Assembly (NCBI GenBank): GCA_914767715.1
Contig: OU612071.1
Coordinates: 5,642,001-5,706,000 of the forward strand
Reading direction: 5' to 3'
DNA from: Membranipora membranacea
Lineage: Eukaryota > Bryozoa > Gymnolaemata > Cheilostomatida > Membraniporidae
Length of the DNA: 64,000 nucleotides
Shown here: piece after piece, positions 1 through 64,000 of the stretch
Position numbering within the stretch: the first letter of the stretch is position 1
Layout: every line of letters starts with the position of its first letter
Translations under genes and position numbers: made by a program
Notes under the pieces: model-generated
Databases searched by the model: none
The model's input: only the letters and a program-made list of their open reading frames with translations
Told to the model about the DNA's origin: nothing

Positions 1-181
1 ACTATTAGGGGTTTGTAGATAGTGTGGGAAGGATTGGAAAATTGTTTGGATAGCATCCTTTTTTAGCAAAGCTCTCCCACCCACACCAGGAGGCCTTCTA
101 AATGTATCTCGTTACAAATGTTCGCTAAATAGAACAGCATATTTGGATGTAGTCCAGTTCTTGCGTTTAACGGCCGAAACA
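1..181. repeat. Direct repeat, copy 1 of pair
   Basis: This block recurs in the same orientation at 3684-3858. The two copies share a run that includes CCCACCCACACCAGGAGG and differ by a few substitutions and a short indel near position 45. Both copies end sharply at 'ggccgaaac', after which the sequences diverge. No coding role is visible. Confidence 0.85.
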
Positions 182-540
182 GATCAAAGCACCACCACCA
201 GCATCATAGATTTTTGCATAAATATTTTAGTCATGACTGAGCACAACCTGCCCAGCTTGGATTCCTTGTTAAAAGATTTTACTGCAAATTTTATTGTCGC
301 TTCATGAGGAAGAATAGATCTGTGCTGTAAATTGAGTATGCCAACTCCAGATATGTATGTATGATGAAGCTAGGGTACATGACATATACATATATAGATA
401 AAGTCTTTGGTAATCTCTCATCAATGAAATAATATAATAAATCAAGGCACGCAGGGTATAATACCAGCCAAATTATATTAGATCTGTTTTAATTTATGAG
501 ATAAAAATTATCAAAACAAATACAGCCCTGTACTTTACCA
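182..540. repeat. Inverted repeat B, left arm
   Basis: The reverse complement of this stretch recurs at about 4835-5205. Shared landmarks are the CACCACCACC tract, 'agtcatgactgagcacaac', 'gagtatgccaactccag' and 'accagccaaattatat'. The arms are about 360 bp each and enclose about 4.3 kb, which looks like a large foldback or a pair of inverted insertions. No transposase was seen between the arms. Confidence 0.8.
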
Positions 541-579
541 CTTCTATCACTACATGACAAAAAAGAGGGCTGTTACTGC

Positions 580-900
580 GGGATTATACTAATTTCTGAG
601 GGCCCGACCAAGGCTACCTACTGTGGCCCAGAAAGCCGGATAAAACTAAACTTATCTGCTGTGAATTTAATTTAAAAAGGCCTGAATTGAATTAAACATT
701 TCAGTGAATTTAATCAAACTTCTCTGCATCAAACTTTTCTGTTCTGCATCAAACTTTTCTGTTCTGCATCAAACTTTTCTACTCTGCATCAAACTTTTTT
801 ACTCTGAATCAAACTTTTCCGCTCCATTGATATCAACCACCCTATATTATATATTGCTGTATGTAGGTCCTCAGTCTACCAATAGTTCATAGTCAATAGG
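580..900 (+). repeat. Inverted repeat C (left copy) with 20 bp minisatellite
   Basis: This holds about five units of a 20-22 bp minisatellite based on 'ctgcatcaaacttttct' (about 718-820). It is flanked by sequence ('gcccagaaagccggataaaa' side and 'tatcaaccaccctatat' side) that recurs inverted at 2790-3170. The ORF across it is a repeat translation and is not treated as a gene. Confidence 0.8.
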
Positions 901-1014
901 CTTTCATTTCAATCCATCATCGATGATTTGCAATAGAACTGCATGGCAGTCTTCATCAAGGCCACAGTCACACAGCATGGACAATACGTTTCTCCCAAAG
1001 ATTTAGAACAGCTA

Positions 1015-1361
1015 CCCTATAGGAGTTTAGTTTTCGCGGCATTTAGGATTCGCTTTTCGGTTGTTGCCTAGGTTGCAAAATTCAGTGTAACTTAAATTAA
1101 ACTCACTCACCATAGTTTCATAAACAATGTAGAATTATACAGGAATACGCCTTCCCTAAGCATGCAAGCTAGCGTGGTGTAGGGGTCTAAATGTCTGCCT
1201 AGCAATCAGATGGAGATTTATACTGTGGGTTCGTATCCCAGCTAGGACATTTTTTTAAAATTTTCACTTGTAAGCCTACTAGCGAAATTTAGTACTAGTG
1301 AAATTTAGTACCAGGTCCAGATAGCGAAATTAAACTCTAGCTAAATTAAATTCCTATAGGG
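1015..1361. mobile_element. TA-flanked TIR element (mariner-like MITE) with tRNA-like core, copy 1
   Basis: A 347 bp element bounded by TA dinucleotides (1013-1014 and 1362-1363). It begins CCCTATAGGAGTTTA and ends TTCCTATAGGG, so the ends are inverted repeats. The TA target and terminal repeats are typical of Tc1/mariner-type MITEs. Subterminal motifs of the type 'gcgaaatttagtactagtg' repeat near the 3' end. A second copy at 26166-26529 lies in an intron of the PTB-domain gene. There is no coding capacity. Confidence 0.75.
1165..1249 (+). other. tRNA-like sequence inside the MITE, copy 1
   Basis: The segment can be drawn as a degenerate tRNA. CAAGCT near the 5' end pairs, with one mismatch, with AGCTAG near the 3' end. 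The anticodon-arm-like stretch is TCTGC-CTAGCAA-TCAGA. The TpsiC-like arm has a B-box-like GGTTCGTATCC between TGGG/CCCA-type stem halves. The D-arm fits poorly and no poly-T terminator sits directly after it, although T7 follows within a few bases ('acatttttttaaaa'). It is better read as tRNA-derived SINE-like sequence than a working tRNA. Confidence 0.5.
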
Positions 1362-1363
1362 TA

Positions 1364-2789
1364 TATCAGAAATCTCTATTTAAACTGGTTTATACAGGGA
1401 GACCCTGTTTGTTTTTCCCCAGACTGTTTGCTTTTCTAGACAGATTATTATTTCTTCATGTATGTTGGATTCTAAACCCGTCCAGCACATAAATGTGAAA
1501 AGTGAATCATCATAGAAATTGTTGATTGCCTCAACAGACAGAAAGTCTCATTCTCTTTGGACCCATCCTTTCACAAATTTCGTTAGCCTATACGCTGAAG
1601 CTAAGCTATAATCATGTATGAGTCTGAGTATGTATGAGTCAGATTGCTAACAAAAATGTATAACATTCTGCTGATGCAAAGCAATAAAACCTCATAGAAA
1701 ACAAAGAGCTGGCATCTGACCAGATTCAATTCTATTTCATGACACCTGCTCTTACTAAAATAATTACCCTAGTAGAGGCTGGCCCTTACTAAAAAACCTC
1801 CGCACCACTTGGAATACTATTATTACATCTGTATGTATTATCTAGGTAAAAACTCCCAGTAAATTTCCCTAATGTATTGGGATGTTTTCTTGAACTGCAG
1901 TTTTAGCCTGTCCATATTATCAAAGTAGTATTATCTCCTGTGTGGTTATGCAGCAACCCACTGGTGTGAATTGTCATGTTTGTATCAGTATCAATTAAAA
2001 CTTTGACAAATTGTTTGGAATTGTGGTATTAGGTCAGACTCGTGCTAACAGAATGAATTAGGTTTTCGGGTGAGGATTGTGGCCAGCAAAACCATAAGCC
2101 CATTTATTTGTAGTGACCCCACTTAGATTGCTGCAGAGTTCATATCGTCAAGCTAGCAGAAAACAATGTCCATACATTAATTGCTTCATTTTTTTTTAAT
2201 GTTACATTGGTTACTATAGAAATTTCATGGAAATCGATTATTGGTAATGAGTGGAAGAATAAATTTTATGACTTTACCATTAGTAAGAAAGCAATGAAAA
2301 TTCCCTTTTTGTATAGTATAAGAAAGATCTGAGGCCAGTCAGTCTAGGGCTGGTGATAAGCTGTTGCCCTTAGTATAGTAAAGGTCGGTATTAAAGTTTT
2401 TTCCCGAAAACTAGGCTTGTTTGCTGACTAACAAGAATGATAAGAGTAGTGGTTAGGCCCACAAATGAAATTGAAGTTTCATTGTGACTGTATACGACAA
2501 AAGGTCCCACTTGTAAGGATTTTCCATTTGCTGTAAAAGCTATTTAGGAATTCAACAAATATTTATAAATGTATTGATTTCTTATACCTGTGTATTATTG
2601 AAATTCCCTGCTTAAAAACTTGTAGTTTATAAAGCTGAGGATAACAGCCTGTATGGTACCAAATCTTAAATAATAGACCTGCATGTATGGTATAAAATAT
2701 TTGTACTGGGAACGCCCAGAAATAGCTGGTTACCCATCTTTCATCTTCCTTCTAACAAAATGTGCACCAAAATATTCTGTGAGGCAAAT
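1364..2789. other. No gene seen
   Basis: AT-rich sequence with no ORF, splice-framed exon or strong repeat that I can support. Confidence 0.5.
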
Positions 2790-3170
2790 TTGTAGATTGA
2801 GGACCTGCATACAGTAATACATAGTATATAGGGTGGTTGATATCAGTGGAGCGGAAAAGTTTGATTCAGAGTAGAAAAGTTTGATGCAGCAGAACAAAAA
2901 GTTTGATGCAGAGTATAAAAGTTTGATGCAAAACAGAAAAGTTTGATGCAGAATAGAAAAGTTTAATTCAGAGTAGAAAAGTTTGATTAAGAGGAGAAAA
3001 GTTTGATTAAGAGGAGAAAAGTTTGATGCAGAACTTGAAAGTTTGAAGCAGAAAAGTTTAATGCAGAAAAGTTTGATTAAATTCACTGAAATGTTTAATT
3101 CAATTCAGGTCTTTTTTAAATTAAATTCACAGCAGATAAGTTTAATTTTATCCGGCTTTCTGGGCCACGG
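2790..3170 (-). repeat. Inverted repeat C (right copy) with expanded minisatellite
   Basis: Inverted counterpart of 580-900. The minisatellite (plus-strand form 'gaaaagtttgatgcagagta') has about eleven units here, against about five in the left copy, so the array length changed after duplication. The minus-strand ORF 2730-3086 is the translation of this array. Confidence 0.8.
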
Positions 3171-3575
3171 TAGCTACCACTATCAGCGATTGCTGCCATA
3201 TTCGATGTGACTGATTACAGCATAAGCTAAAGCTTATCGACACAAATACAGCCATGAAGCTAGCCACTTCTTATCACTACTTTGTAAAAAATACTTATAC
3301 TAATTGTTGTGGGCACGACAAAAATTAAAAACGCTACCACTATCAGCGAGCATTGCAAAGTTAGATATGACTGGTTGCAGTATACGTTAAAATTAATCAA
3401 ATTAGTAGAGCAATGTAAGCTAACCACTTCTTACACTACATAGCAAAAGAAAAAATATACTGTGGGATTATACTGAATTTTGCGGATGGGTCAACGACTA
3501 GAAAACTACCACTATCGGTGATTGCTGCAAAATTTCCAAATGAGACACTATCACTATCAGCGGTCGCTGAAAATT
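3170..3575. repeat. Degenerate tandem repeat, about 170 bp unit
   Basis: The motif 'ctaccactatcagcg' opens each unit near 3172, 3342 and 3508. It is followed by variants of 'accacttcttatcactac' and 'actgtgggattatact'. A related fragment at about 515-620 ties the array to inverted repeat C. Confidence 0.65.
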
Positions 3576-3683
3576 AGATTTCACTGAACACAAAAAGCAT
3601 GCTCAGTTTGGAGCGCTTATTGTCAGTGTTTGCTGCGAGTTCGGTTGTTTCCTGGTGTATTCTGACCAGCGTATATCTCTTCA

Positions 3684-3858
3684 CTATTAGGGGTTTGTAG
3701 ATAGTGTGGGAAGGATTGGAAAATGGGATAGCATCCTTTTTTAGCAAAGCTCTCCCACCCACACCAGGAGGCCTTCTAAATGTATCTCGTTTCAAATGTT
3801 CGCTACATAGAACAGCATATTTGGATGGTGTCCAGTTCTTGCGTTTAACGGCCGAAAC
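3684..3858. repeat. Direct repeat, copy 2 of pair
   Basis: Same sequence and orientation as 1-181, with the same right boundary. The short ORFs on both strands here are shadows of the repeat. Confidence 0.85.
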
Positions 3859-4496
3859 TCATACCTTTAGTCTCTCCTCGTTATTTCTGGGGAAGGCGTG
3901 GAAGCTTAAATTAGGATATCCTGCCTGGTTATTTCCACAGCCGTAGGCAGCACACCAGTTTCTAGATGACTTTTTTTAAAAGGATCACAAATGATAACAT
4001 ATACAAATAATTATCATTAAACTACTGCTTTTGATATAATAAACAGAAATTGTAAAATCAATTTCATAGCAGCGTCAGCATGGCCAAGAAAGATTTGCTA
4101 GATCACCGATTAAGTCTACTCACACTCTTTGACTGCTGTGCCTGTTCTGAGTTAGATATTTTGGGAGTAAATCAGAATTTTCCACTCAAATAGTGTCCCT
4201 CCAGCCCCCCCCCCCCGCCCCATCACTATGGTTCCACCTTTTTTTTCTTAAATTCAAATTTTATCACACCCATCGATTATTATTTACTATGTCTATAGCC
4301 TTAAATTTATGTGCATGTATAGAAGGATGTGGGTATTATTATGTGACAATATTTAATTGATTTCTATCTAAAAAAATAAGGAAGCCTGTCCTCTTAGATG
4401 GATGGGACAAGCAGAAATTATGCCAAAAAATTCAATCCAATAAAGACTGAAATGTGACAATGCATACATGAGAGCCACCACTGGGCTGTTTCTTAC
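3859..4496. other. No gene seen; C-tract
   Basis: No supported gene. A run of C with one G lies at about 4206-4220, one of several homopolymer G/C tracts that stand out in this AT-rich window. Confidence 0.5.
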
Positions 4497-4727
4497 CTTA
4501 TCATCTTGTGAAGTGGTAGCAGCAGGATTTTCATCTTGTGAAGATGAGGCAGCCAGATTATCATCTTGTGAAGACGAGGTAGCAGGCTGTAGGCTCATTT
4601 AAAAATAGTTTTGATATAAACTGAGCGGCGTGGGTATCATATCCAGAACTTCTATGTTTGCCTTGTATCTCGCAACTGATGATAGTTAAATTGCAGCTGG
4701 GCTTACTTGTGAAGATGTGACAGCAGG
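4497..4727 (-). CDS. Candidate repeat-bearing exons of an unknown minus-strand gene (partial)
   Basis: Two adjacent minus-strand segments have canonical splice borders and related content. One is a 21 bp segment at 4707-4727 (after 'ctgcag', before 'gtaagc') reading PAVTSSQ. The other is 90 bp at 4497-4586 (after 'ctacag', before 'gtaaga') reading three imperfect ten-residue repeats of the type A-S-S-S-Q-D-D-N-L-A. Both lengths are multiples of three and both start with the codons CCT GCT, as if one exon was copied from the other. The peptide is Ser/Gln/Asp-rich and low in complexity. No further exons, start or family were found. The pattern could also be a noncoding minisatellite that happens to contain splice-like sites. 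Confidence 0.3.
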
Positions 4728-4834
4728 CTGCAGGTTCACGTTATATAAATAAATAATCTCTGATATATGATATATGAATATTAAAACAAGTAACCACTTT
4801 GTTTACATAGTATCTTTCATCTTCTGTTTCAGTA

Positions 4835-5205
4835 CAGGGCTGTATTTGTTTTGATAATTTGTAGCTCATAAATTTAAACAGATCCAATATAATTTGGCTG
4901 GTATTATACCCTGCGTGCCTTGATTTACTATATTATTTTATTGATGAGAGATGACCATAGACTTAATATATATATATATATATATATATATACACGTACC
5001 CTAGCTTCATGATGCATACATACATAGCTGGAGTTGGCATACTCAATTTACAGCACAGATCTATTCTTCTTCATGAAGCGACAAAAAAAATTGCAGTAAA
5101 AACTTGGAACATGGAATCCAAGCTGAGCAGGTTGTGCTCAGTCATGACTAGGAAGATTTATGCAAAAATCTATGATGATGGTGGTGGTGCTTTGATCTGG
5201 CTCAT
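4835..5205. repeat. Inverted repeat B, right arm
   Basis: Reverse-complement partner of 182-540. It contains an AT dinucleotide run at about 4967-4992 that the left arm has only in short form ('acatatacatatata'). Confidence 0.8.
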
Positions 5206-5599
5206 CCAACAAAATATTTGTGATACTTTGTTGTGGGTATTCTGTGCATTTGAATAGTAGTGGCAGAAGTGTTAAGGGTAGATGGCTGTATTTGTTTCAA
5301 TATTTATTGGCTAATGATTGTAACTTATCAGGTCTGTTCTCGCTTTGGATTCGCCTAAGGAGTCAATTTTTTATACCATCTCGTGCGGAAAGGTCTTTTA
5401 CATAAACTCATAAATTTTCTGTGTGTTTAAATAATTAGGGGCCGGCCAAGGGCTGATATCATGCCCGGCGTCCCTTGATTTTTCACATTATTTCATTGAA
5501 TGGCATATAGTAAACTATGGCTCACAGCACAAACTAACTTCGTCATGTCGTGCTATTTATGTGGGACACATTATGATCAGTGAAGCATAAGCATTGTCC
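5206..5599. other. No gene seen
   Basis: AT-rich. It has short matches to repeat B ('cgtcccttgatttttcacat', compare 4910-4935), so it may be an old diverged copy. Confidence 0.4.
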
Positions 5600-7200
5600 T
5601 GTCTAGGTAGTATATTAAGTCTATGGATTTTACTTTCATGGCTTGTATTCCATATAACCTAACAATGGTTTGTTAATTTTTTGTGCAGACAAAATAAGAT
5701 ATCCTTGTATTTGATCATGCACCTCTAATATCCTCACAAACTCTCTCCTGCCCCGTATTACCAAATGATTACAGCTGTTGGTGTCAAACTATTTTTTCTT
5801 CCATTCATTTGATTGATTTGATTATTCTCGATTCTGATTCAACTTCTTCTACCCTATGGTGTGTACCATATTGATCAACACTACAAATAACTACTACCTG
5901 CTCGCATTCAGAATACAAGGATTTACTTTTCTGTTTTATCAGACTATGATCTATGCTGTTCAAGCCCTACCTTATAATTCGCCATATTCCTGCATTACAG
6001 TGACTTTTGTATTTTCCAGGTTAAAGAAGAGTCCAAGTGAAATTCCTCAAATTCAGATTCTTCGTAATATGAACTTGGTAAGTTTTACATTAATATATCT
6101 ACCATACATATCGAGTTCATAAATATGTTATATGATATGCTAATATTTGGATAGGTCATTGACATAATTCCAAACTTTATTTGCGCAATGATGATGCTTG
6201 ATCATTACTTGCCTAAGTGGATAATAAAACTCAACATAGTTATAAAAGTGGTCAAGTAATGCCCTCAAGGTTTTATCAGCCAACTATATTTTTTTCAGCG
6301 AGGGCTCCAATTTTGAGTTATAAGACAAGAGTAATGTCAATTATTCTCTTGGGATGCTATCTTCAATAAAAGGCCATAAAACATCTAAAATATGTGACCA
6401 ACTAGGAGATCCGCAGGACAGCATAGTTTACCTGGGTCCCTTTTTAAAGATGTAGAACCAATGACAATATTTAAACTGTCACAGATTTATGAAGATGTGA
6501 TAACTCATCAAAAAACTAGAGATCTGATAGTCTATTGGCCCTGGCATCAGGGAGGGTGGGATATCAGTTTGATGGATTTGCCCCTAATTAATTTGCAGCA
6601 AACCACCCAAGTGACAATTTCAGTACTTGGGCAAAGCTTGCAGCTAGTTGGTCTTGATTCATTCTGAAAATTTATCGTACCCCTCATATTTACATGATTG
6701 TGAAAAATGTTTCATTCTTCGTACATTTCACCTGAATGTATTTCATTCGGCCAAATTTGAGCAGTCAATTATAAACAAAAGGTCTATTGGCTAAGATCAA
6801 AGTGTCACTGCCAACGGTTCAGTTTTGACAGTTCGCTGCACACACACGTACAAGGGGTCTCTTATGGCCTCGCCTCTAGGATGCATTCTAGTTTTCTAGG
6901 ATGTATCTCATTCTCAGTATTAGGACTTGGACATTTTGGTCCCTCTTTAGGGGCAGCCCAATCATCTATTTCCTACCAAAAAGGCAAAAAGGTTAGACAA
7001 AACTAAGATACCAAAATGTACGGTCCAATGATGCAAGTTGATCTATTCTTGCATGATTAGGTAACTCATATGTAACATAACTAAGTATATAGGCAGTGAA
7101 GTACGCTAGTGTCTCCATAAGTATATTGGAGTCGATGTTAGACTGTGTAAATAGTGTCATTGGGAAAGTGGGTATCACTGTTATTAATCGTTATTGGGGA
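5600..7200 (+). repeat. Repeat family X, copy 1
   Basis: Long repeat shared with about 10080-11580, 38850-39900 and 48975-50170. Landmarks in order are 'ttttttgtgcagacaaaa', 'ttcagaatacaaggattta', a splice-framed segment ending 'gtaagttttacatta', 'gggagggtgggatatcagtt' and 'ttcttgcatgattag'. From about 7110 the start of the next unit follows, so X may have been tandem. The small ORF at 6461-6667 is conserved with 39685-39897, but so is the noncoding sequence around it, so it is not claimed as a gene. Confidence 0.75.
6020..6077 (+). other. Exon-like module in repeat X, copy 1
   Basis: Framed by 'attttccag' upstream and 'gtaagtttta' downstream, with the core 'gttaaagaagagtccaag'. The same splice-framed module recurs at 10584-10627, 39224-39279 and 49087-49130. 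Lengths are 58, 44, 56 and 44 bp, so the reading frame is not conserved. This suggests either a decayed exon of a duplicated gene or transposon sequence with functional-looking splice sites. Confidence 0.4.
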
Positions 7201-7383
7201 CAATGTAAACGCTTTCGTGTATACTGATGTTGACACAATGTCTTAAATTGTGAGTGTGAGTGTTTATCCGCTATGATTCTACTTTCATGGCATGTATTCC
7301 ATATAACCTAACTATGGTTTGTTAATTTTTTGTGCAGACAAAACAAGATATCCTTGTATTTGATCATGTACCTCTTAAATCCA
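7201..7383 (+). repeat. Repeat X, 5' fragment
   Basis: Matches the start of X at 10165-10330 ('gtgagtgtgagtgtttatcc', then 'tttgttaattttttgtgcag') and stops abruptly at 'cctcttaaat', where the inverted block at 7384 begins. Confidence 0.65.
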
Positions 7384-7615
7384 GCACTAATTGTAGACAC
7401 TTGGTAGTCTATCTACAGGGATTTTCTTGTGCGGGGAGTAATAATATGGACCAAATTTTATTTTATGAGACTTCCTTTTAACAGTTTGCTGTGCTCATAA
7501 TTAAATCCTAAAAACTTGAAATGAGATCACGGTAATTACCATAGCATAGCATAGCATAGCATAGCATAGCATAGCATGTCTTTGTCAAGACAGGCTACAT
7601 TGAGCCATATTTAAA
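7384..7615 (+). repeat. Inverted-copy block with expanded TAGCA pentamer
   Basis: Reverse-complement match to about 20045-20250 (shared 'tagtctatctacaggga' and 'caagacaggctac'). This copy holds about eight TAGCA units at about 7541-7577, where the partner has about two, so the pentamer array expanded after duplication. Confidence 0.75.
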
Positions 7616-10079
7616 AGCAATAAGCATCATGATTAATGATATATTGATTTATAATTCATTAGAAAATCAATATCATGCAGTGCACCTGCTTTGACACACA
7701 TTGTGACACCGTAATTTAACTATAAACTGAACTGAAAATTATTGTATTCCTACACTATTTTACATCTAATTTTCTTCTAAAAAAAATAAAATTAGGTTTC
7801 AAAACTACATTAGCAGAGTCAAATATAGTTGAGGAATGTGTAGCTATAATGCTTTTCAAAAATACTCAATATTTACTGAGAAAAATCGCTAAATTTAAAT
7901 CAGTCATTATTGATTGATAGGGCATTGTTTATGAGAGTCCTACATATGACATCATATTCTTGCTTATAAATGTAACCAAATTGTTATGATGTATTTGGTG
8001 CCAAACCGGAGCACATGTACATAATTGGAATTGGGTGATCTCTCAACCTGGATATGGACGGGAAAAAGTGAATCTGACCCGTACCCCCTCTTTAAATACT
8101 CATAAACTCTCTCATGTCCGTATTGCCAAACAATTGCCATCTGTTTACATTCTTTCCCAAGCCAAAATATCAGCCATAGAAATTAATTATCACATCTATT
8201 ATAACTCTGCATCAATTTATCTTAGTTGTACACTCTCAGCTAACTTATTATTGCCAAAGCTAGTGTGATTTACACTGTACAAAAAAATTTTCTCTTAACT
8301 TTATGAGGTTGACATTGCATATGATCACTGCGAAACCTGCGACTTACTTGTTAGATCTTTTCTCTGTTTGTACTCTTAAAGACACTGAAAGTATTTTACT
8401 TTCATACATTTGATTGATCTAGTGAGAGCGAGATTGAATATCATTTAGTAGGCATTTGTAGCAAATCGACGTCGAGTCCATGTGATTATCAGCGGGAAAA
8501 TATCTCGGAGGTAGTCACATCACTCAAGTTTAAATCTGTATGATTTCGGCCACTGGAAATAACCCACAGTGCTTTGGCAGATACAACAATTTCTGTTAAC
8601 CATGGTTACTGCTCGAAATAGAAATTGGCAATATAAAGGCAGATCAATATGTCGCAAAGGTTTTGTTTACATCAATATGATGAATATATGAGATTGTTGT
8701 AATGACATTCCAATCAAACTCCGTCTTCAGCCCACATGAAAACCAGTGATCTGCTTCAATTATTAGCTTCATGAATAGCGGCTTTCAATAGAATTTCAAT
8801 TGAAGATACAAAATTTATACAGGTAGATTGTGTGTTTTACTTGAAAATATGTTTCTCCAAATCGCACATAAATCTAAAATAAATTCTTTGTAAATCTCGA
8901 AATTTCAGGGATTAGGATGATGTTGAAATCTAAAGCATGTAATGATTAATACTGAGTGATTTGAGGTTTTGACAATCATTTCAAAAATTTTTGCAAATAT
9001 TCTGATGTTTAAACACTCAAGGTTTTTTTTGAATAAACTTTGTTGTTTACATTGTTTAAAAACTAGAAATTACAAGTCACAAAGTGAATTCAACTCAATA
9101 AATTTGTCATCTAGTTGTTTCGGACTTCAGGGTGATGTAAAATGTAAATGAATTTGACTGCCTCCTAAAGAGGAGTATTGATAATCATGTTAGCAGTTGG
9201 ATACCTGGAGAAACTTTCTAATTTTTTCATTAGATCTTGTCCATCTGTGTGCATCACAGATACTCAGCACATCTTAACATAGACTATCAATATTACTGAC
9301 TGAGTGCAGCAGCTCTTATGAGAGCACATGTCACTGCACACAACAGTCACTTAGGAAATTAATTTGTCGAGTTTTTGAGATATTTCGTCAGTATGAATCT
9401 GATTTGGGAGGCTAGTGTTGGGTAAATTGCAAGATTTGGTACAAACTATAAAGCATTGTATGTATCATTTTTGGGTGAATCTGAAGCAAGCAAGGCTTTG
9501 TCAGCAGGAAGAATCAATCGCTCCATTAAAATCTTATTTTAACAGAGCAAACAAGCGCATCGGTCTAAAATGAAAATCACTCATTTTCATGCTTGAAAAA
9601 CAGCGGACAGGGAATACGTCAAAGTCATAGTCGTTGATTGTAATGTACAGCGATTTTTCTAATCTTTTCTTTGACATGGGCTCATAACAGATATAAAGGT
9701 TGTTTTGATTAGTGGTCTCAACTCATCAAATAGTGTGTATAAAAATTATAGAACTTTCTTTTGAACTTTTATGTCATCAGACAGACTTGTGAGTGACTTG
9801 GTCATTTATTTGCAAAAGTTGTTATCTAACCACAATAGTCACTAATATTACAGTATTTCCCCAATAACGGGCTCATCACAAATCGCCTGGACTCGTTAGG
9901 CGGTGCAAGAGTAGGCAACTCAATGTTGTTAACTTATAACCCCCAAACTTACCAGACCAAATAACCCTGATGACTAATTGTATATGCAAATGCACGTGTG
10001 ATAGCTGTCTTAATCTGATTTCAAGCTCAAAAATGATACCAAGAAACCTGTTCCTTTACAAACACTTTAAAGTACAGCA
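7616..10079. other. No gene seen
   Basis: About 2.4 kb of AT-rich DNA. A diverged fragment of repeat X lies at about 8060-8130 ('aaatactcataaactctctc'). No long ORF, splice-framed coding segment or RNA gene could be supported. Confidence 0.5.
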
Positions 10080-11580
10080 GTGTCTCCACAAGTAAATTTG
10101 AGTTGAAGTTAGACTGTGTAAATAGCATTATTGGGAAAGTGGGTATCACTTGTTATTAAGTGCTTTTGTATATGTTAATGTTGAAACAATGTCTTAACTT
10201 GTGAGTGTGAGTGTTTATCCGGTATGATTTTTCTTTCATGGCTTGTTGTCCATATATGTATCATTGGTTTGTTAATTTCTTGTGCAGACAAAACAAGATA
10301 TCCTAGTACTTGATCATGTACCTCTTAAATACTAACCTGCGACATATTTTACTTCCATACATTTGATTGATCTGATTTAATCTCCATACTGATTCAACTT
10401 CTTCTCCCCTATGATGTGTAACATACAGATCAACACTACAAATAACTACTACCTGCTTGCATTCAGAATACAAGGATTTACCTTTCTGTTTGATCACACT
10501 GTGATTCGTGCTGTTCAAGTCTCACCTCCTAGTTCGGCATATTTCAGCATTAGAGTGACTTTTGTTTGTGTTGTACTTTCCAGGTTAAAGAAGAGTACAA
10601 TTGAGATTCCTCTCACATGTGAACGTGGTAAGTTTTACATTAGTATATCTGCAATATATTTCGTAATAAAGTCTTTTGGCTTATGCAACAGTTTCTTGAG
10701 CTAAAAAAAAAGCTTCTCCTATAAGTTATAATCAGAAATCAATTATGCGAGATAAAGCCATTTCCACTCCATTCTTCTATTCTGCATGTTTTTGAGAGCA
10801 CCGAAATGGAAAGAGTTCAACTCCAAAATTAAACTGTCTACTCAAAAAAACAATAGTTTTCGTACGGCTAATCACACTCACAAATATGGACAAAGATATC
10901 TAAACTAAAATGACACGCGCCAACATCAAATCAAGTTTTGTTTGGCTCATCAAATCCACAAATATGTAATATGATATGTTAATATTTGGATAGGTCATTG
11001 ACATAACCTGAAACTTGATTTGCGCAATGATACTTTACCACTTACAAAAGATAAATAATAATAAATAATAATAAAATAATGCCCTCAAGTGTGTTAGTAC
11101 CAGGTTTTGTCAGCAAACTATATTTTGATCAGCGAAGGCTTCAATTAAGAGTTATAAGTCAAGAGGAATGTCAATAATTCTCTTGAGACTTATCTTCAAC
11201 AAAAATGCAATAAAACACCTGAAATATGTGACCAACTAGGAGATCAGCAGGATATCATAGTGGGAGGGTGGGATATCAGTTTGATAGATTTGTATCTCAA
11301 TATTTGGCAGCAAACCACCTAAAGGGTGCCAAGTGACAAATTCAGAACATGGGCAAAACTTGCAGCTAGTTGGATTTGTTTGATCCTAAATATTGATCGT
11401 ATCACTCGTTTTGACATGATTGTGACAAATGTTTTATGGTTCTTATATTTTACCTGCTTTAATATCATTCAGCTAAATTTGAGCAGTCAGTTGCAAAAAA
11501 ACGTCAGACAAAACTAGGATACCAAAATGTTCGGTCTGATGATGAAAGCTGATCTATTCTTGCATGATTAGTTAACTCCA
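10080..11580 (+). repeat. Repeat family X, copy 2
   Basis: Collinear with 5600-7200 and with 48975-50170, to which it is closest. It contains the exon-like module at 10584-10627. It forms the left end of the segmental duplication arm that runs to about 21330. Confidence 0.75.
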
Positions 11581-12870
11581 TGGACTTAATAAAATACCTA
11601 GGCAGGACACTATATGGAGCATTGGCACCAAGGCACTGGGGTATCTCATTGTGGACGAGGTCACGACTTTGGAAGGTGTAGAAGCGATGATTTATTATTG
11701 ATTTACTGTCCAACATCCAGGGTTTTTGTCGTCAATCGATCTTTTTAGCGGTTGAAAATTACATTTATGATTTTGAAGAAGAATTTTTTGAAGAAGAATT
11801 AGCATCAATTTGATAACAAGATGCTGCAGGTTGTAACGCAGTTTTCAAATTTAAAATCCGCAGGGTATTGTTCCGGGATACTTTTAAACGGAAGCCACTT
11901 GATCAACTTACATATTGATTAAGTTAATCAATACGTTTTCAATAATTATTAGATGTTTCACTGATGTAGTCAGTGTAATAGACTATAGAGGGATGCACTC
12001 CCCACTTATCACTGTGTTAATGTAATATGTACAAAATAACCTGCTTCCACAAAGTAATTGATGGTGACGCACAACTTCTAAATGAATATAAAATCACTTT
12101 ATAGAAGTGATGCATTTATTCAAATACATTTGAATTTTTGTGTGGTTTGTTTCATTTGTTTAATATTAAAACACTCTCTCCAGAGATGTTTACATTAAAT
12201 AAAAACTTTTTACTGGTGCATAGCATTGCTAAAAATAAATACCCATTGAATAAGGTAAAAGCAAAAATAAGATAGATATATAAATATATAAAATCAATAC
12301 TGACTGACTCTGTGTAACTTGTGTGACACTGTATTGTCTGGCATCGTGTATTTGTTCTTGACTTCGGTGTGTAGAAATCAGATAGCTTCGCCGTTGATCG
12401 TTTAGGCCGCAAAACTGTTTTTACAATCCACCTGTTCCTCTGTAAGTGTTCTGTGTTGGTTTTTACTTTACTGTTGTACTTATGACACTGTTGTCCAGGA
12501 ACCACACTAATGTCGATTCGTTGGTCTTTTGTTAAACTGGCCATGTGGCCTGTGACTGCTGCATTAGCTGCCAATCTTTACATGATAACTTTCTGACTAT
12601 GATCCATTCCCACGCTGAATCAAGAAATCATCGGAAACAAGGAAATTGCTTGTCCATAGGAGCAATGTTGTCAAGCTGGGTGGTGAAAAGCCATGAGCGT
12701 GGTATGTGATATTACTCTGATCGGCTCCTTCTGGTGTTCAAATGGCTACAGCATATACTGATGGATAAAACAATAGTTAGATAAGTGGATTCTATATTCA
12801 GCCCTTCAGTTGTTTGGATGTAGAAGCTGAAAAACTGTATAACGATTTGAATTGCTATATTAACAGGTTC
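11581..12870. repeat. Segmental duplication block S2, left arm
   Basis: Collinear with 50170-51470 at high identity by eye (differences are isolated substitutions and small indels). This is the flank of the satellite array in both arms. Confidence 0.75.
12270..12544 (-). other. ORF conserved between duplication arms, function unknown
   Basis: Minus-strand frame from an ATG at about 12544, reading M-A-S-L-T-K-D-Q-R-I-D then a Lys/Arg-rich stretch with the signature STAKLSDFYTPKSRTNTR. The longer open frame begins at a TTG upstream, and the C-terminal part beyond about 12300 is low-complexity AT-rich translation. The same ORF occurs at 50808-51141 with two or three residue changes. Flanking noncoding DNA is about as well conserved, so conservation is no proof of coding. 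I do not recognise a family. Confidence 0.25.
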
Positions 12871-13680
12871 TGGAAAACGCGGAAAGGCGGAAAATCAGTT
12901 TCATCGCGGAAAAGCGGAAAATCGTTTTCCGCGTTTTCGAAAATGCGGAAAATCGTTTTTCACCTTGAATTTCATGATGATGCTAAAAAAGACTACTGGA
13001 AAGACATTGAGACATCACCACTGTATCATATGAGTGTTTTTGGTAAAATCAAGTGATAGAAATAATTTTTTTGGAAACTGCGGAAAATATTATTTTCCTC
13101 AAAGATTGATCTCAATGCATATAAAATGAACTGTAACGTATTATGATATAATCCCCATCTTCTAAAGGCCTGAATTTCAGGTCTTTTCATTTTTAGAAAA
13201 CGCGGAAAATCGTTTACTGCGTTTTCGAAAATGCAGAAAATCGTTTTTCACCTTGAATTTGTTGATGATGCTAAAAAAAAACTACTGGAAATACATTGAG
13301 ACATCACCACTGTATCATATGAGTGTTTTTGGTAAAAATCAAGTGATAAAAATAATTTTTTTGGAAAATGTGGAAAATATTTTTTTCCTCAAAAATTGAT
13401 CTCAAAGCATAGAAAATGCACTGTAACCCATTAAGATATCATCCCCATCTTCTAAAGGCCTGAATTTCAGGTTTTTTCATTTTTGGAAAACGCGGAAAAT
13501 CGTTTTTCACCTTGAATTTCATGATGATGCTAAAAAAACTACTGGAAAGACCTTGAGACATCACTACTGCATCATATGAGTGTTTTTGGTAGAAATCAAT
13601 TTAAGAGATTTTTTTTTTTGGAAAGAGCGGAAAATATTTTTTTCCTCAAAAATTGATCTCAAAGCATAGAAAATGAACTG
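12870..13680. repeat. Satellite with 13 bp-stem palindrome, left arm part 1
   Basis: Tandem repeat with a unit of about 260-300 bp. Unit landmarks are 'gaaaacgcggaaaatcg', 'cttgaatttcatgatgatgc', 'catcaccactgtatcatatg', 'aaaaattgatctcaaagcat' and 'cctgaatttcagg'. The array resumes at 16981 after the retrotransposon insertion. The same satellite forms 51470-53055. Confidence 0.85.
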
Positions 13681-13690
13681 ATACAACATA

Positions 13691-13710
13691 CAGTGGTGCG
13701 CGTACCACTG
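13691..13710 (-). other. 3'-terminal hairpin of the LINE
   Basis: Perfect 7 bp stem CAGTGGT/ACCACTG around a 6-base GC-rich loop, ten bases from the 3' end of the element. A terminal RNA structure of this kind could serve in template recognition by the reverse transcriptase. That role is inference. Confidence 0.5.
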
Positions 13711-14466
13711 CACAACACACAGGTCTTCAGCTAGAAACCATGAGTCAAACGCTGTTTCGAGGCCTTCTCTAGTACAACCTCCTCATGGCCGGCCCCAGCA
13801 GCATGAAGCCACCCATGTGTGTTGCTGAGCATCTCAATCAATCTCATCGATCCCTCAGTGCATTTTGTCAGTTTCGGTGGTTTGACATAATTGGTGTGTT
13901 TACGCTGTTGCGCAACCAGGGAGGCTGCCAACTCTTCATTGTTTCAGTGCAACAATGTTCGCCCCATCACTCTCATGCTTATACTCTAAGCCAAACCAGT
14001 GCAGGGAGGTTTGCTTTCCATCAACTCATCGGCGCAAAGTCGCTATCGTCAAGGCACCCGCCCCTCGTGCCACTCGTTCGCTACTCAAATTCACCACATT
14101 GAGCATAGTACAACTCATACACAAGTCAGAGAGATGACTTGTTTGCGCTACAGCCAGTGGGCTGACTGTGATTTCCTGTCTCGCTCTGCCTGCCTTTTAT
14201 GCGAGGGCCAAGCTTTTAATCCTATGTTTGTAAAACCTTAGATCTAACTCAGACTCACTTTGATTTTCACTCTGCAGAGATTAAACTACTTTAATTTGAG
14301 TATTAAAGGCATAATCTTGCTTAGCCTTCTACCCCAAGCAATTTGCTTATCATCACTTAATCCCCTCATTCTAATCCTTACAAGGATCATAACAAAAGGA
14401 ATTAAATGCTGGCCAACTCCACAAAACAAAGTGAGTGTGTTAAACCCCAGCTTACAAGTAATAGGA

Positions 14467-16980
14467 TTACTTAGCTTTTGTCTTCACACAGTGCTGTTGC
14501 CATATCCATGCAGATGCGCTTTCTGCCTCATGTACTATGCTTTTTGTGGCTTGTTTGAGTGCTCTTCCTGAAAGCCCAACTCTGGTCAGAAATTTGGTAG
14601 CTGATCTAGCCATGAATCCACGGCAGCCAACTTCCACTGCGAATAATTCGCAATTCCAACCTTTGTCTTGGCATTGTGTGACCAGATCTTCGTATCTTGT
14701 CAGTTTTCTCTCATGCGCATATGAGAGATTTTCTTCCCAAGGCACCGTCAATTCCATCAGTATTAGTGCTTTTTCTTTGTCAGACCAAACAATTAAGTCT
14801 GGTCTTTGGTTCGTGATCACAATATGCTGTGGCATGCTGAGCTGCTCTGTGAGGTCGCATCTCACCTGCCATTCTCCGCTGTTCATCAATCCCTTTTTGC
14901 GCAAAATCTTTTCACGCGCTTCACCACCAGCATTAGCATATTCACACTTCTCCGTGACATATTTACACAACACTTTCAGGACTTGATTATGCCTATACGT
15001 GTATCTTCCCAGGCTCTGTTGGCAATTCGACAGTATATGTCGAAGTGTGCCCTTAGCCGAGCACTCGGCGCATTTCGAGTTCTCGGTCAAATTCCAGCGT
15101 TCCAGGTTTGCCGGGGTCGGTAGTTGATCATAAGCTGCACCAACCAGAAAGCTGATCCTTTGTGGCTCCATCGACCACAATTCTGTCCATTTGAGCTGAC
15201 GCTGCTCAACAGACTCCCAACAAGTCCACCTGCCTTGTTGGGCTTGGCCTACAGCTTGTGTCTGGCGGCGCTCCTCTTCCATCTTGCGCACCTCATCAAC
15301 TACCATCTCCCGTCTAACCTTTGGGCTTTCCTTTGAGAACCACCGGTTTGCTTCCCAGCCGATGCCATGACGTGCAGTTGTCACAGCACCCACAATCTCA
15401 CTTATCTCCAGTCGAGATTTGGCATCTCTGACAGTCTCTGTGACAGACCATTTTTTACCAGTGTCAAGTGTTGGAGCACATTCCCTTATCACCTGGTCTG
15501 GTGACTCGTTCAACATCATATCCAGTCTCGCCTTCGATGTTTTGTACTCTTCCACAAGCGATTTCATAGGTAGTGAAAGAGTAAACGAACTGGCATACAG
15601 TGCATTAGTGTTGAAGCTCCTTGGAACTCCGAGCCACTTACGCATGTGCTTGTTAATCATTTGCTCCATTCTCTCAACTGGTGTTAGCGGAATATCATAA
15701 ACTGTCAGAGGCCACAGAATTCGAGGCATGAGTGCAAAGTTGAGAATCCAGGCTTTGTATTTGCCAGACAGACCACATTTTTCAATCGCGTCAAGCCCTG
15801 TAATGAGTTGCTTTTTCACCTCGTTTCCGCGAAACCTGTCTGTGATCGGTAAACTATACCATCTTCCTAAGCTCTTCACAGGCTGCTCTGCAAGCGTGGG
15901 AATACGCTCTGTTCCTATGAAGTAGGTATTTGGTACAGGTTTGCCTTTACACAAAGACAGGGACCGGCTCTTGCTAGGTTTGAATCGCATCGCACATCTC
16001 TCTATCAACTCATGCAGTCTATCGATTGAAGCTACAACCTGGGCCTTATCTGGTGATATTATTGTAATATCGTCCATAAAGGCCCTCATCGGCGGTAGTA
16101 TCTGGTTATTCGCAACCTGGATCCCATTCACACTGCCTTGCGAATTCCGTATAACTATCTCCATCACCATAACGAATAGCAAAGGTGATATAGCACATCC
16201 CATAGGGATGCCTACTGCCAGCTCTTGCCAGCTCGTGGTAAAGTTCTTAGTAGTGAATCGCATTTTGAACTTTTTATAGTAGCGCTCAACCATAACCCTT
16301 AGCCTGTCGGGCACCCAGAAGTGTGATAGTGCGAGGTCAATTATGCTGTGCGGTACAGAACCATAGGCATTCGCCAAATCCAACCAGATTACCTCAAGGT
16401 TCGATTTTGCTTGTTTAGCAGACTTTATTGCTGACCAAATCATGCTCACATGCTCAAGACATCCAGGGAATCCTGGGATGCCTGCCTTCTGAACTGATGG
16501 ATCAATGAATCCATTGTTCATAAGATAATCTGTGAGGCGTTTTGCCAGAACGCTGAAGAATATCTTGCCTTCTACATTTAGCAGTGATATTGGTCTAAAC
16601 TGCCCTAGGTCCTCCGCCTTATCCTCTTTCGGTATATACACACCATTCGCACAACACCACTCATCTGGGATCTTGCCAGACTTCCAGATTTGGTTGAGCA
16701 CTGTTGTCAAGATCTCCAGTATGCCTGGACATTTCTTGTATAGCTTATAACTGATGCCATTAATTCCTGGAGCACTTTTGGCACGTGCCTTGGTAACTAC
16801 ATGTGCAACTTCTCCAAGCTTGATATCACCCATCTCAAAACTGAAACCTGGAGATGTTGGACGTTTAAGCCCAGCAATATCAGTGTTCACCTCGCTCTTG
16901 TTACCGTACACTTTTGCCAAGTGTGCCTCAACTTCTGCCTGACTAGCCTTGAGCTCGCCGCTCTTACTCTGCTCAAACAA
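14467..16980 (-). CDS. Reverse transcriptase / REL-endonuclease polyprotein of an R2-group LINE (N-terminally truncated)
   Basis: Uninterrupted 837-codon frame whose first codon is TTG (Leu). The first ATG is at codon 50. RT motifs in order: SAPGINGI (69-76), FRPISLLN (128-135), LDLANAYGSVP with the motif-A Asp (200-210), GIPMGCAISPLLF (257-269) and FMDD (301-304). FMDD replaces the usual F/YADD but keeps both Asp residues. A C-x2-C-x7-H-x4-C knuckle lies at 637-653. A PD-(D/E)xK-type endonuclease follows: RPD (726-728), ELTVPWE (743-749) and K759. This order (RT, CCHC, REL endonuclease) is known for the R2/HERO/NeSL-type non-LTR elements and acts in target-primed reverse transcription. Other long ORFs on the plus strand here are shadows. 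The open frame implies a young insertion, but the copy lacks its N-terminus and a normal start. Confidence 0.92.
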   Translation of the reverse strand: MFEQSKSGELKASQAEVEAHLAKVYGNKSEVNTDIAGLKRPTSPGFSFEMGDIKLGEVAHVVTKARAKSAPGINGISYKLYKKCPGILEILTTVLNQIWKSGKIPDEWCCANGVYIPKEDKAEDLGQFRPISLLNVEGKIFFSVLAKRLTDYLMNNGFIDPSVQKAGIPGFPGCLEHVSMIWSAIKSAKQAKSNLEVIWLDLANAYGSVPHSIIDLALSHFWVPDRLRVMVERYYKKFKMRFTTKNFTTSWQELAVGIPMGCAISPLLFVMVMEIVIRNSQGSVNGIQVANNQILPPMRAFMDDITIISPDKAQVVASIDRLHELIERCAMRFKPSKSRSLSLCKGKPVPNTYFIGTERIPTLAEQPVKSLGRWYSLPITDRFRGNEVKKQLITGLDAIEKCGLSGKYKAWILNFALMPRILWPLTVYDIPLTPVERMEQMINKHMRKWLGVPRSFNTNALYASSFTLSLPMKSLVEEYKTSKARLDMMLNESPDQVIRECAPTLDTGKKWSVTETVRDAKSRLEISEIVGAVTTARHGIGWEANRWFSKESPKVRREMVVDEVRKMEEERRQTQAVGQAQQGRWTCWESVEQRQLKWTELWSMEPQRISFLVGAAYDQLPTPANLERWNLTENSKCAECSAKGTLRHILSNCQQSLGRYTYRHNQVLKVLCKYVTEKCEYANAGGEAREKILRKKGLMNSGEWQVRCDLTEQLSMPQHIVITNQRPDLIVWSDKEKALILMELTVPWEENLSYAHERKLTRYEDLVTQCQDKGWNCELFAVEVGCRGFMARSATKFLTRVGLSGRALKQATKSIVHEAESASAWIWQQHCVKTKAK

Positions 16981-17245
16981 CTAAGCTATCATCCCCATCT
17001 TTTAACTGCCTAAATTTCAGGTTTTTTTCTTTTTTGGAAAACGCGGAAAATCGTTTTTCAACTTGAATTTCATGATGATGCTAAAAAACCTACTGGAAAG
17101 ACATTGAGACATCACCACTGTATCATATGAGTGTTTTTGGTAAAAATCAAGTGATAAAAATAATTTTTTTGGAAAATGTGGAAAATATTTTTTTCCTCAA
17201 AAATTGATCTCAAAGAATAGAAAATGAACTGTAACCCATTAAAGG
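16981..17245. repeat. Satellite, left arm part 2
   Basis: Continuation of the satellite at 12870-13680 past the LINE. It matches 52204-52460 of the right arm closely, including the 'tttcaacttgaatttc' variant of the unit. Confidence 0.85.
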
Positions 17246-17620
17246 GATAATACAATTCTGATCTCTGTTTGGCAGCCAATGGAGCACATAAAAATGTATG
17301 TACATACAAAAACTCCTTATTTGTAATTCAAAACCCCTTGTTCTGCTCAAATGTGCATTCTAAATTGTAGTTGTGCATCTCCAACAAGAAATAAGACAAC
17401 TAATAGAATTGTTTGTGATCTGAAAAAAGCTGATTTTGTGAGCATTTGTGTGCTCCTACCTCTTGGTTAGTGTTTCAATTGTCCAGATACTCAAAGTGCG
17501 CATGTGCAATAAGGATGACCTTTTGACTTTAGCTTGTTATTTTCTAACAGCCCAGCTTAACACTTTTATTACCATATCCGGTTATGGTAATATTGATTAT
17601 TGATATTGATATTTGTAAAA
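17246..17620. other. Left-arm-specific segment, no gene seen
   Basis: Absent from the right arm, where the satellite joins the 'tttgtaaaatcaatcagcag' block directly at about 53065. Either an insertion in the left arm or a deletion in the right arm. Confidence 0.55.
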
Positions 17621-18500
17621 TCAATCAGCAGATATTATCTTTTGTGGACACTGGATCATAAAGTACACAATTTGCCTTCCGATGGCACTGCTGTATCATT
17701 TTTATTTTTTTGAAATACAGGTAACTTTCAAAATGTTAAACTGAAGTTTTAAATAATACTTACTTACAAAGGCAGAGACAGCATTTACCTCGCAATTGTG
17801 GTGGATCTGCTGGAGACTATTTTCTTTTGTTTACCCATCAATATAATCCAATAGAGCCAGAATGATAACCAATGCGAAGTGATCACTGATCCTGGCTGAA
17901 AATACGATTCCAATATTTGTCATACCAAGGAGTCATACTAACCAAGGAGTTAAAGACTTTAAGTTCATTCCTTGTACTAACTAAACTTACTTTGAGCTAT
18001 AATTTGATGAGTTGAGATGCATAGATGTATAAATCCAATAAATAAGTAGTATCTGTTCATGTTGGCGTGGAGGTCCAGCTACATGCCACACAGGTTTATT
18101 ACTTTTGAAGGCTACAAAGAAGAGAAATTCATCATTAACTGTTTGATAGTTCCCACATGCAAGCACTTGCTTCAATGGCTTCCAAGCAACTTGTAAACAG
18201 GAAACAAAAAATTTAATTTTGAAGTCTTAAATAAAATCATCCCTCACACTTAGCCATGAAAATCAGTGGTTGAGCATTGATACTGCAAGAAAAACATCAC
18301 ACAAACGCTTAGCAGATGATTAGTGATTTATTAAAATAGTGATTCATTAAATACCTTCCTGAAATCTTAGCAATTAATTTGAATATATACATTTATTTGA
18401 GACTATTATTGAGACTAATACTTAGACAACACAAAGATTGTTTCAACATTGGATGGACATTGGTGAGTGTTGATTGCTGGCAATAAAATCAAGATGATTT
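17621..18500. repeat. Segmental duplication block S2b, left arm
   Basis: Collinear with 53070-53945. It contains the conserved minus-strand ORF described at 17987-18175. Confidence 0.75.
17987..18205 (-). other. Candidate minus-strand exon conserved in both arms
   Basis: Open frame with protein-like composition: VAWKPLKQVLACGNYQ, then FVAFKSNKPVWHVAGPPRQH. It contains a good acceptor ('ttctcttctttgtag') and ends near a donor-like 'caaagtaagttt'. The copy at 53439-53657 differs by one residue in the shared 62-codon stretch. The family is not recognised and no partner exons were found. It may be a relic of a duplicated gene. Confidence 0.3.
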
Positions 18501-18504
18501 AAAT

Positions 18505-18950
18505 AATAAAGATGATTGAGATTTTTTTTTAAGTTGAAAGATAGAGATATTATGTAGATGATATGTAGTAAATATATCTAAATAAAGAGTACAATATGAG
18601 TACATCATCCAGGTTATCTCTAGGTCTGGGATAGGAAATTACAACCAACTAGTGTTCCGATGATAGAAATGACACAATGAAGAAAAAAAGACAAAAATCA
18701 AACTGTAGTTGGTTTTTAGTTACATTATAAAAACTGGTGTGTCTCCTATCCCTAGCGCTTTTATATTAGCTGCTTACGGTTAGACACACCAACAGATTAT
18801 TAAATCTTATGTTGTGCAACACTTTATTAAAAAAATAGGCACCCTTAATCCAAGTTATGAGACACTCTCATTATGAGAAAACAATAGTAACTTGGCGCCA
18901 AAAAATTAGATGCTTGTTAAAGGCTGTGATGGTGTCAGATATTTCTGTAA
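18505..18950. other. Left-arm-specific segment
   Basis: About 450-490 bp absent from the right arm, where 'ggcaataaaagcaagacgac' joins the LINE-fragment block directly. It includes AT-rich sequence and 'cccagcttaacac'-free unique DNA. No gene seen. Confidence 0.45.
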
Positions 18951-19345
18951 TGGGGGACCAATTTTGTCGCTGTATAATTTCTTGTAATAACACATGATTT
19001 GTTTTAGCTATGTTCATTGGTGAGGGATTTTTGTTAAAATTATGGCTGTGCTTTTTGTAAACAAAGGATGCACACAAGGCACCGGCTTATGATCTGAAAT
19101 GTCAAAATTTAGAGTGCAAAACTTTATGTGCCGATTTGTATTTTTAAAATAATGTGATCTAAAATACTTATTTTGGTTTCGCCAATTCTTGTTTGGGATT
19201 GAATAAGATTATAAAAACATTGGCTTTGAATCATCTCGCTATAGTCTTCTGAAGCTGAGTCCAGATAATTTTCTGGATTTAAATCAATATTGATGTTGCC
19301 AACTATAAGTGAGTTCAAGGGGAGAGTGGTCAAAACCAGAGCTAA
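18951..19345 (-). pseudogene. Apurinic-type endonuclease fragment of a non-LTR retrotransposon, left copy
   Basis: Minus-strand translation gives the C-terminal part of a LINE endonuclease domain. It has a G-N-I-N-I-D-L motif in the place of the GDFN strand, an F-x-N-L-I-Q core, S-I-L-D-H-I, and after a frameshift the D-I-S-D-H-K-P motif that carries the catalytic Asp/His pair. The domain order matches the APE-type endonuclease of CR1/L2-like LINEs. The Asp of GDFN is Asn here (AAC). No reverse transcriptase follows. Related copies lie at 39905-40045 (C-terminal bit only), 48530-48880 and 53955-54300. Confidence 0.7.
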
Positions 19346-19430
19346 ATCCCAAAGAAAAGCCGCCGAAGAGCCCGAGGGCGCCTGGTAGACAGCGAGCCCG
19401 AGGGCGCTTGCTAGACAGCGAGCACAGTGG
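19340..19430. repeat. GC-rich 26 bp tandem
   Basis: Two units based on 'cccgagggcgcctggtagac', next to the LINE fragment. The copy at 48905-48975 has three units and the copy at 54320-54385 has two. It is a GC-rich island in an AT-rich setting. Confidence 0.65.
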
Positions 19431-20250
19431 ACACATCCTGCCCAGACTCACCAATCCAGACAATTGGACATAAGACCATTTAGGACAAAATACCATATCC
19501 CAAAATGCCATTGCCATAATGCCAAAATATATAACCAAAAGAGTTCAAGCCAAGCTGTATTTTGTTGTCTGTTTGTTTGTTGTATTACAGTTGCGAGTTG
19601 CTCGGTTAGAGCAATTGGTTAGAGTAGGAAATGGCTCAGCTGCTTAGAGCCGTCCCCTTCACCGTGCAGGTCATAAAGTTTCTTCGTTCAATTTCGATGA
19701 TATCTGGGGTTTGATGGGGTTCACAAACTGAAAGGTAGTGACTTGTAACAAATATTTCCAAACTATTCTCTAGAATAATAAATGACAAATACCTATGAAT
19801 TATTACTAACTTTTTTTCGAAAGCCAAGTCTTGACTCATGCATTTTGTAGAGGTTTGTGACAAACAGGATGTTCAAGGTTGAATCTCATGTTGTAAATTT
19901 AGTATATGATATGAGGATATAGATAAGTTTTTTAGATCTCTTCCGACCAAATACACATACAACATACTTTTGCTTCCATTTAATGAGAATGTGTAGAATT
20001 TTATATGTACAACCACCTGTAGCGGACTGAGTAATCATCATGCTTAACACTATTAAATATGGCGCAATGTAGCCTGTCTTGACAAGACATGCTATGCTCC
20101 GTGTAATCACCATGATCTCATAAGTTTTTAGGATTTAATTTTGAGCAGAGCAAATTGGTAAAAGTAAGTCTCATAAAAACTTTTGGTCCATATTATTACT
20201 CCCGCACAAGTAAATCCCTGTAGATAGACTACCAAGTGTCTACAATTAAT
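19431..20250. repeat. Segmental duplication block S3, left arm
   Basis: Collinear with 54390-55110, and in part with 40045-40530. It includes a short 'ccattgccataatgccaaaa' tract of the TGGCATT minisatellite. From about 20035 the left arm switches to the block found inverted at 7384-7615, so the arms are mosaic. Confidence 0.65.
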
Positions 20251-20453
20251 GCTTGATCTGAATTACACTCCATCTTTAATGGGTATATCATCCAATTGGA
20301 ATCCAATTACATCAAATTATTGTATGTACGCACAAAGAAAGGTACTAGAGTTCATTCCAATCAATTTTGTATGGATCTATCTGACTGGCTCAGACACTTT
20401 CTTTTCAAATAAACTATCGAAATGGGTTTATTTTTTCGGCAAGTGGTCATTTC
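20251..20453. repeat. Duplicated flank of the G-run element, left arm
   Basis: Matches 42095-42281 and 56660-56859 ('ttgtatgtacgcacaaagaa', 'tctatctgactggctcaga'). Confidence 0.7.
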
Positions 20454-21215
20454 GGGGGTGTGCATCGCCCATGTCACGCCCACTCCAGCCCTTGCATGGC
20501 CCGTACACGGCCTATACCACGCACAACACATCGCACCTGATCGCTCATACCTCGCCCAAAGTGTAACTGCTGTGCGGTGCATGTGCGATGTACCAACATG
20601 GCCCACTTTTCCATCCCACTCACTTGCTATGAATCGCCCTGGTCAGTCCTGACATGTCCTCTTTCAAAATCATGAGAGTGCTGGCTCACTTTCACACAGG
20701 CCAGGCCCATCAAGACTCAAGCTTTCCGCTTGCTTTTAACTTTTACACTGTAAGCGACCGGATGTCTCTCAACAGTGTAATATTGTCAGCAATAGCTGTT
20801 TAAAAATATTTGCAAAATTTTCAATTTCTGTAATATTTTTTACTTAAACTATTATCAAACTATATTCTTTTGTGCAATAATTGTTATTGTATAGTTTTAT
20901 GATATCAATCCAACAGAATAATTTTTGAATAATATTTTGTTTCAGATTTAACATATTACCTCCTCAAATAAATTGATTAGTATGACTGATGACAAATGAG
21001 GCTGAAGGTAATTCAAAAGCACTGCTGTCAGTGATATTGAACCCTGTAAATATTCTCAGGTGTATTCGCAATGGAAATTTATTGATTTAAAGTTTGAAAT
21101 TCTTTTTGCAAAATCATTTTAGGACGATCAATGCATACGGGTGGGTTAATGTAAATTAGACCAAAAATGTGTGAAAAATGCAATGGCCTTATATATGGGG
21201 CCACAGAGAAATTCT
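20454..21215. mobile_element. G-run TIR element, left copy (right end lost)
   Basis: Begins with five G then 'tgtgcatcgcccatgtcacg', the terminal repeat of the elements at 42282-43225 and 56860-57842. It stays collinear to 'atatggggccacagagaaat' at about 21215 and then diverges, so the right terminal repeat is missing. The first 200 bp are GC-rich, and the ORFs there on both strands are frame-open by composition and are not supported as genes. Confidence 0.65.
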
Positions 21216-21500
21216 GACATCTCCCATTCTTTTCAATGTAAGAGATGAGAGACATGTGGTCCGCTTGGTCTAGATCAATGCTGTCTCTTAGACATATGTA
21301 ATTTTGGCATTTGGGTGTGTAAGAGTTAAAGTCAGTTATTAAAAGCATTATTATAATACTGGCTGATGAAATATTTTAGATGGATTGTAATAGTTAAATT
21401 CAGTTATTAAAAGCATATTATTATTAAAATTAGAAAAGTTATAAAAATGATGAAAGGGGAAGACAAGTCATGATTCATGAATTTATATTTGAATGTTCAG

Positions 21501-21523
21501 CTGTGGTGGAAAATCCACCACAG
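21501..21523. repeat. Perfect hairpin, 9 bp stem
   Basis: CTGTGGTGG / CCACCACAG around a 5-base AAAAT loop. Confidence 0.8.
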
Positions 21524-21534
21524 ATCAACCCACT

Positions 21535-21559
21535 GTGTCACATACACTGTATGTGACAC
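21535..21559. repeat. Perfect palindrome, 12 bp stem
   Basis: GTGTCACATACA / TGTATGTGACAC around a single C, twelve bases after the previous hairpin. Confidence 0.8.
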
Positions 21560-21873
21560 GCCTAGGTGCATGACTCTACATAAAGTTGGGCGTTGTATAT
21601 TGCACTGTCATGGTTGCCATGGTCCTAATCTGATTAATTGTTATACTCTTCCGCATTTACATCTATTTTTTGCACATTTAATTACCATCTTAATGTGGAG
21701 GTTGGCCATCAAAATAATGACGTATCATCCCACCCGTTTCTATTTTTACGACCTATTTATACAGGTCAGTATAAAGAACAGTGGTTTTTGCTCTGAAGAA
21801 TCAGTTACAATTGCGAGTTACGATCGGGAGTTACGTGTGACAGTTACAACTTGGCGTTGCAATTTATCAGTTG

Positions 21874-21893
21874 CCTGGGGCATTTGCCCCAGG
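21874..21893. repeat. Perfect GC-rich hairpin, 9 bp stem
   Basis: CCTGGGGCA / TGCCCCAGG around TT. It is the most stable small hairpin in this part of the window. Confidence 0.75.
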
Positions 21894-23119
21894 GTGTAGT
21901 TCAGTACTAAAATCATCAAACTGCCAAAAAACTGCATTCAGTATTATAAAGTAATCTCATATGAGCTCTGCCAGCAGTGAACCGTCGTGATCTTTCTCGG
22001 TCCGACAATAACAAATTAACACAAATTGCAGACCTTTTCACAGCTCCAATGATTCAAATTATTGTTGCCTGCCTGCCATAATTGTGAACTACATGTGTCC
22101 CATTGAAATTGTTGGTGTGATGGAGTTCTAGTCTAGTGGCAGCCTACCAAAAATGTGGCTAGAAATGCAACTTCATTTACGAAATTGGATGGATAGATTC
22201 TAAGAGTGGATCTAGGGTAGTTTTTTGAGGCGGTCGCAATGGTGATGATGTACCTTACACAAAATTGCACAATAGGCAGCAAATTGGCAAAAACGCTGCC
22301 GAAAATGGCCAAAATTGCTGTTTTTTTGAGATTTCAAAGGTTTGTCCTGTGCGCACATTATAAGTTGGGCTACTCAAACTCTGCAATCAGATTTATACAT
22401 ACCTTGATCAGTTTATGATTTGTTTTGATGGTATAATATCAGCATGATATCTCAAATATTGGGTGAATGACCAACCTTATAAAAAGTGATAACCCCGCAA
22501 AAAAAGGGAAAGTGGTCAAAAAATGATGATATGGTTTCAAAACATCCAAAACCTGAAAGAGCATGTCATAATTAGTGGATCTACCAGTTTACATGGGTCT
22601 GCTATCATAAATAGCCGAGATGTGGCCATCATTGAAACAACACTACTTTTTAGGCCGCACTGGCAAAAAGGCCGCAGGTTGCCCACAGCTGGGCTAAAAG
22701 TTCAGTATTATTATCTCGAGCTTTACCGACCAATCTTCTTGGTCTGGTCTATCCAATCAATATAGTTGCAATAATTTGTCCAACTTTTATGTATATGGCA
22801 TCATGATTGTCACAACATGCACTAGTGCTATTTAATTTAGTATGCAAGTGCACAATATAATAACTTGCTTCAACAATGTAATTCAACCACTTTGCATTAG
22901 TAAGATAAAAGGGTGAGTAAAATAAAGAAATCACTGTTATCGATAAACGCATTTCATGACATCGCAATTGTCACGACCCTTTAACAGTTTGATGTAAGAG
23001 CTATGTGATTGCAGAATATATTGTTTTACTGAAATTCTTGGCTAAGTGGGTTGAGCTTAGAAGTTTAATTAACTGCTGAACTTATAATTTTCAGATAGTC
23101 TCACAAGGTGCTTCTTAAG

Positions 23120-26100
23120 ATGGATGAACAAGGCTACATCGGAAATCCCCTTGTTGTCTGTGACGCCGAGTACTATGGTAAACAAGTGCCAGAGGGATCC
23201 ACAGATCTACCTGGAATCGTAACAGAGTCACTTTCAAAGATTTATTCTAAGGCAAGGCTGATGAAGACAGACCTGAAACGGCAGACATGTGTCCCAGTTT
23301 CTATCATCATCTATAACAGTGGCATAGTCGTAGAAGATCAGTCGGGGGAGAGAAAAGAGCAATGGATTCCCATTGAGAGTTTGTATTGCTCAGCAGGTTT
23401 GACCCATAAGTGTAGGAAAGGAACAGTTATCTGTAAACAACTTCATGAACACACAACCAGTCCCAAAGAGCCTTTCTTTGCAATGGTCTTGGAACAAGAA
23501 AAGGGTGATGGACTTAAAGTTTTGACCTGCCATGCTTTCTTGGTGTCATCGACGCAGGAAGCTCAGGCACTTGTTGACGCTACTGAAACAGCTTATAGGA
23601 ACAGGAGAGGATGGGACCACACCATAAAAAATAAAAGACACCTCAATGCTAAAAGGACCTACACTCAGAAAATGATGGGACCGTCATACAGCAACGCTGA
23701 CTCCGTGCTGAAGGAAATCACTGCTTCCCCATCCCCAATAGTTGAACATGACTCAGATGCACCCACTTCAGTTGCTTCTTTCCATCAAGTTGAGAGGCGT
23801 GGGGAAAAAGACAGGGGAAAAGTAGCTAACCGGCATGAAGAAAAGGACCACTCTTACACACTGAAAGAACTGATAGAAAAATTGGTATTGTAATTTAAAT
23901 ATCTCCGTTCTCAACCTAGCTTACTGTTATTCAACTTTCAGATGATTGCCCAATTTGTACAGACCCTTTGTAAGGACCAAACATAAATTATTGCATGAGC
24001 AAACATTTGTGAAATTTTTTGTACTCCATGTAATGTAATGGCACCAGACCCTATTATCCATTTACCATTTGAAAAATAATTGATCATTTAGCATCACAGT
24101 AAAATTTCAATTCATCTCTTATAGTCCTCGGAAAAATTCACACCACAACCGCAATGCTGTCCTAGAATTTCTGGTGAGTAACCATCTACCTGCGCTTGCA
24201 ATGTTGTTTGGAGCGATAATTACAACTTTATCTATTTGAAAGTTATTGCAATGTGGCTTGCTTCTGTCGGTTTTTACTCTCCTGGTCGGCCAGTGTGAAA
24301 TGACCCAAAACAGCCAAATCAGGTAGTACTAGACAAACAGTGATCCTGGTGGCGCTCAAACTCAGGATCTTGTGATCCCAAAACAGACCCTTCTAACTCT
24401 AAGCTATCCCTGAACTTCGTATCTTTATACAAATTCTGATCTTTTGTGGAGCACTGTTATTTAGCCAAATAATTCGTGCTCATAAAGGCTACACACAAAT
24501 TATTGAAATAAATTTGTATGTTCAGACGAGAACCCTTTGAAAACAACTGGGCAATATTCGCAACCATCTAATACTTGTAAGATTGATTATTGGCATACCC
24601 CAACCAGCTGCAAACCATTTTACCAACACAGGAATCGATTCGACAGAATTATCACCTGTAGCTCCTATTGAGGATCCTGATATGACATAGCTATTGTTAT
24701 GTGGGCTCATCACATTTTGGATTATAGTATTGTATTACAACATTCAATTTCAATCTTGACAACGGTGTCTAGGCAACCACTAACTCCATAAATCATAAAC
24801 GTCAAAATTGACTAATGAGAGCCCCCCCCCCCCCCGTATAATTTAAAGCGGATGATTTGAAATCATTGGAACTGGGCAATTTCTTATGACTTTCCAATGT
24901 GTTTGTTGGAATGAAAATTGATTGAGCATGTGTATCACACAATTCCCCATCAGCACATCCCATTCCCATTTAAAAAATTCACTATTGCTCCTTTTATTTC
25001 CGAAAAAGCAGGAGGAATTTGAATGCTGCTAACCCTTTTTAATTTGATTCGGCTGGATGATCACTTTAAGTTGAATGGAATGGAACTTTTATACCCATCT
25101 TCGGCTTTCAAGGGCACACATACACCATGACATTCAAGCCTTGGAATAGCAAAAAATAATCACCAACCCAAAATGAAGTTTAAATGTCTCATCCATATCT
25201 TACTATATGTATATCCCTTGACTCATTGGTTGTAAGAGCCAATTGTCCCGGGCTATTATTGATCAAAACATTGCAGCTGATAATCCAGTATGCCTGTTCA
25301 AATGATTGTTTATGATGATTCATAAGAATGCCCTCAAAATTTTACAATTTGCTTTTGAAATATATGTGGAGCAGTAATATAATCCATTTTCTCAACAGGG
25401 TTTTATTTATATAACAGCATAAAGATATTTTGGTATGCTATCAATTTTTGTCTTATCATAAGTGTCTGCGTTGTGTTTGTAAGTTTGTGTGCTATTGGTA
25501 TTACCTTTACCTCGGTAATTTTTTCATTTGATAATAATGGTTTTTATTTTTATATATGTTGAATAACAATACTGTACCCTCAATAGAAAGGTGTTTGAAA
25601 AGTCAACGATGAAAATAACCTGTTGGATTTTTCGACTCCTCTAAATCAGCTGCAAAAATTGCTCGCTTATCCAATACCCGGACTGGATGTGAACAAGTTC
25701 TCATCTATAGAAGCAAACATGAGTTATACCTTCATCTCTTATTTTAGATAGTTTTCCGGATTTAATGCCTGACCCAATTAGGAGCCTGTCAAGCAGCCTG
25801 GTGAGTTATTTTGATGTTGATAAAAGAACTAATAGAGCAGAGTGTTTCTGTCACATATCTCATCTGTGATGCACAGAAGCAGATCTAACAATACAGTTAG
25901 AAAGTGCGAAAGACCTCATTCTAGCACCTCCTGCTGTTGTGTATTTTTCTGTTTGAAAGATTCATTCTTAAGAACTTTCCTGCTTAGTTTGACAGTAGCA
26001 AAACCCATAAATACAGCTGGTTACTTGACTTGATATAAAAGACACCAAGGTCATGAATGACACAACTCTCTTGGAAAAGTGGCTTTGCTAAGCCATCACT

Positions 26101-26925
26101 ATATCATGGGCTCAAAAACAGATTGTCAATATAGTGATGTATTCTCAATTTTTACATTCATTTTACCCTAGAGGAGTTTAGTTTTCGCGGCATTTAGGAT
26201 TCACTTTTCGCGTTGTTGTCTAGGTTGCGAAATTTAGTGTATCTTAAATTAAACTCACTCACCATAGTTACATAAACAATGTACAATTATACAGAAATAC
26301 ACATTATCTAAGCATGCAAGCTAGCATGGTGTAGTGGTCTAAGTGTCTGCCTTGCTAAGTGTCTGCCTTGCAATCAGATGGAGATTTATGCCCTGGGTTC
26401 GTATCCCAGCTTGGACATTTTTTTAAAATTTTCACTAGTAAGCCTAATAGCGAAATTAAGTACTAGTGAAATTTAGTACTAGTGAAATTTAGTACTAGGT
26501 CCAGATAGCGAAATTTAACTCCTATAGGGTATATCACATTGACCACCCACACAGAAATATTTGCAAATTATTTTTCTCCTCACCGCAGACAACAAGAATT
26601 TCCCTTTGCAGTTATCAACGCTTGTTACCTTTCACTTAAATCTTCATTCGCATAGAATAAGAAGACAAGAAAGGAAACTTTATTTTTTGTGAAACATTTG
26701 AATTATTGTTTGAACCCCTGAATTTAAAGCTCATTCACAACATTTGTTTTTGTTATCTAGGACAGTGGACTTGATAGTGCTCAATCCTCCCTACTGTGTA
26801 CAAATCTTAGTGAGTTAACAGCTCCTTGCATGGCATCAGTTAATCAGTTAGTTGAATTACTAAGTGATATGAAAACAGCTTACACTGCGATGTATCAAAT
26901 GTCGGACGTATTTCGTTCAAGTTAG
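23120..26925 (+). CDS. Gene A: PTB/PID-domain protein with C-terminal DSGLDS motif (spliced, 343 aa)
   Basis: Four coding exons: 23120-23884, 24125-24173, 25748-25800 and 26761-26925 (stop TAG). An acceptor (ttttcag, 23094) followed by an in-frame TAG at 23096 shows a 5' UTR exon upstream and fixes ATG 23120 as start. Phases agree at each junction (0, 1, 0). Residues from about 15 to 170 form a phosphotyrosine-binding-type domain: Y-Y-G strand, helix G-I-V-T-E-S-L-S-K-I-Y, strands V-P-V-S-I-I-I-Y-N-S-G-I and Q-W-I-P-I-E-S-L, then C-H-A-F-L-V and a C-terminal helix A-Q-A-L-V-D-A-T-E-T-A-Y. PTB domains bind NPxY-type peptides or lipids, so an adaptor role is likely. The fold resembles FAM43-type PTB proteins, but orthology is not claimed. 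The tail is Ser/Pro-rich. The last exon starts DSGLDS and ends in a short helical stretch. The donor of exon 1 (gtattg) is weak. An ATTAAA lies at 26974. Confidence 0.8.
24125..24173 (+). other. Gene A coding exon 2
   Basis: A 49 bp exon between 'catctcttatag' and 'gtgagt', reading SSEKFTPQPQCCPRIS plus one base. Enters at phase 0 and leaves at phase 1. Confidence 0.65.
24670..25080 (+). repeat. Dispersed repeat in gene A intron 2
   Basis: About 410 bp repeated in the same orientation at 34480-34875 with roughly three-quarters identity by eye. Shared motifs are 'tcttgacaacggtgtctagg', 'aatcataaacgtcaaaattg' and 'gaaaaagcaggaggaatttg'. It includes a 15-base C-run at about 24821 that the other copy lacks. 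Confidence 0.75.
25748..25800 (+). other. Gene A coding exon 3
   Basis: A 53 bp exon between 'ctcttattttag' and 'gtgagtta', completing an Asp codon and reading SFPDLMPDPIRSLSSSL. Leaves at phase 0. Confidence 0.65.
26166..26529. mobile_element. TA-flanked TIR element with tRNA-like core, copy 2 (gene A intron 3)
   Basis: Second copy of the element at 1015-1361: TA at 26164-26165 and 26530-26531, start CCCTAGAGGAGTTTAG, end ACTCCTATAGGG. It is 17 bp longer overall, mainly because of a 16 bp tandem duplication in the tRNA-like core. Confidence 0.75.
26317..26416 (+). other. tRNA-like sequence inside the MITE, copy 2
   Basis: CAAGCT (26317-26322) pairs perfectly with AGCTTG near 26408-26413. 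A CTGGG/CCCAG stem encloses the TTCGTAT loop. The anticodon-like loop is CTTGCAA. 'ctaagtgtctgccttg' is duplicated in tandem at 26339-26370, which destroys a normal cloverleaf. Confidence 0.5.
26761..26925 (+). other. Gene A coding exon 4 (last), opens with DSGLDS
   Basis: Follows 'tttgttatctag' at phase 0 and ends in TAG at 26923. The first six codons GAC AGT GGA CTT GAT AGT read DSGLDS. Confidence 0.7.
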
Positions 26926-27154
26926 TTGACGTAAACTGAAAGTTGAAACATTCAATTCTGTCTGATCATCATAATTAAAGCTCTGAGTTGAAATGGACGG
27001 AGTCAAACAGAACAGCTAGCAATAAGTAAGCATGATAAAAGAGATGTTTGGATTTGTCTAATTCAAGTTGATCGATAGTGCAAAAATGTATAAGAAGTCC
27101 TTGGAGGAATTCGATTGGATGTCAGCGATTATCAGTTTTAAGGCATCCACATAA

Positions 27155-30100
27155 ATGTGCAGGATTTTCAATCGCATAAATCCAGCGCATCAATTAAAAT
27201 CTTTAGCAAATATGCAATACAACCGCATGCCTCAAGAGCAAGTTTCAAAATACCTTTCGGGTTTATATTTAGTATACGAGGATGACCACTACGAAAAAGA
27301 GAAACTTCCACAAGAGACAAAGGTACAGGTGCGTTATCTGTATATATATATTATGTGAATGATTTTTATTTGGTATTCTGTTGAAAGACAGTTTTCTGAG
27401 CTCTAATTTGAGCCTCCATTCGGAGTGGTCCTCTCTCCAGTTTGGTACTTCTTTCCTACGCAGGATAGGAAAAGGGAGCTGAAAGGAGGGTTTACTTGAA
27501 AACCGCTTATACTGGGATAAAAATGATTTTTGATTCAGAATCTGTACCATTGAAAACTAGGGACATAATTTGGGAAATAATTTTTGTATCCGGATAGTCA
27601 TTTATATCAATTTCTGCCTGTTTTGCGGTCAAATTTCATGAAACTTTTCACAAATCTTGTCACTAAAATTTATCAGCTTTCAAGCCCCCAATGATTTTGA
27701 AACCCTGACACATTTTAATGTCTTATTATAAACGGTTTTTAAGATAACCCCCTTTCCAGATCATTTTTTCTATGCTTTTAGAGGTTAAAAGTTTCAAACT
27801 GGAGAGAGGACTACTCCGAATTGAGGCTCAAATTAGAGCTCAGAAAACTGTCTATGCCAGGGTTGATTTATGCAGGAGGCTGCAAATGATGTAATGTCAC
27901 AATCAAATAAATTTTGAAACACCCATAGAATGCAAAGCACAAGCATCAAGTCTGGCACCCAATTTGCTATGGCCAGCCAGATCAGATACTTTATCACAAA
28001 TGGGGATTTGATTTTCGAGGATCAGGTTTCGAGTTCTTTTTTGGGATTATGTTTGTGAGGAGGGGATGGCTATTTAAAACATGAGATCATTGAGTTTCAA
28101 GTCTGACTAGTGGGTTTCTAATGGGTAAACAAACTGTAAGCTTTCAACCTTTCAATCTTTATTTGCAGATTTTATCGCACACACAAAGAAACAGTCGTGA
28201 CATAGACAGTGAGCACGTCAGCCTTTTGCGTGAGATGACAAGATCAGATGACTCCGTCACATCGGTACACTGTTCGACGTGCACCCTGATCTCATTTGTC
28301 TCTGATAGCAGGGGCACTATATCCCATGTTGCTTTGATTGCTCCAGGACATATTGCATCAGTTCCATACTACAAGTGGCCTAAAACCGACTCGGAATGGG
28401 TGATTTCCACCCTACACACTAAGCAGCCAAATTTTGTAACTTTCAATGCAGATAAGTGGCACTTGAGATCCCCTCAAGGTTTCTTATCCGACAGTCAAAT
28501 TAATGACCTGCCTAAACATGTTGCCGTTCACATACCCTTAAATAGCAGCCATGAACCTGAAGATGATGTGAACTCCAAAACAGAGACGACCCAAGAACAA
28601 GCAGCTTTGAAAAGCCACTCTGTTCTGACCACTGTTGAGGATGTATACTGCTGCCGAAATCTCACCATTTCCTTCGACCAAAACCAGCAAACAGTTAGCT
28701 ATCTGCTGAAATCTTTAGTTAACCAAGAGCTGGATGATGAAATAACAGGGAAATTCTGGTCACCAGATGTAAGCCTATTACATGTATCTTATATGTGTTT
28801 ATTAAATGAATCTTATTTGCTGGCTTAAAGTAAAGATCTATAATATCACATTCGGCTAATACTATTCCATCATTGCAAGCCAATTTATCAAAGACTATGT
28901 GTGAAGGGGATGTTGATTTTCATACCAAACCATAGAACAATGGGATCAATAGATTTTTTGCTAATCTTTCCATTGCAGAATAGTTTGATGCTCGATGCTC
29001 AATGCTTATCATCTAAGACAGGCTTTCACGAATACCGACTTCGGTCATCAGACTTTATCATTGATTTGTTTTAAATTCTAATGCTCACTAATGTGTCTGT
29101 ATCATTTTATCATACAGGGTGTTTGTTGTCATCAAGTTCATGATTCAGACGCCAGCTCAGATGATACAAGTTCCTCTGCGAGCGATTCTCTCACACAGCT
29201 TGAAGATTTAGATAGGCCTCATGATGAGCTGACTGTGACAGTAACTTGCAGTTCACTCAGTAACAACGGACCGACGCTTTTCATGAGCATAGCTGGGAAT
29301 ATAATGAGAAAAGTGGATCACTGTGCTTCAAGCAACGCCTCAACCGAAACAATCTCAAATGATGATCTACACAATGCTATTCTTGCTCAGTGGAACCTTG
29401 ATGTGCTGGAGACTTTGAATGCTGGGGAAATACAGCATTGGTTGGACAATACACCCGCTGTAATAATCACTGAAACTTTCCCCTTTGACAATAAAGAGTT
29501 GGTAGTAGACACCATCAAGCCTGTAAGAGTTTTGAATGGAGGAAGAGCAGCTCTTGAATTCACCCACAGTAAAGTGTCTGATCTCAACCTTCAAGTTTAC
29601 CTTCCCCAGAGTCCGTCTGATGTAGAGGGAAGCCAGGGCGCTGGCAATTCGTTTCCATCAAGTCAGCTTGTCAAACCAGAGGTATCACAGCGTAAACGCA
29701 TAACATATTCACCATGCTAACACCCAAATTTGTATAAAATTGTTACTATTTTAAGGTTATGATAACAATGTTGACCGATTTGGACATTTTATATATCGTT
29801 GGAAAGCTAATCAAACAATGATTCTGAAATTATTGGTTTCAGTATGACGCCACGTCATGAAGTTGCGCTGCTTTGATAATAGGCTTTGTGGAGGATTGTT
29901 TAGAACGATGTTTTGCAGAAACAATGGTTCATAGGGAACTTTCAACTGAATAATATTTAAAAGAAACTTCTGAAGTACCCATGTGGGGCACTTTCTGTCT
30001 CCTGTGGCGTTGCGCCATGCTACATGTCACGACTAATAAATAACATTGGTATCAATTATATTAGGAGTTTCCTGCTCTGTCAGAATGCCTAAGATATTGA

Positions 30101-33100
30101 ATTTCATATAGTTTGAGATCGTAGCATTATTGTTTGGTGTCCACTGTAATCATATCACTATTGTTTAGTTGATTATCTTGAAGCAGCTGCTCTGAAAATG
30201 TCTTCTAAGATTAGCAATTTTGAGGAAATGATAACTGGACTCAGGCAATAATTGTCCTTTAATATTGTACACTGTGTCATGATTTATGGGACATAGATAC
30301 AAAATCACTGTGTAGCATTATTCTATACATCTCTGCTAATACATGAATATCACCAAACAGCTTGTATCAACTCTACTGTTTCCCCAAAAAGTCTTCTCAG
30401 CTGGTAATAACAAATTATAATTATAGTCTGCATGAACTTATCCGAAGGCACAAACCATCAGTTTCAGTGCGCCCATCACGTGGGTGCAAATCATCAATAA
30501 CAAAGCCCAAAACCAGAACTTAACTCAGGGCAAAATCCCCTCTGATCAGTTTCTGGAATGCCTGTTAAGATCTTTACAATTTTTCTTTCAGAAAAATATT
30601 TTTCATTTTTACTTTTGACGCTCTCTCCATTTTGTATACCAGAAGACCTATGATGGTAATTTTGAATGTCTATGCATCTAAATGGTTCCATGGTTAAAAT
30701 AAAGCTACATACATACATACATACATACATACATTATAAGCATTCTGACAGAGAGGGCAACTCCTAATATTATCGATACCAATGTCTTTTATTAGCCATG
30801 TAGCATAAGGTCTTTCCACAGTAAATAACCTGTATTCTCTATGGGTGGCTTGCATCACATTGGATCCTCATCTATTAAACCAAAGCGACCTAAATAAGCT
30901 AATAACAATAAAAGGATGATTTTTCTTCTAGTGCGCAATGCCACAGGATCCAGAAATTGCGCGTCAATTGCTCCCATTAATCAGTTGAAAGTCTGATATT
31001 AATCATAGTATCTGCACCACATCATCCTAAGAAATCCTCCTCAGAAACGATTATCCTGCATTTTATCAAAATAGCGCAACGCCATGACATGATGTCATGC
31101 TGAAACCAATATTTTCAGAATCAATGTTCTATTACCTTTCCAACGATATATAAATGTCAAAATCGGTCAACGTTGGTATCATAACTGGGTATACTTACTT
31201 TTTTCTTTTTGCAAAGGATGTCACATATCCTCATAGGCGAGATCTACTGTATTGTGAGCATGGGAAAATGTTTGATGCTCTTAGAAAACATCACAAAATC
31301 GAAGATCATGGTTTCAATCTCACAGCTATTCTAACAAACACCCTGCTCCAAAGTGAGAATGGTGATTACGAAGTTTCATCACAGACTATACTGATCAAAG
31401 GAATCTCTTGTGGAATAAAATCTGAAGGCACCTTCGTTCCATCCGATCAAAGGTAGATAGGAATACATAGATTAATTGCATATCCATTCTGCGATGAAGC
31501 ACTGATACATAAAAAAGTAAGACCAAGTAAAATTTTTGTGTTTTAAGAATTTTCTTGTGTCTGGTGCGTTTGTGTTACTGACAGGAGATCTTACCTTTTT
31601 GTTCTGAGCAAACTGTTTCAGCAAAGTTTGTTAACATCGCAAGAGTAGTATAATATCTATATCCGTTCATATATCTATGGATGAGAGTTCTTTGCTTCTC
31701 AATTTTTTCTCATATAATCGTAGGAAGTTCCACAAGAAAAGGGCACCAAAGCTTTCCCACTTGGACTTGAGACAAGGTTCTGGGTGGAAAACTTCAACAC
31801 ATTGGATCAGCAGCAAAACCCTGATAGAGACATTAGAACAGACTTGGGAAGCATCAACAAAACTAACAGAACAAGCAAAATTGCTGAAGAGCTACCCTCC
31901 CTTTGGAACATTTGATGTCATGTCTAATGAGCCAAAAGCCATCATTCTCTTCCCCGAGTTTAATGGAGCTGGTAATCCAATACTGACTCACAATGGCTCA
32001 GTTATGGAGTATGACCCCGTATATGGACATTTCCACTGGAGAACCTGCCCAAGGAAATACAAGGGTGTGCAAGGAATTTGTTCATACAGGCTGGTCGATC
32101 ATTGTAAAATGGTAAGTATTGTAATAGCATTTCAATATTATGACCAACAATAAATGCTTGTGGTTGAATATAGATGTAACATATATAAGGTAAAATCTGT
32201 AACATACCTGAGCACAGTGATACAGTAATAATATGATAAAATAGGTTGTCGAGTTTTTAAAGAAAAAAATACGTTACTCAAATTTGTAGCAGTAGCAAAT
32301 AGGTGACCTGGTAATTCTTATTTTATCAAGACCGGCAGTATAGATGTACATGAGAATGATGAGATTGGACCAACTGACCTGATGAAAAGACTTCAGTATT
32401 GTCCACCCAGTCCTAGTCATGGCTGTACAAAGGCGGAGCTGACTTTGAATAGACATCAGGTGCAAACAAAGGTGAAGATCACAAAAGGCAGCATCAAGAT
32501 TGCAGAGGGTATGCAGACTGCAGATTTGTTGATTATTGCAGATCAGCTTAAACCTTACATCGATTCTCGACTGAACAGCTCTATTTATGATGACCCTCTC
32601 ACTATTTGGAAAAACTCGACTTTCCAACACCAGTCTCAGAGCAGCGAAGAACTGCAGCTGATGGCATTTATCAAAAGTTGTTGGGATGAAAAGTGTAATC
32701 AGGATGTTGCACGATTTGTATCATTTGCAAAAATGCCAAAAGGTGAGAGATATGGTCCCTTGGAGCTTACCTTTAAAGGGCGCGATGTGAGGAATGACAA
32801 AACGTTGTTTGATATACACGCCCATAGTCCCGCAACTGAGGCCCTATATTATTACATTACAACTGATCCAGACCTTAAAACAAGTTTGGAAGGCATTGTG
32901 GCCATACATCATGGCTTACTTTCCAAAGATCCAGCCAACCATAGTGACCAAGGGTCAAACATAAAACATTCACTTATGTCTAATGAGAAAGTAAAAAAAT
33001 TCATAGCTACCCTCAATCAGAAAGATTTACCAACTTCTTTCCTCTACCCTACCATTGGTGTGAAACTAGAATTTCTGCCTTACCCTAATCAGTTTTGTAC

Positions 33101-33254
33101 CGAGTCTGTGCATAGTCATGTTGCCTACACAAACAGCAACAGCACACATATCAGATTTTCTAGGCGGGGTATCCATAAACGAGAAGTTGATGGGGAAGTG
33201 TTGATGGAACTTATTGGACTTTCCAAGCAATCGATGGCTGTTGCTCGATGTTGA
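27155..33254 (+). CDS. Gene B: large protein of unrecognised family (spliced, about 961 aa)
   Basis: Six exons: 27155-27328, 28169-28768, 29118-29681, 31217-31452, 31724-32111 and 32331-33254 (stop TGA). Junction phases 0, 0, 0, 2, 0 all match. Exons 2 and 5 have strong donors (gtaagc, gtaagt). Exon 1 could instead stop at 27322, and exon 3 uses a weak gtatca donor. ATG 27155 is preceded directly by an in-frame TAA. No signal peptide or membrane segment is seen, so it is probably intracellular. Visible features: a Ser/Asp-rich acidic linker (D-S-D-A-S-S-D-D-T-S-S-S) at the start of exon 3; a basic patch RKFHKKRAPK at the exon 4/5 border; a Trp/Cys-rich stretch with GHFHWRTCPRKY at the end of exon 5; and a long globular C-terminal region ending SFLYPTIGVKLEFLPYP and VLMELIGLSKQ. 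I recognise no catalytic motif or family. It lies 229 bp downstream of gene A on the same strand. Confidence 0.72.
27386..27853. repeat. Inverted repeat in gene B intron 1
   Basis: Arms 27386-27443 and 27796-27853 are 58 bp each with about two mismatches (shared 'tttgagcctc', 'ctctctccagttt'), separated by 352 bp. The whole hairpin is inside intron 1 and could fold in the pre-mRNA. Confidence 0.85.
29756..31186. mobile_element. Long-TIR element filling gene B intron 3
   Basis: The left arm 29756-30016 and right arm 30931-31186 are diverged inverted repeats (shared 'tatatatcgttggaaag', 'aatattggtttcag', 'cctgtggcgttgcgc'). The 0.9 kb between them is unique and includes a CATA tetranucleotide run at about 30700-30734. 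The outer end lies 30 bp from the exon 4 acceptor. It looks like a non-autonomous foldback element. No transposase seen. Confidence 0.7.
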
Positions 33255-34479
33255 CAGCATTCACTTCAGGCATCAGACTGATTATAACAATTATAGCATG
33301 ACTGCAAAGTAGGATTTTCATTTTTTGTAAAGGCTAAAACTGATTATTTTATTTCTGACACAGGCTAATCTTCAACCAAAATTTTAGAGCAGGCGCTGTT
33401 TAATAGACGCAGCCTGTATAAAAATGGAAATATTAGAGCAGTTTTTACTTCCTACACCACCGATTTATAACAAAATTATTTGAACATATTTTATTTTATG
33501 CACAGCTTGCTTTAACAACTATACTATTGAAGTACGATTTTGTTTTATGAGTGAGTTGCGAGTATTTTTTGTAATCATGTGACATTGCTGGAAATGCCTT
33601 CCCATTAAATTCAGTGAAAATTGAAGTGTTGAAGTGGGGGTAACAACCCTTACATTCCAAGAGGTAATACTTTGTTAAGCACATATTTCACATATCATAT
33701 CAATATTTATCACAGGCAAAATATTGAGTCTGACGCAAGTATTGCAGATCTGTATCTAATCCTGTATATATTCATTCATTAGATATTATGATGTATTATT
33801 AGTTTATACCGCGCATTTTATGCATTGATTTATTGCAACGACACTGCTCACTTATACTGTATACCACATATTTCATACTGAGTTCAGTACAATAAATCGT
33901 TTATCTAGTGCAGACAGCACATGTAAGTTGTTTACCCTCATCATAAGAAGGGCAGTGACCTGTATCTCCTGATCCGCTGCAGTCTGCCTTTACAAAGTAC
34001 AGGAGAGCACTAATCATGATTGGCTGACATTCCTGTAATAAATGAGCGATTGTTTAATAGTCGTTATTCTCCTCTCCTCAATCAGTCTGCTTGGAATAAA
34101 AATGATTGAAACCGCTTTATGTAGAACCCGTTTTGAAATAATATATAAATAAGAAATAACAGTTGAACTTTGCCAAAAAATCCAGAACCAGTGCGGAATC
34201 GGATGAGACCTGCTTGAGGTATTGTTCCTGAATCGCTCACTTCATGATGGAGCTATAGTAATGTTCGGCGCAAACTATCTAAAGTACTAAGCAAATGAGG
34301 GGGTGCACGGGGATTAATCATGTGTTGTGACAGGCAAGACCATTGGCTGATCAGTGTAATTAGAGGCAGAGAATGGCCTTGGTCTCCGCCTCTAACAGCC
34401 AGTCCACGTTGCGTTCTCAAGTGGTCAAGTGTGTTATATAAGAAATTGTGATTTGCAGACACCTATAAAGTTGAATAGC
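33255..34479 (+). other. Gene B 3' flank and intergenic DNA
   Basis: An AATAAA at 33891-33896 would give a 3' UTR of about 640 bp for gene B. Beyond it no gene was seen. At about 34360-34400 an imperfect palindrome (TAGAGGCAGAGA / TCTCCGCCTCTA) occurs. Confidence 0.4.
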
Positions 34480-34875
34480 AGCATATGATATAGCTATTGT
34501 TATGTTGGCTCATCACACCTGGGATTAAAGGATTTTATTACAACGGCCAATTTCGATCTTGACAACGGTATCTAGGCAACCTCTCACACGTCAATCATAA
34601 ACGTCAAAATTGACCAATAAGAGCCCGTAAAATTTGTAGCGGATGTTTTGAAATCATTGGGACTGGGCAATTTTGATGTATTTTCACCACATTCTGATGC
34701 GATTTTTGGAATAAAACTTTATTTGGCAAGTGTATCACACAATTCTGCTTTAGCACATACGATTCCCATTAAAAAAAATTAACTACTGCTCATCTTATTT
34801 CCGAAAAAGCAGGAGGAATTTGAATGCTGCTAACCCCATTTGAATTTGATATGGCTGGGTGATCGCTTTACATTG
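34480..34875 (+). repeat. Dispersed repeat, second copy
   Basis: Same-orientation relative of 24670-25080. It lies where a further C-terminal exon of the collagen-type gene would be expected. Confidence 0.75.
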
Positions 34876-35244
34876 ACTGGGCCTTATATACCGGTCAAGC
34901 CACTTTAAGAAAAAACTTGTCACATCTAATGCCTGAGCGATTGCTCCACTCAGTCAGCCCCTCAGTATTTCAAGCATCTTAGTTTGATTGCAAGCAACAA
35001 TAAAATCCAGTTGTATACGGTTGATTAACCCAATGTATGTATTCAGCCTGCTGGAGACAACTAGTAAAATATCATGACATTGTTTTTTCTGTTTTTTTCT
35101 ATTGCATTCGACTTACCATGTATGTATTCAGGGAAAGCGTCCACACAGATATATGTAGACGGTGTAAAACCCATACTATCTCCATTACTCATAATATAAC
35201 CCTCAGACAGAGAGAAATACTCAAGTATAGAGAATATCACAAAC

Positions 35245-35266
35245 GCGGATTCCACAAAGAATCCGC
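35245..35266. repeat. Perfect hairpin, 8 bp stem
   Basis: GCGGATTC / GAATCCGC around CACAAA, directly beside the tandem repeat at 35275. Confidence 0.75.
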
Positions 35267-35274
35267 AACAACTT

Positions 35275-35352
35275 AGCCCGAGTCAAACTTGGCCCGAGTC
35301 AAACTTGGCCTGAGCCAAATTTGGCCCGAGCCAAATTTGGCCCGAGCCAAGT
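35275..35352. repeat. 16 bp tandem repeat, about five units
   Basis: Unit 'cttggcccgagtcaaa', with variants gagtc/gagcc and aaac/aaat. Confidence 0.8.
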
Positions 35353-36053
35353 ATCACACAAAACTCATGACGACAACATTGATAAAGTTCTGATTAGTAA
35401 CAGCGTTCGTAAACTATCTATACCTGAGTACAATACCTACACTAATTGATCATCAACTGTTCCTGTGATATTATTAGTATAATTGATTCATTAACCGCTG
35501 GGCCGTTTTAGTTTTAGTTTAGGTTTAGTCTTAGTTTTAGTTTTACGCTAACACCGACTGGTGTCATTTGTTTACCTTAGATGTTTGAGAGACAATAACT
35601 TTCTCAATATTGATATTGTTTTTCTGAAACTTGTTCACACGATAAATCAAGACATGTGTATGTGATGTGGCACAGGAAAAGAACTTGCCTTGCTAAACCC
35701 CTAGTAAAAATAGAAACGGCAACCGTTACACTCATAAACTTTCATTTGTGGCTATAATGGTCATGGGAGTGTGTTTCTTTTATTTGATTGATAAAGGTTA
35801 ATCTAGTATTACGTAACTTTGATTGCAACATTTCAGAGAATATCATACGCTAAAAGATTTAATACTAGCGGGAGTTACGTTAAGCTTGTTTCAGAGTGAC
35901 AACATTTTAGCTTGCTATTTTCAGCTCAGATGCAAGCTGCTCATATAAATTAAAGTGGATGATAGCGGCAGTAATGTTTTTGTTGCTGAAGAATTAGGAA
36001 AAAGACCAATGTTTTCTCGTTCAAACACTTTAACATCTAGGGTAAAACAAAAC
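35353..36053. other. No exon seen between collagen exons b and c; TTTAG-rich tract
   Basis: Intron-like DNA. Repeats of (G)TTTTAG occur at about 35505-35545, a short degenerate run and not a telomere array. Confidence 0.45.
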
Positions 36054-36867
36054 CTGAATATTCTTTTGTCCAGCTCGAGGGGCAGGAAGAGCGACCAGGG
36101 AGCATAGCTGCATGCACATGGGACGTTCTGCTGATAAGCTGAGTCAGGGAAAAGTCCTGAAAATAAAAAAAATACTCTGTATTTTGATTGGTGTAAATTA
36201 TAACAAGATAGTGCGGTTGTGTAAAATCAAGATCATGTCACATCCACATCTAAAAACTTGGCAAGGTATTAGTGGTTGCCAACATTTAGGGCGAAGCTCC
36301 AGTATCTGTGCCAATTTGCTTTCACTTTAGAGCCCAGCAGACCAAGATTTTCTAACACACGCTTTCCTCTGGCTAGCCGGCACTCGTTCTACTGATCAAG
36401 TTTTCAAGCGTTGCCTCTTGATTTGAGGGCTTTGTATGATTTAGCCAACGGTTTAAGTTACTCCATGTGTTTGCCACATTTAGTGTGCTTGTCAAAGGTT
36501 TGAGAGAAATTGGATAACAGAACATCTACGAGCATAATACAATAACATAGACTCACTGCACACAAACGTGAAGTTTAATTAGGACGCATTGGCTTGTAGC
36601 CCTCACTGCAACTCTTAATGGGTAATTAGGGTTATCTCCCCATTGTAATGTTGCTGGTAATCACTATCAAAATTCCTGTCAAATTGCCTCACCTTGTTCT
36701 TGAGGTATCAATGATACGACTTAACATACCTCCGCCATTAGTGTTTGTCTGGTATTCGGCTCCATAGATTCTGGAGTTGTATGTTTTAGTGTTGTATCGG
36801 CTGTATTGAGGCTGCAGAGGCAGACATTGATGGTTAACTCCATCCCCATTATCAAACCAAGAACCTG

Positions 36868-37379
36868 CTGTGAAATGAAATCAGCTTGTAAATTATGGTA
36901 AATGCAACAATGTGCCTTTCTAGCAGAGAACTGTAGCAAAGCAGTTGATGGACACACTCACACACTCCTCCCGCCACCAACAACAGAGGGTACAGATATT
37001 CAACAGCTATCATATGGGAGAGGAAGGGGTCTGACATTCTGGTCTGCGGGATTGGCTGGCAGGGGCCTTGTGGAAGAGTGGTGGGTATGATGCATTGGTG
37101 GTTTGGGTTCCCCTAGTTACTTGCTGGTTCCTGAGAGTAGATCTTGAGAAGCAAACCGCTTTTATCGTAGACTTTATTTTTTTAGTATCATCCTCTTATT
37201 TTTTACTATTTATTCGCAAAAATTGTGTGACAAATAAATAATCAATCAATCATTGTGGTGGTGGTCTTGCCACATCATACCAAACTATTCACCAGCACCA
37301 TTTGAGTGCATATTCAGAACAGTATTGACTTTCGTAATGTTGCTCAATTGACGTCTTGCCTTATGAGATGAGCGGTACC
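36868..37379. other. No gene seen
   Basis: Short ORFs on both strands overlap here without splice support or family resemblance. The missing first collagen exon was looked for and not found. Confidence 0.4.
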
Positions 37380-37800
37380 CGGCCATAATGCCATGGTCAA
37401 AATGCCATTGGGACAAAGTGCCAGTGACATAATTCCATAGCCATAATGCCATGGCCATAATACCAGTGATTGCACCACTGCACACTATCCCGATGCCAAA
37501 ATAACTGGCTGAGAAAATACAGCGTGGCTTGATCTCCTTTGGTTACAGATGTTGGCATTATAGCAATGGTATTTTGGGATATGGTATGTTGTCCCGAATG
37601 GTATTATGTCCAATCCGGCATTATATCCGCTGGTATTTTGACACAACTGCCGTTTTGTACAACTGGTATTTTGGCATTGGTATAGTGTGCGGTGGTGTTA
37701 TCATGGTGTTATGGCATTATGGCCATGGCATTATGGTAATGGCATTATGCCACTGGCATTTTGTCCCAATGGCATTTTGACCATGGCATTTTGTCACGGA
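37380..37800. repeat. TGGCATT minisatellite in inverted arrangement
   Basis: Degenerate 12-15 bp units of 'tggcattatggccatggcat' type run on the plus strand at 37550-37795 and as the reverse complement at 37380-37460. Plus-oriented copies recur at 41250-41515 and 55830-56090. The ORFs rich in W, H and G here are repeat translations. Confidence 0.8.
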
Positions 37801-38345
37801 ATCGAAGGTCGCTGGCCTTACCTGGCCCATTGCGGGGATCCCATGTAGGGATCACTTATTTGGGAGTGCCATTTTTTTCCCTACCAAATTGGCATTTGTG
37901 GGTCCTACTTTAAACAATATGTCATATCTTAGTTCAAAAATAACAAGTAGACAAACAGAATGTCCTTTCTTGCAAAATTAAATCTAAACAAACAGAATTG
38001 ATTATCCTTCATTTATAGTGATCATCACCGCTCAAATTGAAAATTATACCATCATACAAAACACATGATAGTTCTAGTGGTGGCAAGGAGGCACTGCCTC
38101 CCATAAAAGAAGCTGAATAAAGTGGCCTAAAGCACATTAATTGAGAGACCCATGTCAGACAGAATCAGCTTAAAACCCTTCATTTATTACTATTTATAAT
38201 ATCTTATAATTGTTCTATACAAACTCATGCTTTGTACTCTCTCTCAGTGGAAGCCCCCTCCAGAAATCCTGCCAGTTTGTCTGATATATGCGTCCCTGAT
38301 GCACATATCCTTTCTAATATTATACACAGTGTTTACTTAATTTAC
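37801..38345. repeat. Segmental duplication block S5, middle-left copy
   Basis: Collinear with 41515-42040 and 56090-56625 ('atcccatgtagggatcact', 'ggtggcaaggaggcactgcc'). Confidence 0.75.
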
Positions 38346-38845
38346 CTAAATCTTGCAGCATTAGAATTCTCATCTTATGCAACTCAAACTAACGCCTAAG
38401 TTTGTTATCAAACAATGTGACTAGTCTAAAATCACTAGAATGTTATACTAAGATAAGATTGTAACATAAAAACTGCTAGTATAGTGTTCGACTTTGGTGC
38501 ACACGCGAGGGTCAGAATCAAAACGGTTCTCTGCTTGCAAACTTGTTGGATAACTAGAGGCTTACAATGGGGGTGAGTTATAGTACAATTCTAGAAAAAG
38601 TGATTACATCATGGTTCGCGTCTCTTCCTTATTCTTCTTTATCTCAGGCATTTTGAATCATTCACTGTTCTTGTGTTGCAAGGAGATTATCCTCTCTGGC
38701 GTAAACATTTTCACACAATCATTTCAAATTCTTTGCAAGTTATTGTTTTCCGAACTGTTGTAATGTTTTGTAACTGTCCCCCGCGCGAAAACAACCCCGG
38801 GCCACTTTACAATATTGAAAGCTGTCCCATGTTAGCGCGATGTCT
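38346..38845. other. No gene seen
   Basis: Unique AT-rich DNA with short ORFs only. Confidence 0.45.
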
Positions 38846-39900
38846 TAACTTGTGAGTGTTTATCAGGTATGATTTTACATTCATAGATTGTTGTCCATTC
38901 CACGTGATACTGGTTTGTCATTTTTTGTGCAGACAGAACATCCTAGTGCTTGATAACGTACCTCTTATATACTCACAAACTCTCTCCCGCCCGTATTACC
39001 AAACGATTACAGTTGTTGGTGTCAAACTATTTTACTTCCGTTCATTTGATTGATTTGATTTAATCTCGATTCTGATTCAACTTCTTCTCCCCTATGCTGC
39101 TACCTGCTCGCATTCAGAATACAAGGATTTACCTTTCTGTTTTATCACACTATGATCTATGCTGTTCAAGCCCTACCTCATAATTCAACATCTTCTGCAT
39201 TACAGTGACTTTTGTTTTTTCCAGGTTAAAGAAGAGTCCAAGTGAAATTCATCAAATTCAGATTCTTCGTGTGAACTTGGTAAGTTTTACATTAATATAT
39301 CTGCCATACATATCGCGTTCATAAATATGTTATATGATATGCTAATATTTGTATAGGTCATTTTCATAACCTCAAACTTGTTTTGCGCAATGATGATGCG
39401 CAATCCTCTAACAAGAGATATAATCGACTAAGTGGATTACACAACCCAACAGAGTTATAAAAGTGATTTAATGATGCCCTCAAGTGTATTTTACAGCGTT
39501 TATCAGCAAACTATATTTCTTTCAGCGAAGGCTTCAATTTAGAATTATAAGTTATGAGGATGTCAATAATTCTCTTGAAATTTTATCTTCCATCAATAGA
39601 ATGCCATAAAACATCTAAAATCTGTGACCAACTAGGAGATCGGCAGGACAGTATAGTTTACCTGGGTCCCTTTTTAAATATGTAGTGCCAATGACAATGT
39701 TTAAACTGTCACAGATTTATGAAGCTGTGATAACTCATCAAAAAACTAGAGCTCTGATAGTCTATTGGCCCTGGCATCAGGGAGGGTGGGATATCAGTTT
39801 GATGGATTTGCCCCTCATTAATTTGCAGCAAACCACCCAAGTGACAATTTCAGTACTTGAGCAAAGCTTGCAGCTAGTTGGTCTTGATTCATTCTGAAAA
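38846..39900 (+). repeat. Repeat family X, copy 3
   Basis: Closest to copy 1 (5600-6667): it shares the 'aaattcagattcttcg' variant of the exon-like module (39224-39279). It also carries the same small ORF (39685-39897 versus 6461-6667, three residue differences). Confidence 0.75.
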
Positions 39901-39904
39901 TTAA

Positions 39905-40045
39905 TTACACATCATTTGTTTTAGCTATGTTCATTGGTGACGGATTTTTGTTAAAATTATGGCTGTGCTTTTTGTAAACAAAGGATGCACACAAGGCACT
40001 GGGCTTATGATCTGAAATGTCAAAATCTAGAGTGCACGACTTTAT
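39905..40045 (-). pseudogene. LINE endonuclease C-terminal fragment, second copy
   Basis: Only the part with the D-I-S-D-H motif and downstream sequence is present. It jumps at about 40045 to 'cataaagtttcttcgttca', a junction that deletes about 600 bp relative to the left and right arms. Confidence 0.55.
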
Positions 40046-42281
40046 GTGTCATAAAGTTTCTTCGTTCAATTTCGATGATATCTGGGGTTCGATGTGGTTC
40101 ACAAACTGAGAGGTAGTGACTTGTAACAAATATTTCCAAACTATTCTCTAAAATAATAAATGACAGATACCTATGAATTATTACTAACTTTTTATCGAAA
40201 GCCAAGTCTTGACTCATGCATTTTATAGAGGTTTGTGACAAACAGGATGTTCAAGGTTGAATCTCATGTTGTAAATTTAGTATATGATAATGAGGATATA
40301 GGTAATTTTTTAGATCTCTTCCGACCATATACACATAGAACATACTTTATTTTTATAAGCGAAGGTATAAAAGCCAATTTGCAGAGCTGTTTCATTTAAA
40401 ATGTGGTGTTACTAGACACAATTTTTCTTTTTCTTGAATATACATGCAAAGAAATTGATTATTTTGCTTCTATTTAATGAGAATGTGTAGAATTTTATAT
40501 GTACAACCACCTGTAGCGGACTGGGTGATTTGCGCAGGACACAAATTTCTGTCAATAATGAAAAATCTGACAATAATCATTCATATAGCACAAGCATCTA
40601 AGCTGTAATACACAAGAAAGAACTTGTTTTACAGAAATTTTGCCACAAAATTTGGAATTATTGGCAAAAGTAAAATTATATTGTTATACACGGGACTGAA
40701 AACTAACAAAACTTGTGTAAATTAAACTTAGTAATAATTTTATAACACAATGTGTGAATATTGTAGTGTAGAGCAAAATTCTCTTATACCGATGTGTATG
40801 CCACAATATAACCCACCAGTGTTGAAACACGCAGGTCGGCGTACAGGACACTAAATTATGCTCTGGTAACAATGGTCACGAAAAATCTAGCAGCTGTCCA
40901 GGTGCACATTTTAACTTTAGTCAAGCCAAGGAGTTGTCTCTAACTCCTTCAAACCCCAAGACATAAAGTTGGTCAAGTTTAAAGAGTCAATTAATTTGCC
41001 ATATCCCACAGAGTTGGCGGGGCAATATTTGGCTGCAATTTCTGCAACATACACTAGCCTTCAGTACACATTGGACCCAACAAACCCAAGAGATCAACAA
41101 AAATCAATGTTGAAACTTCGATATCATACTTGAACAGTGAATGAGATGGCTCTAACCAGCTCAAGCACCTGCTAATCTGACCGAGCAACTTGCGGCTGTA
41201 AAATAACTAACCGAGAAAATACAGCATGGCTTGATCTCTTTTGGTTACAAATTTTGGCATTATGGCAATGGTATTTTGGGAGATGGTGTGTCGTCACGAA
41301 TGGTATTATGTCCAATGCGGCATTATATCCACTGGTATTTTGACACAACACAGGCGTTTTGTACAACTGGCCTTTTGTACAACTGGTATTTTGGCATCGG
41401 TATAGTGTGCAGTGTTGTTATCGCCTCTGGCATTATAGCCATGTCATTATGGCCATGGCATTGTGACACTGGCATTTTGTCCCAATGGCATTTTGACCCA
41501 GGCATTTTGCCACGGAATTGAAGGTCACTGGCCTTACCTGGCCAATTGCGGGTATCCCATGTAGGGATCACTAATGTGAGAGGGCGATTTTTTTTTCCGA
41601 ATTGGCATTTGTGGGTCCTACTCTAAACAATATGTCGCCTTACTTCAAAAATATCAAGTAGACAAACAAAATGTCCTTTCTTGCAAAATTAAATCTAAAC
41701 AAACAGAATTGATTACCCATCACTTATAGTGATCATCACCGCTCAAATTTAAAATGTCACCATCATGCAAAACACATGATAGTTCTAGTGGTGGCAAGGA
41801 GGCACTGCCTCCCATAAAAAAGCTGAATAAAGTGCCCTAAAAACATATTAATTGAGAAAACCATATCAGAATCAGCTTAAAACCCTTCATTTATTACTAT
41901 TTATATACCTTATAATATTTCTATACAAACTCAAGCTCTGTACTCTCTCTCAGTGGAAACCCCCTCCAGAAATCCTCCCCTACCAGTTCGTCTGATATAT
42001 GCCCCTGATGCACATATCCTTACTAATATTACACAGTTCAAGTCACAAATAATTCCTACTGTTTGTTCTGAAGCCGCCAATAAATCTGTTCTTTGATTGA
42101 GGTTTAATTGGTATATTATCCAATCGGACTCCAATTACATCAAATTATTGTATGTACGCACAAAGAAAGGTACTAGAGTTCATTCCAATCAATTTTGTAT
42201 GGATCTATCTGACTGGCTCAGACCATTTCCTTTCAAATAAACTATCAAAATGGGTTTATTTTTTCGGTAAGTAGTCATTTC
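40046..42281. repeat. Segmental duplication arm, middle copy
   Basis: Collinear with 54620-56859 through 'acttagtaataattttataa', 'ggtcggcgtacaggacacta', the TGGCATT minisatellite (41250-41515) and block S5. No coding sequence could be supported in it. Confidence 0.75.
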
Positions 42282-43225
42282 GGGGGGGGGGGGGGGGGGG
42301 TGTATCGCCCATGTCACTCCCACTCCAGCCCTTGCATGGCCCGTACACGGCCTATACCACGCACAACACATTGCACCTGATCGCCCATACCTCGCCCAAG
42401 GTTTAACTGCTGTGCGGTGCATGTGCGATGTTCCAACATGGCCCACCCTCGCATTTTCCAGCCCACTCACTTGCTATGAATCGCCCTGGTCAGTCCTGAC
42501 TTGTCCTCTTTCAAAATTATGTTAACTTTTACATTGTAAGCGACCGGATGTCTCTCAACAGTGTAATATTGTCAGCAATAGCTGTTTAAAAATATTTGCA
42601 AAATTTCTTTAATATTTTTTACTTAAACTATTATCAAACTATATTTTCTTTTGTGCAATAATTTTTTTTGAATAGTTTTATGATATAAATCCAACAGAAT
42701 AATTTTTGAATAATATTTTATTTCAGATATAACACATTACCTCCTCATATAAATTGATTAGTATGACTGATGACAAATGAAGCTGAAGGCAATTCAAAAG
42801 CACTGCTGTCAGTGATATTGAACCCTGAAAATATTCTCAGGTGTATTCGCAATGGAAATTTATTGATTTAAAGTTTAAATTCTTTTTGCAAAATCATATT
42901 AGGACGATCAATGCATATGGGTGGGTTAATGTAAATTAGACCAGAAATGTGTGGAAAATGCCAGGGCCTTATATATGGGGCCACAGAAAAATTCTGACAA
43001 TCAGTTTTCAACCCATAGTCACATAGTCACCAATATAGAAGAACTGGAGCACATCATCATTTTGAGTGGTCTGGTTAAAGAATTGGAAGAACCTGAAGCA
43101 GGCCTATTGAGGTGACAAGTTAACATAGTTTGCATGCAAAGCAATGGGGAAATAAATAGAGGTGTTGGACGTTGGTGTTGCAAGGGCGGGAGTTAGCGTG
43201 ACATGGGCGATGCACACCCCCCCCC
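42282..43225. mobile_element. G-run TIR element, middle copy
   Basis: Starts with 19 G then 'tgtatcgcccatgtcac' and ends with the inverse 'gtgacatgggcgatgcacac' followed by nine C. The ends are thus inverted repeats of about 40 bp closed by homopolymer runs. Internal sequence matches the copy at 56860-57842. No transposase ORF, so non-autonomous. Confidence 0.7.
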
Positions 43226-44360
43226 TCCAAACGACCACCTGCCATTTTTTCTAGCACTCTAGTGCTGCCTATAGTAACAACCAAATAATGTAAAAAAAAC
43301 ATTCAAAAATGTACTGAACGGTACTTCAAGCGGTATTTGGATATGCAATTATGCCTCCTTTAAAAAATCTGAATAATGTATGAGCCTTGCTAGTGCTTTG
43401 TACAATTCCTACCTAGAGTAATGTGATATGCCACTCCCATGCGACTAGGGTTGAAAGTTTACCAAGCGAGCATATCTATATCCCATAAAAAAACGAGACA
43501 AATCATAGGTTTAAACGAGCATGGCGCAATAACCGATGCAGATGGTTAAATCTCAAAATGGCCCTCCGGAGAAAAACGGCCAAAGGCAAAAACGTCCGTC
43601 AACAGATTTTTGAGTTTTCAAATCTTAAGTCATCAATACTAAAGTGCTGGGGTACGAAATCGATTTTGAAAATATCCCTCAAAAACCGGCGCTGTTTCAT
43701 TTTTGAGTTTTCTAAAAAGCAATTTAAGTCACTATGTTCCGATGACTATGATATTTTTAGAGGTTTTACCACCTAGGCCTACAAATCTACTATTGAATCA
43801 ATATCTGAGGTGACTTGGTAATTTATCTTACTAATTTTGACAAATTTCCCAACAAACCAACAACAAAAGCAAGTACTGACAATTTAAAACTGAACAAAAA
43901 ACGCAGCTTTCGAATCTGCAGTTTTGACAAACTCGAAAGTTTGACTTAGTTACTTAGTTTGTTACCTCTTATTCTTTCATATTTTCGTTTAAGGTCACCC
44001 ATGATGATTGAAATGAAGGATTTAGCTGATATATGAGACTGAAAACTGAATATCTTCTTGACAGAAATGTCTCCACCCAAGTTCAAGTTCCCTGTTACAC
44101 CTGTGGTCACTTTCAAAGGTAAAATGTACACAAACTTCATTACATTAGCAGTTTATATCGGTGATAGTACCTCACAACAAACTCACCTGAAGGTGATTTA
44201 CTAGAGTGATATTGATATGGGAAGGATTAAGGAGCTTGAATAGAAATGAAACAGCCATGTATGAAACTGACCATTGATGATGTTTAAATTGGTAACCACC
44301 TTTGCATTTCAATGTGATATCGCTGTCACTGTTATCCAAAAAGTTTGATATTCTCAAACC
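43226..44360. repeat. Segmental duplication block S4, middle copy
   Basis: Collinear with 57843-58930 ('aaatggccctccggagaaaa', 'gtgctggggtacgaaatcga'). The ORFs on both strands shift frame between the copies. Confidence 0.75.
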
Positions 44361-45169
44361 TTAGGGTTTGAAAAGCAATGAATCTAAATAGCAAACCTTT
44401 TTGCGGTTAAGGTATTGGCAGCTACGGGAGGGGGGGGGGGGTGATGTAGCTGACGGGCTTGGGAGGAAGGGGTCTAAATCAACAAGCTAAGATACAGTGT
44501 GAATAATTTTGCTTGTGAGTTACAGCAGTTTTATTATTTGTATCCTTACTGTTGTTAAATAAAAAGCCAATAATCTCACTAATATCAACAATTAAAGACA
44601 CAGATAAATATTGTCACTCACAAACCATAATTTCAAATATGGCATCACGCAGTTAAATTAATTAACGAATACAATATAAAACTTGCAATCATTTGCAGAA
44701 ATTTGGTAGCGACAGCAAAAAAGTGAATAAACAGAATACTCTATTGTTATAAATGTCAACAGCTTATAGATTATGTATCGACAGGAATATAAAATTTCAA
44801 AACAGCAGCATCATTATGGCGATTAAACAAATTTTCAATTTATGTATGCACTTCTAACAGCTTGGAGATTCAAAACATTGTAGGGGTAAAAATATGAAAA
44901 AAATGATGAAAGATATTAGCACTTTTTTGGATATAGATTGTGTCTGGGAAAGTTTAAGGTTACTTATTGGCTTTGCACTGTGTAGACGTCTCTACACATT
45001 ATTTATTTCCAAGATGTGATAGTAATGGCGTCTCTGATTCGAGTAATTTGAATCTAAAAATAACGTGTCACTCAAACTGTGCTGTTGTTGCAAGACTGCC
45101 ACAAATTCTGTTGATGTAAAGATCTTTTGATTTTATCACCATGGTCAGCGATGGAGTCTTGACCTACAA
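44361..45169. other. No gene seen; G-tract
   Basis: A G-rich tract at about 44427-44442. The rest is AT-rich unique DNA. Confidence 0.45.
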
Positions 45170-45969
45170 AATAAAACAACTATGAATGAGTAAGAAGTGT
45201 GGCATAATAATGATTTCCATGCAGGATGTCAGACAATGACGCATATTTTAAGGGTTTTGATAGCCATAATTTATAGCCATAATCTGTAACATCGCTTTCC
45301 ATTACCTAAAGATCTAATTATGCTACATGATCATAAACAAAATATAGCAGAAGAAATTTATTGATTGTTATTGATTTTAGGTTTTTTATTGACATCTTTC
45401 ATTCCAACACAATGAGTATTGCAGCAAACAAAATTCTCACAGGGGGTAAAAATAAAACAACAATGAATAAGAAGTGTGGTATAATAATGATTTCCATGCA
45501 GGATGTCAGACAATCACGCATATTTTAAGGGTTTTGATAGCCATAATTTATAGCCATAATCTGTAACATCGCTTTCCATTACCTAAAGATCTAATTATGC
45601 TACATGATCATAAACAAAATATAGCAGAAGAAATTTATTAATTGTTATTGATTTTAGGTTTTTTATTGACATCTTTCATTCCAACACAATGAGTATTGCA
45701 GCAAACAAAATTCTCACAGGGGGTAAAAATAAAACAACAATGAATAAGAAGTGTGGCATAATAATGATTTCCATGCAGGATGTCAGACAATCACGCATAT
45801 TTTAAGGGTTTTGATAGCCATAATTGATAGCCATAATCTGTAACATCGCTTTCCATTACCTAAAGATCTAATTATGCTACATGATCATAAACAAAATATA
45901 GCAGAAGAAATTTATTGATTATTATTGATTTTAGGTTTTTCATTGTTATCTTTCATTCCAACACAATGT
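45170..45969. repeat. 277 bp tandem repeat, about 2.9 units
   Basis: 'tgatttccatgcaggatgtc' recurs at 45211, 45488 and 45765, a constant 277 bp spacing. Units 2 and 3 are nearly identical and unit 1 is slightly diverged. A detached piece ('gcagcaaaaaaattctcaca') lies near 46850. Confidence 0.9.
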
Positions 45970-47010
45970 ATAGCAGTTTTTACTGGGTCGCTAGGTTTAC
46001 CTGAGGCTACTGTTGGAGGTTGAATTTTACTGATTGATGGATCGATAGAAGTTATTTTGGGGTTATATTTTAAGTTTATTTGTGTCCAACTTCCACTGGT
46101 TACTATCGATTAACACACAGTGAAATCTAAAAGAGTAATATGAAATAAATCACATGATAAATGATAATTGAATACACACAAGAAGTTAATTTGATACAAT
46201 TTGATAACTGTAACTGATTAAGCCAGAAATATTTGTTTGACATGTGCACAATTGATCATCAACTGTGAGTCAACAAGGTATAAAATAAATGATAAAAAAA
46301 ACGAACCTTTTGCTCTCTAATAGTAGCTTGTTTGTTTCTGTTGCATAAAAAATCTGCTTACTGTGCAGATAATTTATTAAAGTACGAATTATGTGTATTA
46401 TATTGTATTTTACGACGAATTATGCAAGCTCATCCTACTCTGATGGCTGCGATAAATCTACTGACCAGGATTACCAGTGTTCCTTTCAAATGTATCCCTT
46501 GTTTACCTTGTCCCAACTCAGTCAATAGGATGACATCGCTAGTTTAGGACCAATCCCTAGGTGCAAGACCCGAAAATGATTCCGCCGCAAATATCCGGCT
46601 TAATACAGCGCTTTCAAGACCATTTTATTGTTAGTTTGGCCAGTGCACTGAATCATTATTGTGGTAACAGCTTGCTAAATTTTAGTTTTGTTGACATAAT
46701 GATGATTAAAATGGTACATGATGATTAAAATGGTACAAACATGTTTTTGTTAGGATTATGATCAAGATAGTTATAAAATAGGATTGGTGCTTCTCAGTAA
46801 ATTTAATAAATGATGATACCTGTTAATAATTGTCCGCTACACAATGAGTACTGCAGCAAAAAAATTCTCACAGGGGGAACTCTAACCTGCTTCTCTTCCA
46901 TAACATTTATCTTGTTTCTGATGACCTTTGAAAATATACAGGCAGCAACATGTAGCTCACCAGTAGAGAATAATCTGCAAAAGAAAGAGTGAAATTCTGG
47001 TTTACGGACT
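45970..47010. other. No gene seen
   Basis: AT-rich. It includes the detached 277 bp repeat fragment at about 46838-46880. Confidence 0.45.
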
Positions 47011-47340
47011 TGCTGCTAACATGTCACTCATACCGTTGCCGAGACATTCCACAGCATGAGAGAACCCCCAATTAAAATGGAAAGTAAAAACAACTTGCAC
47101 AATCAATCAATACTGAGCTTGTTCGCCGACAACAGGGTCAAGGGTAAAAGTTACTTGGTGTCATACAGTTGCTGAGACATTCCGCAGCATGAGAGAACCC
47201 AAAAATCAAAATCAAAAATAATTCACACAATCCATCAATACTGAGCTAGTCCGCCGACAACAGAGGGTCATGAGCAACGGTAGTTGCTTAGCCCCATACA
47301 ATTGGTGAGACATTCCACATTCCATGAGAGTAACCAACAA
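47011..47340. repeat. About 133 bp tandem repeat, 2.5 units
   Basis: 'gagacattccacagcatgagagaac' type segments start near 47039, 47172 and 47308, each preceded by 'catac-gttg' and followed by 'cgccgacaacag'. Confidence 0.75.
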
Positions 47341-47740
47341 ACCTAAATCGCTTAGCTAAGTGAAATAAGTGATGGCTACCCGCATGAAACTAATATGCAA
47401 CAAGCTAATTCTTTGGTATGAGGTTTCTGCTTGAAAACTTCTAGTAAAATAATTAATTAAAAATTGAGATAAAAAATGCAGCGGTCTGATCTGATAGTCT
47501 ACGCCAGAGAAGTCGAGTAAATTTCAATTCTGTGAAATCAGCAGCACAAGAAGACTATCCAGTTGATTTCAGTATGGAGATACTAAAAAACCATGACTTT
47601 TACGGATTTAAATTCAGTATCACGTAATTTGGAGCTGTTTGACCAGGAAAACCAACATATGAGAACAGATTAAATTTAGAGCTGAACAATTAACCTCAGT
47701 TCACCAGCCTCTATCATTAGGATATAAATTGTATTGTATC
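47341..47740. other. No gene seen
   Basis: AT-rich unique DNA. Confidence 0.45.
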
Positions 47741-48441
47741 ACAGAGTAAGGATAAGCAGAGGGGACACTTCAATGATCGTTATAGTGCCTGCGGTTTATA
47801 TCCACTGGGGGAAATTCATCAATCTGGCCACCTGCCAATTTCAGAATATATATAAGTTACAGCGGAGTTTTGTCATGCAGACATAGCCACGTTTGATAGG
47901 TCATAATTCATTCTGTATTTATCCTAAAGACTGATTTCTAACTTTTCTGAAATGTCCAATCTTCGAGCTATACACCATATTATTGTCATTTTTTGCTAGG
48001 ATACATAGGCTATGAGTAATCCAGGTTTTTAAAATGAGTTTTATCATATAGATTTACATAGGGCTTAGGTCAATGCACGGACATTTCCTAATTTTGATGA
48101 CCAGCTGTCTATCAATTGTCACAGTAAATCTATATGACAAAACTCATTTTAAAAACCTGGATTACTCTTAGCCTATGAATCCTAGCAAAGGATGACAATA
48201 ATATGGTGTATAGCTTGAAGCTTGGACATTCCAGCAAAGTTGGAAATCAGTCTTTAGGATAAATACAGAATGAATTATGGCCCATCAAAGGTAGGGATGT
48301 CTGCAAGAAAAATGCCATTATAACATATAGAGATAATGAGTTTTTGGCATCCAGCTGTGCACAATTTTCCCCCAGTGAATCAAAAACCGCAGGCACTATA
48401 ACGATCATTGAAGTGTCCCCTCTGCTTATCCTTACTCTGTG
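47741..48441. mobile_element. Foldback element, 701 bp
   Basis: Left arm 47741-48056 and right arm 48125-48441 are inverted repeats of about 316 bp with high identity, separated by a 68 bp loop. The outer ends read CACAGAGTAAGGATAAGC and its complement. No target duplication is evident and no coding capacity is present. The right arm carries an extra diverged stretch near 48310-48350. Confidence 0.85.
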
Positions 48442-48484
48442 CTGTCATGTTCAAATACCTAAGAATAATTGCTTTTCAGACCTT

Positions 48485-48975
48485 TAAGATAACAGTGTGG
48501 GGGACCAATTTTGTCGCTGTATAATTTCTTGTAAAAACACATAATTTGTTTTAGCTATGTTCATTGGTGAGGGATTTTTGTTAAAATTATGGCTGTACTT
48601 TTTGTAAACAAAGGATGCACACAAGGCACCGGCTTATGATCTGAAATGTCAAAATCTAGAGGGCACGACTTTATGTGCCGATTTGAATTTTTAACAATAA
48701 TGTGATCTTAAATACTTATTTTGGTTTTGCCAATTCTTGTTGGGGATTGAATAAGATTATAAAAACATTGGCTTTGAATCATCTCGCTATAGTTTTCTGA
48801 AGCTTAGACCAAATAATTTTCTGGATTTAAATCAATATTGATGTCGCCAACAACATATGAGTTCAAGGGGAGAGTGGGCAAAACCAGAACTAAATCCCCA
48901 AGAAAAGCCGCCGAAGAGCCCGAGGGCGCCTGGTAGACAGCGAGCCCGAAGGCGCCCGGTAGACAGCGAGCCCGT
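48485..48975 (-). pseudogene. LINE endonuclease fragment, third copy
   Basis: Same block as 18951-19430. On the minus strand the metal-site codon is GAC (G-D-I-N-I-D-L), where the left and right copies have AAC, but this copy has an in-frame stop shortly after (L-V-stop). Three units of the 26 bp GC-rich tandem follow. At about 48975 it joins repeat X directly. Confidence 0.65.
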
Positions 48976-50170
48976 GGGCTTAACCTTTCTGTTTGATCAG
49001 ACTATGATCTATGCTGTTCAAGTCTCACCTCCTAGTTTGGCATATTTCAGCATTACAGTGACTTTTGTTTGTCTTGTATTTACCAGGTTAAAGAAGAGTA
49101 CAAGTGAGATTCCTCTCGCATGTGAACGTGGTAAGTTTTACATTAATATATCTGCAATATATCGTAATAAAAATCTTTAGGCTTATTTTAAACAGTTTCT
49201 TGAGCTCAAATTTAAGCTTATCCTATAAGTTATAATCAATAATCAATAATTCGAGATAAACCCATTTCCGCTCCATTCTATCCTGCATATTTTTGAGAGC
49301 ACCAAAATGGAGAGAGTTCAACTCCAAAATTAAACTGTCTACTCAAAAAAACAGCAGTTTTCGTACGGCTAATCACATTCACAAATATGGACAAAGATAT
49401 CTACACTAAAATGACACGCCGACATCAAATCAAGTTTTGTTCTGCTCATCACATCCACAAATATTTTATATGATATGTTAATATTTGGATATGTCATTGA
49501 CATAACCTCAAACTTGATTTGCCCAATTTTTTTTTTTATCACTTTTTTGTCCAATTTATTATCAATTTATTGCCCAATGATGATGCTCGATCCTCTTACA
49601 AGAGATATAATTGACTAAGTGGATTATAAAACTCAACAGAGTAATTATAAAATAGTAGTTATTAAATGATGCCCTCTAGTGTCTTATTACAGCGTTTATC
49701 AGCAATCAATATTTTGTTTATCAGAGGCTCCAATTAAGAGTTATAAGTCAAGAGGAATGTCAATAATTCTCTCGGAGATTTATCTTCAATAAAAATGCAA
49801 TAAAACACCTGAAATATGTGACCAAGTAGGAGATCAGCAGGATATCATAGTGGGAGGGTGGGATATCAGTTTGATAGATTTGTTTCTCATTATTTGGCAG
49901 CAAACCACCTAGAGGGTGCCAAGTGACAAATTCAGTACTTGGGCAATACTTGCAGCTAGTCGGTTTTGTTTCATTCTAAATATTGATCGTATAACTCATT
50001 TTGACATGATTGTGACAAATAATTTATGCTTCTTATATTTCACCTGCTTGTATATCATTCGGCTTAATTTGAGCAGTCAATTATAAAAAAATGTCAGAAA
50101 AAACTAAGATACCAAAATCGTCGGTCCAATGATGAAAGTTGATCTATTCTTGCATGATTAGGTAACTCCG
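48976..50170 (+). repeat. Repeat family X, copy 4
   Basis: Collinear with 10490-11580. The exon-like module is at 49087-49130. X is truncated on the left by the LINE fragment block. Confidence 0.75.
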
Positions 50171-51470
50171 TGGACTTAATAATAGACCTAGGCAGGACAT
50201 TATATGGAGCATTGGCACCGTGGCACTGATGCATTTAATTGTGGGCAAGGTCGCGACTTTGGAAGGTGAAGAAGCAATGATGCTGTCATTGATTTACTGT
50301 CCGAAATCCAGGATTTTTGTCGTCAATCGATCTATTTTGAGGTTGAAAATTATATATGATTTAGCAGCTTGTCCTGAACAGTTTCATACTAAATTTTTGA
50401 AGAAGAATTAGCATCTAGTTGATAACAAGATGCTGCAGGTTGTAAAGCAGTTTTCAAATTCAAAATCCGCAGGGTATTGTTCCAAGCTACTTTTCAAAGG
50501 AAGCCACTTATTTATTAAGTTAATCAATATGTTTTCAATAATTATTAGATGTTTCACTGTGTGTAATAGTGTAATAGACTATAGAGGGATGCACTCCACA
50601 CTTATCACTGTGTATATTGTAATATGTACAAAATAACCTGCTTCCACAAAGTAATTGATTGAGGCGCACGACTTCTAAATGAATATAAAATCATTTTATA
50701 GAAGTGATGCATGTATTCAAATACATTTTAATTTTTGTGTGGTTTGTTTTATTTTTTTAATTTTAAAACCCTCTCTCCAGAGAAATTTACATTTAAAAAA
50801 AAACTTTTTACTGGTGCATAGCATTGCTAAACAAAAATACCCCTTGAATAAGGTAAAAGCAAAACATAAGATACATATATAAATATATAAAATCAATACT
50901 GATTGACTCTATGTAACTTGTGTTACACAGTATTGTCTGGCATCGTGTATTTGTTCTTGACTTCGGTGTGTAGAAATCAGATAGCTTCGCCGTTGATCGT
51001 TTAGGCCGCAAAACTGTTTTTACAATCAACCTGTTCCTCTGTAAGTGTTCTGTGTTGGTTTTTACTTTACTGTTGTACTTATGACACTGTTGTCCAGGAA
51101 CCACAATAATGTCGATTCGTTGGTCTTTTGTTAAACTGGCCATGTGGCCTGTGACTGCTGCATTAGCTGCCAATCTTTACATGATAACTTTCTGACTATG
51201 ATCCATTCCCGCGCTGAATCAAGAAATCATCGGAAACAAGGAAATTGCTTGTCCATAGGAGCAACGTTGTCAAGCTGGGTGGTGAAAAGCCATGAGCGTA
51301 GTATGTGATATTACTCTGATCGGCTTCTACTGGTGTTCAAATGGCTACAGCATATACTGATGGATAAAACAATAGTTAGATAAGTCGATTCTATATACAG
51401 CCCTTCAGTTGTTTGGGTGTAGAAGTTGAAAAACTGTATAACGATTTGAATTGCTATATTTACGGGTTCT
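50171..51470. repeat. Segmental duplication block S2, right arm
   Basis: Partner of 11581-12870. It includes the second copy of the STAKLSDFYTPKSRTNTR ORF (minus, 50808-51141). Confidence 0.75.
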
Positions 51471-53055
51471 GGAAAACGCGGAAAGGCGGAAAATCAGTTT
51501 CATCGCGGAAAACGCGGAAAATCGTTTTTTGGTAAAATCAAGTGATAAAAATAATTTCTTTTGGAAAATGCGGAAAATATATTTTTCCGCAAAAATTGAT
51601 CTCAAAGCATAGAAAATGAACTGTAACGCATAAAGATATCATCCCCATCTGCTAAAGGCCTGAATTTCAGGTTTTTTCATTTTTAGAAAACGCGGAAAAT
51701 CGTTTTCCTCGTTTTCGAAAATGCGGAAAATCGTTTGTCACCTTGAATTTGTTGATGATGATAAAAGAAACTACTGGAAAGACATTGAGACATCACCACT
51801 GTATCATATGAGTGTTTTTGGTAAAAATCAAGTGATAAAAATAATTTTTTTGGAAAATGCTGAAAATATATTTTTCCGCAAAAATTGATCTCAAAGCATA
51901 GAAAATGAACTGTAACGCATTAAGATATCATCCCCATCTTCTAAAGGCCTGAATTTCAGGTTTTTTCCTTTTTAGAAAACGCGGAAAATCGTTTTCCGCG
52001 TTTTCAAAAATGCGGAAAATCGTTTTTCACCTTGAATTTCATGATGATGCTAAAAAAAACTACTGGAGAGACCTTGAGACATCACTACTGTATCATATGA
52101 GTGTTTTTGGTAGAAATCAATTTTTTTTTTTTGGAAAAAGCGGAAAATATTTTTTTCCTCAAAAATTGATCTCCAAGCATAGAAAATGAACTGTAACCCA
52201 TTAAGATATCATCCCCATCTTTTAAAGGCCTAAATTTCAGGTTTTTTCTTTTTTGGAAAACGCGGAAAATCGTTTTTCAACTTGAATTTCATGATGATGC
52301 TAAAATACCTACTGGAAAGACATTGAGACATCACCACTGTATCATATGAGTGTTTTTGGTAAAAATCAAGTGATAAAAATAATTTTTTTGGAAAATGCGG
52401 AAAATATTTTTTTCCTCAAAAATTGATCTCAAAGCAAAGAAAATGAACTGTAACCCATTAAGATATCATTCATCCCCATCTTTTAAAGGCCTAAATTTCA
52501 GGTTTTTTTATTTTTGGAAAACGCGGAAAATCGTTTTCCGCGTTTTCGAAAATGCGGAAAATCGTTTTTCACCTTGAATTTCATGATGACGCTAAAAAAA
52601 ACTACTGGAAAGACATTGAGACATCACCACTGTATCATATGAGTGTTTTTGGTAAAAATCAAGTGAAAAACATTTTTTTTTTGGAAAATGCGGAAAATAT
52701 TTTTTTCCTCAAAAATTGATCTCAATGCATAGACAATGAACTGTAACCCATTGAGATATCATCCCCATCTTTTACAGCCTGAATTTCAGGTTTTTCTTTT
52801 TTGGAAAACGCGGAAAATCGTTTTCCGCGTTTTCGAAAATGCGGAAAATCATTTTTCACCTTGAATTTCATGATGATGCTAAAAAAAACTACTGGAAAGA
52901 TATTGAGACATCACCACTTTATCATATGAGTGTTTTTGGTAGAAATCAATTGAAAAAATTTTTTCTTTTGGAAAATGCGGAAAAATATTTTTTTCCTCAA
53001 AAATTGATCTCAATGCATAGATAATGAACTACAACCCCATCCCCAGCTTTTAACA
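51471..53055. repeat. Satellite with 13 bp-stem palindrome, right arm (uninterrupted)
   Basis: About five to six units, 'cctgaatttcagg'-type marks near 51658, 51948, 52230, 52489 and 52778, so spacing varies from about 259 to 290 bp. The variation follows presence or absence of the palindrome half 'ttttccgcgttttcg'. The perfect palindrome AAAACGCGGAAAA-TCG-TTTTCCGCGTTTT is at 51976-52004 and recurs in later units. It contains the empty target site of the LINE at about 52190-52200. Confidence 0.88.
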
Positions 53056-53954
53056 GCCTGATGTTTGTAAAATCAATCAGCAGATATTATCTTTTGTGGA
53101 CACTGGATCATAAAGTACACAATTTGCCTTCCAATGGCACTACTGTATAATTTTTATTTTCTTGAAATACAGGTAAGTTTCAAAATGTTGAACTGAAGTT
53201 TTAAATAATACTTACTTACAAAGGCAGAGACAGCATTTACCTCGCAATTGTGGTGGATCTGCTGGAGACTATTTTCTCTTGTTTACCCATCAATATAATC
53301 CAATAGAGCCAGAATGATAACCAATGCAAAGTGATCACTGATCCTGGCTGAATATACGATTCCAATCTTTGTCATACCAAGGAGTCATACTAACCAAGGA
53401 GTTAAAGACTTTAAGTTAACTCCTTGTACTAACTAAACTTACTTTGAGCTATAATTTGATGAGTTGAGATGCATAGATATATAAATCCAATAAATAAGTA
53501 GTATCTGTTCATGCTGGCGTGGAGGTCCAGCTACATGCCACACAGGTTTATTACTTTTGAAGGCTACAAAGAAGAGAAATTCATCATTAACTGTTTGATA
53601 GTTCCCACATGCAAGCACTTGCTTCAATGGCTTCCAAGCAACTTGTAAACATGAAACAAAAAAATTAATTTTGAAGTCTTAAATAAAATCATCTCTCACA
53701 CTTAGCCATGAAAATCAGTGGTTGAGTATTGATACTGCAAGAAAAACATCACACAAACGCTTAGCAGATGATTAGTGATTTATTAAAATAGTGATTCATT
53801 AAATACCTTCCTGAAATTCTAGCAATTAATTTGAATATATACATTTATTTGAGACTATTATTGAGACTAATACTTAGACAACACAAAGATTGTTTCAACA
53901 TTGGATGGATGTTGGTGAGTGTTGATTGCTGGCAATAAAAGCAAGACGACTTAA
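53056..53954. repeat. Segmental duplication block S2b, right arm
   Basis: Partner of 17621-18500, with the conserved candidate exon at 53439-53657 (minus strand). Confidence 0.75.
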
Positions 53955-54390
53955 TTTGTTTTAGCTATGTTCATTGGTGAGGGATTTTTGTTAAAATTAT
54001 GACTGTGCTTTTTGTAAACAAAGGATTCACACAAGGCACCGGCTTATGATCTGAAATGTCAAAATCTAGAGTGCAAGACTTTATGTGCCAATTTGTATTT
54101 TTAACAATAATGTGATCTAAAATACTTATTTTGGTTTCGCCAATTCTTGTTAGGGATTGAATAAGATTATAAAAACATTGGCGTTGAATCATCTCGCTAT
54201 AGTCTTCTGAAGCTGAGTCCAGATAATTTTCTGGATTTAAATCAATATTGATGTTGCCAACAACAAGTGAGTTCAAGGGGAGAGTGGGCAAAACCAGAGC
54301 TAAATCCCAAAGAAAAGCCGCCGAAGAGCCCGAGGGCGCCTGGTAGACAGCGAGCCCGAGGGCGCTCGCTAGACAGCGAGCACAGTGCAC
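53955..54390 (-). pseudogene. LINE endonuclease fragment, right copy (139-codon open frame)
   Basis: Longest surviving copy: one open frame from the GC-rich tandem through G-N-I-N-I-D-L, S-I-L-D-H-I and D-I-S-D-H-K-P. The Asp of the GDFN strand is Asn, as in the left copy. Nothing N-terminal to this strand and no reverse transcriptase is present, so it is a fragment. The resemblance is to APE-type endonucleases of CR1/L2-like LINEs. Confidence 0.7.
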
Positions 54391-56859
54391 ACATCCTGCC
54401 CAGACTCACCAATCCAGACAATTGGACATAAGACCATTTAGGACAAAATAGCATATCCCAAAATGCCATTGCCATAATGCCAAAATATGTAACCAAAAGA
54501 GTTCAAGTCACGCTGTATTTCTTTGTCTGTTTGTTGTATTACAGTTGCGAGTTGCTCTGTTAGAGCAATTGGTTAGAGTAAGAAATGGCTCAGCTGCTTA
54601 GAGCCGTCCCCTTCACCGTGCAGGTCATAAAGTTCCTTCGTTCAATTTCGATGATATCTGGGGTTTGATGGGGTTCACAAACTGAAAGGTAGTGACTTGT
54701 AACAAATATTTCCAAACTATTCTCTAGAATAATAAATGACAAATACCTATGAATTATTACTAACTTTTTTTCGAAAGCCAAGTCTTTACTCATGCATTTT
54801 GTAGAGGTTTGTGACAAACAGGATGTTCAAGGTTGAATCTCATGTTGTGAATTTAGTATATGATATGAGGATACAGATAAGTTTTTTAGATCTCTTCCGA
54901 CCATATACACATACAACATACTTTTTTTTTTATAGGCGAAGGTATAAAAGCCAATTTGCAGAGCTGTTTCATTTAAAATGTGGTGTTACTAGACACAATT
55001 TTTCTTTTTCTCGAATAGACATGCAAAGAAATTGATTCTTTTGCTTCCATTTAATGAGAATATGTAGAATTTTATATGTACAACCACCTGTAGCGGACTG
55101 GGTGATGTGCGCAGGACACAAAATCTGTTCATAATGAAAAATCTGACAATAATCATTCATATAGCGCAAGCATCTAAGCTGTAATACACAAGAAAGAACT
55201 TGTTTTACAGAAATTTTGCCACAAAATTTGGAATTATTGGCAAAAGTGAAATTATTTTGTTATGCATGGGACTGAAATCTAACAAAACTTGTGTAAATTA
55301 AACTTAGTAATAATTTTATAACAAAATGTGTGAATATTGTAGTGTAGAGCAAAATTCTCTTATACCGATGTGTATGCCACAATATAACCCATCAGTGTTG
55401 AAACACGCAGGTCGGCGTACAGGACACTAAATTATGCTCTGGTAACAATGGTCACGAAAAATCTAGCAGCTGTCTAGGTGCAAATTTTAACTTTAGTCAA
55501 GCCAAGGAGTTGTCTCTAACTCCTTCAAACCCCAAGACATAAAGTTGGTCAAGTTTAAAGAGTCAATTAATGTGCCATATCCCACAGAGGTGGCGGGGCA
55601 ATATTGGCTGCAATTTCTTTAACATACACTAGCCTTCAGTACACATTGGGCCCAACAAACCCAAGAGATCAACAAAAATCAAATGTTGAAACTTCGATAT
55701 CATACTTGAACAGTGAATGAGATGGCTCTAACCAGCTCAACCACCTGCCAATCTGACCGAGCAAATTGCGGCTGTAAAATAACTAACCGAGAAAATACAG
55801 CGTGGCTTGATCTCCTTTGGTTACAAATTTTGGCATTATGGCAATGGTATTTTGGGATATAGTGTGTTGTTCCGAATGGTATTATGTCAGATGCGGCATT
55901 ATATCCACTGGTATTTTGACACAACAGGCGTTTTGTACAACTGGCCTTTTGTACAACTGGTATTTTGGCATTGGTATAGTGTGCAGTGGTGTTATCGCCT
56001 ATGGCATTATAGCCATGTCATTATGGCCATGGCATTGTGTCACTGGCATTTTGTCCCAATGGCATTTTGACCCAGGCATTTTGTCACGGAATCGAAGGTC
56101 ACTGGCCTTACCTGGCCAATTGCGGGTATCCCATGTAGGGATCACTACTGTGAGAGGGCCATTGTTTTTTCCGAATTGGCATTTGTGGGTCCTACTCTAA
56201 ACAATATGTCGCCTTACTTCAAAAATATCAAGTAGACAAACAGAATGTCCTTTCTTGCAAAATTAAATCTCAACAAACAGAATTGATTACCCTTCACTTA
56301 TAGTGATCATCACCGCTCAAATTTAAAATGTCACCATCATGCAAAACACATGATAGTTCTAGTGGTGGGAAGGAGGCACTGCCTCCCATGAAAAAGCTGA
56401 ATAAAGTCGCCTAAAAACACATTAATTGAGAAAACCATATCAGAATCAGCTTAAAACCCTTCATTTATTACTATTTATATACCTTATAATATTTCTATAC
56501 AAACTCAAGCTTTGTACTCTCTCTCAGTGGAAACCCCGTCCAGAAATCCTGCCTCCCCTACCAGTTCGTCTGATATATGCCCCTGATGCACGTATCCTTA
56601 CTAATATTACACAGTTCAAGTCACAAAATTCCTACTCTTTGTTCTGAAGCAGCCAATAAATCTGTTCTGTGATTGAGGTTTAATTGGTATATTATCCAAT
56701 CGGAATCCAATTACATATCAAATTATTGTATGTACGCACAAAGAAAGGTACTAGAGTTCATTCCAATCAATTTTGTATGGATCTATCTGACTGGCTCAGA
56801 CCACTTCTTTTCAAATAAACTATCGAAATGGGTTTATTTTGTCGGTAAGTGGTCATTTC
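54391..56859. repeat. Segmental duplication arm, right copy
   Basis: Collinear with 19431-20035 and 40046-42281. It includes the TGGCATT minisatellite (55830-56090) and block S5. The ORFs follow minisatellite composition. Confidence 0.75.
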
Positions 56860-57842
56860 GGGGGGTGTGCATCGCCCATGTCACGCCCACTCCAGCCCTT
56901 GCATGGCCCGTACACGGCCTATACCACGCACAACACATCGCACCTGATCGCCCATACCTCGCCCAAGGTTTAACTGCTGTGCGGTGCATGTGCGATGTTC
57001 CATTCAAACATGGCCCACCCTCGCATTTTCCAGCCCACTCACTTGCTATGAATCGCCCTGGTCAGTCCTGACTTGTCCTCTTTCAAAATCATGAGAGTGC
57101 TGGCTCACTTTCACACAGGCGATGCCCATCAAGACTCAAGCTTTCCTCTTGTTGTTAACTTTTACATTGTAAGCGAGGATGTCTCTCAACAGTGTAATAT
57201 TGTCAGCAAAATATATTTGCAAAATTTTCAATTTCTTTATTATTTTTTACTTAAACTATTATCAAACTATATTTTCTTTTGTGCAATAGTTCTTTTCGAA
57301 TAGTTTTATGATATCAATCCAACAGAATAATTTTTGAATAATATTTTATTTCAGATATAACACATTACCTCCTCAAATAAATTGATTAGTATGACTGATG
57401 ACAAATGAGGCTGAAGGCAATTCAAAAGCACTGCTGTCAGTGATAGTGAACCCTGTAAATATTCTAAGGTGTATTTGCAATGGAAATTTATTGTTTTAAA
57501 GTTTGAAATTCTTTTTGCAAAATCATATTAGGACGATCAATGCATATGGGTGGGTTAATGTAAATTAGACCGGAAATGTGTGAAAAATGCAAGGGCCTTA
57601 TATATGGGGCCACAGAAATATTCTGACAATCAGTTTTCAACCCATAGTCACAAGAACAGCAGCACATCATCATTTTGAGTGGTCTGGTTAAAGAATTGGA
57701 AGAACCTGAAGCAGGCCTATTGAGGTGACAAGTTAACATAGTTAGCATGCAAAGCAATGGGGATATAAATAGAGGTGTTGGACGTTGGTGTTGCAAGGGC
57801 GGGAGTCAGCGTGACATGGGCGATGCACACCCCCCCCCCCCC
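56860..57842. mobile_element. G-run TIR element, right copy
   Basis: Starts with six G then 'tgtgcatcgcccatgtcacg' and ends with the exact inverse 'cgtgacatgggcgatgcaca' and 13 C. The terminal repeats match perfectly over 22 bp and loosely over about 40 bp. This is the most complete of the three copies. No transposase ORF. Confidence 0.75.
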
Positions 57843-58930
57843 GGTATGACCATCTGCCATTTTTCTAGCACTCTAGTGCTGCCTATAGTAACAACCAAAG
57901 AATGTAAAAAAAACATTCAAAAATGTACTGAACGGTACTTCACGTGGTACTTGGATATGCAATTATGCCTCCTTTAAAAAATCTGAATAATGTATGAGCC
58001 TTGCTAGTGCTTCGTACAATTCCTACCTAGAGTAATTTCATATGCCATTCCCATGTGACTAAGGTTGAAAGTTTACCAAACGAGCATATCTATATCCCAT
58101 AAAAAACGAGACAAATCATAGGTTTAAACGAGCATGGCGCAATAAACCGATGCAGATGGTTAAGTCTCAAAATGGCCCTCCGGAGAAAAGCAGCCAAAGG
58201 CAAAAATGTCCGTAAACAGATTTTTGAGTTTTCAAAATCTTAAGTCATCAATACTAAAGTGCTGGGGTACGAAATCGATTTTGAAAATATCCCTCAAAAA
58301 CCGGCGCTGTTTTATTTTTGAGTTTTCTAAAAAGCAATTTAAGTCACTATGTTCCGATGACTATGATCTTTTTTAGAGGTTTTACCACCTAGGCCTACAA
58401 ATCTACTATTGAATCAATATCTGAGGTGACTTGGTTAGTTATCTTACTAATTTTGACAAATTTCCCAACAAATCAACAACAAAAGAAAGTACTGACAATT
58501 TAAAACTGAACAAAAAATGCAGCTTTCGAATCTGCAGTGTTGACAAATTCGAAAGTTTGACTTATTTCTTATCTCTTATTCTTTCATATTTTGGTTTAAG
58601 GTCACCCATGATGATTGAAATGAAGGATTTAGCTGATATATGAGACTGAAAACTGAATATCTTCGTGACAGAAATGTCTCCACCAAAGCTCAAGTTCCTT
58701 GCTACACCTGTGGTCACTTTCAAAGGTAAAATTTACACAAACTACATTACATTAGCAGTTTATATTGGTGATAGTACCTTACAACAATCTCACCTGAAGG
58801 TGATTTACTAGAGTGATATTGATATGGGAAGGATTAAGGAGCTTGAATAGAAATGAAACAGCCATGTATGAAACTGACCATTGATGATGTTTAAATTGGT
58901 AACCACCTTTGCATTTCAATGTGATATCGC
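57843..58930. repeat. Segmental duplication block S4, right copy
   Basis: Partner of 43226-44360. The similarity ends at 'gatatcgctgt' (58932), beyond which the copies diverge. Confidence 0.75.
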
Positions 58931-59536
58931 TGTGCCTCATAAGTTTTCTGATTAAATTTACAACTAGGTTTGAAGATAAGGTCCCCTCAACCATTGCACA
59001 TGTAATACGGTGTCTATCTGCCAAAGAGAAGGGTTGTACTAATTAATCTGTAAATGTGTCATAAACGCCTCCCTCCCTAATCAAGCTTTTATTATACAAG
59101 CATCATAGATTTCATCAAGCCATTAATGTGTTACTGTTTTCATTACGTAGTAATACGCTAAAGCCCACCCACCTTTTTATTACGTGGAGGGTTACTCAGA
59201 GTCATGAGGATTTTCGCCCATGTTCATTGGCCATTTACTCTATTTTCTATGTAGCCTATATGTTACCATTCAGGGCATAAAAGCCCGTGCACAGCACTTT
59301 TTCATCAGTTCTTATTCTCAATACGAAAAAAGGTTGGAGTTGTGCCCTCCGCAAATTATTAAGGTCAGTACTAGGGTATTAAGTTTGTTATGCATATTAC
59401 TAACAAACCGTTCATATTGCTTGATTGACTCGTCGCTTGCCACACATACATTACATGCTTCATCATACACTGTATATACATATGCCTGTTCTGCTTTTGA
59501 TGTGCTTTGACGCTCGCGCCCCGCTCGGGGTGCGCG
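58931..59536. other. No gene seen
   Basis: Unique DNA with a GC-rich patch at 59505-59540 containing CCCCG/CGGGG complementarity, directly before the 16 bp satellite. Confidence 0.45.
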
Positions 59537-59930
59537 CAATGCAGTTCTAACAATGCACGGTTCTAACAATGCGCAGTTCTAACAATGCGCAGTTCTAACA
59601 ATGCACAGTTCTAACAATGCGCAGTTCTAACAATGCGCAGTTCTAACAATGCACAGTTCTAACAATGCGCAGTTCTAACAATGCGCAGTTCTAACAATGC
59701 ACAGTTCTAACAATGCGCAGTTCTAACAATGCGCAGTTCTAACAATGCGCAGTTCTAACAATGCGCAGTTCCAACAATGCGCAGTTCAAACAATGCACAG
59801 TTCTAACAATGCGCAGTTCTAACAATGCGCAGTTCTAACAATGCACAGTTCTAACAATGCGCAGTTCTAACAATGCGCAGTTCAAACAATGCGCAGTTCT
59901 AACAATGCGCAGTTCCAACAATGCGCAAGT
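59537..59930. repeat. 16 bp satellite with 48 bp higher-order period
   Basis: About 24-25 head-to-tail units of 'caatgcgcagttctaa'. A GCACAG variant replaces GCGCAG in every third unit over most of the array, so the true period is 48 bp. Two runs of five GCGCAG units break the pattern. Unit ends vary (ttct, ttcc, ttca). Confidence 0.92.
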
Positions 59931-60086
59931 ATTTTGGATTCTCACCTTATTCATGTCACTTTCACCTTTGACCACAAGTGGATCACCCTATTCTTTCAAA
60001 GAGTAGACAACTATCCTTAGTTGTCATACCTGTAGGTTTTGAGCAACTGATGGTGATGTGATATTATTTTCTTGATAACATAATGG

Positions 60087-62962
60087 CTAATTCAGTCCAA
60101 CTCCAAACCTCATATTAGATGTGTCTTGTTTTGATCTTTTCTTACTTTGTTTTGGGAATCTAACTTGCTTCCGTTTACGATGTATATAATCTTTTATAGA
60201 TATTCCATACCATCCCCGCAGCAAACACAAAATGTTGTGGAAATCTGATGGCGCCATGCAACGATATTGAAATAGTAAATGTGTAGACACAATTTTATTG
60301 CCATGATAATAGTTGTGAACGATGTCTTTTCAAAATGTCCTCATATCCGATTCACGATAAAAGTATTTATCATTGAAACCCCATATTGTGGCGTTCCCTG
60401 AGCGCGTTTAACCGGATATTTGCAGAAACTGTCTAGATAATACCGTGATGACAATCCAATTTGTCATCGCCAAATTCCACAAAAAGCAATGGTTTGCCTG
60501 ATGCGTGGTGCTGCTATTTATATAACACCATAATGACAATCCAGTTCGTCATCTCCGAGTCCCATTAAAATTTCTTGATTTAAATGACTAGGCGACTTGC
60601 ACAGTACGGCCATGACAGTAAGACAACAGCCATTGCTGCAGCATGTCAGCTTTCAAATTAAACTTATTGTCATTTTATTAGGAAAGAGTGTGGTGATTTT
60701 CCAGGTTGTTCTATTCATTGCAAAATTCCTGTTTAATGATTAATATATACATTTATGATGAAATGAAAAATTTTGTTTATCAAAAGTAAAAAATGGAGGA
60801 GGAGAAAAATGAAATTGGTTTGATAGCTTTGCTTCAGGAGTCATCGCTCTCACCATTCAGAGTAAGCTCTATGACTTTCTTAAAAGGAGAATGACAACAC
60901 ATTCTTAATACAGTTGGTTTCCTACAATGCATTTGGTCCAACTACACTGATACAGCAGGGATACAGCACACGATCACTACAGTATCATTGTAGCCCAGTG
61001 CCCTCACAGTACCTTTGAAAGATAGACATATCAATTACTAGCAGGCAGCAAAGGCAGTGCATGCAGGCAAAAAAAATTGGGGTAAAACATAGCATAACAT
61101 GACATAACATAACTTTTTTTTGTAAAGAACATAATGGGGTACTTTGTCCTGTATGTGAAGGAAGACTTTTGTCTGATTGATGAATTACTGTGCCTGAATG
61201 TGTTGGTGTTGGCAGTATGTTACAGCCTAATAAAGCAAGAGATTGGCCTTAGACTAGCTCAACTAAGTTTCTGTAATTTCTATTTATCTAAACCAAGTTT
61301 TCTCAAACTCTTCTCCTTGACAAACAGATAAAAAAAAACTGAGCAATGTAAATTCAAATGGTCGCCGCCAATCAGGTAGTATTAATATATTTATCAACAT
61401 ACAAATAACTCACTTTCAATCCTCTGATTTGAAATTTATCCGAACTCCACACACAATTGTGAATATATCTGCAATAAAAATTAGTATGAAGATACAACAC
61501 AAATATGTCTTTATGGCCATTGCAATATAATTTTCTTCCTGTGATTCTCAAACTTTGAATAAAAATTCGTATACAGGTACATACTTCAGATTGAATAACG
61601 GGTTGTGAGCTGGTATATCACCTATCTCTTCAAAGTCTTAGAAGGAACTGGGATATGATCTCATGTATTTCATAATTTTAAAATATCTATCTGAAATAAA
61701 TCTGATGATTTAATGGACATATCAAACTCTGATAAAAGCTATAAATTCCGGATCAAGGTTCAATACAGTTCAATCAGGAGTTGTCCAGCGCTTTTACAGA
61801 GGGGGGCAAATAATAAGAAATCTACGCATTTTATTACAAATAGGGTTGTGTGGTTTCAGTATACCACTGTTAGGCTGAGAATGTGACCAATAAGTCTCTT
61901 CAAGCTCAAAACTAGTTTCATAACAAAGGTAGCGAGTGGGTCCAAACTCCAAAGTTTTAATGGCAAACATGACTGAGCTATTATATTTCGGAAATAACCG
62001 TATCTTTTCTGATCAAGTTGGTCACATTTATCCCCAGCAACATAATTGATCAATCTGCAGTGACCTCGGCCAATCTTTGGATTAAAATTTATTTAGATAT
62101 TTGACCAAATTATGTGAAAGGGGATTTCAGATGAGTTTTCTGAAACCTTAAGCTTGTCTTTATTCCTTTTCAAATTGCCCTGCTATAGGTTCAATCCATC
62201 TTCATCTTACTGCAACGAACATGTTTTAAAGAGTGTACTGAAATATTGAACCACCTATGCATATGTCTGAGGCATTCCAAATGAATGTTAGAAACGAATG
62301 CTGATCTCAGTCTCAGTCCAAAATTGCCTGACTATTTATCTGCTCCAATCTTATCATTTCATTCGAACAATACTGCTCAAGTCCCAAGATCAACTGGATA
62401 CTGTATCTTTGCTGCAACGAGCTTGATTTCTGTACTGAGACTAAGCAAAGAAAAGGCTTACTTACATGTACTTGTCAGTGCTTATGGAGTAGAACTTCTT
62501 TGCTCTTTTTTTTGGGTCAAAATGAGCCCTTCATCTAAAAGCAAAGTAATTTTGTGTTATTGATTGGTGAAATGTCAGGTACTAATTCTGATGTTGCATT
62601 TTCACTCTTTCTAAAATTAACAACAAAAAGTGGCAGCTTATAATGTAACTATGGGTTAAAAGCAAAACGTGAAGGATCCAGGACAGGAACCATCTGAAAA
62701 TTGAAACCTTGGTGGCCAATAACTGTAACAGATGTTAGTTGATATTGCAGGTACCTTAAAAAATAACATATAGTTGCTCATAGATGGTTGAAGTTGTCAT
62801 CCCCTTTTCCGTGACATTGCAACTCCAATGAATCAATCTTAAATTATAACTCACCAAAAGCGGTCTTTGGATCTAATGTTGGTAGTGATGAAGGTATACC
62901 GTTGTCATCATGTCTACCATTGTTATCATTTGTACCATCACTCTCCTCTCCATCACCATCAT
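60087..62962 (-). CDS. Candidate minus-strand gene with acidic exon and basic last exon (partial)
   Basis: Exon 1 of the pair, 62855-62962 (108 bp), is framed by 'ttttaaag' and a strong 'gtgagtta' donor. It reads DGDGEESDGTNDNNGRHDDN then GIPSSLPTLDPKTAF, at phase 1 on both sides. Exon 2, 60087-60244, follows 'gcgccatcag', enters at phase 1 and ends in a stop. It reads FHNILCLLRGWYGISIKDYI then RKRKQVRFPKQSKKRSKQD, which looks like a bipartite nuclear-localisation-type basic tail. The phases agree across the 2.6 kb intron, but other exons may lie inside it. The acceptor of the first exon is weak and no start was found. A possible upstream exon ends at 63698 (donor gtaagtgg), also phase 1. The family is not recognised. 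Confidence 0.4.
60245..62854. other. Intron-like DNA of the candidate gene
   Basis: Contains a CATAA-type short repeat at about 61085-61112 and a 92-codon plus-strand ORF at 62285-62563 with no recognisable domain. No further supported exon. Confidence 0.4.
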
Positions 62963-64000
62963 CTTTAAAATATTACAATTGAATTATTTTCTTAGTCCAA
63001 GGATTTCACTGGGAACAGAATAGTTATTTTCAGGACCCTAACAAACCGCTGGTCATATTTACTGATTTTCCAACGAGGGGTTTGTGTGCAACAAATCTAT
63101 GATAGTATTCATTGGAGGATATATTTCAATATATGTTACAGTATAAAGCGGAAAGTTGGGTAAAACAAGGTGTGAAATACCTGATTTTTTTACCAATTTA
63201 CTGCTTCTATTCCCTTCGGCCGGATAATATTGGCAATTTATTATAAGGGCCCTGTTTCAATTAAAGTTGACATAAGCCTGGTCTTCAGTCAAGGGTCCAA
63301 GACTGTTTTAGTAAAAGTAATTAAATGTTATTGGTCAAATATAATACTCTCTGGGGGCAGAGGACAAATTGTATCCGAACTGGGCTGGCCTCTACAATGA
63401 CAATACTTTGACCAGTTGTTTACCAATCTTTGTACTACTAAGAGTAAAGGCTTAGACCCAAAGCTCAAATCAAGGCTAAATACTGAATACAAGGTGTGAA
63501 GACTGGGATTTTAGATGTGAAGATTGTGAAGCTTATAAATCGCATAGTATGGTTACGATAATGGTACCCATCCTAACAATCCCAGGGAGGGTACTCCCAT
63601 AAAAATACCCAATAGGCTCATGTTTGTGAATCACATTGACGATCACTCTGTATACATGGGCTCCTGAAGAGAAACAGTGATGTAATTTCCACTTACCTTG
63701 AGAGAAAGACAAAAAAACATGAAACCAGGGGTATGTAACAAATATTTCGCTATAAATGATAATTTGGCTGAAAGTTTGTGTGCGACCAGGTGGTGTGACC
63801 TGGGCATCATTGCATGAGCATTGCACTTCATTTGTTGTAACCTCTTTTTAAGCCTTTAAGAGTATGATTGGGATTGTAGGCACTCTCTGAAGTTCTAGAA
63901 CTCGAACTCAATCCCTAAGTTGACATTAGCTTTTTCAACATGCCGGGATTTACTTGTCTTCCAAGTATATATGTATATATATATATCTATATATATATAT
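62963..64000. other. Mostly no gene seen; TA microsatellite at window edge
   Basis: Minus-strand ORFs near 63533-63831 contain both an acceptor-like pyrimidine tract and a donor-like GTAAGTGG at about 63690-63715, so the coding side is ambiguous. A TA dinucleotide run fills 63966-64000 and continues beyond the window. Confidence 0.4.

What the first reader, a model, noticed from the sequence alone, without database searches (positions are those of the whole stretch)
27155..33254. A six-exon gene of about 961 residues with no family I can recognise
All five introns have matching phases, and the exons are long (up to 924 bp) and protein-like, yet no motif points to a known family. It sits 229 bp downstream of the PTB gene on the same strand, so the two may share regulation or even one locus. 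This is the best candidate for an undescribed protein in the window.
Basis: partly seen in the sequence, partly recalled or inferred. Interest (0 to 1): 0.75.

Follow-up and report, generated by a model that had tools for sequence, protein, structure and literature searches.

The report
Unknown repeated-domain gene family in animal
The gene is real and belongs to a previously unlabelled family of about 40 related gene loci in this animal's genome, whose proteins carry several copies of one domain that matches nothing in the family and structure libraries searched; what the proteins do is still unknown.

Summary
The six exons at 27155-33254 splice in frame into 961 residues. Pfam, NCBIfam, PHROGs, PADLOC and PDB give no credible match. 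The gene is not an isolated orphan: searching its own 339-Mb, 18-contig genome gave a divergent multigene family of about 40 loci (39-41 by merging distance) on 10 contigs, six of them on one strand within about 244 kb around the window. Eight of 12 fetched paralogue regions show all exon blocks, with phase-0 introns (26 of 26 modelled); one diverged pair shows strong purifying selection (dN/dS 0.29). Profile comparison shows that exons 2, 3, 4+5 and, weakly, the first half of exon 6 are tandem copies of one ~90-residue module (P 1e-8 to 0.024, none reached by 40 shuffles), followed by a distinct C-terminal domain. The module has no Pfam or PDB match by sequence. Exon 1 is unsupported; the neighbouring PTB-like gene looks separate. 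Function is inferred only: most likely a soluble multi-module binding protein, perhaps for innate recognition or defence (about 30%).

The parts
27155..27328 (+). Proposed exon 1 (58 codons, ATG right after an in-frame TAA); alternative donor at 27322; possible splice acceptor at 27163. Uncertain.
   Evidence: strong donor (top 0.2%) but no conservation in the paralogue loci and weak coding score
28169..28768 (+). Exon 2 = module copy 1 (core 28202-28456), phase 0-0
   Evidence: P0002
29118..29681 (+). Exon 3 = acidic Ser/Asp linker plus module copy 2 (core 29190-29444), phase 0-0
   Evidence: 32 matches of a paralogous exon 3 in the genome
31217..31452 (+). Exon 4 = first part of module copy 3; in 8 of 8 other modelled members it lies in one open frame with the exon 5 part
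31453..31723 (+). Extra intron (phase 2) inside module copy 3, seen in none of the 8 modelled paralogues; flanked by about 18 residues that the module-3 profile lacks
31724..32111 (+). Exon 5 = rest of module copy 3
32331..32708 (+). Exon 6, first half = probable degenerate module copy 4
   Evidence: hhalign P 0.0038, 0.007, 0.018 against the other three modules, same register
32709..33254 (+). Exon 6, second half = distinct conserved C-terminal domain (invariant P, S and two H; LP.PN and AHIRFS motifs) and stop codon
   Evidence: no similarity to the modules
33891..33896 (+). Candidate poly(A) signal AATAAA of this gene
   Evidence: sequence match only
26974..26979 (+). ATTAAA between the upstream PTB-like gene and this gene (candidate end of the upstream gene)
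   Evidence: sequence match only

Best explanation
Shown by sequence: the window holds one member of a divergent animal multigene family (about 40 loci on 10 of 18 contigs). The modelled members encode proteins made of three clear and one probable tandem copies of a ~90-residue module, carried by exons with phase-0 boundaries (the third is split by an extra intron here), plus a conserved C-terminal domain. The family spread by tandem, segmental and dispersed gene duplication. Inferred, about 30%: the modules act together as a binding or recognition scaffold inside the cell, most likely in a rapidly evolving role such as innate recognition or defence. No catalytic motif was recognised.
For: Gene model; open frames beyond chance; close relatives keep the frame. 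Genome matches: exon 6 at 11 places, exon 5 at 8, a paralogous exon 3 at 32, a fused exon 2/3 at 30, a module-3 exon at 8, a distant exon 6 in 19 rows; the first five merge to 38 loci (37-39 by distance) and adds two. 26 of 26 modelled introns are phase 0, in nine genes of which two are near-copies of others; phases were required to match but their value was free. dN/dS 0.29 for L018/L020 over 853 codons, P 7e-42. Codon-position identity window vs L017 0.50/0.61/0.32, similar for L020 and L018. Module homology by hhalign: 2 vs 4/5 P 8.6e-7; 3 vs 4/5 P 1.2e-8; 2 vs 3 P 0.024; the first half of exon 6 vs each P 0.004-0.018; 0 of 40 shuffles reach any of these. No hydrophobic stretch (highest 19-residue hydropathy mean 1.07).
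Against: No transcript was seen. Exon 1, and so the true N-terminus, is unsupported. In 4 of 12 fetched paralogue regions one or two blocks were not found within 10 kb (L024, L025, L027, L028). Two of the loci rest on one hit each with E between 1e-4 and 1e-3 (C11:8446941, C11:9312867; 83). Module 2 vs 3 and the exon 6 comparisons are weak one by one. The second halves of the modules show no significant homology, though exon 2 vs 4/5 second halves beat all 40 shuffles at P 0.17 over 10 columns. The near-identical pair L021/L022 shows little constraint (dN/dS 0.81, P 0.41; 102). Two of 32 exon-3-type matches carry a stop. Nothing tests the functional step.
Confidence: 0.65

Rival explanations
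1. Same family and anatomy, but the proteins serve another clade-specific role (gamete, cytoskeletal or tissue-specific structural proteins) and are not a recognition or defence system.
For: Tandem and dispersed growth with moderate purifying selection fits any lineage-specific family; no immune-type partner domain was found in the ORFs scanned.
Against: Nothing decisive; the weakly constrained pair and low paralogue identity suggest fast evolution more than a structural role.
Confidence: 0.45
2. A very divergent branch of a known family whose sequence signal has been lost to the libraries used.
For: Profiles were small (9-26 rows, all from one genome); no usable structure model (mean pLDDT 33.7 and 39.9), so fold-level homology is untested.
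Against: 0 Pfam families at E<=10 for the whole protein; only scattered sub-threshold hits for 5 exons, 19 paralogue ORFs and 26 module pieces; PDB profile searches with four exon alignments and the module alignment give nothing convincing.
Confidence: 0.4
3. A domesticated or decaying mobile-element protein, or a virus-derived gene.
For: Many dispersed copies; inverted-repeat elements sit in introns 1 and 3.
Against: Conserved phase-0 introns and purifying selection; near-copies are duplicated together with their flanks over most of the 10 kb fetched; no transposase, RT or viral match above a curated threshold in Pfam, nor a credible one in PHROGs; no viral-contig relative in 4 answered scans.
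Confidence: 0.04
4. Chance open frames or a pseudogene, or one transcription unit with the PTB gene.
For: Short 229-bp gap and same strand; one doubtful exon.
Against: as above.
Confidence: 0.02

Closest known systems
Lineage-specific, tandemly expanded animal gene families as a general kind (recalled, no call)
   Same: Many paralogues in clusters, divergence, symmetric exons that carry domains
   Different: The domain itself matches no entry in Pfam or PDB by sequence, nor NCBIfam for the window product
PTB/PID domain protein (gene A, 23120-26925, upstream neighbour)
   Same: Adjacent and on the same strand
   Different: No PTB match in gene B; gene A relatives at C4:25248988, C3:27258024 and C4:12078391, none of them inside a gene-B family locus. 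Gene A itself only reaches E 0.07 to PID_2
TASOR/TEX15 type proteins (DUF3715, SPOC), considered from memory
   Same: Large multi-domain protein of similar look (recalled impression)
   Different: No DUF3715 or SPOC match in any piece scanned

Membership tests
Gene-B multigene family (defined here) | Homologous exon-6 domain with AHIRFS and LP.PN motifs | tested here: met
   11 genome places including the window; alignment
Gene-B multigene family (defined here) | Phase-0 introns between the module exons | tested here: met
   26 of 26 modelled introns in nine genes, plus window 5/6; splice matrix recalled
Gene-B multigene family (defined here) | Tandem homologous modules | tested here: met
   three clear copies; the fourth (first half of exon 6) weak
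PTB/PID domain family | PTB domain in gene B | tested here: not met
   0 Pfam families for the 961-aa product
TASOR/TEX15 (DUF3715) | DUF3715 or SPOC domain | tested here: not met
   profile sensitivity limited
Transposon-encoded protein | Transposase, RT or integrase domain | tested here: not met
Transposon-encoded protein | Terminal repeats and target-site duplication around the gene | tested here: inconclusive
   Large inverted repeats seen inside introns 1 and 3 (region 26900-33600 only); not searched across all copies
Innate recognition or defence receptor family | Known receptor or signalling domain (TIR, Death, NACHT, LRR, etc.) in the same gene | tested here: not met
   None above threshold in the exons and ORFs scanned; ankyrin repeats lie just upstream of the member in L030, linkage not shown
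Innate recognition or defence receptor family | Induction on challenge, ligand binding | not testable with these tools
   no expression data

The most novel reading that the evidence does not exclude
The ~90-residue module is a domain fold not yet described, from which this animal lineage built a large tandem-module family of intracellular recognition proteins: a clade-specific defence or self-recognition system.
Probability: 0.12. Interest if true: 0.8.

Novelty: new variant of a known kind. Interest (0 to 1): 0.55.

Why it matters
A family of about 40 gene loci with a shared, selected domain that Pfam and the PDB do not recognise by sequence is a sizeable hole in annotation. The paralogue alignments made here would let a structure predictor work where the single sequence failed, so the question 'new fold or lost relative' becomes directly testable. 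If the family proves to be a recognition system, it would be a new one.

Tried and rejected
Structure prediction of exon 6 and exon 5 alone gave useless models (mean pLDDT 33.7 and 39.9).

Protein database: the 961-aa query gave 0 hits among 4783 candidates, exon 6 gave 1 of 568, joined exons 2+3 gave 1 of 2503. The database's cover of animal proteins is unknown, so absence elsewhere is weak evidence.

PDB 'hits' to designed PPR proteins (E 0.007) and to RCO1 (E 0.009) rest on short repetitive or 50-residue stretches and were rejected. Sub-threshold Pfam hits (CheR, NA37, GeBP, DUF2205 and others) differ from member to member and were rejected, as were PHROGs hits at E 0.09-0.39. Self-comparison of the single sequence found no internal repeats (and no pair above z 2.5); they appeared only with family profiles. 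An exon 1 resemblance to the start of module 3 (E 0.7) was not taken. One search contained one out-of-frame row (L020, module 3) and was replaced; the script stopped on that row after printing the alignments I cite; one search had frame errors and was replaced. An earlier count said all fetched paralogues have the same exon set; that is too wide: 8 of 12 do. Scans of prokaryotic genome contigs (47, 120) and viral contigs (27, 48, 49, 121) found no relative. Two paper searches by generic terms returned 0 papers and 2 irrelevant listings; only the listings were seen, and nothing is claimed about the literature.

Full report
The observation. The open frames that hold exons 2, 3 and 6 exceed everything in 60 random order-1 windows, and the modelled frame has the best codon score in every exon, though exon 1 is marginal. 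The first database search with the whole product found nothing. Exon 6 alone found P0001, and joined exons 2+3 found P0002; both come from short unnamed contigs and are 96% alike. P0002 continues into both introns, so it is genomic. It differs at 4 of 200 exon residues and 3 of 35 intron-flank residues (P 0.07). The best genome match of P0001 is the window itself at 96%, so P0001 comes from another individual or species, or from a copy missing in the assembly; the frame is kept there.

A family. The window lies at C7:5642001-5706000 of a 339-Mb, 18-contig genome. Searches with exon 6 (11 places), exon 5 (8), a paralogous exon 3 (32), a fused exon 2/3 (30) and a module-3 exon (8) reduce to 38 loci when same-strand hits within 9 kb are merged (39 at 3.5 kb, 37 at 20 kb). 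A distant exon 6 (19 rows) adds two more, C7:5747276 and C11:14722409, added by hand. So the count is 39-41, and the tool calls its counts lower bounds; two loci (C11:8446941, C11:9312867) rest on single hits with E 1e-4 to 1e-3. Six loci on C7 lie on the plus strand between 5545987 and 5789817, one of them (5747276) known from one hit (E 1.6e-5). Two near-identical pairs exist: L018/L019 on C4, inverted and about 40 kb apart, and L021/L022 on C7, alike over most of the 10 kb fetched. Of 32 exon-3-type matches, 30 are open and two have one TAG each. Two of 19 rows show a TAA where the match runs past the genes' own stops (L018, L019).

Gene structure and selection. Eight of the 12 first-fetched paralogue regions show all blocks; L024, L025, L027 and L028 lack one or two within the 10 kb. 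In nine members, including the window, the best phase-matched splice pairs put 26 of 26 introns in phase 0. Two of the nine are near-copies, so seven are independent, and the splice matrix was recalled. The window gene alone among these splits module 3 with a phase-2 intron, beside about 18 extra residues. For L018/L020, 853 codons give dN 0.33, dS 1.13 and a ratio of 0.29 (P 7e-42); the twins give 0.40 (P 0.045) and 0.81 (P 0.41). Codon-position identities between the window and L017, L020 and L018 show the coding order 2 > 1 > 3.

Internal repeats. Single-sequence comparison showed none. With family profiles, exon 3 and exon 4/5 match at P 1.2e-8 and exon 2 and exon 4/5 at P 8.6e-7. Exon 2/exon 3 (0.024) and the first half of exon 6 against the three (0.0038, 0.007, 0.018) are weaker but in the same register. 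No shuffle of 40 reached any of these six scores. Of ten control comparisons with second halves or the C-terminal half of exon 6, none is significant (P 0.17-0.78); one of them (second halves of exon 2 and 4/5, 10 columns) also beat all 40 shuffles. The common pattern is a VT strand, a glycine turn, W.IST, then N..L and a helix-like stretch (reading by eye). In the six more distant members fetched, modules 1 and 2 share one open frame.

What it is not. Pfam, NCBIfam (window product only), PHROGs and PADLOC and PDB by sequence or profile give no consistent match. Viral and prokaryotic contig scans give none (27, 47-49, 120, 121). The PTB-like neighbour (four exons, 343 aa, first donor weak) looks like a separate gene: no PTB match lies in 12 paralogue regions, and its own relatives are elsewhere.

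How it may work. The protein has no hydrophobic segment, carries an acidic Ser/Asp linker in exon 3, and repeats one module in tandem, so a soluble multi-contact binding protein is the most economical reading. Clustered duplication and the weakly constrained pair L021/L022 point to a fast-changing role; recognition or defence is my guess at about 30%, and nothing here tests it.

Noticed in passing
window 27386-27853: 468-bp element with inverted ends (72-bp arms, 90% complementary) in intron 1; another copy lies in L028, so it looks like a dispersed MITE-like repeat.
   Followed up: partly
window 29756-31185: Long nested inverted repeat (arms up to 97 bp, 85% complementary) filling most of intron 3; no copy in 18 fetched loci.
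   Followed up: partly
window 23120-26925: Upstream gene: four exons, 343 aa, divergent PTB-like (PID_2 E 0.07), first donor weak; relatives at C4:25248988 (54%), C3:27258024 (41%) and C4:12078391 (34%).
   Followed up: partly
window 14467-16980 minus: Uninterrupted 837-aa reverse-transcriptase ORF (RVT_1 E 1e-23, zf-RVT below its cut-off).
   Followed up: no
window 26337-26417: tRNA-like match (Rfam 32.1 bits, E 0.0085) that ARAGORN (bacterial code) does not report; next to 16-bp tandem repeats, perhaps a SINE head.
   Followed up: no
L030:1-1320: 440-aa ankyrin-repeat ORF directly upstream of a family member on C11; whether it belongs to the same gene is open.
   Followed up: partly
window 59541-59927: Minisatellite of about 24 copies of a 16-bp unit.
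   Followed up: no
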